Part shown: piece after piece, positions 1 through 64,000 of the stretch | Numbering within the stretch: position 1 is the stretch's first letter | Layout of the letters: each line of letters opens with the position of its first letter | Origin: an uncultured Paracoccaceae bacterium | Lineage (GTDB): Bacteria; Pseudomonadota; Alphaproteobacteria; Rhodobacterales; Rhodobacteraceae | Assembly: GCA_947500825.1 (NCBI GenBank) | Contig: CANMTR010000009.1 | Coordinates: 80,478-144,477 of the forward strand | Direction of reading: 5' to 3' | Length of the DNA: 64,000 nucleotides | Notes under the pieces: model-generated | Told to the model about the DNA's origin: nothing | The model's input: the letters and a program-made list of their open reading frames with translations, nothing else | Databases searched by the model: none | Program-made: the position numbers and the translations under genes

Positions 1-149
1 CTTTTCCGCCTGTCGCACCCGATCCTCCCGACGCCCTGGCTCCGGTTGCGTTGGTGCGACGACCGGGCTGCAAAGGCAAGTCGGCCCATGGAAAGCGTGT
101 TTACAACCTTTGGGCGAGTCTGCACGGTCTCCGCTCACCAGGAGGCCGA

Positions 150-2015
150 ATGAGCGAACCAAGAGGCGACAGCGCGCGGCCGAAGGCCGCCGGACCGGCC
201 TTGCTGCTGCGGCTGCTGGCGACGACCGACCTGCACGCCGCGATCCGCGACTACGATTACGGCCGGCGCCGGCCGGACCCGTCGCGGGGCCTCAGCCTGG
301 CGGCGAGCCTGGCGCGCGATCTGGGCGATGCCGCCGATTGCGCGCTGCTGTTCGACAACGGCGACTTCCTGCACGGAGAGAGCAACGCGGCGATGGCCGA
401 TGCGGGGATCGGCGGCATCATGGGGGCGATGAACGCCGCCGGGTTCGACGCCGCCGCCCTGGGCAACCACGAGTTCGACGCGGGCGTGGACGTGCTGGAC
501 CGCGCGATGGCCCTGGCGGACTTTCCCATCCTGTGCGCCAACGTGGTGCGGCCCGACGGGTCGGGATACGCCGCCAGCCACGCGCTGATCGAGCGCACGG
601 TCGCGCCGCCGGGGGGCGGGGCGGCCCGGCCCTTGCGGATCGGTGTCGTGGGCGCCCTGCCTCGCGCGGCCGTGGGCGCGGGCGGGCTGGCGAAGCTGGA
701 GCGGCTCCGGGTCGAGGACGCGCAGGACGCCTGCGCGCGGGTGGTTCCGGGATTGCGGGCGGCGGGCGCCGACCTCGTGGTGGCGCTGTGCCATTCGGGG
801 CTGGACGAGGGTGGCGACCCCACGGCGGTGGACCTCGCGGCGAGCGGGCTTTTCGACGCGCTCGTGCTGGGTCACAGCCATGGCACGTTCCCCGCGCCCG
901 GGCTGGGGCGCCTCGACGGGGTGGACCCGGCGAGGGGGACGGTCTGCGGCGTGCCGGCGGTGATGCCGGGGGTGTTCGGGCGCTATGTCGGCCGGATCGA
1001 CCTGCAGCTGCGCGCCGATGCGGCGGGCTGGCGGGCCGTGTCGCACGAGGTGGCGCTGCACCCGGTCTCGCGCCGGGTCGAGGCCGGGCGGATCGAACCG
1101 ATGGCGCCCTGCGACCCGGCCGTGCTGCGCGCCAGCCGCGGGCTCCACCGCGACGCGCTGGCCGCCGGCGCCTGCGCGGTGGGACGGATCGCGGTGCCGC
1201 TCTCGACGCATTTCGCCCGGGTGGGGCGGTGCCGCGCGACCCGTTTCGTGGCCGAGGCCAAGCGGCGCGCGGTGGAACGGGCCCTGCCGGCGGCGGCCCG
1301 GCCCGGCCCCGTGGTGGGCCTTTCGGCACCGACCTGGTGCGGCGGCCGGGGCGGACCGCTCCATTACGTCGACATCGCGGCGGGGCGGGTACTGGAGGCG
1401 GACCTGCGCCGATTGTGCCCGTTTCCCGACCGGCTCGTGGCGATCGCGGCCACCGGGGCGGACCTTCGCGCGTGCCTGGAGCGCAGCGTCAGCGCGCTGG
1501 AACGGCAGATCCCGGGCGAGCAGGCGCTTCGGATCGTCGATCCGCGCTTTCCGCCGATGGACTTCGACATGCCGGGGCAGGTGCGGTTCCGCGTCGATCC
1601 GGGGCAGGCCGCGCTCTATGACGCGCGGGGGCGACGGGTGCTGGATGGGCCGGGCAGGGTGTCGGACCTGCGGCTCGACGGCGCGCCGCTGACCACCGAG
1701 GCGCCCATCGTCCTCGCCGTGACGGATTACCGCGTCCGGGGCGGGGGCGGCTTCCCGCTGCCGTCCGGGCCGCCCCTGGTGGAGACGGGTATGAGCGCGC
1801 GCGACGCGGTCGTGGCCGCCCTGGCCGAGGGGATGGCGCCGCCGGAGCCCGCGATGTTCGACCTTGCCCCCGTGGCCCATGCCACGGCGCTGTTCCAGTC
1901 GGGCACCGGGGCGGGGCGCCACCACGACCTGGTGGCCGATCTCGACGTGGAGCAGCTGGGCTGGGATTCGCAGGGGTTCCGCACCTATCTCATGAGCTTC
2001 TCCGGCGCCCCTTGA
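150..2015 (+). CDS. 5'-nucleotidase / 2',3'-cyclic-nucleotide phosphodiesterase-like metallophosphoesterase (UshA/CpdB type)
   Basis: Translation has the metallophosphatase motifs LLATTDLHAA, FDNGDFLHG, LGNHEFDAG, LGHSHGTF and a C-terminal 5'-nucleotidase-like domain. The ATG at 150 (MSEPRGD...) is preferred over the track start at 51. Confidence 0.85.
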   Translation: MSEPRGDSARPKAAGPALLLRLLATTDLHAAIRDYDYGRRRPDPSRGLSLAASLARDLGDAADCALLFDNGDFLHGESNAAMADAGIGGIMGAMNAAGFDAAALGNHEFDAGVDVLDRAMALADFPILCANVVRPDGSGYAASHALIERTVAPPGGGAARPLRIGVVGALPRAAVGAGGLAKLERLRVEDAQDACARVVPGLRAAGADLVVALCHSGLDEGGDPTAVDLAASGLFDALVLGHSHGTFPAPGLGRLDGVDPARGTVCGVPAVMPGVFGRYVGRIDLQLRADAAGWRAVSHEVALHPVSRRVEAGRIEPMAPCDPAVLRASRGLHRDALAAGACAVGRIAVPLSTHFARVGRCRATRFVAEAKRRAVERALPAAARPGPVVGLSAPTWCGGRGGPLHYVDIAAGRVLEADLRRLCPFPDRLVAIAATGADLRACLERSVSALERQIPGEQALRIVDPRFPPMDFDMPGQVRFRVDPGQAALYDARGRRVLDGPGRVSDLRLDGAPLTTEAPIVLAVTDYRVRGGGGFPLPSGPPLVETGMSARDAVVAALAEGMAPPEPAMFDLAPVAHATALFQSGTGAGRHHDLVADLDVEQLGWDSQGFRTYLMSFSGAP

Positions 2016-2047
2016 AACGGGTGCGCCGGTTCGATACCTGACCTTCC

Positions 2048-2140
2048 GAGAGGCTGGCGCGGGCAGGCGCCTCGCCAACCCGGTCAGGTCCGGAAGGAAG
2101 CAGCCGCAACGAGCCCCGCTTGGGTCGCGTTCAGTCTCTC
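2048..2140 (+). ncRNA. ffs: Signal recognition particle RNA, small bacterial type (4.5S/ffs)
   Basis: Contains the near-invariant apical motif GGTCAGGTCCGGAAGGAAGCAGCC (about 2082-2105) flanked by pairing arms GAGAGGCTG / CAGTCTCTC that close the hairpin. Confidence 0.93.
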
Positions 2141-2163
2141 ACCCCCCCCTTCCTTCGATGTTG

Positions 2164-2784
2164 TCAGCGCCGCGGCGGGCGCGGCTTGTAGACCGGCAGC
2201 CGCCATCCCAGCGCCAGCGAGCCCGCGCGCAGCACGAAGGCCGCGCCCGCGGCCAGCGCCACGGCGGGGGCGAGGCCCAGCCCCGCCTGTGCGCCCAGGA
2301 GCGCCGCGCCCGCGCCCGCGAGCGCGGCGGTGGCATAGAGCTCGCCGTGGCGCAGCACCAGCGGCACCTCGTTGGCGACCACGTCGCGCATCAGGCCGCC
2401 GAACGTGCCGGTGGCCACGCCCATGAACAGCACGATCGGCCAGGCATGCCCGTCGGACAGGGCGACGCCCGTGCCCGCCGCCACCGCCGCCGACAGCGCC
2501 GCCGCGTCGAACCACAAGAGCGCGGCCAGACGGCTTTCGAACAGGTGCGCGGTGAAGAAGACGAGGATCGCGGCCGTGGCGGTCAGCCCCAGGTAGCTGG
2601 GACTGTCGATCCAGAAGATCACCCGGTCGAGCAGCAGGTCGCGCAAGGTGCCTCCGCCCACCGCCGTGAGCGTGGCGAGAAACGCGAAGCCCACCAGGTC
2701 GAGCCGGGCGCGGCTCGCGGTGAGCGCGCCGGTGAGGGCGAAGACGAAGACCGCCGCGTGGTCGAGGATCGCGATCGCGCCCAC
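2164..2784 (-). CDS. Trimeric intracellular cation channel (TRIC/UPF0126, YicG-like) family membrane protein
   Basis: Translation FALTGALTASRARLDLVGFAFLATLTAVGGGTLRDLLLD is typical of the family, with a repeated domain and about 7 TM segments. Confidence 0.85.
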   Translation of the reverse strand: MGAIAILDHAAVFVFALTGALTASRARLDLVGFAFLATLTAVGGGTLRDLLLDRVIFWIDSPSYLGLTATAAILVFFTAHLFESRLAALLWFDAAALSAAVAAGTGVALSDGHAWPIVLFMGVATGTFGGLMRDVVANEVPLVLRHGELYATAALAGAGAALLGAQAGLGLAPAVALAAGAAFVLRAGSLALGWRLPVYKPRPPRR

Positions 2785-2787
2785 GGC

Positions 2788-3243
2788 CTAGCCCGGCTTG
2801 AACTCCGCCATGCCGGCGCGGGCCAGCTCGTCGGCGCGTTCGTTCTCGGGGTGGCCGGCATGACCCTTGACCCATTCCCAGGTAACCTCGTGGCGCTCCT
2901 GCGCGGCGTCGAGGCGCTGCCACAGGTCCACGTTCTTGACGGGCTTCTTGGCCGCCGTCTTCCAGCCGTTGCGCTTCCAGCCGTGGATCCAGCCGGTGAC
3001 GCCGTTCTTCACGTACTGGCTGTCGGTGATCACGGTGATCCGGGAGGGGCGCGCGAGGCTGTCGAGCGCCGAGATCGCGGCCAGGAGCTCCATGCGGTTG
3101 TTGGTGGTATGCGCCTCGCCGCCCTTGAGTTCGCGCTCGCGCAGGACGGTGTCGCCGGTCTTCGCGACCATGAGCGCGCCCCAGCCGCCCGGCCCGGGAT
3201 TTCCCGAGCAGGCCCCGTCGGTATAGGCGAAGACGTCCGGCAT
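2788..3243 (-). CDS. rnhA: Ribonuclease HI
   Basis: [75 protein letters not shown]. Confidence 0.97.
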
Positions 3244-3303
3244 GGCTTCCCCGTCTGCGGTCGGCCCGCGCGTCCTAGGACGAAACGGGCCCGGGCGAAA
3301 GGC

Positions 3304-3753
3304 TCAGAACATCACCGGCAGCAGCGACAGGACCACGCCCGCCGTCAGGATCAGGCGCAGGGTCATCCACCAGCGCGGTGCCAGCCCCTGGGCGACGAAC
3401 ATCGCGTCGAGCCCCAGGATGCCCACGAAGCCGAGCGCGAGGTAGGTGGCGGCCGATACCGGGCCGCCGCCCACCAGGAAGAACGCCCAGAGCGCGGGGA
3501 TCACCGACAGGGCGTAGCCCGTGGCCGCCACCGCCCCCGTGGCCCGCGTGGCAAAGCCCCACAAGGCGCCGGACATGAACGACAGGATCACCGTGCCGTA
3601 GGCGAGCTGGATGTAGGGGCCTACGAAGCGCGGCCCGATGGCGGTGGCCGTCCACTGGCCCAGGGCGGGAAACCAGGCGGTCGCCACGCCCCAGAAGAAG
3701 GGCAGGAGGCCCCCCAGTCCCAGGACGAGGGGGGCGACGGGAATGCGTGTCAT
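3304..3753 (-). CDS. DUF3429-like small membrane protein
   Basis: 150-aa, multi-TM protein; pattern LGLGGLLPFFWG...YGTVILSFMSGALWGFA. Confidence 0.7.
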   Translation of the reverse strand: MTRIPVAPLVLGLGGLLPFFWGVATAWFPALGQWTATAIGPRFVGPYIQLAYGTVILSFMSGALWGFATRATGAVAATGYALSVIPALWAFFLVGGGPVSAATYLALGFVGILGLDAMFVAQGLAPRWWMTLRLILTAGVVLSLLPVMF

Positions 3754-3810
3754 GGGTGCGCCTTCGGACCGGGGGCGGACGATGTCTGAATAGCAGCCGC
3801 CGAGCGGCGA

Positions 3811-4212
3811 TCAAGGTGTGCGCGCGGACCCCTCGTCGCGGAGCGTGTCGCGGATCTCGATCAGCACGTCGAGCTCGGAGGGGCCGGTGGGCACCTCGGG
3901 GGCGACGTCGTCCGGCTTCTCGGCAATGGACTTGACGCGGTTCACGGCCTTCACGAGCAGGAACACGACGAAGGCGATGATCAGGAAGTTGATCACGGCG
4001 GTGAGGAAGTTGCCGTACATGAACTGTGCATCGCCCACCCCGACCGAAAGGCCCGAGAAGTCGAGACCGCCGACGAACAGGCCGATCAGCGGCGTGATGA
4101 TGTCCTGCACGAGCGAGGTCACGATCGCGGTGAAGGCCGCCCCGATGATGATCCCCACGGCAAGGTCCATGACATTGCCCTTGGCGATGAAGTCCCTGAA
4201 TTCGCGGATCAC
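3811..4212 (-). CDS. mscL: Large-conductance mechanosensitive channel
   Basis: [44 protein letters not shown] is the MscL signature. Confidence 0.97.
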
Positions 4213-4425
4213 CTGCGGCCCTCCCTCATGGTGCGGGAAAAAGGAGCAGACCTGCCCGGTGCCGTCAAGCTCGCGCCATGGGAGGACGCGTGCGGGCCGT
4301 CGTCCCGGCGGGCATCTGTCTTGGGTGGCCGGCAGGCCGCGGACCTCGACGCACGGTCTCGGCCGCAGCGATCGCGTGGCGGCCGCCGAGACGCTTTTTT
4401 TTGGGGGGGGGTGGGTGACGTGCGG

Positions 4426-5376
4426 TCAGGCCGGCTCGCGCAGGACGCGGGGAACCTTGAACTCCACGTTCTCGGTCGCGGTCTCGATCGGCTCGACGGT
4501 GACGTCGAAGCGGGCGCGGAAGGCGTCGATCACCTCGTCGATCAGGACCTCGGGCGCCGAGGCGCCGGCGGTGATGCCCACCGAACGGATGCCCTCGAGC
4601 GCGCGCCAGTCGATGTCGGCGGCGCGCTGGACGAGCTGGGCATAGGGGCATCCTGCCCGCTGGCCGACCTCCACCAGGCGCTTGGAGTTCGACGAGTTGG
4701 GCGCGCCGACCACCAGCATCGCGTCGATCCGCGGGGCCATCGCCTTGACCGCCTCCTGGCGGTTGGTGGTGGCGTAGCAGATGTCTTCCTTATGGGGGCC
4801 GACGATGGCCGGAAAGCGGTCCTGAAGCGCGGCGACGATGTCTGCCGTGTCGTCCACTGAAAGGGTGGTCTGGGTGATGAAGGCAAGGCGCTCGGGGTCG
4901 CGCACCTCGAGCCCCGCCACGTCGTCGGGCGTCTCGACCAGCAGGACCTCGCCCTCGGGAAGCTGGCCCATCGTGCCAAGGGTCTCGGGGTGGCCGGCAT
5001 GGCCGATCATCACCATCTGCAGGCCGTTCTGGTGATGGCGCTCGGCCTCGATATGGACCTTCGATACCAGCGGGCAGGTGGCATCGACATAGACCATCTC
5101 GCGGGCGCGGGCCTCGGCGGGGACGGCCTTGGGCACGCCGTGGGCGGAGAAGATGACGGGACGATCGGCGGGCGCCTCGTCCAGGTCCTCGACGAAGACG
5201 GCGCCCTTGTCGCGCAATCCGTCCACGACGAAGCGATTGTGCACGATCTCGTGGCGCACATAGACCGGCGGGCCCCATTTCTCGAGCGCCAGCTCGACGA
5301 TCTTGATCGCGCGGTCGACCCCGGCGCAAAAGCCCCGGGGCGCGGCGAGATGGAGCGTGAGCGGCTCTGTGGTCAT
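4426..5376 (-). CDS. ispH: 4-hydroxy-3-methylbut-2-enyl diphosphate reductase
   Basis: [59 protein letters not shown]. Confidence 0.97.
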
Positions 5377-5456
5377 GGCATGCCTCCTGTGGTCCGACAC
5401 CTAGGGATCGAGGGCGGGGGCGTCCAGCGGGCAGGCCGTGACGGCCGCGTGAGCCC

Positions 5457-5894
5457 TCAGCCGATGAGCCCGGCGGTGACGGCCGCGAGCACCGCGTAGC
5501 GGCCCGTCTTGGCCACGGTCACCAGGGCCAGGAACAGCCACCAGGGTGTGCGCAGGACGCCGGCCGCCACGGTGATCGCGTCGCCGAAGGGCGCCCAGCT
5601 CAGCAGCAGGCTCCACGAGCCCCAGCGCGCGTACCAGTCCTGGGCGCGGTCCAGTTGCGCGTCGCTCACCGGGAACCAGCGGCGGCCGCGGAACCGCTCC
5701 AGCCCCAGCCCCATGAGGTAGTTGACGACCGACCCCAGCACGTTGCCGAGGCTCGCCACCGCCAGGAGGAGCCACAGGGGCTGCGTGCCGCGAAGCTGCA
5801 GGCCGACGAAGACCACCTCGGACTGGAAGGGCAGGATGGTCGCCGCGCCGAAAGCCGCGGCGAACATGCCTGCGAGGGAAAGGACCTGGTCCAC
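5457..5894 (-). CDS. YqaA-family (DedA/SNARE-associated-like) membrane protein
   Basis: FGAATILPFQSEVVFVGLQ...ASLGNVLGSVVNYLMG...SWAPFGDAITVAAG. Confidence 0.8.
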   Translation of the reverse strand: MDQVLSLAGMFAAAFGAATILPFQSEVVFVGLQLRGTQPLWLLLAVASLGNVLGSVVNYLMGLGLERFRGRRWFPVSDAQLDRAQDWYARWGSWSLLLSWAPFGDAITVAAGVLRTPWWLFLALVTVAKTGRYAVLAAVTAGLIG

Positions 5895-5907
5895 CGGGAC
5901 CGGCGGG

Positions 5908-6477
5908 TCAGGAATTCACGGCGTTCCGGGCGTTGGCATCCTGGCCGTCGCGTGGCGGGCGGCCGATGACCTCGCGCAACTCGTCGAGCTCGATGAAGTT
6001 GTCGGCCTGGCGGCGCAGTTCGTCCGCGATCATGGGCGGCTGCGAACGGATCGTGGAGACGACCGACACCCGCACCCCCTGACGTTGCAGTGACTCAATC
6101 AGAGGGCGAAAATCACCGTCTCCGGAGAACAGGACGGCGTGGTCCATTCTGGGGGCGAGTTCCATCGCGTCTACGGTGAGCTCGATATCCATGTTGCCTT
6201 TGACTTTCCGCCGGCCCTGGTTGTCGATGTATTCCTTCGCCGTCTTCGTCACCATGGTGAAGCCGTTGTAATTCAGCCAGTCGACGAGCGGGCGGATCGG
6301 GGAATAATCGTCGTTGTCGAGCAGGGCGGTGTAGTAGAAGGCGCGCAAGAGCTTGCCACGGCGCATGAATTCCTGTCGCAAAAGCTTGTAGTCGATATCG
6401 AACCCGAGCGACTTCGCGGCGGCGTAGAGGTTCGACCCATCAATGAAAAGCGCCAGCCTTTCGTCGCGATAAAACAT
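5908..6477 (-). CDS. NYN domain (LabA/DUF88-like) protein
   Basis: ALFIDGSNLYAAAKSLG, GNMDIELTVDAMELA, HAVLFSGDGDFRPLIESLQRQGVRV. Internal ATG at 6477 (MFYRDERL) is preferred as start. Confidence 0.88.
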   Translation of the reverse strand: MFYRDERLALFIDGSNLYAAAKSLGFDIDYKLLRQEFMRRGKLLRAFYYTALLDNDDYSPIRPLVDWLNYNGFTMVTKTAKEYIDNQGRRKVKGNMDIELTVDAMELAPRMDHAVLFSGDGDFRPLIESLQRQGVRVSVVSTIRSQPPMIADELRRQADNFIELDELREVIGRPPRDGQDANARNAVNS

Positions 6478-6600
6478 ACAATAGTCCTTTTGGGTTCGGG
6501 CCGGTCGGCCGACCCTTGTCGTTATGAAACTGCTCGCAGCCATCAGTGATTCTGGGGCAGGAATGCATAGGATATCCTAGCAGACAGAGGCAATTTCAAT

Positions 6601-7161
6601 ATGCTGCTCGCGTTTGGCGCGAACTTAGGCACCAGGGCGGGATCTCCGCTCAGGACGATCGAGGCCTCGGCCAAGTGCTTGGCGGATGCGGGTTTAATCC
6701 TGCGCCGCCTGTCGAGGCCCTTCGCCACCCCGGCCCATCCCCCCGGATCCGGCCCCGAATTCGTGAACGCGGCGGCCCTCGTTTCGAGCGGTTTTCCGCC
6801 TAACGAGGTGCTCGAAAGGCTGCATGGAATAGAGGCGGAGTTCGGCCGCTGCCGGTCGACGGGGGGCCGATGGCAGCCGCGCCCGCTCGACATCGATCTG
6901 ATCGCCGACGGGGACGCGGTGCTGCCCGACGGCGCGACCCAGGCCATGTGGCGCAGGCTCGCCCCCGAACGGCAGCGGCAGGATGTGCCGGGCGACCTGA
7001 TCCTGCCCCACCCGCGGGTGCAGGACCGTGCCTTCGTCCTCGTTCCGTTGATGGACGTGGCCCCCGGATGGCGGCATCCACTGCTGGGAGAGACGGTCGC
7101 GGAAATGCTGGCGCGGCTGCCGGCGGGCGACAGCGTGGCGATCCGCCCGCTGGACTGGTAG
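6601..7161 (+). CDS. folK: 2-amino-4-hydroxy-6-hydroxymethyldihydropteridine diphosphokinase
   Basis: LLAFGANLGTRAGSPLRTIE, PEFVNAAALV, RPLDIDLIADGD, LILPHPRVQDRAFVLVPL. Confidence 0.93.
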   Translation: MLLAFGANLGTRAGSPLRTIEASAKCLADAGLILRRLSRPFATPAHPPGSGPEFVNAAALVSSGFPPNEVLERLHGIEAEFGRCRSTGGRWQPRPLDIDLIADGDAVLPDGATQAMWRRLAPERQRQDVPGDLILPHPRVQDRAFVLVPLMDVAPGWRHPLLGETVAEMLARLPAGDSVAIRPLDW

Positions 7162-7279
7162 GCGATTGCTCCATGCGGCGGGTTGTCAATACCCGTCATC
7201 TGCCGTATCCACGCGACTTCAGGCGTCCGGGGCCCGCGAGTCGCCGGGCTGCGAGACGTGACCCATTCTGGAGGTGTCC

Positions 7280-7654
7280 ATGGCCCGCGTGACCGTCGAA
7301 GATTGCGTCGACAAGGTTCCCAACCGGTTCGAGCTTGTCCTGCTCGCCGCGCACCGCGCCCGCGAGATGACCGCCGGCTCGACCCCGACCGTGGATCGCG
7401 ACAACGACAAGAACCCCGTCGTCTCCCTGCGCGAGATCGCCGACGAGACCCAGCAGGCCGACGCCCTGCGCGAGCGCATGATCGAGAGCCACCAGACCCA
7501 GATCGAGGTCGACGAGCCCGAGGAGGACGCGATGTCGCTCCTGATGGGCGGCGGCGGCGGTGCCGCCTCGGCCGAGCAGGACAAGCCGGCCGACGACGAC
7601 ATGTCCGAGGAAAAGCTGCTGCGCGCCCTGATGGAAGCGCAGAAGAGCCAGTGA
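7280..7654 (+). CDS. rpoZ: DNA-directed RNA polymerase omega subunit
   Basis: [30 protein letters not shown]. Confidence 0.97.
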
Positions 7655-7684
7655 CGGAGGGCGGCGCGGCCCGCGCTGGAGGCC

Positions 7685-9826
7685 ATGGATGACGGCACGA
7701 TATGGAGGGATGGCGCGGACCGGCTGATCGCCTGCGTCCGCTCCTACAACCCGCGCGCCGACATCGAGCTGATCCGCGCGGCGCACCGCTACGCCGCCGG
7801 GATGCACGAGGGGCAGACCCGGCACTCCGGCGAGCCTTACATCTCCCACCCCGTTGCGGTGGCGACGATCCTGGCCGAGCAGCGGCTGGACGACGCCACC
7901 ATCGTGACCGCCCTCCTGCACGACACGATCGAGGACACGCGCTCGACCTACGGCGAGGTGGCGTCGCGGTTCGGCCCCGAGATCGCCGACCTCGTGGACG
8001 GGGTGACCAAGCTCACCAAGCTGCAACTTACCTCGACCGAGACCAAGCAGGCCGAGAACTTCCGCAAGCTGTTCATGGCGATGAGCCGCGACATGCGGGT
8101 GATCCTGGTCAAGCTCGCCGACCGGCTGCACAACATGCGCACGATCACGGCCATGCGCCCTGACAAGCAGGGCCAGAAGGCGCGCGAGACGATGGACATC
8201 TACGCGCCGCTCGCCGGCCGCATGGGCATGCAGTGGATGCGCGAGGAGCTGGAGGACCACGCCTTCGGCGTCCTCAACCCCAAAGCACGGACCTCGATCA
8301 TCCGCCGCTTCGAGACCCTTCAGGGCGAGACCGAGGACGTGATCGACAAGATCGCCTCCGACATCAAGGCCGAGCTGGACCGCGCGGGCGTGCGCGGGAA
8401 CGTACAGGGGCGGGCCAAGCGCCCGTTCTCCATCTGGCGCAAGATGGAGGAGAAGAAGATCGGCTTCTCGCGGCTGTCGGACATCTACGGGTTTCGCGTG
8501 GTCGTGGAAAGCGTGGCCGAGTGCTATGCCGTCCTGGGCGCGATCCACGGCCGCTGGCGCGCCGTTCCGGGACGGTTCAAGGACTATATCAGCCAGCCCA
8601 AGTCCAACGGATACCGCTCGATCCACACCACCGTGTCGGGCCGGGACGGCAAGCGGGTGGAAGTGCAGATCCGCACCCGGGAGATGAACGAGGTGGCCGA
8701 GGCGGGCGTCGCCGCCCACTGGGCGTATCGCGACGGGGTGCGGGTCAGGAACCCCTTCGCCGTCGATCCGGCGGGCTGGATCAGCGCGCTGACCGAGCAG
8801 TTCGACGCGGCCGACGACCACCACGAGTTCCTCGAGGCGGTCAAGCTCGAGATGTATTCCGACCAGGTGTTCTGCTTCACTCCCAAGGGGGAGGTCGTGA
8901 AGCTGCCGAAGGGGGCGACGCCCCTCGACTTCGCCTACGCGATCCATACCCGGCTCGGCGAGCGGGCGGTGGGCGCCAAGGTCGACTCGGTGCGCGTTCC
9001 GATCTGGCAGGCCTTGCGCAACGGCCAGTCCGTGGAGATCCTGACCGCGGACGGGCAGAGCGCCCAGGTCTCGTGGCTCGACCTCGTGGTGACCGGGCGG
9101 GCGAAGTCCGCGATCCGCCGCTCCCTGCGGGAGGCCGACCGGGACCGATTCATCCGGCTGGGCACCGAGTTGGCGCGCGTGGCCTTCGACCAGGTCGGCA
9201 AGCGGCTCAGCGACAAGGCTCTGACCACCGCGGCGCGGGCGTTGAACCTGCCCTCCTCGGACGAGGTGCTGGCGCGGATCGGCTCCTCGGAGCTGGAGAC
9301 GCGCACGGTGGTGGAACTTCTGTATCCGGGCATCCCGCAGCACCGGGGCGACGAGATCGACGCCCGCGTGGCCGTCGTCGGCCTGCAGCCCGATCAGACA
9401 TTCCGCCGCGCGCGCTGCTGCCAGCCGCTGCCGGGGGAGCGGATCGTGGGCATCTCCTATCGTGGCGAGGGGGTGCTGATCCACGCCATCGATTGCGAGA
9501 CGCTGATAGAGTACGACGACCAGCCCGAACGCTGGATCGACCTCGCCTGGCACAGCGGCGTCCACCCTCCCGTCCACGACGTGACCTTCGACGTCACGAT
9601 CTCGAACGACGCGGGCGTGCTTGGCCGGATCTGCACCCTGATCGGGCAGCAGGAGGCCAACATATCCGACCTGATCTTCGTCGAGAGACGTCAGGACTTC
9701 TACCGTCTCAGCATGTCGCTGCAGCTTCGGAGCGCCGAGCACATGCACGCCGTGCGGCTGGCGCTCGACGCGGAGCCGGACGTGGTGACGATCGCGCGCC
9801 ATCGCGATCCGTCCCTGACGCCCTGA
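7685..9826 (+). CDS. RSH-family bifunctional (p)ppGpp synthetase/hydrolase
   Basis: HD domain (TRHSGEPYISHPVAVATIL...TALLHDTIEDT), synthetase domain (FSRLSDIYGFRVVV...KDYISQPKSNGYRSIHT), TGS and ACT domains. Confidence 0.96.
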   Translation: MDDGTIWRDGADRLIACVRSYNPRADIELIRAAHRYAAGMHEGQTRHSGEPYISHPVAVATILAEQRLDDATIVTALLHDTIEDTRSTYGEVASRFGPEIADLVDGVTKLTKLQLTSTETKQAENFRKLFMAMSRDMRVILVKLADRLHNMRTITAMRPDKQGQKARETMDIYAPLAGRMGMQWMREELEDHAFGVLNPKARTSIIRRFETLQGETEDVIDKIASDIKAELDRAGVRGNVQGRAKRPFSIWRKMEEKKIGFSRLSDIYGFRVVVESVAECYAVLGAIHGRWRAVPGRFKDYISQPKSNGYRSIHTTVSGRDGKRVEVQIRTREMNEVAEAGVAAHWAYRDGVRVRNPFAVDPAGWISALTEQFDAADDHHEFLEAVKLEMYSDQVFCFTPKGEVVKLPKGATPLDFAYAIHTRLGERAVGAKVDSVRVPIWQALRNGQSVEILTADGQSAQVSWLDLVVTGRAKSAIRRSLREADRDRFIRLGTELARVAFDQVGKRLSDKALTTAARALNLPSSDEVLARIGSSELETRTVVELLYPGIPQHRGDEIDARVAVVGLQPDQTFRRARCCQPLPGERIVGISYRGEGVLIHAIDCETLIEYDDQPERWIDLAWHSGVHPPVHDVTFDVTISNDAGVLGRICTLIGQQEANISDLIFVERRQDFYRLSMSLQLRSAEHMHAVRLALDAEPDVVTIARHRDPSLTP

Positions 9827-9830
9827 TCCG

Positions 9831-10481
9831 ATGTTCCGGCGCCGCACGCCCCGAAGCACGCTCGCCGCTGTCGGGCGCACGCTCTGGCCCCGGGGCGGGT
9901 GGCTGCGCGCGGTGCGCTACGTGGTCTATCGCCTGCGCCGGCTTCCCGACCCCGCCTACAAGATCAGCCGCGGCATCGCCTGCGGCGTGTTCGTCTGCTT
10001 TACCCCGTTCTTCGGCCTGCACTTCCTGATCGCGGCCGGGGTGGCGTGGCTCATCGGGGGCAACGTGCTGGCCGCGATCCTGGCGACCTTCACCGGCAAC
10101 CCGATCACCTTCCCGATCATCGCCGGCCTCGCGGTGCAATTGGGAAGCCGTATCCTGAACGAGCCCGCGCCGATGCCCCTGGGGCGGGTCTTCGACGCGT
10201 TTAGCCGCGTGTCGGTGGAACTGTGGGTGAACCTGCAGGCCGTCGTCACCGGGCGGCCGGTGCATTGGGCGCACATGGATTCGTTCTTCGAGCACGTGTT
10301 CCTGCCCTATCTCGTGGGCGGGATCGGCCCGGGGATCGTGGCCGCGGTGCTGGCCTACGCGGTGTCGCGCCCGGTGATCAACGCCTATCAGAACGCTCGG
10401 ATCGCGCGGCTCAGGGCCAAGGTGGCCGAGCGCCGCGCGCTGGCCGAGACCGAGATCGCGAGCAAGGAGACACGCGGATGA
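9831..10481 (+). CDS. DUF2062 domain membrane protein
   Basis: [25 protein letters not shown]...GNPITFPI signature (DUF2062). Confidence 0.85.
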
Positions 10482-11221
10482 CGACGAGCCTGCGCCTGGG
10501 GGTGAACATCGACCACGTGGCCACGGTGCGCAACGCGCGGGGCGGCGACGTGCCCGACCCGCTGCGCGCCGCGCGGATGGCCGAGGCGGCGGGCGCCGAC
10601 GGGATCACCGCGCATCTGCGCGAGGACCGGCGCCACATCTCGGACGCCGACATCGACGGGCTGATGCGCGACCTGTCGGTGCCGCTGAACCTGGAAATGG
10701 CCGCGACCGACGAGATGCAGGCCATCGCCCTGCGCCACCGCCCCCACGCCGTGTGCCTGGTGCCCGAGCGGCGCGAGGAGCGTACCACGGAAGGGGGCCT
10801 CGAGGTCGCGCGCGAGGAGAACCGGCTGGCGCATTTCATCGCGCCCCTGGCCGAGGCCGGGTGCCGGGTGTCGATCTTCATCGCCGCCGACCGCCCCCAG
10901 ATCGAGGCGGCGGCGCGGATCGGGGCGTCGGTGGTCGAGCTGCACACCGGCGCCTATTGCGACGCCCATGCCGAGGGGCGGCTGGCCGACCGCGACGCCG
11001 AGCTGGAGCGCCTGACCGAGATGGCCGCGCTTGCCGAGGCGAAGGGCCTGGAGGTCCATGCCGGGCACGGCCTGACCTTCGAGACGGTGCCCCCCGTGGC
11101 CGCCCTGCCGCAGGTGCGTGAGCTCAATATCGGGCATTTCCTGATCGGAGAGGCGATCTTTCGCGGGCTGGAGGACGCCATCGGCGAGATGCGCCGGATC
11201 ATGGACGCCGCCCGGGCCTGA
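10478..11221 (+). CDS. pdxJ: Pyridoxine 5'-phosphate synthase
   Basis: [75 protein letters not shown]. Confidence 0.97.
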
Positions 11222-11227
11222 CGGGCC

Positions 11228-11295
11228 GATTTTCGGACCGAAGATCGCGGGGGCCGGAGCGGTGGCGGATTTTCGTGCGAAGATCCGGGCTCCGG
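11228..11295. terminator. Structured convergent intergenic region: two palindromes plus an enclosing stem, candidate bidirectional terminator
   Basis: GATTTTCGGACCGAAGATC (11228-11246) and GGATTTTCGTGCGAAGATCC (11267-11286). The second is enclosed by CCGGAGC (11254-11260) / GCTCCGG (11289-11295). It lies between the convergent stops of pdxJ and the ABC permease. Confidence 0.45.
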
Positions 11296-13824
11296 TCAGT
11301 CACGGGCGCGCAGGATGCGGGCGGGGCGGGCCGCGAGAGGGCCCCAGGCGAAGGCGAGCCCGGCCACGAGCGTCAGGACGATCCCGCCTCCGATCACCGC
11401 CAGCGCCGAGGCGGGCGCGAAGACGTAGTCCGTCTCCATGACAAAGCGCGTCACGCCCCACGCCCCCGCGGCGCCTGCGACGGCCGCGACGAGCCCCGCC
11501 GCCAGCCCCAGGATGGCCCAGCGCAGGGCGAAGCTCGCCAGGATCGTGGCCCGCGACGCGCCCACGGTCTTCAGGATCGCGGCCTCGTAGACGCGGGCCC
11601 GGGTGCCGGCCGCGGCCGCGCCTACCAGGACCACCGCGCCGGTGACCAGCGTGGCGGCCGCGCCGTAGGTCACCGCCGCGGCCACGCCCGACAGGATCTG
11701 GGACACCCGGTCGATGGCATCGCGCACGCTGATCGCGGTGACGTTGGGAAACCGCTCTGCCACGTCGCGCAGGATCCGGGCCTCGGCCGCCTCGTCGGCG
11801 TAGATCGTGGCGATCCAGGTATGGGGGGCGTCCTGCAGCGCGGCGGGGTTCATCGCCATGACGAAGCCGATCCCGGCGGTGGAGAAGTCGACCTCGCGGA
11901 ACGAGGCGATCTCCCCCTCGATGTCGCGCCCCAGGATGTTGAGCGTCAGGGTATCGCCCAGCGACAGGCCCAGTTCCTGCGCCTCCTCGGCGGCGAAGCT
12001 GATCAGGTTGGGGCCGTCGTAGCCCGGCGGCCACCATTCTCCTGCGGTGATCGTGGTGTCGGGGGGCGGCTCGGCCGAGTAGGTCACGCCCCGGTCGCCG
12101 CGCAGGACCCAGTGGTCGCCCGCGACCTCCGTCGCGTCGCGGCCGTCGATCTCGGAGAGGATGCCGCGCAGCATCGGCGCGGCCTCCACGCTCTCGACCT
12201 CCGGGTCGTCGGTCAGGGCGCGGATCGCGTCGATCTGGTCGGGCTGGATGTCGACCATGAAGTAGGAGGGCGCGACCTGCGGCAGGTCGCGCTCGATGGC
12301 CGAGCGCAGGTTGGCCTCGATCTGGCCGATGGCCGCCAGGACGGTCAGGCCTAGGCCCAGGGACAGCACCACCGACGCGGCCTCGCCGCCCGGCCCGCCG
12401 ACAGAGCCCAGGGCGGTGCGGATCGCGGTGCGGCCGCGCAGGGCCGGCAGGCGGGCCGCCCGGCGCGCGAGCCGGCGCACGCCCCAGGCCGTGGCGAGGA
12501 GCGCGGCGAAGGCCGCGAGGAGGCCGCCGGCGGTATAGAGCGTGAGGAGCGGGATCCCCGACAGGAGCGTGGCGGCCCCGACGAGCGCCGCGAGGAGGGC
12601 CCCGGTGGCGACGAGGAAGGCCGGTCGCGGCAGGCCAGGGGGCAGGCTGCCCGCCTCGCGGAAGAGGGCCGCGGCGCGGATGTCCTGGGCCTTGGCCAGG
12701 GGCCACAGGGTGAAGAGGGCGGCGGCCAAGGTGCCGTAGAGGGCGGCCTGCCCCAGCGCGGCGGGATAGATGCCGATCGCCGCGGGTACCGGCAGGCGGT
12801 CGGCCAGGAGGGGTGCGGCGGCGAGCGGCAGCGCCGCTCCGAGGAGGAGGCCCAGGGCGAGCGCGAGGACGGTGACCGCCCCGATCTGGAGCGCGAAGAC
12901 GGCGAAGATCGTGCGCCCCTCTGCGCCCAGCGTCTTGAGCGTCGCCACGGTGGCGGTCTTGTCGACCATGTGGGCGCGCACGGCCGAGGCGACGCCGACC
13001 CCGCCCACGGCGAGGCCCGCGAGCCCCACGAGCACGAGGAAGGCGGAGAGCCGGTCGACGAAGCGTTGCAGGCCCGGCGCGCCCTCCCGCGCGTCGCGCC
13101 AGCGGTAGCCCGTGTCGGGCAGGGCGGCGGCGAGGCGTGCCTCGGCGGCGTCTAGATCGGCACCGGGGAGAAGGGCGATGCGGTATTCCGTCTCGTAGAT
13201 CGTGCCGGGCTCCAGGAGGCCCGCGCCGTCGAGGTCGGCCGTGCGGACGAGGGTGCGTGGGCCGAGGTCGAAGCCGCCGGCCTCGTCGGGTTCGGTCTCG
13301 ATCCGGGCGGCGAGGCGGAACGTCTTCGTCCCCAGGCGGAACGTGTCGCCGGCGGAAAGGCCCAGCCTGTCGGCGAGGACCGGATCCATCGCCGCGCCGG
13401 GGGGCGATCCGGCGAGCGCCTCGCCCAGGGGGCCGGGCGGGTCGAGGACGAGGTCGCCGTAGAGCGGGTAGTCCCCGTCGACACCCTTGACCTCGGTCAG
13501 GGCGCGGTCGGCCTCGCCCTCCGTGCGGGGCACGGTCACCATGGAGCGGAACTCCACGATCTCGGAGACGCGGCCCAGCGCGTCCAGGGCGGCGCGCTCG
13601 GCCGGCTCGGCGGAGCGGTAGGTGAACTCCACCGAGGCGTCGCCGCCCAGAAGCGCCGCGCCCTCGCGCGTCAGCCCCTCGGTGATCGCCTCGCGCACGG
13701 ACCCGACGGCGGCGATGGCCGCGATGCCGAGGGCGAGGCAGACGAGGAATACCCGAAAGCCCCTGAGGCCGTTGCGAAAGCCCGCCCGGATCTCCCGCGC
13801 GGCGATGCGGCGGGCGGCGCTCAT
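11296..13824 (-). CDS. ABC transporter permease, FtsX-like (YbbP type)
   Basis: About 840-aa, multi-TM with FtsX repeats. Start MSAARRIAAREIRAGFRNGLRGFRVFLVCLALGIAAIAAVGS at 13824. Confidence 0.88.
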   Translation of the reverse strand: MSAARRIAAREIRAGFRNGLRGFRVFLVCLALGIAAIAAVGSVREAITEGLTREGAALLGGDASVEFTYRSAEPAERAALDALGRVSEIVEFRSMVTVPRTEGEADRALTEVKGVDGDYPLYGDLVLDPPGPLGEALAGSPPGAAMDPVLADRLGLSAGDTFRLGTKTFRLAARIETEPDEAGGFDLGPRTLVRTADLDGAGLLEPGTIYETEYRIALLPGADLDAAEARLAAALPDTGYRWRDAREGAPGLQRFVDRLSAFLVLVGLAGLAVGGVGVASAVRAHMVDKTATVATLKTLGAEGRTIFAVFALQIGAVTVLALALGLLLGAALPLAAAPLLADRLPVPAAIGIYPAALGQAALYGTLAAALFTLWPLAKAQDIRAAALFREAGSLPPGLPRPAFLVATGALLAALVGAATLLSGIPLLTLYTAGGLLAAFAALLATAWGVRRLARRAARLPALRGRTAIRTALGSVGGPGGEAASVVLSLGLGLTVLAAIGQIEANLRSAIERDLPQVAPSYFMVDIQPDQIDAIRALTDDPEVESVEAAPMLRGILSEIDGRDATEVAGDHWVLRGDRGVTYSAEPPPDTTITAGEWWPPGYDGPNLISFAAEEAQELGLSLGDTLTLNILGRDIEGEIASFREVDFSTAGIGFVMAMNPAALQDAPHTWIATIYADEAAEARILRDVAERFPNVTAISVRDAIDRVSQILSGVAAAVTYGAAATLVTGAVVLVGAAAAGTRARVYEAAILKTVGASRATILASFALRWAILGLAAGLVAAVAGAAGAWGVTRFVMETDYVFAPASALAVIGGGIVLTLVAGLAFAWGPLAARPARILRARD

Positions 13825-13882
13825 GCCCGGACACGCCCGCTCGTGGCGGGCCGGGGTGGGGTATTTGGAAAAGGGTGAGGGA

Positions 13883-14575
13883 TCATTCGGCGGCCTGCCG
13901 GTCCGGGGCGAGGCGCCCGTCCTCGAGGCGGATGGTGCGGCCGCAGCGGGCGGCGAGGTCGGGGGCGTGGGTGACCAGGACGAGGGTCGCGCCGTGGCGG
14001 GCATTGAGGTCGAACAGCAGGTCCATGATCGCGGCGCCCGTGGGGCCGTCGAGGTTGCCGGTGGGCTCGTCGGCCAGCAGGATGCCGGGCCGGGGCGCGG
14101 CCGCGCGGGCCAGCGCCACGCGCTGCTGCTCGCCGCCCGACATCTCGGACGGGTAGTGGTCGCGCCGGTGGGCGAGGCCCATCTCGTCGAGCGCGCTGGC
14201 GGCGTGGCCGAAGGCGTCGGGCCGGCCGGCGAGCTCCAGGGGGGTGGCCACGTTCTCGAGCGCGGTCATGGTGGGGATCAGGTGGAAGGACTGGAACACA
14301 ACGCCCATATGGGTGCGGCGAAAGCGGGCGAGGGCGTCCTCGCCCATGGCGCCGAGGTCGTGGCCCAGGGCGGAGACCCGGCCGCCGGTGGCGCGCTCGA
14401 GCCCGCCCATGACCATGAGGAGAGACGATTTGCCCGACCCCGACGGCCCCACGAGGCCCACCGTCTCGCCCCGCTTCACCGAAAGCGACACGCCCTTGAG
14501 GATCTCGACGGGGCCGGCATTGCCGTCGAGGGTCAGGCGGGCGTCGTCGAGATCGAGGATGGTGTCGTCTGCCAT
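13883..14575 (-). CDS. ABC transporter ATP-binding protein (YbbA/LolD-like)
   Basis: Walker A GPSGSGKSS, signature MSGGEQQRVALARA, Walker B ILLADEPTGNLD. Confidence 0.95.
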   Translation of the reverse strand: MADDTILDLDDARLTLDGNAGPVEILKGVSLSVKRGETVGLVGPSGSGKSSLLMVMGGLERATGGRVSALGHDLGAMGEDALARFRRTHMGVVFQSFHLIPTMTALENVATPLELAGRPDAFGHAASALDEMGLAHRRDHYPSEMSGGEQQRVALARAAAPRPGILLADEPTGNLDGPTGAAIMDLLFDLNARHGATLVLVTHAPDLAARCGRTIRLEDGRLAPDRQAAE

Positions 14576-15251
14576 GGCACGCTCCCTGTCGCGGATCGCA
14601 TATGGGGCCCCGGGCGCGCTTGGAAAGGCGGCGGTGGCGATCTGTCTCGCCGCGCCGGCGGCCGCGGAGGTGACCGTGGCGGCGCTGGGGGATTCGCTGA
14701 CGCAGGGCTACGGGCAGCCGGCAGGGGAGGGGTTCGTGCCGCAGCTCGAGGCATGGCTGGAGGAGCGCGGCGCGGATGTGGCGCTGGTCAACGCGGGCGT
14801 GTCGGGCGACACCACGGCGGGGGGTCTGAGCCGGGTGGACTGGACTCTGACGGAGGAGGTCGACGCGATGGTCGTGGCGCTGGGCGGCAACGACCTCCTG
14901 CGGGGAATCGACCCGTCGGAATCGCGTCGGAACCTCGACGGAATCCTGTCGGCGGCCGATGCCGCGGGCGTCGAGGTGCTGCTGGTGGGCATGGAGGCGC
15001 CGGGAAATTACGGACCCGAGTACAAGGCCGCCTTCGACGGGATGTACGGAGCCCTCGCGGACAAGTGGGAGGTGCCCCTCGCGGGGAACTTCTTGGGCGC
15101 GCTGACCGAGCTTCCCGACCGGCAGGGGGTGATGCGCGACTACATGCAGGGCGACGGCATCCACCCCAACGCGGACGGGGTGGCGCTGGTCGTGGAGGCG
15201 CTCGGGCCGGACGTTCTGGACCTGGTGGAGCGGGCCGGGGAGGGCCGGTGA
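14574..15251 (+). CDS. SGNH/GDSL hydrolase (TesA-like arylesterase/lysophospholipase)
   Basis: Signal peptide then VAALGDSLTQGYGQPAGEGF, GGNDLLRGI, DGIHPNADG. Divergent from a YbbA-like ABC gene, as tesA is. Confidence 0.92.
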   Translation: MARSLSRIAYGAPGALGKAAVAICLAAPAAAEVTVAALGDSLTQGYGQPAGEGFVPQLEAWLEERGADVALVNAGVSGDTTAGGLSRVDWTLTEEVDAMVVALGGNDLLRGIDPSESRRNLDGILSAADAAGVEVLLVGMEAPGNYGPEYKAAFDGMYGALADKWEVPLAGNFLGALTELPDRQGVMRDYMQGDGIHPNADGVALVVEALGPDVLDLVERAGEGR

Positions 15252-15292
15252 CGCGGTTGCGCTAACGGGGGCGGCGTGGGAGGGGAGGCGCC

Positions 15293-16492
15293 ATGCACGC
15301 CATCCAGGCCATCCTGCGCGACCGGGCGCTGTCGCTCATCGCGCTCGCCTTCCTGACCCACGGGGCCTTCGCGGCGTCGCTGGTGCCCTATCGCTCGCTT
15401 CTCGGGGTGGAGTGGTTCGGCTTCTCCGACGGGATGTTCGCCGCGATCTACGCCGCCGGGTCTGCGCTGTCGCTCCTGTGCGCCATCGGGGTCGGTGTGC
15501 TGACCGACCGCACGGGGCGGCGACGCAACGCGGCGCGGCTCGCGGCCCTGGCCGGCGCGAGCGGGGCGGCGCTGGTGTTCCTGGCCGACGCGCGCTGGGC
15601 CTTCGTGGTCGTTCACGTGCTGTTCCTGCCGGTGGGGATGACGCTGTTCTCGCAGCTCTTTACCCTGGCGCGCCTCGCGGCCTCGACCCATCCGCCCGAG
15701 GAACGGGCGGCGATCCAGTCGGCGATCCGGGCGGTCTTCGCCATCCCGTTCGTGGCGATCTTGCCGGTATGGTCGGTGATCCTGTCGGCGGGCGCGCCGC
15801 TTCTGTGGATCTACGGGGCCTGCGCGGTGGCGGAGGCCGCGACGCTGGCGGTGTTCGTCTTCGCCTGGCCGCGCGACGGCGAGACGCGGTGGCGCGACCC
15901 GGGATCGGGGCTGCGCCTGGGCGCGGCCCTGCGGGAGCTGGCCGCGCCGTCGGTGATGGCGCGGACGGGATGCCTGGCGGGGGTGCTTGCGGGCATCCAG
16001 CTCTACCTGATCCTGACGGGGCTGATCCTGACCGACATCGACGGGCGCGACGCGGGCGACGTGGCGGTCTTCGCCGCCGCGGTGGCGGGGCTGGAGATCC
16101 CGTTCATGCTGGCCATGGCCTGGCCGCTGAAACGCCTCGGCCCGGTGCGGCTGATCGCGGTCTCGGCGCTCGTCTACGCGGCCTTCCTGGCGGTGTTTCC
16201 CGTCCTGGGACCGTTCCCCGTGGTGTGGGTGCTGCCGCCGGTGGCGGCCATGGCGGCGGCGGTGATCCTGACGGTGCCGCTCCATTACCTGCAGGACCTG
16301 ATGGCCGAGCGGCCCGGGGCGGGCGGCTCGCTCATCGCGCTGTGCAACCTCGTGGCGCAGCTCATGGGGGCGGCGATCTTCTGGGCGGGGACGGCCCTGG
16401 GGGGCTACGCCACGGCGGCGTGGCTGGGCGCCGCGGCGGTGGCGGCCGGGGGGCTGGCGCTGGCCGCGCTGGACCGGCGGCGGGCGGCATAA
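15293..16492 (+). CDS. MFS transporter
   Basis: About 12 TM; loop GVGVLTDRTGRRRNAA. Confidence 0.85.
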   Translation: MHAIQAILRDRALSLIALAFLTHGAFAASLVPYRSLLGVEWFGFSDGMFAAIYAAGSALSLLCAIGVGVLTDRTGRRRNAARLAALAGASGAALVFLADARWAFVVVHVLFLPVGMTLFSQLFTLARLAASTHPPEERAAIQSAIRAVFAIPFVAILPVWSVILSAGAPLLWIYGACAVAEAATLAVFVFAWPRDGETRWRDPGSGLRLGAALRELAAPSVMARTGCLAGVLAGIQLYLILTGLILTDIDGRDAGDVAVFAAAVAGLEIPFMLAMAWPLKRLGPVRLIAVSALVYAAFLAVFPVLGPFPVVWVLPPVAAMAAAVILTVPLHYLQDLMAERPGAGGSLIALCNLVAQLMGAAIFWAGTALGGYATAAWLGAAAVAAGGLALAALDRRRAA

Positions 16493-16550
16493 CGCCATTG
16501 TGCTCGGGTCCCCACCCTGCAAGACAGGGTCGCGAACGAGCGGAGGACGG

Positions 16551-17402
16551 ATGGACGCGCCCGAAAGCATCGGCATCGTCGGAACCGGACTGGTGGGCGC
16601 GGCGCTCGCCGGGCTCGTGACGGCGCGTCTGCCGGGCACCCGCATCCGCGCGGTGGAGCCCAAGGGCGCGCACCGCGCCGCCGTGGCCGCGCGCCTGCCC
16701 CGGGTCGACTGGGCCCATTGCGCGGCGGATCTGGGCTCCTGCGAGATGGTGCTGCTGGCCTGCCCGCCGGGCGACGTGGTGCCGCTGGCGCGCGAGATCC
16801 TGGCCGCCGGAGACGCGCTGGTGGTGGATACCGCCTCGGTGAAGGGGCTGATCTGCGCCCGGATGTCGGACGCGCCGCGCTTCGTCGGCGGCCACCCGCT
16901 GGCGGGGGGCAACCGCGTTGGCCCGTTCACCGCCGAGCCCGATGCGCTCGTCTCCGCCCGCTTCGCCCTGACGCCGCATCCGGGCAACGCCGAGGCCGAC
17001 CTGGAGCGGGTCGAGGCGGTGCTGGCGCGGCTCGGGTTCTCGGTCGTGCGGCTCGACCCGGAGGCCCACGACGCGGTTCTGGCGCGCACCTCGCACCTGC
17101 CGCACCTTCTGGCCTACGGATTTGCCGGCCGGCTGGCGGAGATGGAGACCGAGGAGCTTCTGGCCTTCGCGTCGCGCTCCACCCGCGGCATCGCCCGATT
17201 CGCCAGCGCCAACACGCGGATGTGGGCCGAGATCCTGGAGCAGAACGGCGGCCATGTCTCGGCCGCGCTGGACGAGCTGATCCTGGAATTGATGACATTG
17301 CGCAACGCCTTCGCCGGGGACGGGGAGGTCGGGCCCGAGGCCCGCCTCGCCGTGGCGGCCGAGGCCGCGCGCATCCTGAACGGGAGCCACGAAGATGAGT
17401 AA
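16551..17402 (+). CDS. Prephenate/arogenate dehydrogenase-like
   Basis: IGIVGTGLVGAALAGL (Rossmann), VVDTASVKG, FVGGHPLAGG, RTSHLPHLLAYG. Immediately upstream of, and overlapping, pheA. Confidence 0.9.
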   Translation: MDAPESIGIVGTGLVGAALAGLVTARLPGTRIRAVEPKGAHRAAVAARLPRVDWAHCAADLGSCEMVLLACPPGDVVPLAREILAAGDALVVDTASVKGLICARMSDAPRFVGGHPLAGGNRVGPFTAEPDALVSARFALTPHPGNAEADLERVEAVLARLGFSVVRLDPEAHDAVLARTSHLPHLLAYGFAGRLAEMETEELLAFASRSTRGIARFASANTRMWAEILEQNGGHVSAALDELILELMTLRNAFAGDGEVGPEARLAVAAEAARILNGSHEDE

Positions 17403-18246
17403 GATCGGCTATCTCGGACGGCCGGGGAGCTATTCGCACCAGGCCGCGACGACCCTGCGCCCCGAGGGGACGCATGTGGCCTATCCGAGCTTCGACGACC
17501 TGGTCGCCGCGACCGAGGCGGGCGAGGTGGCCGAGGCCGTGCTGCCGCTGGAGAACTCCGAATCGGGGCGCATCCCCGACATCCACCGGCTGGTCGTGTC
17601 GATGGAGCTGTTCATCGTGGGCGAGCTTCTGCTCGACGTCTCCCACTGCCTGGTCACGCCCGGCCCGGCGGTGGAGGCGGAGATCCACTCGATCTTCTCC
17701 CACCCGCAGGGCTTCCTGCAAAGCTCGCGCTTTCTCAAGGAGCGGTTCGCGGACGCGCAGCGGCGCACCCGCTCCGACACCGCCTCGGCCGTGGCCGATG
17801 TGGTCGAGGCCGGCGACCGGCACATGGCCGCGATCGGGTCGGAGTTCGCCGCGCGCCATTACGGGGCGACGGTGCTGCACCGCGACATCTCCAACCGCGA
17901 CGACAACATCACCCGCTTCGCCATCGTCGGCCGCGAGGCGCTGACCGACGGGGCCCACGACATGTCGTCGCTGATCATCCAGGTGGGCCACAAGCCCGGC
18001 AGCCTGGTGCAGGCGCTGGCGGTGTTCGGCCAGCACGGCGTCAACATCACCAAGCTCGAGACCTACATGATCTCGGAGCGCACCGAGCTTCCGACCTTCT
18101 ATCTCGACATCGGCTGCGGCGGCGAGGCGGAGAACCTGATCGCCGCGATGCGCGACATCCAGCCCCACATCTCGTATTCCAAGTTCCTGGGCTCGTACCG
18201 GTCCGACCCGCGCCGGTCGGGGCGGAACGGGTTCCTGAAGCCGTGA
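17395..18246 (+). CDS. pheA: Prephenate dehydratase (with C-terminal ACT domain)
   Basis: IGYLGRPGSYSHQAA, ENSESGRIPDIH, SDTASAVADV, HKPGSLVQALAVFGQHGVNITKLETY. Confidence 0.93.
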   Translation: MSKIGYLGRPGSYSHQAATTLRPEGTHVAYPSFDDLVAATEAGEVAEAVLPLENSESGRIPDIHRLVVSMELFIVGELLLDVSHCLVTPGPAVEAEIHSIFSHPQGFLQSSRFLKERFADAQRRTRSDTASAVADVVEAGDRHMAAIGSEFAARHYGATVLHRDISNRDDNITRFAIVGREALTDGAHDMSSLIIQVGHKPGSLVQALAVFGQHGVNITKLETYMISERTELPTFYLDIGCGGEAENLIAAMRDIQPHISYSKFLGSYRSDPRRSGRNGFLKP

Positions 18247-18257
18247 GGGAGGCCGCC

Positions 18258-18998
18258 ATGGGCAATCCGAAATACGCCGACGTCGCCTTCTTCATCGAAG
18301 AGGAGGGGGCCAAGTTCGACACCTTCGCCCGGGGCCGTCCCCTGGGCGATCTGGGCAAGCTGGCGCTGGCGGTGCGCAACGCCGAAGGGGTGGGCGCGGC
18401 GGCCGAGCCTCTGGCCGCGGCCTATCTCATCACCAACCTGCTGCTCATGAGCCGGGCGCAGAGGCGCATCGCCAAGCTGGTGATGCTCGACATGGAAGGC
18501 GACGCGCGCGAGCGGCTGTTCCCGATCGTGAACGCGCTGCGCTACTTCCTGATGGAGGATTACACCCAGCTCGACAATTTCGACGCCTGGGTGACGGCGC
18601 TGGAGGGGATCGTGACCGTCTCGGACCGGCTGCGCGCCGAGCTGAGCGACCTGTCGGACTTCATGACCTCGTCGGAGTTCGCCGACGCGGGATCGACCCA
18701 GCGCAAGGCCGAGACCATGCTGGCGGTGCGCGCGCCGTCCTTCGCCGAGGACCAGGGGCTGACGGCGAACGTGTCGAACCCGTTCTTCGCCCGGTTCGGC
18801 GCCGGCGGGCAGGAAAGCGTCGAGGTGGTCAGCCAGTCCGTCTATGGCGAGGCCTTCGTCATGCGGGTGGCCAACAGCCGCGACGTGATCGTGATCGACA
18901 TCGACGGGTCACGCCCAGAGGAGGCGATCCGGGACTGGATCGGCCGGCTCGACGACGTGCTCGACAACGCGCTGCTGGGCCTGACATCGGCCCCCTGA
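18258..18998 (+). CDS. Conserved hypothetical protein
   Basis: Uninterrupted ORF after pheA, start MGNPKYADVAFFIEEEG; no recognised domain. Confidence 0.75.
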   Translation: MGNPKYADVAFFIEEEGAKFDTFARGRPLGDLGKLALAVRNAEGVGAAAEPLAAAYLITNLLLMSRAQRRIAKLVMLDMEGDARERLFPIVNALRYFLMEDYTQLDNFDAWVTALEGIVTVSDRLRAELSDLSDFMTSSEFADAGSTQRKAETMLAVRAPSFAEDQGLTANVSNPFFARFGAGGQESVEVVSQSVYGEAFVMRVANSRDVIVIDIDGSRPEEAIRDWIGRLDDVLDNALLGLTSAP

Positions 18999-19009
18999 GG
19001 GCGGACCTG

Positions 19010-19024
19010 CGGATCGAGGATCCG
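19010..19024. terminator. Small convergent-intergenic hairpin
   Basis: CGGATC-GAG-GATCCG between the convergent stops of the 18258 gene and hemC; no U-tract. Confidence 0.3.
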
Positions 19025-19038
19025 GGGCCGCGCAGATC

Positions 19039-19983
19039 TCAGGCGGTGCGCCAGTCGAAGAAGCCCTCCTCCACGCGGGACAGCAGGTCCTCGGCCAGCC
19101 GCCGGCCCAGATCGGGGCCGTCGGCGACGGCGCCCTCGATCTCGCCCGCATGGGCCTCGGAGCCGTCGGGGCGCAGGATCTCGCCCCTGAGCCGCAGCCG
19201 ACCGTCCGAGACCTCGGCCAGCCCCGCGATGGGCGTCTCGCACGACCCGTCGAGCCGGGCGAGATAGGCGCGCTCGGCGGCCAGCAACTCCCCCGTGGCC
19301 GTGTCGTGGATCGCGGCGAGCATGTCCGCCGTCGCCGCGTCGTCCTCGCGCCGTTCTATCCCGATGGCGCCCTGTCCCACCGCCGGCAGCATCTCCTCGG
19401 CGGGGACGGGGCGGCGGGGGATGTCCTGGGCCTTGAGGCGGTTGAGCCCCGCCATGGCGAGGAAGGTGGCGTCGGCCACGCCGTCGCCGAGCTTCTTCAT
19501 CCGGGTCTGCACGTTGCCGCGGAACTCCACCACCTGGAGGTCGGGGCGCTTGTGCAGGACCTGGGCGCGCCGGCGCAGGGACGAGGTGCCCACGGTGCGC
19601 CCCTGGCCGAGATCCGCCAAGGTGCCCCCGCCCGGCGAGACGAAGGCGTCGTGCGGGTCCTCGCGGGGAAGGTAGGTGTCGAGGATCAGCCCGCCGGGCT
19701 GCTCGGTGGGCATGTCCTTCATCGAGTGGACGGCGATGTCGATCTCGCCCGAAGAGAGCGCCTCCTCGATCTCGCGGGTGAAGAGGCCCTTGCCGCCGAT
19801 CTCCTTCAGGGGGCGGTCGATGATCCGGTCGCCGGTGGTCTTGATCACCACGACCTGGAACGCCTCGAAGGGCAGGTCGAAGGCCTGGGCGAGGCGGTCG
19901 CGCGTCTCGTTCGCCTGGGCGAGGGCCAGGGGCGATCCGCGGGTGCCGATCTTGAGCGGGGTGTCGGGGGTGGGCCATGTCAT
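19039..19983 (-). CDS. hemC: Porphobilinogen deaminase (hydroxymethylbilane synthase)
   Basis: LKIGTRGSPLALAQA, VHSMKDMPTEQPGG, GTSSLRRRAQVL, GQGAIGIE, LDGSCETPIAGLA. Confidence 0.96.
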   Translation of the reverse strand: MTWPTPDTPLKIGTRGSPLALAQANETRDRLAQAFDLPFEAFQVVVIKTTGDRIIDRPLKEIGGKGLFTREIEEALSSGEIDIAVHSMKDMPTEQPGGLILDTYLPREDPHDAFVSPGGGTLADLGQGRTVGTSSLRRRAQVLHKRPDLQVVEFRGNVQTRMKKLGDGVADATFLAMAGLNRLKAQDIPRRPVPAEEMLPAVGQGAIGIERREDDAATADMLAAIHDTATGELLAAERAYLARLDGSCETPIAGLAEVSDGRLRLRGEILRPDGSEAHAGEIEGAVADGPDLGRRLAEDLLSRVEEGFFDWRTA

Positions 19984-20080
19984 GGCCCCCGTGTAGCGTG
20001 CCCCGCGCCGGCCCGAAAGCGGCTTGACACCAAGCCCCCCGGACCCGACCACGAGCCCCGCGAAAGCAAGGAGGACGGGC

Positions 20081-21109
20081 ATGGCCGACACGAAGCTGAT
20101 GCGGGCGCTGCGCGGCGAGGCGCAGGACGTGCCCCCCGCCTGGATGATGCGCCAGGCGGGCCGCTATTTGCCCGAGTACAAGGCGACGCGCGCCAAGGCG
20201 GGCGACTTCCTGTCGCTGTGCTACACGCCCGATCTCGCCGCCGAGGTGACGCTGCAGCCGATCCGGCGCTTCGGCTTCGACGCGGCGATCCTGTTCGCCG
20301 ACATCCTGCTGGTGCCCCAGGCGCTGGGGATGGACCTGTGGTTCGTCACCGGCGAGGGGCCGCGGCTGGAGCCGGTCGACGACCACCGCAAGGCGGCGCT
20401 CCTCAAGCCGGCCGAGGACGTGCACGAGACGCTCTCGCCCGTCTACGAGACGGTGAAGATCCTCGCCCGCGAATTGCCCCGGGACGTGCCGCTCATCGGC
20501 TTCGCGGGCGCGCCCTGGACGGTCGCGACCTACATGATCGCGGGCAAGGGCACGCCCGACCAGGGGCCGGCGCACGCGTTCAAGGACGGCGACACGGCCG
20601 CGTTCGAGATGCTGATGGCCCGCGTCACCGACGCCACGATCGAGTATCTCTCGGCCCAGGTCGAGGCCGGCGCGCAGGTGGTCAAGGTCTTCGACAGCTG
20701 GGCGGGGTCGCTGACGGGGGATGATTTCACCCGCTACTGCCTGGAGCCGGCGAAAAAGATCACCGCCGCGCTCAAGGCACGCCACCCGGATCTGCCGGTG
20801 ATCGTGTTCCCGCGCGGGGCGGGCGAGCGCTATGTCGGGTTCCACGAAGCGACGGGCGCGGATTGCGTGGCCATCGACCAGGACACCGACTCGGCCTGGG
20901 CGGCGGCCAACGTGCAGACCGGGGGCTGCGTGCAGGGCAACCTGTCGCCCAAGCACATGGTCACGGGCGGACAGGCCCTGATCGACGAGACGCTGCGCGT
21001 GCGCGAGGCGTTCCGGGGCGGGCCGCACGTGTTCAACCTCGGCCACGGGATCACGCCCGACGCGGACCCCGACAACGTGGCGCTGATGCTCGAGACGCTG
21101 CGGGGCTGA
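20081..21109 (+). CDS. hemE: Uroporphyrinogen decarboxylase
   Basis: [73 protein letters not shown]. Confidence 0.97.
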
Positions 21110-21113
21110 CGCC

Positions 21114-21527
21114 TCAGACCGGGTTGAAGGCGTCTGCCCAGTCGCCCGAGCGGATGCGCTGGAGCGGATCGACGGGGTGGAGGTAGACATAGGTCCAGGC
21201 CTCCACCGGGCCCGCATCGGTGCGAACGGCGCGGCGCAGGCGGCGGTATTCGGGCGGCCCCTCCTCGAAGAGGCCCTCGTAGTCGTCGAGGACGTGCATG
21301 AGGCCGGGCGTGGCCAGCTCCCACACCTCGCCCCGGACCTCGGCGCCGCTTCCGTCCTCCACGAGGGCGGGATACCACCCCGTGGAATAGAGCGCGCCGG
21401 GCAGCCGCCCCTCGGCCACGAAGGACGCGCCGGCGCGGAAGGCGACCGTCGCCGCGTTGTTGACGAAGCCGCGCCGGAGCGTCCCGTAGACGAAGACGCG
21501 GTCGCCGAGGAAGGGATCGTGGGGCAT
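21114..21527 (-). CDS. Gamma-glutamylcyclotransferase (AIG2-like) family protein
   Basis: DRVFVYGTLRRGFVNN...GALYSTGWYPALVED...GEVWEL...LDDYEG. Confidence 0.88.
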   Translation of the reverse strand: MPHDPFLGDRVFVYGTLRRGFVNNAATVAFRAGASFVAEGRLPGALYSTGWYPALVEDGSGAEVRGEVWELATPGLMHVLDDYEGLFEEGPPEYRRLRRAVRTDAGPVEAWTYVYLHPVDPLQRIRSGDWADAFNPV

Positions 21528-21577
21528 GGCGCGTCAGATAGGAGCCGGGAGGCCCCGGATCCAACCCCCGGCCCCGC

Positions 21578-22483
21578 TCAGACCCACTTCGCCAGGGGCG
21601 GCAGGCTCATCAGCACCGCGTCGGGATCGTGTCCCGTCTCCAGCCCGAACTTGGTGCCCCGGTCGTAGACGAGGTTGTACTCGGCGTAGAGGCCGCGATG
21701 GACGAGCTGCGCCTCGCGGTCGGCGGCGTCGAAGGGGGTGGCCAGGCGCCGATCCACCAGGGGCAGCCAGGCGGGCAGGAAGGCGCGGCCGATGTCGCGC
21801 GTCAGGGCGAAGTCCGCGTCCCAGTCGCCGGTGTTGTGGTCGTCCATGAACACGCCGCCGACGCCGCGCGCCCGCTTGCGGTGGGGAATGTAGAAATACG
21901 TGTCGGCCCAGTCCTTGAGGCGGGGGTAGTGCCCGGCCCCGTGGGGGTCGAGATGGGCCTGGAGCGTGGCGTGGAAATGGGCGGTGTCCTCGGGATACTC
22001 GATGCAGGGGTTGAGGTCTGCGCCGCCGCCGAACCACCAGGCATGGGGCGTCCAGAACATGCGGGTGTTCATGTGCACGGCCGGCACGTGCGGGTTGCGC
22101 ATATGCGCCACGAGGGAGATGCCGGAGGCCCAGAACCGCGGGTCCTCGGCCATGCCGGGGATGCCCTTGCGCGCGGCCATGGCCGTCTGCGCCCGCTCGC
22201 CCAGGGTGCCGTAGACGCGCGACACGTTGACGCCCACCTTCTCGAAGACGCGGCCGCCGCGCATCACGCTCATCAGGCCGCCGCCCGCGTCCGATCCGTC
22301 CTCGGAGGTCCGGGAGGTGCGCGTGACCTCGAACCGCCCCGGCGCCTCGTCCGCCAGGGGGCCGGTGTCGTGGCCGTCCTCGGCGCCCTCGAACGCGGCC
22401 ACGATGCGGTCGCGCAACTCGTCGAACCAGCCGGCGGCGCGGGCGCGTTCGGCGTGCAGCTCCTCGGTGTCGATCGTCGTCAT
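21578..22483 (-). CDS. hemF: Oxygen-dependent coproporphyrinogen III oxidase
   Basis: GISLVAHMRNPHVPAVHMNTRMF, WFGGGADLNPCIEY, EYNLVYDRGTKFGLETGHDPDAVLMSLPPLAKWV. Confidence 0.97.
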   Translation of the reverse strand: MTTIDTEELHAERARAAGWFDELRDRIVAAFEGAEDGHDTGPLADEAPGRFEVTRTSRTSEDGSDAGGGLMSVMRGGRVFEKVGVNVSRVYGTLGERAQTAMAARKGIPGMAEDPRFWASGISLVAHMRNPHVPAVHMNTRMFWTPHAWWFGGGADLNPCIEYPEDTAHFHATLQAHLDPHGAGHYPRLKDWADTYFYIPHRKRARGVGGVFMDDHNTGDWDADFALTRDIGRAFLPAWLPLVDRRLATPFDAADREAQLVHRGLYAEYNLVYDRGTKFGLETGHDPDAVLMSLPPLAKWV

Positions 22484-22561
22484 GGGCGGTGCCTTAACAG
22501 CTTGGTGAACGCGCCGGAAGCAAGGATTGCGCGGACGGCGGGAGCGGCTAGGATCACTCGC

Positions 22562-22960
22562 ATGCGTCATGCCCTCCTTCCTTTCCTCCTGCTTGCCCTG
22601 GCGTCTTGCGCGACCCCGCGAGAGGCCTGCATCACCGACCAGACCGACGAGATGCGGACGCTGGAGGCCCTGATCGCCCAGGACGAGGCCACGCTGGCGC
22701 GGGGCTACGCGCTGGAGCGGCAGACGGAGTACCGCTCGGGCCTGTCGCTGTGCACCGGCGTGGGCCGCGGCATCGGCCGGCTGGGGATCGGCACCAGCAC
22801 CTGCGTCCGTCCCGAGGCGAGGGTGCGGACCGTCCCGGTGGCGGTGAACCTCGACGAGGTGGACGCGCGGCTTACCACCTTGCGCGAAAAGCGCGCCGAG
22901 CTGTCGCGCGGCGTCGCCCTGGGCGTGGCCGCGTGCCGGGAGGCCTATCCCGCGCAGTGA
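22562..22960 (+). CDS. Hypothetical lipoprotein
   Basis: Lipobox-like N-terminus MRHALLPFLLLALASCATP; otherwise unknown. Confidence 0.65.
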   Translation: MRHALLPFLLLALASCATPREACITDQTDEMRTLEALIAQDEATLARGYALERQTEYRSGLSLCTGVGRGIGRLGIGTSTCVRPEARVRTVPVAVNLDEVDARLTTLREKRAELSRGVALGVAACREAYPAQ

Positions 22961-22970
22961 CGCCCCGGCC

Positions 22971-23780
22971 CTAGTGGGCGGAGGTCTCGACCACGTCCAC
23001 GAGGGAGCGGCCGCCGTCCACGGTCAGGATCTCGCCGGTGACGAACCCGGCCCCGTCGGAGGCCAGGAACTGCACCGCCTCGGCCACCTCCGAGGCGGCG
23101 GCGATGCGGTGAAGCGGCGTCCCCTCGATGATCTCGTCGCGCAGGTCCTCGTCTTTCTTGATCGCGCCCTTGAGGGTGGCCGACATGACCGACCCGAAGG
23201 CGATGGCGTTGACGCGGATGCGGTGGGGGGCAAGGGCCACGGCGAGGCTGCGGGTGGCCTGGTCGAGTGCGGCGGTGGAGACGGAATAGGCCAGCAGGTC
23301 CGGCTGCGTGCGCCGCGCCGCGATGGAGGACAGGTTGATGATCGAGCCCACGGGCCCGCTCTCGCGCTCCTCCTCGTCGGCCTGGCGGATCATGCGGCGC
23401 GCCACGTGCTGGGTCAGGCGCAGGGAGACCATGAGGTTCTGCTCGATGAGCGTGTCGGTCATCGGGTCGTCGGGATCGAGCGGGTCGGACAGCTCCATCT
23501 GGCGCGCGGCGTTGACCAGGATGTCGATGCGGTCGAAGGCGCCGACCGTGGCCGAGAGCAGGTTGGCCACGGTCAGCTTCTCGCGCAGGTCGCCGGCGAA
23601 GTAGCGCGCGGTGCCGCCCTCCTCGTCCATTTCGCCGATCTCGTCGCGCAGGACGGCCTCGTCGATGTCGGTCATCATGACGTTGGCGCCCTTGTCGATG
23701 AAGTGGCGCGCCACGGCGAGGCCGACGCCGTTGGCGGCCCCGGTGACGATGGCGGTCTTGCCGGCGATGGAGAGCGACAT
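22971..23780 (-). CDS. SDR-family oxidoreductase
   Basis: KTAIVTGAANGVGLAVARHFI, YSVSTAALDQ variant active-site region, GSVMSATLKG. Confidence 0.88.
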   Translation of the reverse strand: MSLSIAGKTAIVTGAANGVGLAVARHFIDKGANVMMTDIDEAVLRDEIGEMDEEGGTARYFAGDLREKLTVANLLSATVGAFDRIDILVNAARQMELSDPLDPDDPMTDTLIEQNLMVSLRLTQHVARRMIRQADEEERESGPVGSIINLSSIAARRTQPDLLAYSVSTAALDQATRSLAVALAPHRIRVNAIAFGSVMSATLKGAIKKDEDLRDEIIEGTPLHRIAAASEVAEAVQFLASDGAGFVTGEILTVDGGRSLVDVVETSAH

Positions 23781-23788
23781 GGGAGACC

Positions 23789-24631
23789 TCAGCGGCGCCG
23801 GCGCGGACGCGCGGCGCGGAACAGTTTGAAGGCGGAGCTGCCAGGGAGCTCCTCGACCTCGGTGAACAGGGTGGCCAGGGCCGCCTCGTAGGGAAGGTGG
23901 CGGTTGGCCACCAGCCACAGCCGGCCGCGGGGCGAGAGGACCCGCGCCGCCGTGGCGAGGAAGGCACGGCCCAGGTCCGGGTCGCCCTTGCGGCCCTTGT
24001 GGAAGGGCGGGTTGGCGACCACGTGGTCGGCGCCCCGCTCGGGCGTCCAGCTCGTGGCGTCGGCCCAGTGGAAGGCGGCGCGGGGGTCGGGCACGTTGAC
24101 GCGCGCGCAGTCGAGCGAGGGGCGGTGCGCCTCCACCAGGTCGAGATGCTTGACCTTGGCGCTCGTCAGGACGGCGGCGGACAGCGCGCCCCAGCCCGCG
24201 CCAAGGTCGACCACGTGGCCGTCGAGCGGGGGCAGCGCCGCGGTCAGGAGGGCCGTGCCCGGATCGACCGCCCCGGGGGAAAAGCCGCCCGGCGGCGTCA
24301 GCCAGCCGGCGTCGTTGCGGGCGGGTTCGGCGAGCCAGTCGGACAGGTCCGCCGGGCCGAGGGCGAAGATCTTGCCATGGGCCTTGGAGATCACCGTCCC
24401 GATCGTGGCGCGGCCGCGCAGCTCCTTGAGGAGCGAATCGATGCCGTCGACCTTCTGCCCGTCCACGAGGACCGGGCAACCGAGGGCGGCCGCGCGCGCG
24501 ATGCGGTCGCGCGCCGCGGCCCGCTCCCGCGGGAGCGAGACCACGACCGAGCCCGCCGGCCCTTCGATGCGCTCGCGCATCTCGGCGACGCGGGCGAAGC
24601 CGGCGTGTTCGGGCTGGCGGTCATGGGTCAC
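23789..24631 (-). CDS. Class I SAM-dependent methyltransferase (RsmC/RlmG-like)
   Basis: VVDLGAGWGALSAAVL, DHVVANPPFHKG (NPPF motif). The true N-terminus probably lies further upstream (see findings). Confidence 0.85.
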   Translation of the reverse strand: MTHDRQPEHAGFARVAEMRERIEGPAGSVVVSLPRERAAARDRIARAAALGCPVLVDGQKVDGIDSLLKELRGRATIGTVISKAHGKIFALGPADLSDWLAEPARNDAGWLTPPGGFSPGAVDPGTALLTAALPPLDGHVVDLGAGWGALSAAVLTSAKVKHLDLVEAHRPSLDCARVNVPDPRAAFHWADATSWTPERGADHVVANPPFHKGRKGDPDLGRAFLATAARVLSPRGRLWLVANRHLPYEAALATLFTEVEELPGSSAFKLFRAARPRRRR

Positions 24632-24749
24632 GGCGACGGGGCCGGGCAGGTCCGACAGGTCGGTCCCCTCCGGCGGACAGACGAGGAGGACGGGCGCGGT
24701 CAGCAGACCCTCCGCCCGGGCGAGGTCGAGGCGTCGCGTTAGCAGCGCG

Positions 24750-25133
24750 CTATTCCTTTTCCATCGTGCATTGCAGGGGGTGCTGGTGGCGCCGGGCGAA
24801 GTCCATCACCTGGGTCACCTTCGTCTCGGCCACCTCGAAGGAGAACACGCCGACGACGGCCAGCCCCTTCTTGTGGACGGTCAGCATGATCTCGAAGGCC
24901 TGGGCGTGGTTCAGTCCGAAGAACCGTTCCAGCACGTGGACGACGAACTCCATCGGGGTGTAGTCGTCGTTGATCAGCATGACCTTGTAGAGGGGCGGGC
25001 GCTTGGTCTTGGGCTTGGTTTCGAGCACGACGCCGGCATCGCCGTCGTCGTCCCGCCCGGGCGTCCGCGCCATCATCCGTTCGGCTTGAATCACGTCTCG
25101 CCCTTCGCCGTTGGTCGTGGAGTTCGGTGCCAT
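24750..25133 (-). CDS. clpS: ATP-dependent Clp protease adaptor
   Basis: [61 protein letters not shown]. Confidence 0.97.
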
Positions 25134-25171
25134 GATATATGGTCGCGACCCTGACAGAAAAGAGGGCGCGG

Positions 25172-25870
25172 ATGGTCGCGATCACGACGGTCGGCTTCGA
25201 CGCCGACGATACCCTGTGGCACAACGAGCGTTTCTTCCGCCTGACGCAGGAGCGGTTCGCCGGGTTGCTGCAGGATTACGTGGACCCCGGACGCCTGGCC
25301 GAGCGGCTTCTGGAGGCGGAGCGGCGCAACCTCGGGCGCTACGGGTTCGGCATAAAGGGGTTCGTGCTGTCGATGATCGAGACGGCGCTGGATGCGACCG
25401 ACGACCGCGTCCCCGGACACGTGATTCGCGGCATTCTGGAAGCGGGCCAGGAGATGCTGGCCCACCCGATCGAGATCCTGCCCCACGCGGCCGAGGCCGT
25501 CGCGGCCCTCCGGGGGCGCTACCGCCTGCTGCTGATCACCAAGGGCGACCTTCTGGACCAGGAGCGCAAGCTGGCGCAATCGGGCCTGGGAGAGTCGTTC
25601 GACGGGGTCGAGATCGTGTCCGACAAGCGCCCGCCCACCTATGCGGCGATCTTCGCGCGCCATGGCGAGGGCGCGCGGGCGGGCGTGATGGCGGGCAACT
25701 CGATGAAGTCCGACGTGCTGCCGATGATCGCGGCGGGCGGCCACGGCGTCTTCGTGCCCCACGGGGAGGCCTGGGCGCTCGAACACGCCGATCCGCCGGA
25801 GGCGGAGCCACGGTTTCACGAACTGCCCCATCTGGGCGCGTTGCCCGGCCTTCTAGATCGGCTGGGGTGA
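25172..25870 (+). CDS. HAD-family hydrolase
   Basis: [44 protein letters not shown]. Confidence 0.9.
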
Positions 25871-26068
25871 GACATTTTTGCGCGTCTCCCCAGCGTTATC
25901 TAGTGCGCGGGATTGCCTGCCGAGGCTATATCTGGGGTCACGTCAACGCCATGGTGGAGCGGGCTGACATTCCACCCTTTTCCGGCGCGGGAATCGTGGT
26001 AGCCTGGGAGTTGAAGCGGACCGACCGTCAAAGAGTCGGCCGCCAGAGGCAAGATAGGCAGTGATCCC

Positions 26069-27430
26069 GTGGCATCCCCCCGGCTAACCGTCCCGTTCAG
26101 GACGCTCTCGTTCCTCGTCGCGACGCTCCTGTTCGCGCAAGTCGCCGCGGCGGCCCCTCACGCGGCCATGGTGGTCGACGCCCGAACCGGGGAGGTCCTG
26201 CATTCGCGCAACGCGGACACGCAGCTTCACCCGGCGTCGCTGACCAAGATGATGACGCTCTACGTCGTGTTCGAGGCGGTCAAGAACGGCGAGATCGGGC
26301 TCGACGACAAGGTAACCATCTCGCGCAACGCCGCGGCCGAGCCGCCCTCGAAGGTGGGCCTGCGGTCGGGGCAGAAGATCGCCCTGCGGTACCTGATCCG
26401 GGCGGCCGCGGTGAAATCGGCCAACGACGCCGCGACCGCGCTCGGCGAGGCCATCGAGGGCTCGGAAGCAGCCTTTGCGGCGCGGATGACGCGCACGGCG
26501 AAGGCGCTCGGGATGACGCGCACCACGTTCCGCAACGCCCATGGCCTGACCCAGAGCGGGCACCTCTCCACCGCGCGGGACATGACCACGCTGGGGCGGC
26601 ACCTGTTCTACGACTACCCCGAATACTACAATCTCTTCTCGCGCAGCAGCGCCGACACCCAGATCCGCACCGTGCGCAACACCAACCGCCGCTTCCTTGG
26701 CTCCTATGCCGGGGCGGACGGGATCAAGACGGGCTATACCCGCGCCGCGGGGTTCAACCTGACGGCCTCGGCCCATCGCGGCGGGGAGCGGATCATCGCC
26801 ACCATCTTCGGCGCCCATTCCTCGGCCGACCGCAACCGCAAGGTGCAGGACCTGCTGGACATGGGCTTCTCCCGCGCGCCGACGCGGGTGGCGGTGCGCA
26901 AGCCCGTCCTGCCGGTCTACGGCAAGACCGGCGGCGCGGTGACGCTGGCCAGCTCTCTCCGGCCCGCGGGACGCCCCATCCCGGCGGTGGACCCCGTCGC
27001 CGTGGCGGCCGCCGCGCCGGACCCGGACATGGTGACACGGGCCCTCCAGGACGCCGCGCTGGCGGAGGCGGTCGCGCCCCGCGCCCGGCCCGGCGCCCGG
27101 ACGGGCGTGGACACGGCCATCGAGACCGCCGCCGTCGATGCGGCGGTCGATGCGGCAGGGACGCGCGTGGTCGCGCGGATGTCCAGTTCGGGCAGCCGGC
27201 ACTGGGGGATCAACGTGGGCCGCTATGCCTCGCGCTACCAGGCCGAGCAGGTCCTGCTGAAGACGGCGCTGACCGAGATCGGGACGCTCGACGACGCGCT
27301 GCGCAAGGTCGTGCAGAGCCCCCGCGGATGGGAGGCGAACTTCGTCGGCATGAGCGAGGACCGCGCCGCGCTGGCCTGCCGCCGCCTGAGCGCGCGCGAC
27401 GTGGATTGCGCGACCCTGGGCCCCGGCTGA
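26069..27430 (+). CDS. D-alanyl-D-alanine carboxypeptidase (DacA/S11 family) with C-terminal SPOR-like domain
   Basis: HPASLTKMMTLYVVFEA (SxxK), KSANDAATALGE (SxN), DGIKTGYTRAAGFNL (KTG). The C-terminus HWGINVGRYASRYQAEQVLLKTAL resembles SPOR. Confidence 0.93.
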   Translation: MASPRLTVPFRTLSFLVATLLFAQVAAAAPHAAMVVDARTGEVLHSRNADTQLHPASLTKMMTLYVVFEAVKNGEIGLDDKVTISRNAAAEPPSKVGLRSGQKIALRYLIRAAAVKSANDAATALGEAIEGSEAAFAARMTRTAKALGMTRTTFRNAHGLTQSGHLSTARDMTTLGRHLFYDYPEYYNLFSRSSADTQIRTVRNTNRRFLGSYAGADGIKTGYTRAAGFNLTASAHRGGERIIATIFGAHSSADRNRKVQDLLDMGFSRAPTRVAVRKPVLPVYGKTGGAVTLASSLRPAGRPIPAVDPVAVAAAAPDPDMVTRALQDAALAEAVAPRARPGARTGVDTAIETAAVDAAVDAAGTRVVARMSSSGSRHWGINVGRYASRYQAEQVLLKTALTEIGTLDDALRKVVQSPRGWEANFVGMSEDRAALACRRLSARDVDCATLGPG

Positions 27431-28243
27431 TCAGCCCGTCGCGGTCGCGACGCCGTTGCGCGACCACGCGCCGCCGCCGGTCGGGCGGGTGAATGTGGTG
27501 GTGGCCGTGCACTCGAAATCCGGCCTGGTGCCGGCGCCGTAGGTGTCGATCTCGATCCGGTCGCGGGTGGCCGAGAGCAGGTTGAAGGTGTTGTCCTCCC
27601 CCCTGAGCCGGTCCGACAGGCCGGTGCCCGCCTGGACGAACAGGCAGCCCGGCGCGATCGAGAACGGCATGGTGACGGTGTTGTGCAGGTGGCCCGACAG
27701 GACCACGTCGGCGCCGCCCTCGTGCATCGCAGACAGTGCGTCGTGGGCGCCGCGCATCAGCCGCTTCTCCACTTCGGGGCCGTGTTCGAGCGGATGGTGC
27801 AGGACCACGACGCGCAGCCGGTCGCCGGCGTCGGCGAAGGCGTCGCGCATCCGGCGCACCGTATGGTCCGAGAACCTGCCCCGCTGCCACGAGAACCGGT
27901 TCACCGTGTTCACACCCGCGACGATCATGCGCGAGGTCTCCAGCCGCGGCTCTAGGTCGCGGTCGATGGCGCGCTTGTAGCGGCCGAAGGGGCGCAGGAA
28001 CCGCAGGAAGAGGTTGTCGAGCGGGGTGTCGTGGTTGCCCGGAACCGACAGGGTGGGCGGCTCCAGCCGGTCGAGGAAGGCGCGGGCGCGGGCGAACTGG
28101 CCCAGGCGCGCGCGCTGGGTGAAGTCGCCCGATATGGCCACGAGGTCGGGCGAGAGGCCGTTGACCATCTTGACCAGGGGGTCCTCCAGCTCGGGGCGGT
28201 CGCGGCCGAAATGCAGGTCGCTCAGGTGCAAAATACGGGTCAT
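27431..28243 (-). CDS. Calcineurin-like metallophosphoesterase
   Basis: ILHLSDLHFGRDRP, ISGDFTQRAR, VPGNHDTPL, VLSGHLHN. Confidence 0.92.
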   Translation of the reverse strand: MTRILHLSDLHFGRDRPELEDPLVKMVNGLSPDLVAISGDFTQRARLGQFARARAFLDRLEPPTLSVPGNHDTPLDNLFLRFLRPFGRYKRAIDRDLEPRLETSRMIVAGVNTVNRFSWQRGRFSDHTVRRMRDAFADAGDRLRVVVLHHPLEHGPEVEKRLMRGAHDALSAMHEGGADVVLSGHLHNTVTMPFSIAPGCLFVQAGTGLSDRLRGEDNTFNLLSATRDRIEIDTYGAGTRPDFECTATTTFTRPTGGGAWSRNGVATATG

Positions 28244-29151
28244 TCGGTCGGGTTCGGCGCCTCTGTATCGGGCAGGATGATGGTGAGCGGCGCTTCGGCC
28301 ATGCGAAAGTGGAACGGCCCGCGGGTGCGGGCCTTCTCGCCGTCGAAGGCCAGGAGCGCGCGCTTGTCGCCGGTTTCGATGGTCAGCTCCCGCGGGGTGA
28401 GCAGGTCGTAGTCGCGTCCCCGGAGCGGCTTGCCGATGGTCAGCCGGAACGTCATCGCGAAAAGCTGGCGCCGGGTCGAGGCGCGGGCCACGAGGACGGC
28501 GAAGCGGTCGTCGTCGATCGCGTCCGAGCCCTCGATGCCGAACCGTTCGAGCTGGTAGGCGGAGCGGGCCACGAAGACGAGCGCGGAGCGGCGCGTGCTG
28601 CTTTCGCCGTCTGCGGTGATGGTCATCTTCATGGGCTTGCGGAACTTGGCGAACGTCTTGAGCACGGACCAGTGGGCGGCGGCGCGGAACCGGCCCCAGC
28701 GGGAATAGACGGTCTCGCGCTCCCGCAGGATGGCGGGGTAGATGCCGAGCGAGGCGTTGTTAAGGAAGGCCTGTCCGTTGACCTGGCCGATCCGGATGTC
28801 GTGGGGGTGCCCCTCCAGGATCTCGGCCGCGGCCTGCTCGGGCTCCTCCGACAGGCCGAGGCCACGCGCGAAGAAGTTGAACGTCCCGAGCGGCAGCACC
28901 GCCATGGGAACGCCCTTTCCCAGCATCGCGCCGGCCACCGCCATCACCGTGCCGTCGCCGCCCGCGGCGACGACGATCTCCGGCTCCTCGGTCAGAACGC
29001 GGGCGACGGTGTCGTCGATCGGGTCCGACGCGTCCCAGTCGAAGCGCATGGCGCCGTCGCCCATGGCCGCGAGGGCGCGTTCGATGGCGTCGGCGTCACG
29101 GCTGTTCTGGCCGGATTTCTTGTTCGCGACGAGGCAGATGCGGCGGGACAT
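28240..29151 (-). CDS. Diacylglycerol/sphingosine kinase-like lipid kinase
   Basis: LVANKKSGQNS, VVAAGGDGTVMAVAGAMLGKGVPMAVLPLGTFNFFARGL. Confidence 0.92.
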   Translation of the reverse strand: MSRRICLVANKKSGQNSRDADAIERALAAMGDGAMRFDWDASDPIDDTVARVLTEEPEIVVAAGGDGTVMAVAGAMLGKGVPMAVLPLGTFNFFARGLGLSEEPEQAAAEILEGHPHDIRIGQVNGQAFLNNASLGIYPAILRERETVYSRWGRFRAAAHWSVLKTFAKFRKPMKMTITADGESSTRRSALVFVARSAYQLERFGIEGSDAIDDDRFAVLVARASTRRQLFAMTFRLTIGKPLRGRDYDLLTPRELTIETGDKRALLAFDGEKARTRGPFHFRMAEAPLTIILPDTEAPNPTE

Positions 29152-29172
29152 GGCACTCCGGGGGGATACGGT

Positions 29173-29207
29173 CTGACGGCAACGCGCCGCCGGCGGAATC
29201 GTTGCCG

Positions 29208-29211
<4 letters not shown>
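29173..29211 (-). terminator. 12-bp perfect stem hairpin at the end of the yejABEF-type operon
   Basis: CTGACGGCAACG (29173-29184) / CGTTGCCGTCAG (29200-29211), with an inner CGCC/GGCG mini-stem. It overlaps the stop codon of the ATPase gene; no U-tract. Confidence 0.5.
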
Positions 29212-30815
<1,604 letters not shown>

Positions 30816-30838
30816 CGCCTCTGTCCTCTGCCCGGGCA

Positions 30839-32056
30839 TCACTGGAAGGTCTTTCGCGGGTCGAAGGCGTCGCGGACGCCTTCGAAGATGAACACCAGCA
30901 GCGACAGCATGACGGCGAAGGTGAAGAACGCCGTGAAGGCCAGCCACGGCGCCTGGAGGTTCTGCTTGGCCTGGAGCGTCAGCTCTCCCAGGGACGGCGC
31001 CGAGGAGGGCAGGCCGAAGCCCAGGAAGTCGAGGCTGGCCAGCGTGGAGATCGTGCCGGTGATGATGAAGGGCAGCATGGTCACGGTCGCGACCATGGCG
31101 TTCGGGAGCATGTGGCGGAACATGATCGTCCAGTTGCCGACGCCCAGCGCCCGGGCCGCGCGGATGTACTCGAAGTTGCGCGCGCGCAGGAACTCGGCCC
31201 GCACGACGCCCACCAGCGCGGGCCAGCCGAACAGCACGGTGACGAAGACCAGCAGCCAGAAACTTCGCCCAAGGATCGCGAACAGGATGATGATGACGTA
31301 GAGAGACGGGGTGGAGACCCAGATCTCGATGATCCGCTGGAAGACGAGGTCGGTCCAGCCGCCGAAGAAGCCCTGAACCGCGCCGGCGACGATGCCGATG
31401 AGGGAGGTCGCGACGGTCACGATGAGGGTGAACAGGATCGACAGGCGAAAGCCGTAGATCACCCGGGCGACCACGTCGCGCGCGGTGTCGTCGGTGCCCA
31501 GCCAGTGCTGGCCGTCGGGGGCCGAGGGCGCGGCGCCGTCGATGTCGTTGATCGTGTCGAAGCTGTAGGGGATCGGCGGCCACAGCAGCCATCCGGCCTC
31601 GGCCCCGTCGGCGGTGGCGCCGCTCTCGATCAGCTCCAAGGGCGTGTCGAAGCACTCCACCATGCCGCCCGTCTGGATCAGGCAGCGCACCTCGACGTCG
31701 GAATAGACCGCTTCGGTGCGGAAGTCGCCGCCGAAGGCCGTCTCGGGGTAGAAGCTGAACACGGGCCAGTAGACCTCGCCCTGGTAGCTCACCGCGATCG
31801 GCTTGTCGTTGGCGATGAACTCGGCGCAGAGCGACAGCCCGAACAGGATCGTGAACAGGACGAGGGACCAGAAGGCACGCCCGTTGCGGCGGAAGTTGCG
31901 CCAGCGCCGCTCGTTGAGGGGGCTGAGGCCGCGCCTGCGGCGGCGCGGCGAGACGGGGGGCGGGGCGTCGTGGCCGCCGGCCCCGGGGTGGGGCGGCGGG
32001 CTTTCGAGGCCGGGCTCGGTGGGGCCGTGGCCGGAATGGGTGTCCAGATGCGTCAC
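30839..32056 (-). CDS. yejE: Peptide ABC transporter permease (YejE type)
   Basis: RRWRNFRRNGRAFWSLVLFTILFGLSLCAEFIANDKP and a DppC-like C-terminus. Confidence 0.92.
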   Translation of the reverse strand: MTHLDTHSGHGPTEPGLESPPPHPGAGGHDAPPPVSPRRRRRGLSPLNERRWRNFRRNGRAFWSLVLFTILFGLSLCAEFIANDKPIAVSYQGEVYWPVFSFYPETAFGGDFRTEAVYSDVEVRCLIQTGGMVECFDTPLELIESGATADGAEAGWLLWPPIPYSFDTINDIDGAAPSAPDGQHWLGTDDTARDVVARVIYGFRLSILFTLIVTVATSLIGIVAGAVQGFFGGWTDLVFQRIIEIWVSTPSLYVIIILFAILGRSFWLLVFVTVLFGWPALVGVVRAEFLRARNFEYIRAARALGVGNWTIMFRHMLPNAMVATVTMLPFIITGTISTLASLDFLGFGLPSSAPSLGELTLQAKQNLQAPWLAFTAFFTFAVMLSLLVFIFEGVRDAFDPRKTFQ

Positions 32057-32057
32057 G

Positions 32058-33134
32058 TCAGCCCTCGCGCGTCTCGAAGTCGATCCGGGGGTCGACGAAG
32101 ACGTACATCAGGTCCGACAGGATGCCCACCACGAGGCCGATCAGCCCGAAGAAGAACAACGTGCCGAAGATCACCGGGTAGTCGCGCGCCACCGCCGCCT
32201 CGAACCCGAGACGGCCCAGCCCGTCGAGGGAGAAGATCGTCTCGATGATGAGGCTGCCGCCGAAGAACACGCCGATGAAGACGGCCGGGAACCCGGCGAT
32301 GATGATCAGCATCGCGTTGCGGAACACGTGGCCGTAGAGCACCGAGGATTCCTTCAGCCCCTTGGCGCGCGCCGTGACCACGTACTGCTTTTTGATCTCG
32401 TCGAGGAACGAGTTCTTGGTCAGCAGCGTCAGCGTCGCGAAGGCCGAGATGGTGGAGGCCAGGACCGGCAGCGTGATGTGCCACAGGTAGTCGCCGATCT
32501 TGCCCAAGACCGAGAGCTGCTCGAAATTGTCCGAGGTCAGGCCCCTGAGCGGGAAGATCTGGAAGTAGGACCCCCCGGCGAACAGCACCAGGAGCAGGAT
32601 CGCGAACAGGAAGCCGGGGATCGCGTAGGCCACGATGATCAGCGCCGAGGTCCAGGTGTCGAAGCTCGACCCGTCCCTGACCGCCTTGCGGATGCCCAGC
32701 GGGATCGAGATCAGGTAGGCGATCACGGTCGACCACAGGCCCAGCGTGATGGACACGGGCAGCTTCTCGATCACGAGGTCGATCACCCCGATGGAGCGGA
32801 AGTAGCTCTCGCCGAAGTCGAAGCGCACGTAGTTCCAGATCATCGACGCGAACCGCTCCAGCGGCGGCTTGTCGAAGCCGAATTCCTGCTCCAGCTCGGC
32901 GATGAAGTCGGCCGGCAGGCCGCGTGCGCCGGCGTAGTCGCTGCTGGCCCCCCCGGAGATCTCCGATCCGCCGCCGGAGAAGTTCTGGAACGCGTCGCCG
33001 CCGCCCTCCATCCGGGCGATGACCTGCTCGATCGGGCCGCCGGGGACGAATTGCGTGAGCACGAAATTGACCACCATGATCCCGAACAGGGTCGGAACGA
33101 TCAGCAGCAGCCGTCGGAGGATGTATCCGCCCAT
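32058..33134 (-). CDS. yejB: Peptide ABC transporter permease (YejB type)
   Basis: [40 protein letters not shown]. Confidence 0.93.
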
Positions 33135-33138
33135 GGGT

Positions 33139-35073
33139 TCAGAGCGCCCCGGCCTCGCGCAGTTCCTGCGCCCTGTCCGCGTCGTACCACCACAGGTCCA
33201 GCGCCCCGAGGGTCAGCGGCGGCAGGGGGTCTGGATGGTCGTAGACGTCCCAGTAGGCCACGAGGTGCTGGGCCGAGTACCATTGCGGAATCCAGAAGCC
33301 GTAGGCGCGCAGCACCCGGTCGAGCGCCCGCGCGCCGGTCTCGACCTCGTCGAGCGTGTCGGCCGCGATCACCTCGGTGATGAGCCTGTCCACTGCCGGG
33401 TTCGAGAGCGCCATGAGGTTGCGCGAGCTGTCCTCGGCGGTGGAGCTGTCGAACCACTGGCGCAGCCCCAGCCCCGGCTCGTAGCCCTGGGTCAGGGTGT
33501 GGTTCGTCAGGTCCCACGCGCCCTCGCGCCGGCGCTGCACGTACTGGGCGCTGTCCACGCGCTCCAGCCGCGCATCGACCCCGATGCGGCGCAGGTTCTC
33601 GACATAGGGGTTCACGATCCGATCGTAGAGCGGCGAGGTCTGCAGGATCGTCAGGGACAGGGTCTGCCCGTCCTTCGTGCGGTAGCGCGCGCCGTCCTCG
33701 AAGGTCCAGCCGGCATCCTCCAGCAGGCGCGTGGCCTCGCGCAGCACCCCGCGGGGCGGCGTGTTGCCCCCGGCCTCGTTGACCTGCGGCAGGGCGGCGT
33801 CCTCGGTCAGGATGCCGTCCGGCAGGAGGTCCTCCTCCACCAGGGGTCGCAGCAGCGCGGCCTCGTCCTCGCCCGGGGGGCCTTCCGCCATCAGGTCGGT
33901 GTTCTGCCAGAACGAGACGGGACGCTCGTAGAGGCCGTAGAACAGCGTCTCGTTGGACCATTCGAAGTTGAATACCTTCGACACCGCCTCGCGCACCGAC
34001 CTGTCCTGCCACGGTGCGCGGCGGAGGTTGAAGACGAAGCCCTGGGCGGCGCCGATCGAGCCGTCGGGAAGTTCCGTCTTGATAACCTCGCCGTCGCGCA
34101 CCGCGGGGAAATCGTAGGAGGTCGCCCAGTCGAGGGAGGAGTTCTCTTCGCGGAAGAGGTATTCGCCCGCGCTGAACGCCTCCATCGAGGCGGAGGCGTC
34201 GGCGAACACCTCGACGCGGATCGTCTCGAAGTTCCAGCGGCCGCGGTTGATCGGCAGGTCGGCGGCCCACCAGTCGGGGTCCTTGCGATAGACGGCGGAG
34301 CGGCCGATATCGACCCGGTCGAGCACGTAGGGGCCGGTGCCGATGAAGGGCCGGGACTGGCTCTCGTCGATGCGCAGCCCCTCCTCTTCGAACTGCTCCT
34401 CCGAGATCGCCGTAGCCAGCCCGGCGATGCCGATCCGGTCGCGGACGGGCGATTCCTCGGAGAAGGAGAAGCGGATGCGCCGCTCGTCCAGCACCTCGAT
34501 ATCGGTGATGAAGTTCTGCACGATGTTGCGGAACTCGGCGATGCCCTGCTCCAGGATCGTCTCGTAGAAGAAGGCCACGTCGGAGGCCTCGACCGGGCTG
34601 CCGTCGTGGAAGGTGATGCCCTCGCGCAGCGTGAAGGTCACCGACGAGACGTCCTCTGGATAGGACATCGTCTCGCACAGGTAGCAGTAGAGCGCGTAGG
34701 GGTCGTCCGCCGTGCTGGTCAGCATGCTCTCGTAGACGACCTCCGACGCGGTGCCCTCGGGCACGCCACGGCGGGTCCACAGATTGAAGCTGTCGAAGAC
34801 GAGCGTGGTGGAGAAGCTCATCTCGCCGCCCTTGGGGGCGTCGGGGTCGACGTAGCCGAGATGCTCGAAGTCGGGCCCGTAAACCGGCTCGCCGAAATTG
34901 GTATAGGCGTGGGTCTCGGTCACCTCGCCGGAACCGCCTTCCGCCCCTTCCTGGGCGGGGGCCGCGCCGGCCAGCGACAGCGCCGCCGCTCCGGCCAGGA
35001 ACCCGGCGGGCATCCGGTGCCGCGGGGCGGGCAGGGCGCGGATGAGGGCGCGGGCGGATCTGGGGGGCGTCAT
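33139..35073 (-). CDS. yejA: Extracellular (peptide) solute-binding protein (YejA type, SBP family 5)
   Basis: [46 protein letters not shown]_bac_5 pattern. Confidence 0.92.
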
Positions 35074-35184
35074 GGCAACTCCGTCACGGGGTGCGGGGGC
35101 GTGGCGGGAGGCTAAGTGCCGCGACGCGACATCTGCAAGTCGAATTGTCTTGAGCGGGGCGTGATGGCCGGGCCCGATACGAAG

Positions 35185-35207
35185 ACGGCCGCCCCGTGGG
35201 CGGCCGT
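35185..35207 (-). terminator. Intrinsic-type hairpin downstream of the cytochrome c gene
   Basis: ACGGCCGCCC-CGT-GGGCGGCCGT, 10-bp perfect stem, located 30 nt after the minus-strand stop at 35237. Confidence 0.6.
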
Positions 35208-35236
35208 GCGGTGTTCCCGGGCCGGGATGCGGCGCC

Positions 35237-35752
35237 TCAGCCGCCCGTGGTCTGCAGGTAGGCGATCAGGTTCGCCCGGTCCTCGACCGAGGGCAGGCCG
35301 TTGAAGGACATGATCGTTCCCGGCGCCTCGCCCTGCGGGTCGGCGAGGAAGGTGTTCAGGTTCTCCGGCGTCCAGCTCTCGAAATGCTCCTCGAGCGCGC
35401 CCGAGTAGTTGAAGCCCGACACCGCATCGACCTCCCGCTCCACCACGCCGTCCAGGTGCGGGCCCACGGCGTTGGAGCCATCCAGGTTGTGGCAGGCGCG
35501 GCACTTGCCGAACACCCGCTCGCCCGCGCTCGCGTCGGCCGAGGCGAAGACCTCCTCGAAGGGGACTTCGGCTTCCTCTTCGCCGCCGCCCTCTTCCTCG
35601 GGGACCTCGACCGCGTAGGCCTGCTCGTGCTCGCCGCCATGGTCGCCGCCCACGTGGTAGATCAGCTCGCCCCCCCAGATGCCCAGCAGGAACACCAGCA
35701 GGGTTCCGCAGAATCCGGCCACGATCTTGGTCAGGGTCATGGTATCGAACAT
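35237..35752 (-). CDS. Membrane-anchored class I cytochrome c (CycM/c552-like)
   Basis: N-terminal TM segment, acidic linker, CRACH haem motif, distal Met in GTIMSFNGL. Confidence 0.93.
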   Translation of the reverse strand: MFDTMTLTKIVAGFCGTLLVFLLGIWGGELIYHVGGDHGGEHEQAYAVEVPEEEGGGEEEAEVPFEEVFASADASAGERVFGKCRACHNLDGSNAVGPHLDGVVEREVDAVSGFNYSGALEEHFESWTPENLNTFLADPQGEAPGTIMSFNGLPSVEDRANLIAYLQTTGG

Positions 35753-35858
35753 GGGGGTGGTCGCCTCGTGTCGCTTATCGCGCACTCTCTATCCGCAATG
35801 ACGCGCGAACTGCAAGCGTCGAGGCTTGCGACGATCCGCCTCCCGATGCCCTCGCGCG

Positions 35859-36773
35859 TCAGCCGCGCGGGTGGGCCTTCTCGTAGACGGCCATCAGCCG
35901 CGCGGTATCCACGCCCGTATAGGCTTGCGTGGTGGACAGCGACGCGTGGCCCAGCAGCTCCTGGATCGCGCGCAGGTCGCCCCCCGCATCCAGCAGGTGG
36001 GTGGCGAAGGAATGGCGCAGCGCGTGGGGCGTGGCCGAGGCCGGCAGGCCGAGCTGCATCCGCGCCGTCTCCATGGTGCGGGCCACGAGCCGGGCGCCGA
36101 GCCGGCCCCCCTTGGCGCCGCGGAACAGCGGATCGTCGGGCTGGGAGGGGAACGGGCAGATCGCGCGGTAAGCCTCCACGCAGGTGCGCGCGGCGGGCAG
36201 GACCGGCACGATCCGCTCCTTGCCGCCCTTGCCGAAGATGCGCAGCGTCTCGGGCAGGGGGGCGTCGCGCGCATCGAGGCCCAGCGCCTCCGAGATTCGC
36301 AACCCGCACCCCCACAGCAGGGTCAGGACCGCCACGTCGCGCGCGGCGATCCAGGGCACGGCCGCCTGCGCCTCCACCGCCGCGATGAGCCCGCGCGCCG
36401 CCTCGGGCGCGACGGGGCGGGGCAGGCGGCGCTTGAAGCGGGGCGCGCGCGCCGACAGGATCGCGGTCACGTCCACGTCGTCGCGCTCGGCGATCCAGCC
36501 GGCGAAACCCTTCACCGCCGACAACGCCCGGGCGAGGGACCGGGCCGACAGGCCGTCGGCGCGCTCGGCGGCCATCCAGGCGCGCATGTCCGCCAGCCGG
36601 ACGGCCCGCACGAGCGCGAGTCCCGTCTCCTCGCCCATGTGTTCCTGCTGGAAGGCGAGAAACCCCACGAGGTCGGCGCGGTAGGCCTCCACCGTGGCGG
36701 GCGCCGCGCCCTCGACCCCCGCCAGATGCGCCAGCCAGCGCTCCAGCGCGTCGGCGAGACCGGGGGAGATCAC
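35859..36773 (-). CDS. xerC: Tyrosine recombinase XerC
   Basis: LLWGCGLRISEALGL, ATPHALRHSFATHLLDAGGDLRAIQELLGHASLSTTQAYTGVD. Confidence 0.93.
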   Translation of the reverse strand: MISPGLADALERWLAHLAGVEGAAPATVEAYRADLVGFLAFQQEHMGEETGLALVRAVRLADMRAWMAAERADGLSARSLARALSAVKGFAGWIAERDDVDVTAILSARAPRFKRRLPRPVAPEAARGLIAAVEAQAAVPWIAARDVAVLTLLWGCGLRISEALGLDARDAPLPETLRIFGKGGKERIVPVLPAARTCVEAYRAICPFPSQPDDPLFRGAKGGRLGARLVARTMETARMQLGLPASATPHALRHSFATHLLDAGGDLRAIQELLGHASLSTTQAYTGVDTARLMAVYEKAHPRG

Positions 36774-37456
36774 AGGAGCCGCCCCAGCGCCCGCTCGACC
36801 ATCCCGGCGAAGTAGTCGAGCAGGTCCGTGCCCTGCCCGGGGGCGAATTGCTGCGGATCGCGCGAGCCCATGACGAGAAGGCCGGGCGATTGGCCGGTCC
36901 CCATGTCGAGCCTCAGGCAGGCCTCCGAGGAGATGTAGGCGGCCGCCGCGCCGTGAATCGCCGCCGCGCCGCCCGCGACCTGCCGAAGCGTGACGCGGCG
37001 CGGCGCCCCGTCCCGGCCCGACCCGGCGTGGAGCGCGACATCCCCCGGGTCCGCGAGGTCCAGCGCGTCGGTGCGGGGGGCGCCCGGTCCCGCCTCCAGG
37101 AGGAGGCGCAGGGACTCGACCCGCAAGATCTCGGCCACCGGCCCCGACAGGGTCGCGAGGAAGTCGGTCAGGGTGCGCGGCTCCATCAGCGCCAGGGTCG
37201 CGCGGTGGATCATGTTGGTCCCGGCGAGGTTCTCGTAGGCGGCGGCGATCACCGTGCGGTGGGTGTCCTCCAGCCGGTCGAGCCGGGCCTCGAGCCTGTC
37301 CATGGCGATGGCGCGCATGTCGATGACGTTGTCGCCGCGCAGGGCGTCGGCCGCCCCGGCCAGGGCGCGCATCAGCTCGGTATCCTCCAGGATGCGGTCC
37401 GGGCTGGACAGGAAGCTCTCGCGGATATCGGGATCGGCCAGGGGATGGGTGGTCAT
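36770..37456 (-). CDS. DUF484 family protein
   Basis: 228-aa product upstream of and overlapping xerC by 4 nt, the usual DUF484-xer arrangement. Confidence 0.85.
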
Positions 37457-37825
37457 GGGCGAACCTGCTCGGAATGATGTTTTTCCCGTCAGCCTAGCGC
37501 GACGCACGGGGCGCGTCCCAGCGAAATCGTCGGGGCTCCGGCGCGGGGACGCCCGCGATGCCCGGATGCGACAGCCGGCCCGGATGACCGGCCCCCGCCC
37601 GGCGCGCCGTGTCGCGCCACACCGCCGAGATCGGCGGCCACGCGGTCGGGGGCGCGTCCCTGCCGCCCACATCCGCCGCCTGCCGGGCGAGCGTCCCGGT
37701 GCGCCGGGCCTCGCGGTGCCCGGAATGCCCGTGGGCCCGACGGGGACGGAGAGGGAGAACCGCGCTGATCCCTGCGCCTCTCCACAGACGGATCGACGGA
37801 GGTTTTCGCCCGGCACGGCTGAGGC

Positions 37826-37902
37826 TGGTGACCCCGGCAGGATTCGAACCTGCAACCTGCCCCTTAGGAGGGGGCTGCTCTATCCAGTTGAGCCACGGGG
37901 CC
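37826..37902 (-). tRNA. tRNA-Arg (anticodon CCU), CCA encoded
   Basis: Reverse complement GGCCCCGTGGCTCAACTGGATAGAGCAGCCCCCTCCTAAGGGGCAGGTTGCAGGTTCGAATCCTGCCGGGGTCACCA folds as a cloverleaf; anticodon loop CTCCTAA. Confidence 0.95.
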
Positions 37903-37973
37903 GCCGGAACGGATCATCCCATTCCCGGGCGTCGGGCGCAATGGGGCCGGCGCACCCGGGCGGCCTGGCAGGG

Positions 37974-38003
37974 TTGACCTTCCAGCGACTGGAGCCCTTA
38001 TCT
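37974..38003 (+). promoter_or_regulatory. CueR/HmrR-type copper-responsive promoter-operator
   Basis: TTGACC...TTCCAG-CGA-CTGGAG...TTATCT just upstream of copA: long spacer with a dyad between the -35 and -10 elements, typical of MerR-family operators. Confidence 0.75.
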
Positions 38004-38033
38004 CTTCGGTCCAACCGGCAACAGGAGGGGGCC

Positions 38034-40526
38034 ATGGCCGCCGACAGCGTCACGATCCGCATCACCGGGCTGTCCTGCGCGTCCTGCGTGGGCCGGGCCG
38101 AACGGGCGATCCGCAGCGTGCCCGGCGTGGACCGGGCCGAGGTGAACCTCGCCACCGGGACGGCGCGCGTGGCCCCCGGCACCGCGGCCCTTTCCGACAT
38201 CGCCTCGGCGCTGGAGCGGGCGAACTACCCCGCCGCGACCCGCAGCGGGACCTTCGTGGTCGAGGGGATGAACTGCGCCTCCTGCTCGGGGCGGGTGGAG
38301 CGGGCCGTCGGCGCCCTGCCGGGCGTGACCGGGGCGCGGGTGAACCTGGCCACGGGGACGCTCGAGGCGGACTGGATCGACGGGACCGCCACCCCCGCCG
38401 CCATGGCCCGCGCCGCGACCGAGGCCGGCTACCCGACCCGGCCCCGCGACGACGACGCGGACGCCCCGTCCGCCGATCGCGGCGCGGCCGAGACCCGTCG
38501 CACGGCCCGGGCCGCGATCGTCGCCGGGGCGCTGACCCTGCCGGTCTTCCTGGTGGAGATGGGCGGCCACCTGCTGCCCGGCCTCGCCGCCCCGGTGGAG
38601 GCGGCGACGGGACAGCGGGGCCTGTGGATGGTGGAGTTCGCGCTCATCACCCTGGTCCTGGCCTGGCCGGGCCGGCGCTTCCTGGCGCGGGGGGTGCCCG
38701 CGCTCCTGCGCGGCGCGCCGGACATGGATTCGCTGGTGGCGCTGGGCACGGTGGCGGCCTGGGGCTATTCCACGGTGGCGACCTTCGCGCCCGCGCTCCT
38801 GCCCCCGGGCAGCGTCGCGGTCTATTTCGAGGCGGCGGGCGTCATCGTCACGCTGATCCTCGCTGGCCGCTGGATGGAGGCCCGGGCGCGGGGCCGCACG
38901 GGCGCCGCGATCCGCGCCCTGGTCGGCCTGCAACCGCGCACGGCGCGGGCGATCCGCGACGGCCGCGAGGTCGAGGTGCCGGTGGCGGAACTCGGCACCG
39001 GCGACCGGGTGATGGTCCGCCCCGGAGAGCGCCTGCCGGTGGACGGCACCGTGGTCGAGGGGCGCTCCTTCGTGGACGAATCGATGCTGACCGGCGAGCC
39101 GATCCCGGTGGACAAGACCGCGGGCGACGCCGCCACGGGCGGCACCGTGAACGGCGCGGGCCTCCTGACCCTGCGCGCGACCGCCGTGGGCGAGGCCACC
39201 GTGCTGTCGGGCATCGTGCGGATGGTGCAGGAGGCGCAGGGCGCCAAGCTGCCGATCCAGGGCGCGGTGGACCGGGTGGTGCGCTGGTTCGTCCCCGCGA
39301 TCCTGGGCGTCGCGGCGCTGACCGTGGCGGCCTGGCTCGCCCTCGGCCCCGATCCGGCGCTGGGCCTGGCGCTGGTCTCGGGCGTGTCAGTCCTGATCAT
39401 CGCCTGCCCCTGCGCCATGGGGCTCGCCACGCCCACGAGCGTGATGGTGGGCACGGGCCGCGCCGCCGAGCTGGGCGTCCTGTTCCGCCGCGGCGACGCT
39501 CTGCAAAGGCTGCAGGAGGTCCGCACGATCGCCTTCGACAAGACCGGCACCCTGACCGAGGGGCGCCCGGACCTGACCGACCTCGTGCCGGCGGGCGACA
39601 TGTCCGGGGCGCGGGCGCTGACCTTCGCCGCGGCGGTGGAGCGCGGCTCCGAGCACCCCATCGCCACGGCGATCCGGCGCGCCGCCGACGCGCGCGAAAT
39701 CGAGGTGCCCGCCGCCGAAGGGTTCGAGAGCCTGACGGGACTGGGCGCACGCGCCCGGGTCGAGGGGCACGGCGTGCTGGTCGGCGCCGCCCGCCTGATG
39801 GCGCGCGAGGGCATCGACACCTCAGGGCTGGACGCGGATGCCGAGCGGATCGCGGCGGCCGGCCGCACGCCCCTCTTCGTCGCGGTGGAGGGCCGGGTGG
39901 CGGCCCTCCTGGGCGTGGCCGACCCGGTGCGCCGCGGCGCGGCTTCGGCCGTGGCGGACCTCAAGGCACGCGGGGTCCGCGTGGCGATGGTATCCGGCGA
40001 CGCCCGCGCCACCGCCCGCGCGATCGGCGACGCGCTGGGCATCGACGACGTGGTGGCCGAGGTCCTGCCCGGCGACAAGGTCGCGGCGGTGGAGAAGCTC
40101 GAGGGGCCCGTGGCCTTCGTGGGCGACGGGATCAACGACGCGCCCGCGCTTGCCGCCGCCGACGTGGGGATCGCGGTGGGCACGGGCACCGACGTGGCCA
40201 TCGAGGCGGCGGACGTGGTGCTCGTCTCGGGCGACCCGGCGGGCGTGTCCCGCGCGGTGGAGGTGAGCCGGCGCACCATGCGCAACATCCGGCAGAACCT
40301 GTTCTGGGCCTTCGCCTACAACGCGGCCCTTGTGCCCGTCGCCGCCGGCATCCTGTGGCCCGTCACCGGGCACCTGCTGTCGCCCATGCTGGCGGCGGGG
40401 GCCATGGCGCTGTCGAGCGTCTTCGTGCTGACGAACGCCCTGCGGCTGCGGCGGATGGAGGTTGGCGCGCCCCGGCACTCCGACCCGTCGCCGGCGCCCG
40501 GGGCCGCGCCGCAACCGGCCGAGTGA
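38034..40526 (+). CDS. copA: Copper-translocating P1B-type ATPase with two N-terminal HMA domains
   Basis: [12 protein letters not shown] and [12 protein letters not shown] metal-binding motifs, CPCAMG TM motif, [19 protein letters not shown]. Confidence 0.95.
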
Positions 40527-40551
40527 GACCGAAGGAAAAGGGAGAGACGCG

Positions 40552-40950
40552 ATGAACATCGGAGTCGCCGCCGCCCGGTCGGGCCTGCCGGCCAAGACGA
40601 TCCGCTACTACGAGGAGATCGGGCTGGTCCGGCCGCCACGGGACGTCAACGGCTACCGCGCCTTCGGCGAGCGCGACGTGGCGATGCTGGTGTTCCTCGG
40701 CCGGGCGCGGTCCATGGGGTTCTCGATCGAGGATTGCCGCCGGCTCCTGTCGCTCTGGGCCGACCAGGAGCGGGCGAGCGCCGACGTCAAGGCGCTGGCC
40801 CGCGAGCATCTGGCCGAGATCGACGCCAAGATCGCGGGCCTGCGGACCATGCGCGACACGCTCGACCATCTGATCGGGCAATGCGCCGGCGACGACCGGC
40901 CCGATTGCCCGATCCTGGAGAGCTTCTCGGCCGGTCGCCCTTCAGGGTAG
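40552..40950 (+). CDS. cueR: Cu(I)-responsive MerR-family regulator
   Basis: MNIGVAAARSGLPAKTIRYYEEIGLV; C-x7-C metal-binding loop (CAGDDRPDC); downstream of copA. Confidence 0.93.
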   Translation: MNIGVAAARSGLPAKTIRYYEEIGLVRPPRDVNGYRAFGERDVAMLVFLGRARSMGFSIEDCRRLLSLWADQERASADVKALAREHLAEIDAKIAGLRTMRDTLDHLIGQCAGDDRPDCPILESFSAGRPSG

Positions 40951-42321
40951 CACCGCCTCGGGCAGGAGCGGCCAGACCGGTGCCCAGGCCGCGGTGAGCG
41001 CGAGGAGCGCGGCCGTGGCCGCGCCGAGCGTGATCGCGGTCGAGCGCCCCATGACCGCCGCCTCCGCCTCGGGGTGCGACAGCAAGGCCGGTCCGAGCAC
41101 CCGCAGGTAGTAGGCCAGCGAAATCACCGTGTTCGCCGCCGCGGCGAGGGCGAGCCACCACAGACCCGCTTCCAGCGTCGCGGCGAAGAGGGCGAGCTTG
41201 CCCAGGAATCCCGCCAGCGGCGGCACCCCCACGAAGGACAGGAAGGCCAGCGCCAGGGCGGCGAGCGCGGCCGGGTGGCTGCGGCCCAGCCCGCGCCAGT
41301 CGGCGATCCGGGTCCGGCCGCGCAGATGGGCGACCACGGCCAGGGCGGCGACGTTGGCAAACGCGTAGGCGGCCAGGAAGCCGATCAGCGCGGGCAGCGC
41401 CCCGGCCACCGCGACGGCCATCAGCGCGTATCCCGTCTGGCTGACGGAGGACCACCCGATCAGGCGGCGCAGGTCGTCCTGCGCCAGGGCGCAGAGGTTG
41501 CCGAGGGTCATCGTGGCGACCGCGACGAGGCCCAGGAGCAGGCGCAGGGGCGCGGCCTCGTCGGGCACGACCTCCACCAGCCGGTAGAGGGCGACGGCGG
41601 CGGCGACCTTCGGCACCGTGGTCAGGAACGCCGCGGCCGGGACCGGCGCGCCCTCGGCCACGTCGGGCACCCAAGGGTGGGCCGGCACCGCGCCCAGCTT
41701 GAAGAGGAGCCCGGCGAGGACCAGCGCCAGTCCGGTCACCGCCAGCGGGTCGCGGGGCAGGGAGCCGAGCGCGGCGTAGCCCGGGCCCCCCGCGATCCCC
41801 ATGACCAGGACGACCCCGATCACCAGGAGCGCGTTGGCCAGCGCGCCGACGAGGAAGTACTTCATTCCCGCCTCGAGCGAGATCGCCCAGTCGCGGTGGT
41901 AGGCCGCCAGCACGTATCCCGTGACGGACGACAGCAGGACCCCCATCACGAGCTGCATGAGGTCCGCCGCGCCGGCCATCGCCATGGCCCCCAGCGCGGA
42001 GAACAGGAGCATGGCATAGACCTCGCCGTGGCGCCTGTCGGTGGCGAACCAGGCGGGCGACAGGCCCACCGAGAGCGCGGTCAGCCCCAGGATCAGGAGC
42101 CGCGCCGACGCGGTCGCGCCGTCGAGGGCGAAGGTGCCCGAGAAGGTCGTCTGCCGCAGCCCGGCCTGCGACAGCGCCAGCCCCGCGGCCACCGCCAGCC
42201 CGGCGAGCGCGACCCCGGCGCACCAGCCGTGGCGCGGCTGGGGCAGCGCCATCGCCGCCAGCAGGGCGAGGACGGCCGTCACGAGGACCGCGATCTCGGG
42301 GGCGAGGTCGGCCAGGGGCAT
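40942..42321 (-). CDS. NADH-quinone oxidoreductase subunit N homologue (orphan membrane-arm cluster)
   Basis: Proton-conducting transporter domain, AGLLFKLGAVPAHPWVPDVAEGAPVPAAAFLTTVPKVAA; terminal gene of the A-BD-H-J-K-L-M-N operon. Confidence 0.88.
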   Translation of the reverse strand: MPLADLAPEIAVLVTAVLALLAAMALPQPRHGWCAGVALAGLAVAAGLALSQAGLRQTTFSGTFALDGATASARLLILGLTALSVGLSPAWFATDRRHGEVYAMLLFSALGAMAMAGAADLMQLVMGVLLSSVTGYVLAAYHRDWAISLEAGMKYFLVGALANALLVIGVVLVMGIAGGPGYAALGSLPRDPLAVTGLALVLAGLLFKLGAVPAHPWVPDVAEGAPVPAAAFLTTVPKVAAAVALYRLVEVVPDEAAPLRLLLGLVAVATMTLGNLCALAQDDLRRLIGWSSVSQTGYALMAVAVAGALPALIGFLAAYAFANVAALAVVAHLRGRTRIADWRGLGRSHPAALAALALAFLSFVGVPPLAGFLGKLALFAATLEAGLWWLALAAAANTVISLAYYLRVLGPALLSHPEAEAAVMGRSTAITLGAATAALLALTAAWAPVWPLLPEAVLP

Positions 42322-42322
42322 C

Positions 42323-43795
42323 TCAGCCCCCCGGGCCGAGCGTGGGGACGAGGCTGCCCGCGTCGATCAGCGACAGGAGCCAGGCGGGCCAGACCCCGAT
42401 CAGGACCACGAGGGCCAGGAGCGCGCCCAGGATCGCCGTCTCCCGCCGCGTGAGGTCGGCGAAGTCCGCGCGGGTCGCGGGCAACTCCCCGAAGAAGACC
42501 TGCCGCAGCATCGACAGGAACAGAGCCGCGGTCAGCAGGATGCCCAGGAGGCCCGCCGCGGCGATCCAGGGATAGACGGCGAAGGCCCCGAGGAAGACGT
42601 GCAGCTCGGCCACGAAGCCCGCCAGCCCCGGCAGGCCCAGCGAGGCGAAGGCCGCCAGCGTCGCGAGGCCCGCGAGGCGCGGCGCGGGCCCGGCGAGACC
42701 GCCGAAATGCCCCATGTCGTGATCCGAGGCGCGCTGCCAGATCGCGCCCGCGACGAGGAACAGTGCCCCCGTGATCAGGCCGTGCGCGACCATCTCGACC
42801 ACCGCGCCGGTCAGCGCGATCTGGCGCGCGGCCTCAGGGCCCAGCCCCGATCCGGCCACGGCGACGCCGAGCACGACGTATCCCATATGGTTGACCGAGG
42901 TGTAGGCGATGCGGCGCTTGAGGTTGTCCTGCGCACAGGCCACGAGCGCCCCCCACAGGATCGAGGCGAGCCCGAGGAGCGCGATCGGCAGGGCGTGGCG
43001 GGCAAAGGCCTCGGGCACCATCTGGAGCGCCACGCGCACCAGCCCGTAGGCCCCCATCTTCAGCAGGACCCCGGCCAGGATCGCCGAGACGGGGCCGGGG
43101 GCATTCACGTGGGCGGGCGGCAGCCAGGTATGGAGCGGGAACACCGGCGTCTTGATCCCGAATCCCGCGACGAGGGCCAGCAGCACGAGGCCCGCCACGG
43201 GCCCCGAGAGCGGCGGCGCGGCGATGATGGCGCGCATGTCGAAGGTCAGGTCGGGCATCGACAGGGCGAGGACGATGATCCCGACCAGGATCAGCAGGGA
43301 GCCCGCGAGGGTATAGACGAAGAACTTGAGCGCGGCGGCCTGCGCGTCGCCGTGGCCCCAGCGGCCGACAAGGAAGTACATCCCCACCAGCGACAGGTCG
43401 AAGAACACGTAGAACAGCACCAGGTCGAGCGTGACGAAGAGCCCGGTGGACACGCCTGCCAGGAACAGCATCCACGCGTGGTAGGCGCGCGCGTCGGACA
43501 CCCGGATCGGCCAGGCGATGGCGGCCACGAAGATCACCGCCGAGACGAGGGCGAGCGACAGCGACATCCCGTCCACGCCCACCCGCCAGGCGATCCCGAG
43601 GGAGGGGATCCAGGGCATCTCCGCCTGGGCGGAGAACCCGCCCGAGGCGTCGTAGGTCGCCCAGACGAGGAGGAGGAGCGCCAGGGGAACGCCCGCGACC
43701 GCGGTGGCGACCGGGCGCGCCCGCGCGGCATCGAGAGGCAGCGCGGCGAGGGCCAGGGCGCCCAGGAGCGGCACGATCACGGCGAGGGTCAGCAC
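42323..43795 (-). CDS. NADH-quinone oxidoreductase subunit M homologue
   Basis: FGIKTPVFPLHTWLPPAHVNAPGPVSAILAGVLLKMGAYGLVR; GTG start at 43795, 1 nt after the upstream gene's stop. Confidence 0.9.
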   Translation of the reverse strand: MLTLAVIVPLLGALALAALPLDAARARPVATAVAGVPLALLLLVWATYDASGGFSAQAEMPWIPSLGIAWRVGVDGMSLSLALVSAVIFVAAIAWPIRVSDARAYHAWMLFLAGVSTGLFVTLDLVLFYVFFDLSLVGMYFLVGRWGHGDAQAAALKFFVYTLAGSLLILVGIIVLALSMPDLTFDMRAIIAAPPLSGPVAGLVLLALVAGFGIKTPVFPLHTWLPPAHVNAPGPVSAILAGVLLKMGAYGLVRVALQMVPEAFARHALPIALLGLASILWGALVACAQDNLKRRIAYTSVNHMGYVVLGVAVAGSGLGPEAARQIALTGAVVEMVAHGLITGALFLVAGAIWQRASDHDMGHFGGLAGPAPRLAGLATLAAFASLGLPGLAGFVAELHVFLGAFAVYPWIAAAGLLGILLTAALFLSMLRQVFFGELPATRADFADLTRRETAILGALLALVVLIGVWPAWLLSLIDAGSLVPTLGPGG

Positions 43796-43796
43796 G

Positions 43797-45614
43797 TCAG
43801 CCTCCGAGGAACAGGAGCGCGATCCCCGCGGCGAGGCCCGCGACGAGGATCGTATAGTAATGGTGGGCGAGCCCGGTCTGCAACCGGCCCAGGTCGCGCC
43901 CGGTGAGGCTCGCCAGGCGCGCGCCGCCCCGGGACGGCAGGTCGGCCAGCCGCTCGCCGCCGCGGCCCGCGGCGCGCGAGGCGCGCAAGGTCGCGCCGAC
44001 GACGCCGCCCACGAGCCCGGTGGCCGCGCCCAGCCCGGCGCGCTGCCCGTCGATCGCGGCGTCGTCGAGCCGCGCGGCGCCGCGCGCCAGCGCCGCGACG
44101 GGGCGGACGACCGCATGGTCTATCAGGTGCGGCAGGCCCAGCCAGTCGGAGCGGGGCGCGGGGCCTGGCCGTCGCGCCATGGCGACCCCGGCCAACAGCC
44201 CCAGCGCCACGGCGGCGAGCGACGCGGCGGTCGCCGCCGTGGCGCCCGCGGGCAGGGCCACGCCCGCCCCCCGCGCGACGGCGTCCCGGACGGGCGCCAG
44301 CCACAGGGCCGACAGCGCCAGCGTCGCGCCCGACAGGAGCGCGAGGGCGATCGCCCCGCCCCGCGGCGGGGCGACATGGCCGGCGGCCCGGTCGCCCGGG
44401 GCGAAGGCCAGCAGCCAGAACCGGGCGGAATAGGCCGCCGCGATCCCGCCCGCGACGATCCCGCCCATGGCGGCCGCGGGGCCGGCCTGGCCCATGGCGG
44501 CGACCATCTCCTCCTTGGTCCAGCCGCCCGCGAGGGGCGGCACGGCGGCGAGCGACAGGGCGGCGGGGGCCGCGAGCGCGGCCGCCCGGGGCAGGGCGCG
44601 GCCCAGGCGCATCCCGTGCAGATCGAAGCTGCCCGTGGCGCGGTGGGCGAGGCCCGCGGCGACAAAAAGCGCAGCCTTGGCCGCCGCGTGGACGACCAGG
44701 TGCAGGATCGCCACGCCCGGGAACCCGGCGCCGACCGTGGCGATCATCAACCCCGTCTGCGCCGAGGTGGAGGCGGCGAGCACCTTCTTGGCGTGGACCT
44801 GCCGGCAGGCCGCCACGCCGCCCAGGGTCGCCGTCGCCAGCCCCAGGACCATCGCGCCCGCCGCGGCGCCCGGCGCGGCGGCGAGGGTCGGCTGGAGGCG
44901 CGCCAGCAGGTAGACACCGGCCGCGACCATGGCGGCCGAATGGAGCAGGGCCGAGACGGGCGTCGGCCCGTCCATCGCGCGCAGGAGCCAGGGCGCGAAG
45001 GGGACCTGCCCCGCCTTCGCCGCCGCCGCCACGAGGAGCCCCCAGCCGGCGAGGGCGAGGGGCGCGCCCTCGAGCCGCGACAGCGCGTCGTAGCCGGTCG
45101 AGCCGGTGGCGGCGAAGGTCGCGAAGAGGGCGACGAACAGGCCCAGGTCCCCCGCCCGTGTGGCGACGAAGGCATAGGCGGCCGAGCCCATGGGCGCCGC
45201 CTCGCGCCAGCGGTGGCCGATCAGCGCCCAGGAGCAGGCGCCGACGATCTCCCACCCGATCAGGAGCGTCACCAGATCGTTGGCGATGACCACCAGCTCC
45301 ATCGCGCCGACGAAGACCAGCAGGAGCCCGAGGAGGCGGGGCAGGGCCGGGCCGCGGTCGGCCGCGGCGAAGAGCAGAACCGGCAGGGCGACGAGCGGCA
45401 CCGCGACCGCGACAACGGCGGCCAGGGGCGGCAGGGACGCGCGCAGGGGAAGCGCCTCGGACCAGGCGAGGTGCCCCGCCGCGCCCGCGAGCAGGGCGGC
45501 CAGGAGCGCGGTGAGCCCGGCCATGACGGCGGCGGCCGCGCCCGGGCGGGGCGGCGGCGCCGCCCAGAGCGCCAGGCCCGCGATCGCGGGAAGGAGGGGC
45601 AGGGCCCAGATCAT
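43797..45614 (-). CDS. NADH-quinone oxidoreductase subunit L homologue
   Basis: LLIGWEIVGACSWALIG, AKAGQVPFAPWLLRAMDGPTPVSALLHSAAMVAAGVYLLARL. Confidence 0.9.
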   Translation of the reverse strand: MIWALPLLPAIAGLALWAAPPPRPGAAAAVMAGLTALLAALLAGAAGHLAWSEALPLRASLPPLAAVVAVAVPLVALPVLLFAAADRGPALPRLLGLLLVFVGAMELVVIANDLVTLLIGWEIVGACSWALIGHRWREAAPMGSAAYAFVATRAGDLGLFVALFATFAATGSTGYDALSRLEGAPLALAGWGLLVAAAAKAGQVPFAPWLLRAMDGPTPVSALLHSAAMVAAGVYLLARLQPTLAAAPGAAAGAMVLGLATATLGGVAACRQVHAKKVLAASTSAQTGLMIATVGAGFPGVAILHLVVHAAAKAALFVAAGLAHRATGSFDLHGMRLGRALPRAAALAAPAALSLAAVPPLAGGWTKEEMVAAMGQAGPAAAMGGIVAGGIAAAYSARFWLLAFAPGDRAAGHVAPPRGGAIALALLSGATLALSALWLAPVRDAVARGAGVALPAGATAATAASLAAVALGLLAGVAMARRPGPAPRSDWLGLPHLIDHAVVRPVAALARGAARLDDAAIDGQRAGLGAATGLVGGVVGATLRASRAAGRGGERLADLPSRGGARLASLTGRDLGRLQTGLAHHYYTILVAGLAAGIALLFLGG

Positions 45615-45916
45615 CCCGCGAGCGTCCCGATGCTCTCGGTCATGTCGGCCTGCCGCTTGCGGTAGATCGCGACGACCAGGGCGAAGCCGACGGCCATCTC
45701 CACCGCCATCACCGCCATGACGACGATTGCCAGGAGCTGGCCCTCCGGCATTCCGCCGAGGGCGAGGCTCCACAGGCCGATGGCGGCCAGGAGCGCGCCG
45801 TTCAGCATCAGTTCCAGCCCCATCATCAGCATCACGAAGCTCTGCTGGCTCAGCGCGCCGTAGAGGCCGATGCCGATCAGCGCCGCGGCGCCCAGGAGGA
45901 CGATGGTCAGCGTCAT
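45611..45916 (-). CDS. NADH-quinone oxidoreductase subunit K homologue
   Basis: IGLYGALSQQSFVMLMMGLELMLNGALL, VMAVEMAVGFALVVAIYR (both conserved TM Glu present). Confidence 0.92.
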   Translation of the reverse strand: MTLTIVLLGAAALIGIGLYGALSQQSFVMLMMGLELMLNGALLAAIGLWSLALGGMPEGQLLAIVVMAVMAVEMAVGFALVVAIYRKRQADMTESIGTLAG

Positions 45917-45923
45917 GGGGTCC

Positions 45924-46517
45924 TCAATGGTGATGGTGGTGGCCGCCGCCACCTTCGGGCTGTCGTCCGGCGGGGGGGCCTCCCGGCTCCAGCCCCGGCG
46001 GGCGCGAGCCGTCGTCCGCCGGGCCGAACCGGCCCCGGCGCGAGGACAGGATCACCGCGCCCACCATGGTCGCGAGCAGCGTCACGCCCGCCGTCTCGAA
46101 GATCAGCATCGAGGGCCCGAGAAGCTCGTGGCCCAGGGCGGCCACCGTGTCGGTGCCGGTCGCGACGCGCGCGGCCGGCGGGTCGGCGGCGAGAACGGCG
46201 GCGGCGAGCCCGGCGAAGGCGAGCCCGCCCGCGACGGCGGCCACGCGGTGCTGGTGGACCATGACCATCGGGTTCAGGCCGGCGGGATTCATCATGAACA
46301 TCACCATGAAGATCGCCATCACCATCATCTCCACCGCCATCATGAAGATCGTGGCGATGCCGATATAGGGCGCCGACAGGACGACCCCGACCGCGCCCAC
46401 CGCGACGAAGGACAGCATCAGCGAGAACGAGGCCCGCACCATAGAATCGACGCGGAAAACGCGCCATCCGGTCCAGACGGCGAAGAGGCACAGGGCGGCG
46501 ATGACGAGGTCGGTCAC
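45924..46517 (-). CDS. NADH-quinone oxidoreductase subunit J homologue with C-terminal GGGGHHHHH tail
   Basis: VRASFSLMLSFVAVGAVGVVLSAPYIGIATIFMMAVEMMVMAIFMVM; GTG start at 46517 overlapping the upstream gene. Confidence 0.85.
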   Translation of the reverse strand: MTDLVIAALCLFAVWTGWRVFRVDSMVRASFSLMLSFVAVGAVGVVLSAPYIGIATIFMMAVEMMVMAIFMVMFMMNPAGLNPMVMVHQHRVAAVAGGLAFAGLAAAVLAADPPAARVATGTDTVAALGHELLGPSMLIFETAGVTLLATMVGAVILSSRRGRFGPADDGSRPPGLEPGGPPAGRQPEGGGGHHHHH

Positions 46518-47395
46518 AGGGCGATCACCCCCGAGATGAGCAGATGCAGGAACGACAGCGGCAGCAGCACGGTCCAGACGAGGCCCAGCATGCGTGCGGG
46601 GGGCGGCCGCGCGATCCGCGCGCCGAGCGCGAGGATCGCGGCCATCATCCCCGCCGTCTTGAGCCACAGCCACACCGGGCCGGGCAGGACCGGGCCCAGC
46701 GGGCCGCCCAGGAACAGCGTCGCGGCCATGGCGCAGGCCGAGACCAGCATCGCCAGCCGCGCGGCCTGCCACAGTGCGCGGGCCGGCCCCGCCTCCTCGG
46801 CCGAGGTGCCGCCGGCGATGTCGGCACCGTCGGCGTAGTCCATGGGCCCGCGCAGGGTCAGCGACAGGATCGCCACCGCAAAGAGCGGCAGGCCCAGGGG
46901 TTGGCGCAGGACGTTCCACGCCCCGCGCTGGCTGTCGACGATGGCGACCAGCGACAGGCTTTCGGCCGGCAGCGCGGCGGCGATCAGCACGAACATCGAG
47001 GGCAGCATCGCCGGCAGCCCGATCGCGGCGTAGCGGTAGGCGCCGATCAACGGAAAGGGCGCGTTGGGCGACCAGCCGTGGAGGAACACGACCACCACCG
47101 TCAGCGCCTCGCACGCGCCCCAGATCGCGATGCCCGCGGGGCTGTCGATCGCTGCGTGGCCGGGCGCGAAGGGCACCACGCAAAGGCCGGCGGCGGCCAG
47201 TGCGAGGTACCAGGCGGGGGCGAGGCGGCGGTTCATGTCGTCGGGCGCCTCGGTCCGTACCGGACCGGCGAGCCAGTCGGCCGCGAGGCTCGCGATCCCC
47301 CCGCCCCCCGCGAGCCGGCGGTCGAGCCACGCGGCCAGAAGCGTCCCGGCGGCGAGGGTCGCGGCCACCGCGAGGAGGAGGAGCGCGCCGATCAT
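46514..47395 (-). CDS. Divergent NADH-quinone oxidoreductase subunit H homologue
   Basis: Partial NuoH pattern (GIASLAADWL...RLAPAWYLALAAAGLCVVPFAPG, LTLRGPMDY, ATLFLGGPLGP), but the quinone-loop region is degenerate. Confidence 0.8.
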   Translation of the reverse strand: MIGALLLLAVAATLAAGTLLAAWLDRRLAGGGGIASLAADWLAGPVRTEAPDDMNRRLAPAWYLALAAAGLCVVPFAPGHAAIDSPAGIAIWGACEALTVVVVFLHGWSPNAPFPLIGAYRYAAIGLPAMLPSMFVLIAAALPAESLSLVAIVDSQRGAWNVLRQPLGLPLFAVAILSLTLRGPMDYADGADIAGGTSAEEAGPARALWQAARLAMLVSACAMAATLFLGGPLGPVLPGPVWLWLKTAGMMAAILALGARIARPPPARMLGLVWTVLLPLSFLHLLISGVIAL

Positions 47396-48282
47396 GCCGC
47401 GAGCGCCTCCTGTGCGAGGGAGGAGGGCGGCAGGGAGGCGAGCGCCAGCATCGCCTCCGCCCATTCGAGGCCGGGCAGGAGGGCGGCGAGGTCCGGGGGC
47501 TCGATCTCCTGGCTCCGCCCCGCCAGGCATCCGGCCAGCCGGTCGCGCGCGTCCCGGCCGCCGACCGGCACGAGCCCCGGCGGCACGGCCCGCAGAAGGC
47601 CGGCGGCGCGCGGACGCCCCCCCGCCGCGACCCTGTCCGCCGCCCCGGGCAGGCCCAGGAGGCGCAGCATCCGGGCCGCGACCAGGTCGGGCGCATCGGC
47701 CTCCGCCGGTTGGTCGAAGGCGGGCGCCTGCACCTCGACCGCGACGATCACGTCGCCCTGCAGCGTCACCTCCAGGACCAGCCCGGGCGGCAGCATCGGG
47801 GCGAAGGGGCCGACGCGGGCGGTGTAGCGGTCGAGCTGCAACCCGTCGCGGATGTCGGCGCCGGTCATCGCCATGGGGCGGCCGTAGGGCGTGCCGCCCA
47901 TCATCCCCTCGCCGCCCTGGCCGTGGTCGCCCTTGCCCCGCCAGGGGGCGGGCGGCGCGTCTGGGCGGCGGTCGGGCGCGCTTTCGCCGCCGCCCAGGAG
48001 GTCCGCCCGGGCGTCGAGGAGGGCGCGCTCGATGTCGCCGGTGCCGTCCCACCGGACCGTGCGGCGTGGATGCGGCACCTGATCGTGGACCCGGTCGAGC
48101 GCCCCGGCGGCGCGGTCCGGGATCGCGCCCGCGACCAGTAGGAGCGCCGCCTCCCGGGGCGTCGCCGCGCGGCGCAGGCCGGGGCGGGCGAGCAGTCGCT
48201 CGACGGCCGGGGCCAGGCCCGGCCCGATCGCCGCGAAGACCGGGGCGGGCGCCGTGGCGGCCAGCCGGGCGAGGTGGCTCAT
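47392..48282 (-). CDS. NuoB/NuoD-derived fusion-like protein without Fe-S ligands (uncharacterised)
   Basis: ATPREAALLLVAGAIPDRAAGALDRVHDQVPHPRRTV resembles the NuoB core; DGLQLDRYTARVGPFAPMLPPGLVLEVTLQGDVI resembles a NuoD-like N-terminal region. Only one Cys in the protein. Overlaps nuoA and nuoH homologues by 4 nt. Confidence 0.72.
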   Translation of the reverse strand: MSHLARLAATAPAPVFAAIGPGLAPAVERLLARPGLRRAATPREAALLLVAGAIPDRAAGALDRVHDQVPHPRRTVRWDGTGDIERALLDARADLLGGGESAPDRRPDAPPAPWRGKGDHGQGGEGMMGGTPYGRPMAMTGADIRDGLQLDRYTARVGPFAPMLPPGLVLEVTLQGDVIVAVEVQAPAFDQPAEADAPDLVAARMLRLLGLPGAADRVAAGGRPRAAGLLRAVPPGLVPVGGRDARDRLAGCLAGRSQEIEPPDLAALLPGLEWAEAMLALASLPPSSLAQEALAA

Positions 48283-48614
48283 TCCCACGCGAACACCCCC
48301 TCGCGCCAGCCATAGAGAAGGCCCACCGACAGGATCGCCAGGAACATTCCCATCTCGGCCAGCGCCTTGGGCCCTTCTGAGACGAAGACGACCGCCCAGG
48401 GGTACATGAACATCATCTCCATCTCGAAGGCGACGAAGACGAGCGTCATGGTATAGGGGCGGAAGTGGTAGCGGCTCCAGGCATGAGTGTCGGGGGTGCC
48501 GCCGCCGAGGAAGGGCGCGGCCTGCGGCGCGGTGGAGGCGGCCTCGGGCAGGGCGCGAGACGCGGCGAAGGCGGCGAGCGCCGTCCACAGGCTCAGGATC
48601 ACGAGGGTCGTCAT
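48279..48614 (-). CDS. NADH-quinone oxidoreductase subunit A homologue
   Basis: RYHFRPYTMTLVFVAFEMEMMFMYPWAVVF is the NuoA (ND3) signature. Confidence 0.92.
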   Translation of the reverse strand: MTTLVILSLWTALAAFAASRALPEAASTAPQAAPFLGGGTPDTHAWSRYHFRPYTMTLVFVAFEMEMMFMYPWAVVFVSEGPKALAEMGMFLAILSVGLLYGWREGVFAWE

Positions 48615-48684
48615 GCGGGCTCCTCGGGCGCCGGGGTCCAGGCGGAAACGGGCCGTCCGGGCCCCGGTTCCCCGATCCGGGCCG

Positions 48685-49692
48685 TCAGGCGGCCACGCGC
48701 TCCATCTCGTCCAGCGCCTCGAGGATCAGCCCCGCATCCGCGCCCGGGCGGGAGGCGCCCTCGGACAGGACCTGCCGCCAGCGCCGGGCGCCCGCGCGGC
48801 CCGAGAACAGGCCCAGCATGTGGCGCGTGACCTGCCCTACCTTGCCGCCCGCCGCCACATGGGCGCGGGCATAGGGGACCATGGCGCGCGCGGCACCCTC
48901 CCGCGTGGCGGGGGGCGTCTCGGCGCCGAAGATGCGGGCGTCGGCCCCGAGCAGGACCGCGGCGGGGTCGTGGTAGGCGGCGCGCCCCACCATCACCCCG
49001 TCGAGGCCGCGCGCCAGGTGCGCCTCCGCCGCGTCGAGGTCGCCGATGCCGCCGTTGATCGAGACATGGAGGTCCGGGAACGTGGCCTTCATGGCGTGGA
49101 CGAGGGCCGGGTCGAGCGGCGGGACGCTGCGGTTCTCCTTGGGGCTCAGGCCCTTCAGCCAGGCCTTGCGGGCATGGACGATCACGCGGCGGACGCCCGC
49201 GGCGCGCACCGCCTCTAGGAAGGCGGGCAGCACCTCCTCGGGGACCTGGTCGTCGACGCCCAGGCGGCACTTCACCGTCACCTCGCGCGGCTGCGCGGCG
49301 ATCATCGCGGCGCAGGCCTCGGCCACGAGCTCGGGCCGGCGCATGAGGACGGCGCCGAACGTGCCCGACTGGACCCGGTCCGACGGGCAGCCGACATTGA
49401 GGTTGATCTCGTCGTAGCCCGCCTCGGCGCCGATCCGTGCCGCCTGCGCCAGCTCGGCGGGGTCCGAGCCGCCGAGCTGAAGCGCGAGGGGGTGTTCGGC
49501 GGCGTCGTGGTCCAGAAGGTGGTGCGCGCCTCCCCGCACCAGTGCCGGCGCCGTCACCATCTCGGTATAGAGGAGCGCGCGCGCCGAGAGCGTGCGGTGG
49601 AACATGCGGCAATGCCGGTCCGTCCAGTCCATCATGGGTGCCACGGCAAGGCGAGAAGCTTCACAAGCAGCTGATTTCAAACCATTTTCCAT
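48685..49692 (-). CDS. dusA: tRNA-dihydrouridine synthase A
   Basis: LAVAPMMDWTDRHCRMFHR, LQLGGSDPAELAQAARIGAEAGYDEINLNVGCPSDRVQSGTFGAVLM. The N-terminal codons are probably island-derived. Confidence 0.95.
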   Translation of the reverse strand: MENGLKSAACEASRLAVAPMMDWTDRHCRMFHRTLSARALLYTEMVTAPALVRGGAHHLLDHDAAEHPLALQLGGSDPAELAQAARIGAEAGYDEINLNVGCPSDRVQSGTFGAVLMRRPELVAEACAAMIAAQPREVTVKCRLGVDDQVPEEVLPAFLEAVRAAGVRRVIVHARKAWLKGLSPKENRSVPPLDPALVHAMKATFPDLHVSINGGIGDLDAAEAHLARGLDGVMVGRAAYHDPAAVLLGADARIFGAETPPATREGAARAMVPYARAHVAAGGKVGQVTRHMLGLFSGRAGARRWRQVLSEGASRPGADAGLILEALDEMERVAA

Positions 49693-49910
49693 TGCTGTTC
49701 AGTCAGCCAGTCGTTCTTCACATCACCCAAATTCTGCGAGTAATGCCGGGTTTTTCCGGGTTCCGCGAGCGGCGTTGCTACAGCGTAGCAAATTGCACGG
49801 CGCTCCTCCTGCGCGGTCGAGAGGCCCTCCGCCATGGTCGGATCGCCTCGATTTCCGGGGTTCTGAACCCGGATCCACTTCCTCCGTGAAATCGACCAAG
49901 GAACCTGACC

Positions 49911-51155
49911 GTGCCTGCTGACATCATCACTTTTCCCGGCGCTCATGTCGCCACCCCCCGCACCGAGACTCGGATCGAGAGCCCAGTTCGTGTTGCCGAC
50001 GCCAACACCGAGAGTGGCGCGGAACATCCGCCAGAGACCAAGTCAAAAGGGCGGTCAGACGGGCGGCGCAAGAAAGATGGGAAGTCTCGCAGCGTCGATC
50101 CGAACATTCAAGAGATCCCAGGCGAAAATGGCAGGAGCTCTTACCGGGTCCAGATCCGAAAGTCTATCGGCGGGGCAAACCTCAGCTTCACCAAGACTTT
50201 CTCCAAGCTCGCCATGGCGAGGAAATGGAAGAAGAGGAAGCTTGCAGAGATTGAGATTGATGGTGTTCAGGCGGTGTCGAGACGTGACGATACCGTCTCC
50301 GACGCAATTTCTGCCCGGTTGGCGACGCACAAGAGCTTGGGTCGCTCTGCGATACAACAACTGCGCTGGCTGCAAGAAAGCCAGTTCGGGAAGAGGAAGT
50401 TGAGCGAGTTGTCAGTGGATGTCTTGACCGACCTCGCGGACGACATGCTTGCCGAAGATCGGCAACCTCAGACGGTAGCCGGATATCTTACGATCTGCGT
50501 GAACACTTTGGATTGGGCCTCACGACGCGGCTATTCCGTTCCAATCGCGGCGTTGAAGCAGGCTATGGAACACATGTGGGAAGACGAAATACTTGCCCGA
50601 TCCGAAGAGCGAGATCGTCGGCCCACCATTAGCGAATTAGACAAGATTCTCGAATCTGTTTGTAGAAATAAGCGGCAGAAGATTCCGCTTGCGAAAATTA
50701 TCGTCTTCGCAGTTTTTAGTTGTCGACGTCTGGGAGAAATTTGCCGTCTCCGCTGGGAAGATCTGCGCGTCGAGCATAAGAAGATCCTTGTCCGCGACAT
50801 GAAACATCCCAGAAAGAAGAAGGGTAATGATGTCTGGTGCAGCCTGACTGATGAAGCGTTGGCAATTATTCTGTCGATGCCCAGGAAGGGAGAGTTCATC
50901 TTCCCTTTCAAGGTAGAATCCGTCGGAACGGCGTGGCGCCGTCATCGAGACCGGGTCGAGATTATAAATCTCCGATTCCACGATCTGCGACACGAGGGCA
51001 TCACCAGGCTTTTCGAAATGGGAAAACCCGCGGCTTTTGTCGCCAAGTATTCGGGTCACAAGAACGGCGGATGCCTGTTCCGCTATGAGCACGTTGAGGA
51101 GGAAGGGGATAAGTTTATGGGGTGGTCATGGATAACCCGAGTTGTGGGGCAATGA
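49911..51155 (+). CDS. Tyrosine-type site-specific integrase (candidate dusA-island integrase)
   Basis: Catalytic residues: CRRLGEICRLRWEDL (R), MKHPRKKKGN (K), FHDLRHEGITRLFEMG (H-R), YSGHKNGGCLFRYEHV (H, Y). GTG start preceded by AAGGAA. Confidence 0.9.
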   Translation: MPADIITFPGAHVATPRTETRIESPVRVADANTESGAEHPPETKSKGRSDGRRKKDGKSRSVDPNIQEIPGENGRSSYRVQIRKSIGGANLSFTKTFSKLAMARKWKKRKLAEIEIDGVQAVSRRDDTVSDAISARLATHKSLGRSAIQQLRWLQESQFGKRKLSELSVDVLTDLADDMLAEDRQPQTVAGYLTICVNTLDWASRRGYSVPIAALKQAMEHMWEDEILARSEERDRRPTISELDKILESVCRNKRQKIPLAKIIVFAVFSCRRLGEICRLRWEDLRVEHKKILVRDMKHPRKKKGNDVWCSLTDEALAIILSMPRKGEFIFPFKVESVGTAWRRHRDRVEIINLRFHDLRHEGITRLFEMGKPAAFVAKYSGHKNGGCLFRYEHVEEEGDKFMGWSWITRVVGQ

Positions 51156-51218
51156 AAAGGAAGGTAGGTGGGCAAGCCCCTTCCGCGAATGTTGCTCGCA
51201 GGCCTTCGCGCGACAAAG

Positions 51219-52271
51219 GGCATTGTTGCAGAAATCCGGCTTGAGGCGTGACTTCCCCTTACCCCGCTGACGTCATGCCACGCGTTCGATCTCGGCGGTG
51301 CCGAGGGCCGAGAAGCGGTTCATGAGGGTGATGCGGATGTGGATTTCGGCGGTCTGGCGGTCGGGGTCTCTCGCGGCGATGCGCTCGCCGAAAGCTTTCA
51401 GGCAGCGCATCTTCGCTTCGACCCGACTTCGGGCGTGATAGCCCGTCCAGCGTTTCCAGAAGGCCCGGCCATAGTATCGGGTGGCGCGCAGGGTTTCGTT
51501 CCGAACGCATGCTGCCGGGCAGTCCTCCTTCCACAGACGTCCGTTCCTGCGGATCGGGATGATCGGGACAGCATCACGCCCGATGATGGTCTTGTGGCAG
51601 CGGCGCGTGTCATAGGCGCCATCGGCGGTGACGGTGCCGATCTGCTCGCCTACCGGGATCTGGCTCAGCAAGTCTGGCAGCACGGGGCTGTCGCCGTCGC
51701 GGCTCGGAGTGAATTCCACGGCGCGGATGTCCGAAGTGGCCGGATCCATGGCCAGATGGACTTTGCGCCACTGCCGCCGGCCTTGCGCTCCATGCTTGCG
51801 GGCCTGCCATTCGCCGTCGCCGGGGAACTTAATGCCGGTGCTGTCCACGAGCAGGTTCAACGGCCCGTCAGCACGACGATAGGGGATCTGCACGGCCAGG
51901 TTTTTCTGCCTGCGGCACAGGGTGGAGAAGTCCGGCACGGGCCAGTCCAGCCCCGCTAACCGGCGCAGGCTGGCTACCATCCCGGCGGTCTGGCGCAACG
52001 GCAGCTTGAACAGAATTTTGATTGACAGGCAGAACTGGATAGCGGCATCGGAAAAGACCGGCGGGCGTCCCAGCCGCCCGTCACGCGGCGCATGCCAGGT
52101 CATATCCTTGTCCACCCAGATCAGCAGAGACCCCCGCTTGCGCAGCGACGCGTTGTAACTGGACCAGTTCGTCGTACGATAGCGGGCGGGAGGTGGCTTG
52201 CTCATGCAGCCCAAGTAACCGCATGGATTCGCGAAGTGAATCCGCTGGCATCAGAGATATGCAACAACGCC
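51219..52271 (-). mobile_element. IS5-family insertion sequence (IS903-group-like ends)
   Basis: Terminal inverted repeats GGCATTGTTGCA (51219-51230) and TGCAACAACGCC (52260-52271), one mismatch, flanking an intact IS5-type transposase. Confidence 0.85.
51273..52205 (-). CDS. IS5-family transposase
   Basis: LLVDSTGIKFPGDGEWQARKHG, RRQWRKVHLAMD, TADGAYDTRRCH, YHARSRVEAKMRCLKAFGERIAARD (DDE transposase). Confidence 0.92.
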   Translation of the reverse strand: MSKPPPARYRTTNWSSYNASLRKRGSLLIWVDKDMTWHAPRDGRLGRPPVFSDAAIQFCLSIKILFKLPLRQTAGMVASLRRLAGLDWPVPDFSTLCRRQKNLAVQIPYRRADGPLNLLVDSTGIKFPGDGEWQARKHGAQGRRQWRKVHLAMDPATSDIRAVEFTPSRDGDSPVLPDLLSQIPVGEQIGTVTADGAYDTRRCHKTIIGRDAVPIIPIRRNGRLWKEDCPAACVRNETLRATRYYGRAFWKRWTGYHARSRVEAKMRCLKAFGERIAARDPDRQTAEIHIRITLMNRFSALGTAEIERVA

Positions 52272-52482
52272 CCTCACGACGGAAATCTGGCACCGATTCC
52301 TCGATGCCTTCGTGGATGATGAAGACCTGGTCGCCTGCTTCAAGGATCAGTCACGGCCGTAACAACTGACCGGTTACGAACCCGGAGCGAACATTCGACG
52401 TGAGGCTCGGGCGGAAAAAGTCTTCAGGACCGAAGCTCAGCAACCACGAGAAGATAGCCCTTTATGGGGCAAGGAGCCCGTC

Positions 52483-52815
52483 ATGCGCCATTGGCGGGAT
52501 TTCATGGCCGGCCTTCAAGGCCATCCGATCATGCCGCTCTGCTCCGTCAGGCTCAACGAATCCGTCGAACGTAATGGAGACAGGGGCAAGCTTTTCCAGC
52601 TCGAGATCGCCGGCATGCCTGTTGGCGGAAGGAAGGGCGGGACGCACTACACGCCTCGCGGCCTCATCTCAAAGCTGAAGGTTCATCTGTCGCATCCTGA
52701 CGCGGCCGGGGCCAGGAATCCTGTTCTCTGGTCTGTCAGCCCGACCGATCTGGCGAAAGTGGACGTTATCCCGGCAGATACCGCGGAACAGGCTCTGCTC
52801 CTCTGGGCGGCCTGA
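52483..52815 (+). CDS. Hypothetical protein
   Basis: 110-aa ORF with an AAGGAG ribosome-binding site; no recognised domain. Confidence 0.4.
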   Translation: MRHWRDFMAGLQGHPIMPLCSVRLNESVERNGDRGKLFQLEIAGMPVGGRKGGTHYTPRGLISKLKVHLSHPDAAGARNPVLWSVSPTDLAKVDVIPADTAEQALLLWAA

Positions 52816-53163
52816 CAGGGCGAAAGCGTTCGAAGCCTTCTGTCTCCGCGGCGCGCGGAACGTGCCCTACAGTTGCGAGGATCGTGCCGAAGAGAACACT
52901 CCTCAATCGCGCCCGAGCGCTCCAGAAGTCCCGCTCCGGTACCGGCTCCAGAATGGGCAGGCTGAACCCGAGGGCTCTCGAAGCCCGATACTTCCGAAAA
53001 CGGGCATTCGGCTCCGGCGTCGAGGTATGTCGACAGCCAGGAAACACCCGGAGCGAGCCTCCATCCGAACTTCGTAGCACCCGACGCAAAACCTTGCGAA
53101 GCCCGTGGTTCGGCAGCGATTGACGCGCCCCGATCCGGGTGGCCAGCCCGCGGGATCTCCCCG

Positions 53164-53844
53164 CTATAGCGGAACCCCGACCGAGGCGCATTGACTTTCA
53201 AGGAGCGACCCCGAAGCCAGAAATTGCTCCAGAGACGAATCCCTCCCGGCCCATTCCGCGAGCTTCCGGCGGCACCTCTCCTTCATGTTGCTGACCCATT
53301 GCGCCTTTTCCGCCTCGAACCTGGCAAGGGCGTCCCGGTATACCGCGCGGCCGCATATCTTCTCGACGGCATCCTTGTCGTATCCGAACGACTTCCTGAC
53401 GCTGTTGATGTAGGGGCTTTCCAGGTCGCAGACCCTGTCGAGGTCGACCGCGGAGCAATCCTTGACCAGATCGGCCATCCTTTCGGATACCCGGGCTCCC
53501 TGGAGCGCATAGAAGCTTCCTACCAGGGGCGATATGTCCGCCTCGCAGTAGAGCGCAATCGAGCTCACGTCTCCGGCCCGAAACGCACGCGAAAATCCTA
53601 TCCTGTCAATAGAGTAGCTTCTCTTTGCCAGGGCCGCGATCGGATCGGCAGGAGTGACTGCCTTCAGGATACCCAGCGAGGTCTCGTTCTGTTTCTCCGT
53701 GCTCCCCACGAGATCGTCGACACCCGTGACGACCACGCCCGGCGGGCTAAGCGCCTTCTGCCCGTAATAGATCGTGGCTCCCACCCCAACCACCGCGGTG
53801 ACGACCCCGATGAACCTGAATACGGCATCGACCATCTCTTTCAT
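53164..53844 (-). CDS. Hypothetical protein with N-terminal TM anchor
   Basis: MKEMVDAVFRFIGVVTAVVGVGATIYYGQKAL TM segment followed by a soluble, Cys-containing domain; GGAG upstream of the ATG. Confidence 0.6.
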   Translation of the reverse strand: MKEMVDAVFRFIGVVTAVVGVGATIYYGQKALSPPGVVVTGVDDLVGSTEKQNETSLGILKAVTPADPIAALAKRSYSIDRIGFSRAFRAGDVSSIALYCEADISPLVGSFYALQGARVSERMADLVKDCSAVDLDRVCDLESPYINSVRKSFGYDKDAVEKICGRAVYRDALARFEAEKAQWVSNMKERCRRKLAEWAGRDSSLEQFLASGSLLESQCASVGVPL

Positions 53845-54186
53845 GAAACTGCTCCGTCGTGAAATCATCTTGCAGGCTACCCACTGATAATTGCCGGGCC
53901 CATGGCCGGGATCAATACGTCTGTCCGCACTTCCCGCGCCTCGCTCCGGGCGGTTGGACTCCGAAGGATGGCGAGCAGGGCGCGGACGGTCGGGGTGCCC
54001 CCGCGGAATGGGGCGCGTCGACGTCGAGGAGATGGCCCCGGCGACGGGATCGACAGGATCAGGAAGCCCCTTCTCGAGAAGACCACCCCAAAGACATCGC
54101 GTCCGACCGTCGCGTGCTCCCCAACGGGGGAGCCCGCCATTCCGGAGAGGCTGGGTAGCATCCGCGCCCGATACCGGGTCGATACT

Positions 54187-54288
54187 ACCAGCGCGATCCC
54201 TGCTGCCCTTCATTGTCGAGGACCATGCGAACCGCCCGTTCGCGAACCTCGGGAGAAGCCTTGTTCGTCGTCTTGCCGATGATGGCTC
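54187..54288 (-). pseudogene. IS3-family transposase OrfA N-terminal remnant
   Basis: Minus-strand frame reads IIGKTTNKASPEVRERAVRMVLDNEGQQGSRW then a stop; the SPEVRERAVRMVL motif is typical of IS3-family OrfA. Confidence 0.6.
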
Positions 54289-54513
54289 CATCCTACTCAA
54301 GAGTTGGAGCCTCCGGCAGACCCCCGGGCGGTTCAGATCGCCTCACGGCGAAATCTTCGCCAATTGGTCCGTGGCCGACCAGAACCCCATCCGACCCGTC
54401 ATCACCGCGCCGTCGCCCTCAGACGAAGTGAGCCACGATCCGACGTCGACAGCGAAATTTCCGGAGATCTCCAGGTGAACCCAACTCCTGAGTATATTAG
54501 ACAGGAGGCTCAG

Positions 54514-54768
54514 ATGGACACCTTGGAACTACTACTGAAGCACTATGGCTTCCGGCCTTTTATACCTCTTGAGGAGGCCGGTAAACTTTGGGGACACACG
54601 GCAAAGACCATGAAGGAGAAAATAGACGCCGGCGATATTCGCTTGCCCTATTTTACTTCGGACGGAAAACAGAAATCCATCAAGCTTGTCCGAGTTGAAA
54701 CCATTGCTAAGATCTTGGATCAACGGGTGATCGATGCAGAGCGTGAGTTCGAAAAGCTTTGGAGCTGA
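54514..54768 (+). CDS. Pyocin activator PrtN-like small regulator
   Basis: 84 aa, MDTLELLLKHYGFRPFIPLEEAGKLWGHTAKTMKEKIDAGDIRLPYF; matches the PrtN family pattern (IPLE...KIxxGxIxLP). Strong RBS CAGGAGG. Confidence 0.6.
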   Translation: MDTLELLLKHYGFRPFIPLEEAGKLWGHTAKTMKEKIDAGDIRLPYFTSDGKQKSIKLVRVETIAKILDQRVIDAEREFEKLWS

Positions 54769-54826
54769 TTGCTGCCGGCACTGAATATCCACGGTCCTGC
54801 AATATCAATGAAACATTCCCTGTATG

Positions 54827-55372
54827 CTACCATGGAGAGCGTTGCGATCTCATCCATCCCTCCGCGAACTCGACCGCCTCCATGCCTGCGAGGCGGTTCA
54901 CCCTCGCCAGTTCCGCCGCGAGCCCGTCCTGTCGGGCCCGGCCCATCCTTTCTCCGGCTTCGGGCCAGAACGCCCGAACCCGGATGGTCCGACCGACACG
55001 CCGTGCGTCGAGCCGGCTGATCACCCTGTGCCCCTGCATCACGGGGAAGACGCAGTAGCCGTATCCCCGCTGCGCCTTGGGGACGAAGATCTCGATCCGG
55101 TAGCGGAACCCGAAAAGCCTTTCGGCCCGCGCCCGGTCGCGAAGCACGGGGTCGAACGGGCTCAGGAGCCGCACGCAGGACGATGGTTCGGGCAGCGATG
55201 CAGCGCGATAGAGCAGCGCATGCGCCATGACGCTGCGGCGGCGGGTTCCGTCGGCCAGCTCGACATCCACCTCGACGATCCGTCCCGCGGCCAGCGCCTC
55301 GGCGCACCACGCCTTCCCCTCCGAAGCTGGCCGGGCGACCGGCCAACTCCCTGCATTCCGGACCATGAGCAC
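54827..55372 (-). pseudogene. Truncated YcaQ/AlkX-type winged-helix DNA glycosylase, C-terminal part only
   Basis: VRLLSPFDPVLRDRARAERLFGFRYRIEIFVPKAQRGYGYCVFPVMQGHRVISRLDAR is the conserved C-terminal block of the roughly 400-aa YcaQ family; only about 180 aa present. Confidence 0.65.
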
Positions 55373-55393
55373 GTGAACCGGGAATGCTTTGGC

Positions 55394-55822
55394 TTACCGG
55401 CCCATGATGAGCCGCATGGCATCGAGCCGTGTGCGGCAAAGCGAGCGGAGCCGTGCGAGGCTCTCCAGCTGCTTCATCTGACGCTCGAGCATCCGGCCCC
55501 GCTCGGTCAGATCGCGGATTTCCGTCTCGTAGCCGACCGCGCCGTGTTCCGGATCGACGACACCCTCGAAGGAGGGGGTCCAACCGAGGGTTTCGCGGTG
55601 CAGCTCCCGCGCGAGGATCGAGCGGACGATCTCGACATCGGTGTCGTCCCGGCGCGACAATCCCCCATCGAGGACCAGGCCTTCCAGCGTGCGCCGGAGG
55701 GAGTTTCGCTCGAGGGCATCCGCCGCGACCTCCGAGCTGGGGAAGTCCCGGACGAAGTCCCGCGCCATTCCCATCACCCGCGCGCACAGTTCCTCCAGCG
55801 GCATTCCATAATTGCTCTGCAT
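55394..55822 (-). CDS. Hypothetical protein
   Basis: 142-aa ORF with CTGGAG RBS, co-oriented with neighbours. Confidence 0.55.
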   Translation of the reverse strand: MQSNYGMPLEELCARVMGMARDFVRDFPSSEVAADALERNSLRRTLEGLVLDGGLSRRDDTDVEIVRSILARELHRETLGWTPSFEGVVDPEHGAVGYETEIRDLTERGRMLERQMKQLESLARLRSLCRTRLDAMRLIMGR

Positions 55823-55893
55823 GTCTCACTCCAGAGATGAGGCGGCGGACTTGCCGCCTCTTCATGCTGCCGGCCCTCGCGGGCCGGACAGCG

Positions 55894-56316
55894 TCATGCA
55901 GCGATGTGATCGAGAAGTTCAGGCGGTGTGGCCTCAGCCTCCTGCGCCTCCGCGATCTCGCGGAGGAGGTCGCGCAGCCGATCCGCGGTCAGGCACAGCT
56001 CGTGCACACGCGGATCTTCGGGGCAGATCGCGCTGAAGAGGGCGGTCTCGACGGAGCCGGGATCCCCGACATTCTCGAGCATGTAGAGCCTGTGGAGCAC
56101 GATCAGGTCGAGCACGTCGGATCGAGACAGGCTGCCCGCCTCCCGAAGGCGCCCGATGAGGCGGAGGCATCGGCCTTCGGCCCGATCCCCGCCGAGGAGC
56201 CGGGCGCCGTTGGCGAGCGCGGCACCATGGTCCGCGAGGAACGACTGGACGGCGACGAAGCCGGCGCTTTCGGGGTGCCGGGGGGACCGGAAGGGTTTCA
56301 GGGGGCGAATGGACAT
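55894..56316 (-). CDS. Hypothetical small helical protein (paralogue A)
   Basis: AGGAGA 6 nt upstream of the ATG at 56316; similar in pattern to the 56613-56987 product. Confidence 0.6.
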   Translation of the reverse strand: MSIRPLKPFRSPRHPESAGFVAVQSFLADHGAALANGARLLGGDRAEGRCLRLIGRLREAGSLSRSDVLDLIVLHRLYMLENVGDPGSVETALFSAICPEDPRVHELCLTADRLRDLLREIAEAQEAEATPPELLDHIAA

Positions 56317-56612
56317 GGAAGTCTCCTGTGGTTGAGCCGACATTCGCGGCGGGGGTCAGACCGATTTCCTCCTTTCGTTCGGTCGGCAGTGGCGGCGGCG
56401 ATTCATCCCGGGTCTGCAGCAGTGAGGATCAATCTCTCTGACCCGCATGATCTCGCCCCGATCGGGCGGCGGCCGGTGCGCCCTCGTCGAAGGGGCGCAG
56501 CGGATCAACCGCCGTCGGGGGACCACCCAAGACACCAGTGAACTCGTTAGGAGGCCCGCTTTCCGGGCGCCCTGGGATTCGCGCCAGCGGGATGTTTTCC
56601 TCCGCAGGCTCG

Positions 56613-56987
56613 TCAAGTCATCGAGCCGATCGCCGCCTCCTCATTCCCCGTCCCGGTGTCCCCGGCGGTCGGCCCTCGCTGAGAGGGGGCGACAGCCGGG
56701 GACACCGAGCCGGCCACGGGTCCGGTTTCCCCCGGATCGTCGACTCTCTCGAGCGACAGCACGGCGAGGGTCTGGTCGAGCATGACTTCCGTTCGCGGCG
56801 TCGCGCGCCGAACCTGCGCAAGAAGTTCGACGCATCGATCGACGAGACGTGCGGACTCGTGACCTCCCAGGAAACGAGCTGCATTCCAGAAGCCTTCGTG
56901 ATGAGCCAGGACGAAGGACCAGACCGGATCGGCAGGAATTTCCTGAACGATGTTGGAAGAAAAGGCAGATTGCGGGTCGAGTTTCAT
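56613..56987 (-). CDS. Hypothetical small helical protein (paralogue B)
   Basis: ORF with GGAG RBS; shared core ARFLGG...LxxxRRA...VLD...LE.VDDPG with the 55894 gene. Confidence 0.55.
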   Translation of the reverse strand: MKLDPQSAFSSNIVQEIPADPVWSFVLAHHEGFWNAARFLGGHESARLVDRCVELLAQVRRATPRTEVMLDQTLAVLSLERVDDPGETGPVAGSVSPAVAPSQRGPTAGDTGTGNEEAAIGSMT

Positions 56988-57198
56988 GGAGAGCTCCGGA
57001 TGGGCGGATTCCGCGTCGTGCGCGGGTCAAACAGTCGTCGATCCGGGGGCCTGTACTTCCCTGACTTGGTTTCTGTTCTTCTCCCTCTCCGATCGGCCTC
57101 GACACCCGCGGCCTCACGGAGGCGGCTGCGAGCGATGAGGACCGATCCCATTTCTGCAAGATGGCTGAGCGCCATGCCGGCGATTGAACATGGCGACG

Positions 57199-58581
57199 CT
57201 ACGCCCGCGCGACGATGTTTTGTTTCTCGCGTCTGACAGTTGGGCTTTTCAAATGGGCTGCAATCACCGCCCGAGACTCTTGCCAGATTGCTTGTGCCGC
57301 CGCCCCGTCACAGTCGGCGCGATAGGCCTCGCCGGCTTTTCGGGTTCCATGTCCGAGATGCGTGGCGATGACATCCGCAGCCCGGGCAGGATCGTGACGG
57401 CGCATGTAGTCCGCCGCGAGGGTTCTCAGATCGTGAGACGGCACACCGATCGCGGCCCTCGTCAGCTCGGTGGGGAGGTTGCGATACGGCTCCCTGTCAT
57501 CGAGCGTCAGCCAATTCCGCCCGATGAGCTCCTGGTATCGAACGTGGATCAGTCGATCGGGGCGGCCATTGAGAATCCACTCATCCAGGATCTCGCAGAT
57601 CTCGGGCCAGATCGCGCCCGTTTCCGTTCCGGCTCCGGTCTTCTCCTGCTCCCATTCGGCGCGCCAGGTTCCGTCGACGTCACGGATGATCCTCTCCCCG
57701 AACCGCCACGACACGAGATCGCCCTTCCGCGGGGGCTTGTTGAGAATGACGGCGCAGACGACGGCCTGCTGCATGCAGCGCCGGCGGGCGGCACTGTGCG
57801 CCGGCAGGTCGTTGGCACGTGATCTGATTTCGGCAATCTTGTCGGCGACGTGCCCATAGCCTCCCCGCTCCATCAGTCCGGAGAGCCGTTCCTGCTTGTT
57901 CTTCTCAGCCAGCGCGACCTGGTCGCGCAAGTCGCGGGTGATGACTTGCATCGCGCTCAGACTCTCTTCCGCGACACCGCCTTTCGCGCCCAGGGCAATC
58001 AGCCCCTCGATGTAGTTGGCAGCCGTGACGGGCTTCACGCGGCGGGTCTCGTCGGGATGGAACAGGAACGCCTCCGACAACTCGCACGCCGCGACGAACC
58101 CATGCCTGTCCGACGCAAGCCCCTCAGAAACCATGGCGGCGCAACGGTTGACGCTTGCGACATAACGACTGCGGGTGCTGGACTTGATCCGTGCCGCATC
58201 GAGGTCCGGTTTCATCCGGCGCCATGACACGGGCCAAGTCGCTTCGACGGGGGGCTCCGCGACCGGGGCGATCCTCGTCACCGGCTGGCGTCGCCGCGCA
58301 TACCATTCGTCGCTGACGAGCCTGGCCGGTGCGGTGGATACGTGTGGCGCGTATACCGCGAGAGCACGGAGCAGGCACCGAAACGTCGATTCCGAGGCGG
58401 CCGCGGCGCGATAGTGCTCCGCCGCCGGCATGGTCATATTGCCCCTGCCTGCGCGAACGGCCGCCCAGAAGCGGCCCATGACCTGGGCCGCACCCGGCGC
58501 GAGATTGGCGGCGTCCTCGATCATCGCGCGGCGGACGGCGGCCGGTGCGTCTTTCAGGATCAAGGCAAGATCGCCTCTCAT
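57199..58581 (-). CDS. Tyrosine recombinase/integrase-like protein (460 aa)
   Basis: PPRKGDLVSWRFG (box I R), QEKTGAG (K), SHDLRTLAADYM (H-R), HLGHGTRKAGEAYRAD (H, Y). RBS AAGGAGG. Confidence 0.82.
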   Translation of the reverse strand: MRGDLALILKDAPAAVRRAMIEDAANLAPGAAQVMGRFWAAVRAGRGNMTMPAAEHYRAAAASESTFRCLLRALAVYAPHVSTAPARLVSDEWYARRRQPVTRIAPVAEPPVEATWPVSWRRMKPDLDAARIKSSTRSRYVASVNRCAAMVSEGLASDRHGFVAACELSEAFLFHPDETRRVKPVTAANYIEGLIALGAKGGVAEESLSAMQVITRDLRDQVALAEKNKQERLSGLMERGGYGHVADKIAEIRSRANDLPAHSAARRRCMQQAVVCAVILNKPPRKGDLVSWRFGERIIRDVDGTWRAEWEQEKTGAGTETGAIWPEICEILDEWILNGRPDRLIHVRYQELIGRNWLTLDDREPYRNLPTELTRAAIGVPSHDLRTLAADYMRRHDPARAADVIATHLGHGTRKAGEAYRADCDGAAAQAIWQESRAVIAAHLKSPTVRREKQNIVARA

Positions 58582-58582
58582 G

Positions 58583-60508
58583 TCAGGCCCTCCTTTTCAT
58601 GCGCGCGAAGATGTCGGGGTGGTGCGCGAGCAAGGACTCACGCACGGCCACGGCCGCGGCCTCGCCGCTGTCCTTGCCGTAATGTCGTTTCGCGACCTGC
58701 TCGGTGTTAGCCAGAACCGAGGCCACGGTAGAGAAATCCCCGGGTCGGACTGCAAGCATCAGCGTCGCGAGAGCGTGGCGGCATTGATGGGGCGTCAGTC
58801 CGAGCCCGAGTTGTCGGTCCCCGAGGTCCCAAAGCTCCATGATCGACGCGACGGACATGCACCCGCTTGGCAGGTTCAGCGCCGACTTGCGCAGTCGCGG
58901 CGCGGCGGTTCCGGGGAAGAGATAGGGCGACGAGTCGATGCCGCGGAGCGCCATCAGCTTCGGCCGATCGACCCGGTCCCACTGCCAGAGGATGCGGGCG
59001 TCGTCACCGTGCACGTTGACGATCACGGTCTGCCCATTCTTGACCTCACCCCCCGTGAAGGTGATCTCCGCATGCTGCCCATCGACGATCCAGGTCAGAT
59101 TCCGCGGGCAGTCTTGTGTCGCCTTGCGACGGATCATGAACAGGTTAGCCGGCCGCAGGGCCCGGCTGACCTGCACCGCGTAGGCCGCGGCGCAGGCCGA
59201 GAGGCGCAGCGCGCGCTCCGTCGCGAAGGCGTTCGTTGCTCTCCCCATTGCGTCAGTCGAGATGCCTCCGAGGCGGGCCGGAGCGTTCACGAACGTGGCC
59301 GCGAGATGTGGCGACTTCCGAAGCCGGTTGCAGATTGCCTCGGCGTCGGCCGTCATCTCGATGGGCGACAGCACGTAGTCCACGTAGAACATGCGCACGA
59401 GACTGATCCGCGCGAGGATCTCCGGGTCGCGTAGGCCGTGTCGCGCGACGGTTGTGAGGTTGGTGAATCGCGACCAGAGAACGGAACTCTTGTCGGCATC
59501 CTTGAGCGTCATGGACGCCGCGCTCCGCGCAATCTGGGCGTCACAGGCCGTCTCCAGCGCGTCGGTCGTGATGAGAGCCCGCAGTGTCTCGAGTCGCGTG
59601 AACCCTGTCTCGGGTGGGTGGTTCTCGCGGATCAGCCAAGTGGTCGCCTGCCGGTAGCCGGCGAGCGCAGACTCGGTGTTCTTCGGAAGGCGCTTGTTCT
59701 TGCCGGCCCGCGCCGCAATCTCCGCGTCGATCTCTACCGCGGGCCGGCCGAGCCTAAGCTGCTCCTTCGCCCATGCCTTCATGTCGGCTGGCTGGCGCAG
59801 CGTCTGGCGAAAGATGTCTTCGGCATCCGCACGGAAGGACGCGGGCAGCGACTGCCAGTCGATGCGCCGGGCCCGGTCCGACGCGACCGGAACGACGAAG
59901 TCCTGCCGCGGCAGCAGGTCGACAAGCTCCGGCCAGCGATTATGGCCGCGCCAAAGTTCGCCAATGCGCTGCGCGAATTTTCGAAGCGACTTGCGGCCAT
60001 CCGGGGTCGCGTCGTGCCAGAGCCGGTCGAATTCCACCTGATCGAGATCTGGCAGATCGACCTTTGCGCGTGCCCGCACCAGCAGAAACGGTTTGTGCGT
60101 GCTCGTGGTGAAGAGCGCCCCGTCATCGACAAAACCCTCGTTGTCGATGATGAACCCGATCGCCTTGTCGTAGGTCATTCGGGCGCCCGCATCCGAGGTC
60201 TCGTGACCGCGCGCCGCGAGAAATCGCTTCAGGGCAGGACGGACACGGGAATTTCCGCGCTTGCGCGCCGTCTCGAGGTCTTTCGACCGGGAGACCGCGC
60301 CATAGGCGGATACGGCGATCACTTTCTCGAAATAGCCGAGATTGGCCGGGATCTGATCCAGTTCCTCGCGGGTCATGTCGAGCCGGGCCGCGACCTTCTC
60401 GATCTCGTAGATCGTGTCACGGCCTGCGCCGGTTTCCTTTGCCCAGTTCAGGAAGTCCGTGAACGTTGCGGGCGCGGGGCTGGCCGTCAGGGTTCGGTCG
60501 TGTTTCAT
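58583..60508 (-). CDS. Large tyrosine recombinase/integrase-like protein (about 641 aa)
   Basis: SRALRPANLFMIRRK (R), GGEVKNGQ (K), LTPHQCRHALATLML (H-R), ANTEQVAKRHYGKDS (Y). 1 nt upstream of the second recombinase gene. Confidence 0.8.
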   Translation of the reverse strand: MKHDRTLTASPAPATFTDFLNWAKETGAGRDTIYEIEKVAARLDMTREELDQIPANLGYFEKVIAVSAYGAVSRSKDLETARKRGNSRVRPALKRFLAARGHETSDAGARMTYDKAIGFIIDNEGFVDDGALFTTSTHKPFLLVRARAKVDLPDLDQVEFDRLWHDATPDGRKSLRKFAQRIGELWRGHNRWPELVDLLPRQDFVVPVASDRARRIDWQSLPASFRADAEDIFRQTLRQPADMKAWAKEQLRLGRPAVEIDAEIAARAGKNKRLPKNTESALAGYRQATTWLIRENHPPETGFTRLETLRALITTDALETACDAQIARSAASMTLKDADKSSVLWSRFTNLTTVARHGLRDPEILARISLVRMFYVDYVLSPIEMTADAEAICNRLRKSPHLAATFVNAPARLGGISTDAMGRATNAFATERALRLSACAAAYAVQVSRALRPANLFMIRRKATQDCPRNLTWIVDGQHAEITFTGGEVKNGQTVIVNVHGDDARILWQWDRVDRPKLMALRGIDSSPYLFPGTAAPRLRKSALNLPSGCMSVASIMELWDLGDRQLGLGLTPHQCRHALATLMLAVRPGDFSTVASVLANTEQVAKRHYGKDSGEAAAVAVRESLLAHHPDIFARMKRRA

Positions 60509-60776
60509 CTTCTCGATCTCCAGGTTCGGGGCCTCGCGGGCCGCCTTCACGGGGAAAGGCGGCTTGCGTGGCCCGGGCCGTGGACCTCATCCGGTCCCTT
60601 CAGGAGATCGCGCCCGGTGGGTCGGGTCGCACAGTCTGTCGTGATTTTCCCGCGTTTCGCAGGATCGCCCCCAAGCATAACGCCGATTTATGTTCGGGGA
60701 CGGATGTGCGACGGGCGGAGCCACCCCGCTCGTGTCGCAATGATCCCGGTCGCATCTGTGCGACGCGAACGCCGCG

Positions 60777-61145
60777 TCATGTCCACCAGCCGTGAGGAAG
60801 ATCGACACCCTGCATCTTCAGCCAATCGGTCACGTCATGCGGATTGAAGCGGACGGCTCCGAAGACGTTGCGCGTGGGCAGGCCGTCGTCGATCCAGCGA
60901 TCGACAGTGCGCACGCTGACACGGAGAGCCCCCGCAATGCTCTTCTTGCAGAGCAAAGGGTTCTTGTAGCGCGCGATCCGTGCGCGTTTCGGCATCGGTC
61001 CGTCTTCGCAGGCCCACACATCCGGCCAAGCAAGACGGAAGATCCGGCCGATGCGGATCGCCTCGATATCACCGGTCCGGATCTTGCGACGGACCGTGTC
61101 GGGACGCAGCCCGTAGTGTTTGGCGACTTCTTCAACAGACAGCAT
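60777..61145 (-). CDS. Double helix-turn-helix (excisionase/MerR-like) DNA-binding protein
   Basis: Two HTH_17-like units: LSVEEVAKHYGLRPDTVRRKIRTGDIEAIRIGRIFRL and KKSIAGALRVSVRTVDRWIDDGLPTRNVFGAVRF. SD GAGGAGG before ATG 61145. Confidence 0.75.
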   Translation of the reverse strand: MLSVEEVAKHYGLRPDTVRRKIRTGDIEAIRIGRIFRLAWPDVWACEDGPMPKRARIARYKNPLLCKKSIAGALRVSVRTVDRWIDDGLPTRNVFGAVRFNPHDVTDWLKMQGVDLPHGWWT

Positions 61146-61357
61146 TTTTTCCTCCTCAAGCTGGTCTGAGAAGGAATTAGGCCCCGCAATCGCGCCTCTG
61201 AAATGCCGGAAGCACGACCAAAGGTGCCATGCGTCAATTAGAAATATCAATTGAGGCGCGGCACCATTGCGGGCGCGTCATCTCTCACGGCGTCGTGATC
61301 GGATGGTTTTTTTCGCGACAGCGCCTGCGCCCAGTTCCTCCGAAACGGAGGATGCAG

Positions 61358-63526
61358 ATGAAGCATGAAGCGCAATTTGACTCGGCGTTCCGGGTTCCGA
61401 GCTGGTCGCCGCCGGCCGAGGCAAGGGATCAGCTTGATGAGGAAATCCACCGCTTCGTCGGGGCCGCTGCCCAGGCGAGCGTGGAGCCTGATGCCGCCTT
61501 GGCCCTAAAGGTGACGGCAGGTCTGGGGAAGACGGCGACCGCGCTACGCGTCATCGCACGGTATGGCGAGATGCTGCTGTCGCGCGGGCATGTGCTGATC
61601 TACGTGCCGACGCTCGAACTGGCGGAACGGGCCCTCGCAGAGTTTCGGACCCTCGCGCCAGGACTGCCCTCCCGCGTCATTCGCGGTCGCGAGGCGCTGC
61701 GTCCGGATGATCGAAAGCATAAGATGTGCGAAAGGGCGGAACTTGCAAACGCGATCTCCGGGTTTGTGCCCTCGGTGACCCAGGCCCTCTGCCGCGGACA
61801 CGACCCTGATGGGAATTTTGTCCATTCGCCATGCGCCTCGGGATGCCCCTATCTCCAGCAGAAGGACATCCCGGGCCCCCATGTCGTCTTCCTGTCCCAC
61901 GCCTATCTGACGGTCGATCCGCCGGTTGATCGCGACTACCCGGCCGCCCTCCGAGTCATCGACGAGAAGGTCTGGCCGACCCTGACCCGCACGTCGCATT
62001 TCTCAATCGACGATTTCATGCGCGCCCCGCCGAACCCGCTCCAACAGGGTCTTCATGAAAAACTCACCCGCGCGAAGGCTGCAATCGTCGACGGCCTGGA
62101 ACGCATCCTGCCGCTCCACGACCATCTCCGCAGTTCCGGGTTCGATACCGAGCAGTTGCAACGCCTCGCGGAAGCGGAGGAGCGATCGCGAAGCCACCTC
62201 GAGATCGGTCCGTGGCAGGCCGCCCAGACGCTCGCATTCTGCGTCGAGACCTTCGACACGAGGTCCTTCATCGCCTCGCGGCAGCGGCAACGAATTTTCG
62301 AACGCCTGTCCGAAAAGGAGGAGGGGCACTGCGTCGGCCTGAGGCTGTCCGATATGAAGACGGAACATGGCTCCCAGCGCGTGATCCAGACGTCGAGCCT
62401 TTATGATGTCGACCGGGATGCGCCGCTGCTGCTTCTTGACGCCGATGCCGATGCCGACATCACCGAACGCGTTGCGCCCGGTGCCAAGTTCATCACGATC
62501 CAGTCGCCGCCGATGGCCGACATCGTTCAGGTCTCCGACCTGACCCTATCCAACAGCTGGCTACTTGATTCGGAAGAAGGGGCTCAGAGGCGGGCCGCCG
62601 TTCTGACGATCCTCAAGCGCGAAGTCGACAAGGCCGCCGGCGGCGGAACCCTTGTTGTGGCGACAAAGTCGGTTCTCCGAATGCTTCATGCGGATGTCGG
62701 CAACTCGCTGTCGGGCAGCGATGAGGAGGCCCTCAGGCAACCGCTCCTCGGCGCCGAGCCGCGCTGGTTCGGACCGAGGACTCAGGGAGTGAACGACTTC
62801 GAGCGTCACGCGAGCATTGTCGTCATCGGGCGTCTTCAACCCGCCGTTTCTGATATCGAGGCGTCGGCGCGCGCGGTCTTCGCACGGGACGAGGTGTCGA
62901 TCACGTCGCATGCCTCCGGTCCTCTGCCGCCGACCAAGGCACACATCATCTTTTCAGATGGCTCAGTTCGTCAGGCCGGTCTGCGTGCTCATCCAGACCC
63001 ACGCGCGCAGGCAATCCTCGCGCAGACTCGGGAATGCGGCACGCTCCAGTCGATCGCGCGTCTCCGGCTCCTCTCTCCGAACCGCGCGAAACGGGTAGTG
63101 GTGCTGAGCAACTTGCCGCTACCAGACTTCCCGGTGACGCGCCTGGCGACCCTTTCCGCGCTCGCGCGGGATCTCGAACAGGAACCCGATTGGCAGGGAT
63201 TCATCCGCATGGAACACGCCCTGCGAGCCACCATGGGACGCCCGGTGCGCGGAACCCGGCTGTCGGCGGCCGGCCTCGCAGCCGACCTTCCGCGGGACTT
63301 CGACACGGAATCCGGCGCCAAGCGCTTCCGTCGGGGGCGGCCGACGTCGCATCTGGTGTCGCTCTGCCAGCGTGTCGCGGCTGCCAATGGCTGGTCGATC
63401 ACGCCTCTCCTGCTGAGGAGGTCGGCCGGGGGCAAGGCTGTGCCCGCGATCCTCCTCGATGCTCCCGTGGCGCCGCTCACGATGGCCAACAGCCTTTGGC
63501 CAGCCTTCGCGCCAGAATTCTCCTGA
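61358..63526 (+). CDS. Helicase-like P-loop ATPase with a four-Cys cluster (XPD/DinG-reminiscent)
   Basis: Walker A KVTAGLGKTATAL, C-x20-C-x13-C-x3-C(PY) block, FLSHAYL, VIDEK Walker-B-like; SD CGGAGGA before ATG 61358. Confidence 0.6.
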   Translation: MKHEAQFDSAFRVPSWSPPAEARDQLDEEIHRFVGAAAQASVEPDAALALKVTAGLGKTATALRVIARYGEMLLSRGHVLIYVPTLELAERALAEFRTLAPGLPSRVIRGREALRPDDRKHKMCERAELANAISGFVPSVTQALCRGHDPDGNFVHSPCASGCPYLQQKDIPGPHVVFLSHAYLTVDPPVDRDYPAALRVIDEKVWPTLTRTSHFSIDDFMRAPPNPLQQGLHEKLTRAKAAIVDGLERILPLHDHLRSSGFDTEQLQRLAEAEERSRSHLEIGPWQAAQTLAFCVETFDTRSFIASRQRQRIFERLSEKEEGHCVGLRLSDMKTEHGSQRVIQTSSLYDVDRDAPLLLLDADADADITERVAPGAKFITIQSPPMADIVQVSDLTLSNSWLLDSEEGAQRRAAVLTILKREVDKAAGGGTLVVATKSVLRMLHADVGNSLSGSDEEALRQPLLGAEPRWFGPRTQGVNDFERHASIVVIGRLQPAVSDIEASARAVFARDEVSITSHASGPLPPTKAHIIFSDGSVRQAGLRAHPDPRAQAILAQTRECGTLQSIARLRLLSPNRAKRVVVLSNLPLPDFPVTRLATLSALARDLEQEPDWQGFIRMEHALRATMGRPVRGTRLSAAGLAADLPRDFDTESGAKRFRRGRPTSHLVSLCQRVAAANGWSITPLLLRRSAGGKAVPAILLDAPVAPLTMANSLWPAFAPEFS

Positions 63527-63646
63527 CGCGGCGAGAAAACTCTTTCGGTCGCCACGATCGAACCAATCTCCTTCGGAGCGGCCCTGACCGCCCATTTCAC
63601 AAACCCACTTTCGCAAACTCATTGCGAAATCTCTCTGAGGAATAAA

Positions 63647-63949
63647 ATGTCCGAGACAAAGATTGGCCGCCCTCCGAAGTATACGGAAGCTCAGGTGCTC
63701 AAGGGAATCGACCTTGTCGAGCAAGCCGGTGATCCGCCTACCGGCGATACCGTCAAAAAGATCATGTGCGCTCAGTTGGGCGTTCCGGGCGGGATCAACG
63801 CGCAGAGCCTCGACAAGGAGGTGCAACGGCTCCTCGAGGAGCGGGATCGGGATCGCCGGGATCGCCTGGTCGCCGCTCTCCCACCCGCAACGAAGGCGGC
63901 GGCGAAGGAGATCGCTATCCACCTGGTCGTGTCCCGCCGAGTGGTGTAG
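63647..63949 (+). CDS. KfrA N-terminal-like DNA-binding protein, short/truncated
   Basis: MSETKIGRPPKYTEAQVLKGIDLVEQAGDPPTGDTVKKIM...SLDKEVQRLLEE resembles KfrA_N; ends after 100 aa without the coiled coil. Confidence 0.5.
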   Translation: MSETKIGRPPKYTEAQVLKGIDLVEQAGDPPTGDTVKKIMCAQLGVPGGINAQSLDKEVQRLLEERDRDRRDRLVAALPPATKAAAKEIAIHLVVSRRVV

Positions 63950-64000
63950 CTGAGGCGGTCATCGGGTTTCTCGGTAGGGTCGGGTTGCGAACGCCAACCT

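Follow-up and report, generated by a model that had tools for sequence, protein, structure and literature searches.

A complex I-derived operon with a cysteine-poor NuoB–NuoD fusion, linked to copper genes: a candidate Cu(I)/H+ antiporter

A complex I-like operon beside copA and cueR

The window, by which we mean the whole stretch of 64,000 nucleotides that was analysed, carries an uninterrupted minus-strand operon, nuoA-fusion-nuoH-nuoJ-nuoK-nuoL-nuoM-nuoN, that runs from 48614 to 40942 and stands tail to tail with cueR, which comes after copA (Table 1). The CopA-type ATPase has N-terminal metal-binding domains, and its frame opens at the coordinate listed, with the true start slightly downstream. 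The second gene of the operon, the fusion, starts with the ATG at 48282, stops at 47392-47394 and is placed exactly between nuoA and nuoH, leaving the operon intact. NuoC, NuoI and the NADH module (E, F, G) are absent from this operon and from the other operons read, and the canonical NuoB and NuoD of the same genome lie on another contig.

All seven Nuo subunits (A, H, J, K, L, M and N) pass their Pfam cut-offs. The NCBIfam complex I cut-offs, by contrast, are passed only by NuoM (TIGR01972) and, with one model, by NuoK, which sets the operon far from ordinary complex I. Most proton-path residues of NuoL, NuoM, NuoN and NuoK remain. In addition to those of NuoL and NuoN listed in Table 1, NuoM keeps K234, K265 and E407 and has E144 as D (E. 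coli numbers), NuoK keeps the equivalents of E36 and E72 while adding M41, M43, M79, M82 and M86 (counted from a longer GTG ORF at 45952), and NuoA retains both acids of TM2 (E. coli D79 as E, and E81) and has new histidines at 44 and 50. Because the lysine and glutamate residues of the proton paths are kept in NuoL, NuoM and NuoK, the membrane arm looks like a working one and not, as an earlier sequence-only reading of this locus had proposed, like one that is merely kept closed. NuoH is diverged: it is without R46, K66, K70, E71, E157 and E218 and has arginine for E241 (E. coli numbers). Together with the loss of E133 in NuoN, these losses of charge in the E-channel and Q-cavity suggest that coupling may differ from that in complex I.

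Table 1 Features of the operon and its neighbours in the window
Feature	Coordinates	Strand	Remarks
CopA-type copper P-type ATPase	37944..40526	+	TIGR01511 575 bits, cut-off 397
CueR, Cu(I)-responsive regulator	40549..40950	+	TIGR02044 155 bits, cut-off 147.4; convergent with nuoN
nuoN	40942..42321	-	K158, K217, K247 and K395 kept; E133 lost (L) (E. coli numbers)
nuoM	42323..43795	-	Start GTG 43795 assigned by eye
nuoL	43797..45614	-	E144, K229, K342 and K399 kept (E. coli numbers)
nuoK	45611..45916	-	Likely ATG start 45916
nuoJ	45924..46517	-	197 aa; TM3 rich in Met, E63 gained as an acid, tail rich in His
NuoJ C-terminal HHHHH tail	45927..45941	-	Cytoplasmic side predicted from charge distribution
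NuoJ TM3 and following loop, YIGIATIFMMAVEMMVMAIFMVMFMMNPAGLNPMVMVHQHR	46245..46364	-	Met series, about residues 51-91
nuoH	46514..47395	-	293 aa, diverged; new H106
NuoB-NuoD fusion without Fe-S cysteines	47392..48282	-	296 aa; proposed cytoplasmic metal-loading cap
Reduced NuoD-like half of fusion	47395..47856	-	Residues 143-296; GPFAPMLPPG in place of quinone-site GPxHPxxHG
Most conserved fusion segment, WRGKGDHGQGGEGMMGGTPYGRPMAM	47866..47943	-	Residues 114-139; candidate loop for Cu(I) binding
NuoB-like alpha/beta half of fusion	47983..48282	-	Residues 1-100; without the cluster-binding CC, C and C segments
nuoA	48279..48614	-	111 aa; near-invariant new Met 56, 65, 67, 68, 70, 90
NuoA TM2 methionine cluster	48405..48449	-	Residues 56-70

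NuoB and NuoD ancestry of the fusion

That the N-terminal half of the fusion derives from NuoB had been proposed by eye, and profile searches bear this out. Residues 31-77 match the NCBIfam NuoB model (E=1.8e-5), PDB NuoB chains are matched by the single sequence (E=1e-4) and by a profile of the fusion family (E=3.6e-9), and hhalign of the family against NuoB gives 2.1e-7. An AF2 model of the window protein (pLDDT 87, pTM 0.83) is confident except at residues 121-149, and Foldseek with this model returns NuoB/PSST and HycG at probability 1.00; nearly all of the top matches listed are NuoB, but their E values are weak (best only 2.4e-3), and the support for NuoB ancestry rests on the profile searches. 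A Pfam match to TetR_C_40 (E=0.029) was set aside as chance.

The C-terminal half had been described as a reduced NuoD domain, an assignment that holds for the longer relatives of the fusion (about 420-440 aa). These pass the PF00346 (NuoD) cut-off and align with NuoD by hhalign (E=1.3e-11), and the model of a 418-aa relative finds NuoD, HycE and MBS-L chains in Foldseek, with E down to 6e-7. In the window protein taken alone, Pfam detects no NuoD similarity in this half, which is too reduced to score as NuoD by itself.

The fusion occupies the place of the electron-transfer subunits and, as the sequence-only reading had noted, has neither the cysteines of cluster N2 nor the quinone-site histidines. 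A single cysteine is present in its 296 residues. Relatives have 0-6 scattered cysteines each, none of them invariant, no homologue restores the missing ones, and the quinone-site motif GPxHPxxH occurs in 0 of 60 relatives, in which the aligned segment reads GPFxPxxPxG. Loss of the Fe-S cysteines is, on these alignments, a trait of the family; a frameshift or assembly error hiding the cysteines is ruled out, since the relatives are cysteine-poor too.

The junction between the two halves

The Gly/His/Met-rich segment between the halves was originally taken for a linker, but no other part of the fusion is as conserved, and it is not a spacer. It spans part of the region modeled with low confidence in the single chain. 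Its Met-rich consensus is GQGGEGMMGGxPYGRPMAM, and G118, G121-G124 (GQGG), G126, M127, M128, G129, G130, P132, G134, R135 and M137 are the same in all 47 fusion sequences compared. More distant relatives carry other sequences at the same site. For example, the Sulfitobacter junction holds a heavy-metal-binding domain (HMBD) together with a His-rich stretch, a Paracoccus relative has three HMBD copies (PF19335, E=3e-41) and (GHE)n repeats ahead of its NuoD half, and the Pseudonocardia/Rhodococcus junction is a His-rich stretch that ends in HHHMDMPLPGG or NMASMEMPGG. Pfam finds HMBD (PF19335) in the Paracoccus and Sulfitobacter fusions and not in that of the window; the annotated Paracoccus relative has no recognisable NuoB half. 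Because different metal-binding solutions occupy one site, these sequences argue that metal capture is the job of the cap.

Methionines and histidines in the E-channel subunits

We counted a column as newly conserved when at least 90% of the fusion-operon family had one residue that was found in less than 30% of canonical subunits. Newly conserved methionines fill 23 of 396 columns in NuoA/J/K versus 5 of 1790 in NuoH/L/M/N (p=2e-13). In NuoJ they fall at E. coli positions P25, V58, Y59, I63, L66, V70, L74, N75, Q83 and V138 and in one insertion, together with an acid gained at A62 and a histidine gained at Q86. No member of the NuoJ set varies, even in the distant operons of Paracoccus, Sulfitobacter and Pseudonocardia, where the NuoK and NuoA sets are partly retained. 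In addition, the NuoJ tail has at least four histidines in 45 of 55 sequences, whereas canonical NuoJ has three at most.

The E-channel of complex I is formed by NuoA/J/K and part of NuoH, with NuoJ TM3 as its gate (PMC10212512), and homology to E. coli complex I places the new methionines in this channel. A stripe of methionine along one face of NuoJ TM3 was considered and rejected: the seven new methionines alone give a resultant of 0.45 (permutation p=0.14), and the p=0.013 reached with E63 added and M76 dropped reflects a post hoc choice and is discounted as evidence.

Family distribution

Searches found 60 relatives of the fusion, which belong to Alphaproteobacteria, Gammaproteobacteria and Actinomycetota, and gene order is unchanged in every case where the contig is long enough to show it. 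In a tree of H+L+M+N, with canonical complex I from the host genomes as the only outgroup, the fusion operons group apart from it in one clade with support of 1.0 and a long stem. They occur sporadically (the fusion is present in 6 of 298 genomes from the family to which the window belongs), and several copies are plasmid-borne. A class-wide search with the window fusion as a single protein gave mainly canonical NuoB and not the fusion family. Nearly all hosts also have canonical NuoD, and none is shown in four Halomonas/Vreelandella genomes; given these four hosts, it is unlikely that the fusion operon relies on a canonical complex I arm from the host.

Several plasmid copies and multicopy genomes can be mentioned separately. 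The plasmid fusions of Paracoccus (L121, 13218-14951) and Sulfitobacter (L124, 13278-14981) are annotated as 'heavy metal-binding domain-containing protein'. On Martelella mediterranea plasmid pMM259 (L122, 12001-14242), the operon seems cut to nuoA and the NuoB half, which is followed by an ISL3 transposase, and the copper island there adjoins arsenic genes. Two or three fusion copies are present in G296, G297, G299, G316, G321 and G323, the genomes of loci L033, L034, L036, L062, L068 and L071.

Linkage to copper genes

The arrangement in the window recurs elsewhere. A Roseivivax plasmid has the same convergence of nuoN with cueR-copA, plus a multicopper oxidase and cytochromes c, copper genes lie close to the operon on plasmids of Halomonas, Acuticoccus, Martelella and Pseudonocardia, and a CusA/CzcA exporter is encoded upstream of it on a plasmid from Sulfitobacter. 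Arsenic or mercury genes are also present in some of the linked islands. A controlled count concerns CopB: of the 22 genomes that encode it, 16 have it no more than 15 kb from the fusion, against 0.35 expected at random (P about 1e-25, an optimistic value, as the counts include related genomes of Salinisphaera and Halomonadaceae); for canonical nuoD, the control, the corresponding figure is 0 of 18. This linkage occurs in separate lineages, namely Salinisphaera, Halomonadaceae, Caenispirillum and Altericroceibacterium. Of 64 loci, 34 have one or more copper-gene homologues in the short flanks read, an uncontrolled count that includes weak members, and the flanks of the other 30 show no copper gene. 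One such weak member, L035:17505-17831, was picked out by eye as a four-helix copper-storage protein and has no Pfam match, so that it adds little weight to the 34.

Counting against a copper role, a CueR box upstream of nuoA is not enriched (relaxed match at 31 loci versus 26 expected), and no good one was found upstream of nuoA in the window. A perfect CueR-type box, ACCTTCCCGTGGCTGGAAGG, stands 209 bp upstream of nuoA only in Aurantimonas marina (L090), the most divergent proteobacterial copy. Separately, a CueR-like dyad, CCTTCCAGCGACTGGAGCC, lies at window positions 37978-37996, just upstream of the likely copA start.

Discussion

By sequence, the fusion operon is a member of the complex I/Mrp/hydrogenase superfamily, and it fits the definition of no named member. 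It resembles complex I (NDH-1) in having homologous membrane-arm subunits (NuoAHJKLMN) with NuoB and NuoD in the same order and in mostly keeping the key lysine and glutamate residues of L, M, N and K, but it is without NuoC, E, F, G and I, has B and D fused, has lost the N2 cysteines and HPxxH from that fusion, and has an E-channel lined with methionine. From the 11-subunit complex I-like enzyme (Fpo/Nuo-11) it differs in that a fused, cysteine-poor B-D replaces B, C, D and I, and from group 4 [NiFe] hydrogenases in that the fusion has no conserved cysteines of the NiFe site or proximal Fe-S cluster. Hydrogenase/Ehr-type relatives likewise join NuoB/NuoD/NuoH-type modules to antiporter subunits, and Ehr complexes lack the NiFe cysteines; in contrast to these relatives, the fusion operon has NuoA, and its B and D are fused, with unconserved cysteines. 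Mrp (CPA3) Na+/H+ antiporters are redox-free members of the same superfamily, with MrpA/MrpD homologous to L/M/N. However, Mrp lacks NuoA, NuoH and NuoB-D, the Met/His metal signatures and copper-island context distinguish the fusion operon, and the MrpA-G set with its E, F and G is not found, the operon consisting of A-fusion-HJKLMN only.

There are also parallels with dedicated copper exporters. The predicted handling of Cu(I) by methionine and histidine would be common to the fusion operon and to CopA P1B-ATPases and CusCBA RND systems, which occur in the same islands, and the HMBD of fusion relatives is also found at the N-terminus of a Cu-ATPase from one fusion-bearing island. The scaffold, by contrast, is unrelated, and CopA also differs in its energy source. 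In Marinobacter atlanticus, a complex I-like operon inside a copper-resistance cluster is co-expressed with the copper genes (PMC8233155). That operon, which we compare by its description and not by sequence, was reported as NuoADHJKL, and the paper, which suggested copper redox as the energy source, did not describe the fusion, the methionine signature or the family. Beyond this note, a literature search found no description or functional study, most subscription journals lying outside its scope.

We propose that the fusion operon encodes a pmf-driven Cu(I)/H+ antiporter, derived from complex I, that exports copper, and we give this reading a probability of roughly 60%. Transport, its ion and its direction are what we infer from the observed architecture and copper linkage. 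It seems to us a little better than an even bet that evolution turned complex I into a proton-driven Cu(I) transporter by deleting its redox centres and lining the E-channel with methionine, with spread on plasmids and copper islands. The mechanism could run as follows. First, the fusion and the His-rich NuoJ tail would collect cytoplasmic Cu(I), with capture by the Met-rich junction loop or, in relatives, by the HMBD/His-rich insert. Second, Cu(I) would enter at the former quinone entry site and then run along the Met-lined E-channel. This movement would be coupled to proton entry through NuoL/M/N by the electrostatic chain of complex I, which normally couples quinone reduction to proton pumping. 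Finally, copper would leave for the periplasm, to be handled there by multicopper oxidases and the products of other neighbouring genes, and the system would complement CopA.

The main rival to Cu(I) export is an Mrp-like monovalent cation/proton antiporter or proton pump operating under metal stress, for example a copper-gated antiporter for Na+ or K+, in which methionine and histidine residues would bind copper for gating or sensing and would not carry it. Such a machine could be built from the intact antiporter-type subunits NuoL/M/N, Mrp is a known redox-free member of the superfamily (PMC5703873, PMC7419157), and ion-channel genes stand beside two operon copies. We nevertheless regard it as unlikely: the methionine set runs along the helices of the E-channel while L/M/N are spared, a pattern more in keeping with a path than with a sensor, and relatives have metal-binding modules in the cytoplasmic cap.

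It is improbable that the fusion is a structural adaptor alone, sealing the end of the membrane arm without metal chemistry. The sequence-only reading had proposed an adaptor that arose after loss of cluster N2 and quinone chemistry, and the loss itself is confirmed, in a protein of NuoB/NuoD ancestry; the passive plug does not fit the junction, where the presumed linker is conserved beyond any other segment and gives way to HMBD/His-rich modules in relatives, and would leave the copper linkage and the E-channel methionines unexplained. Quite improbable is an ion pump driven by copper redox, with Cu(I) oxidation replacing NADH as the energy source. Although this was proposed for the Marinobacter atlanticus operon (PMC8233155), and multicopper oxidases and cytochromes c occur nearby, the fusion has no redox cofactor site, no cluster cysteines and no quinone-site histidines, and the operon contains no electron-carrier gene. 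A copper importer feeding cuproenzymes could use the same anatomy in reverse and is very improbable, export being preferred because the operon lies among genes for resistance and efflux and its metal-binding parts are predicted to be cytoplasmic.

If Cu(I)/H+ antiport is correct, there are several implications. The fusion operon would represent a new class and, to our knowledge, the first transition-metal mover of the complex I/Mrp/hydrogenase superfamily. It would also be a new plasmid-carried route of copper resistance, hidden under the annotations 'NADH-quinone oxidoreductase' and 'hypothetical protein'. More broadly, a membrane arm that, with neither electrons nor quinone, is driven or drives through the E-channel would be a natural test of coupling in complex I, and would show that the coupling chain operates on a charge other than a redox-linked proton.

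Surroundings of the operon

Two features outside the operon may be noted. Genes resembling egtB/egtD, annotated as ergothioneine biosynthesis on a Halomonas plasmid, follow nuoN in nearly all Halomonadaceae copies (L057, L061, L065-L070, L072-L077, L080, L086, L091 and L093), possibly reflecting copper-linked thiol chemistry. On the nuoA side of the window operon, dusA (48685-49692, minus strand) adjoins a gene for a tyrosine recombinase (PF00589; 49911-51155, plus strand). Elsewhere within the window, the 5' region of dusA has no 15-base repeat. A stretch of lower GC content (61%, versus 75% in the nuo operon) contains a DDE transposase at 51273-52214, and an element was probably integrated at dusA, on the side away from the nuo operon.
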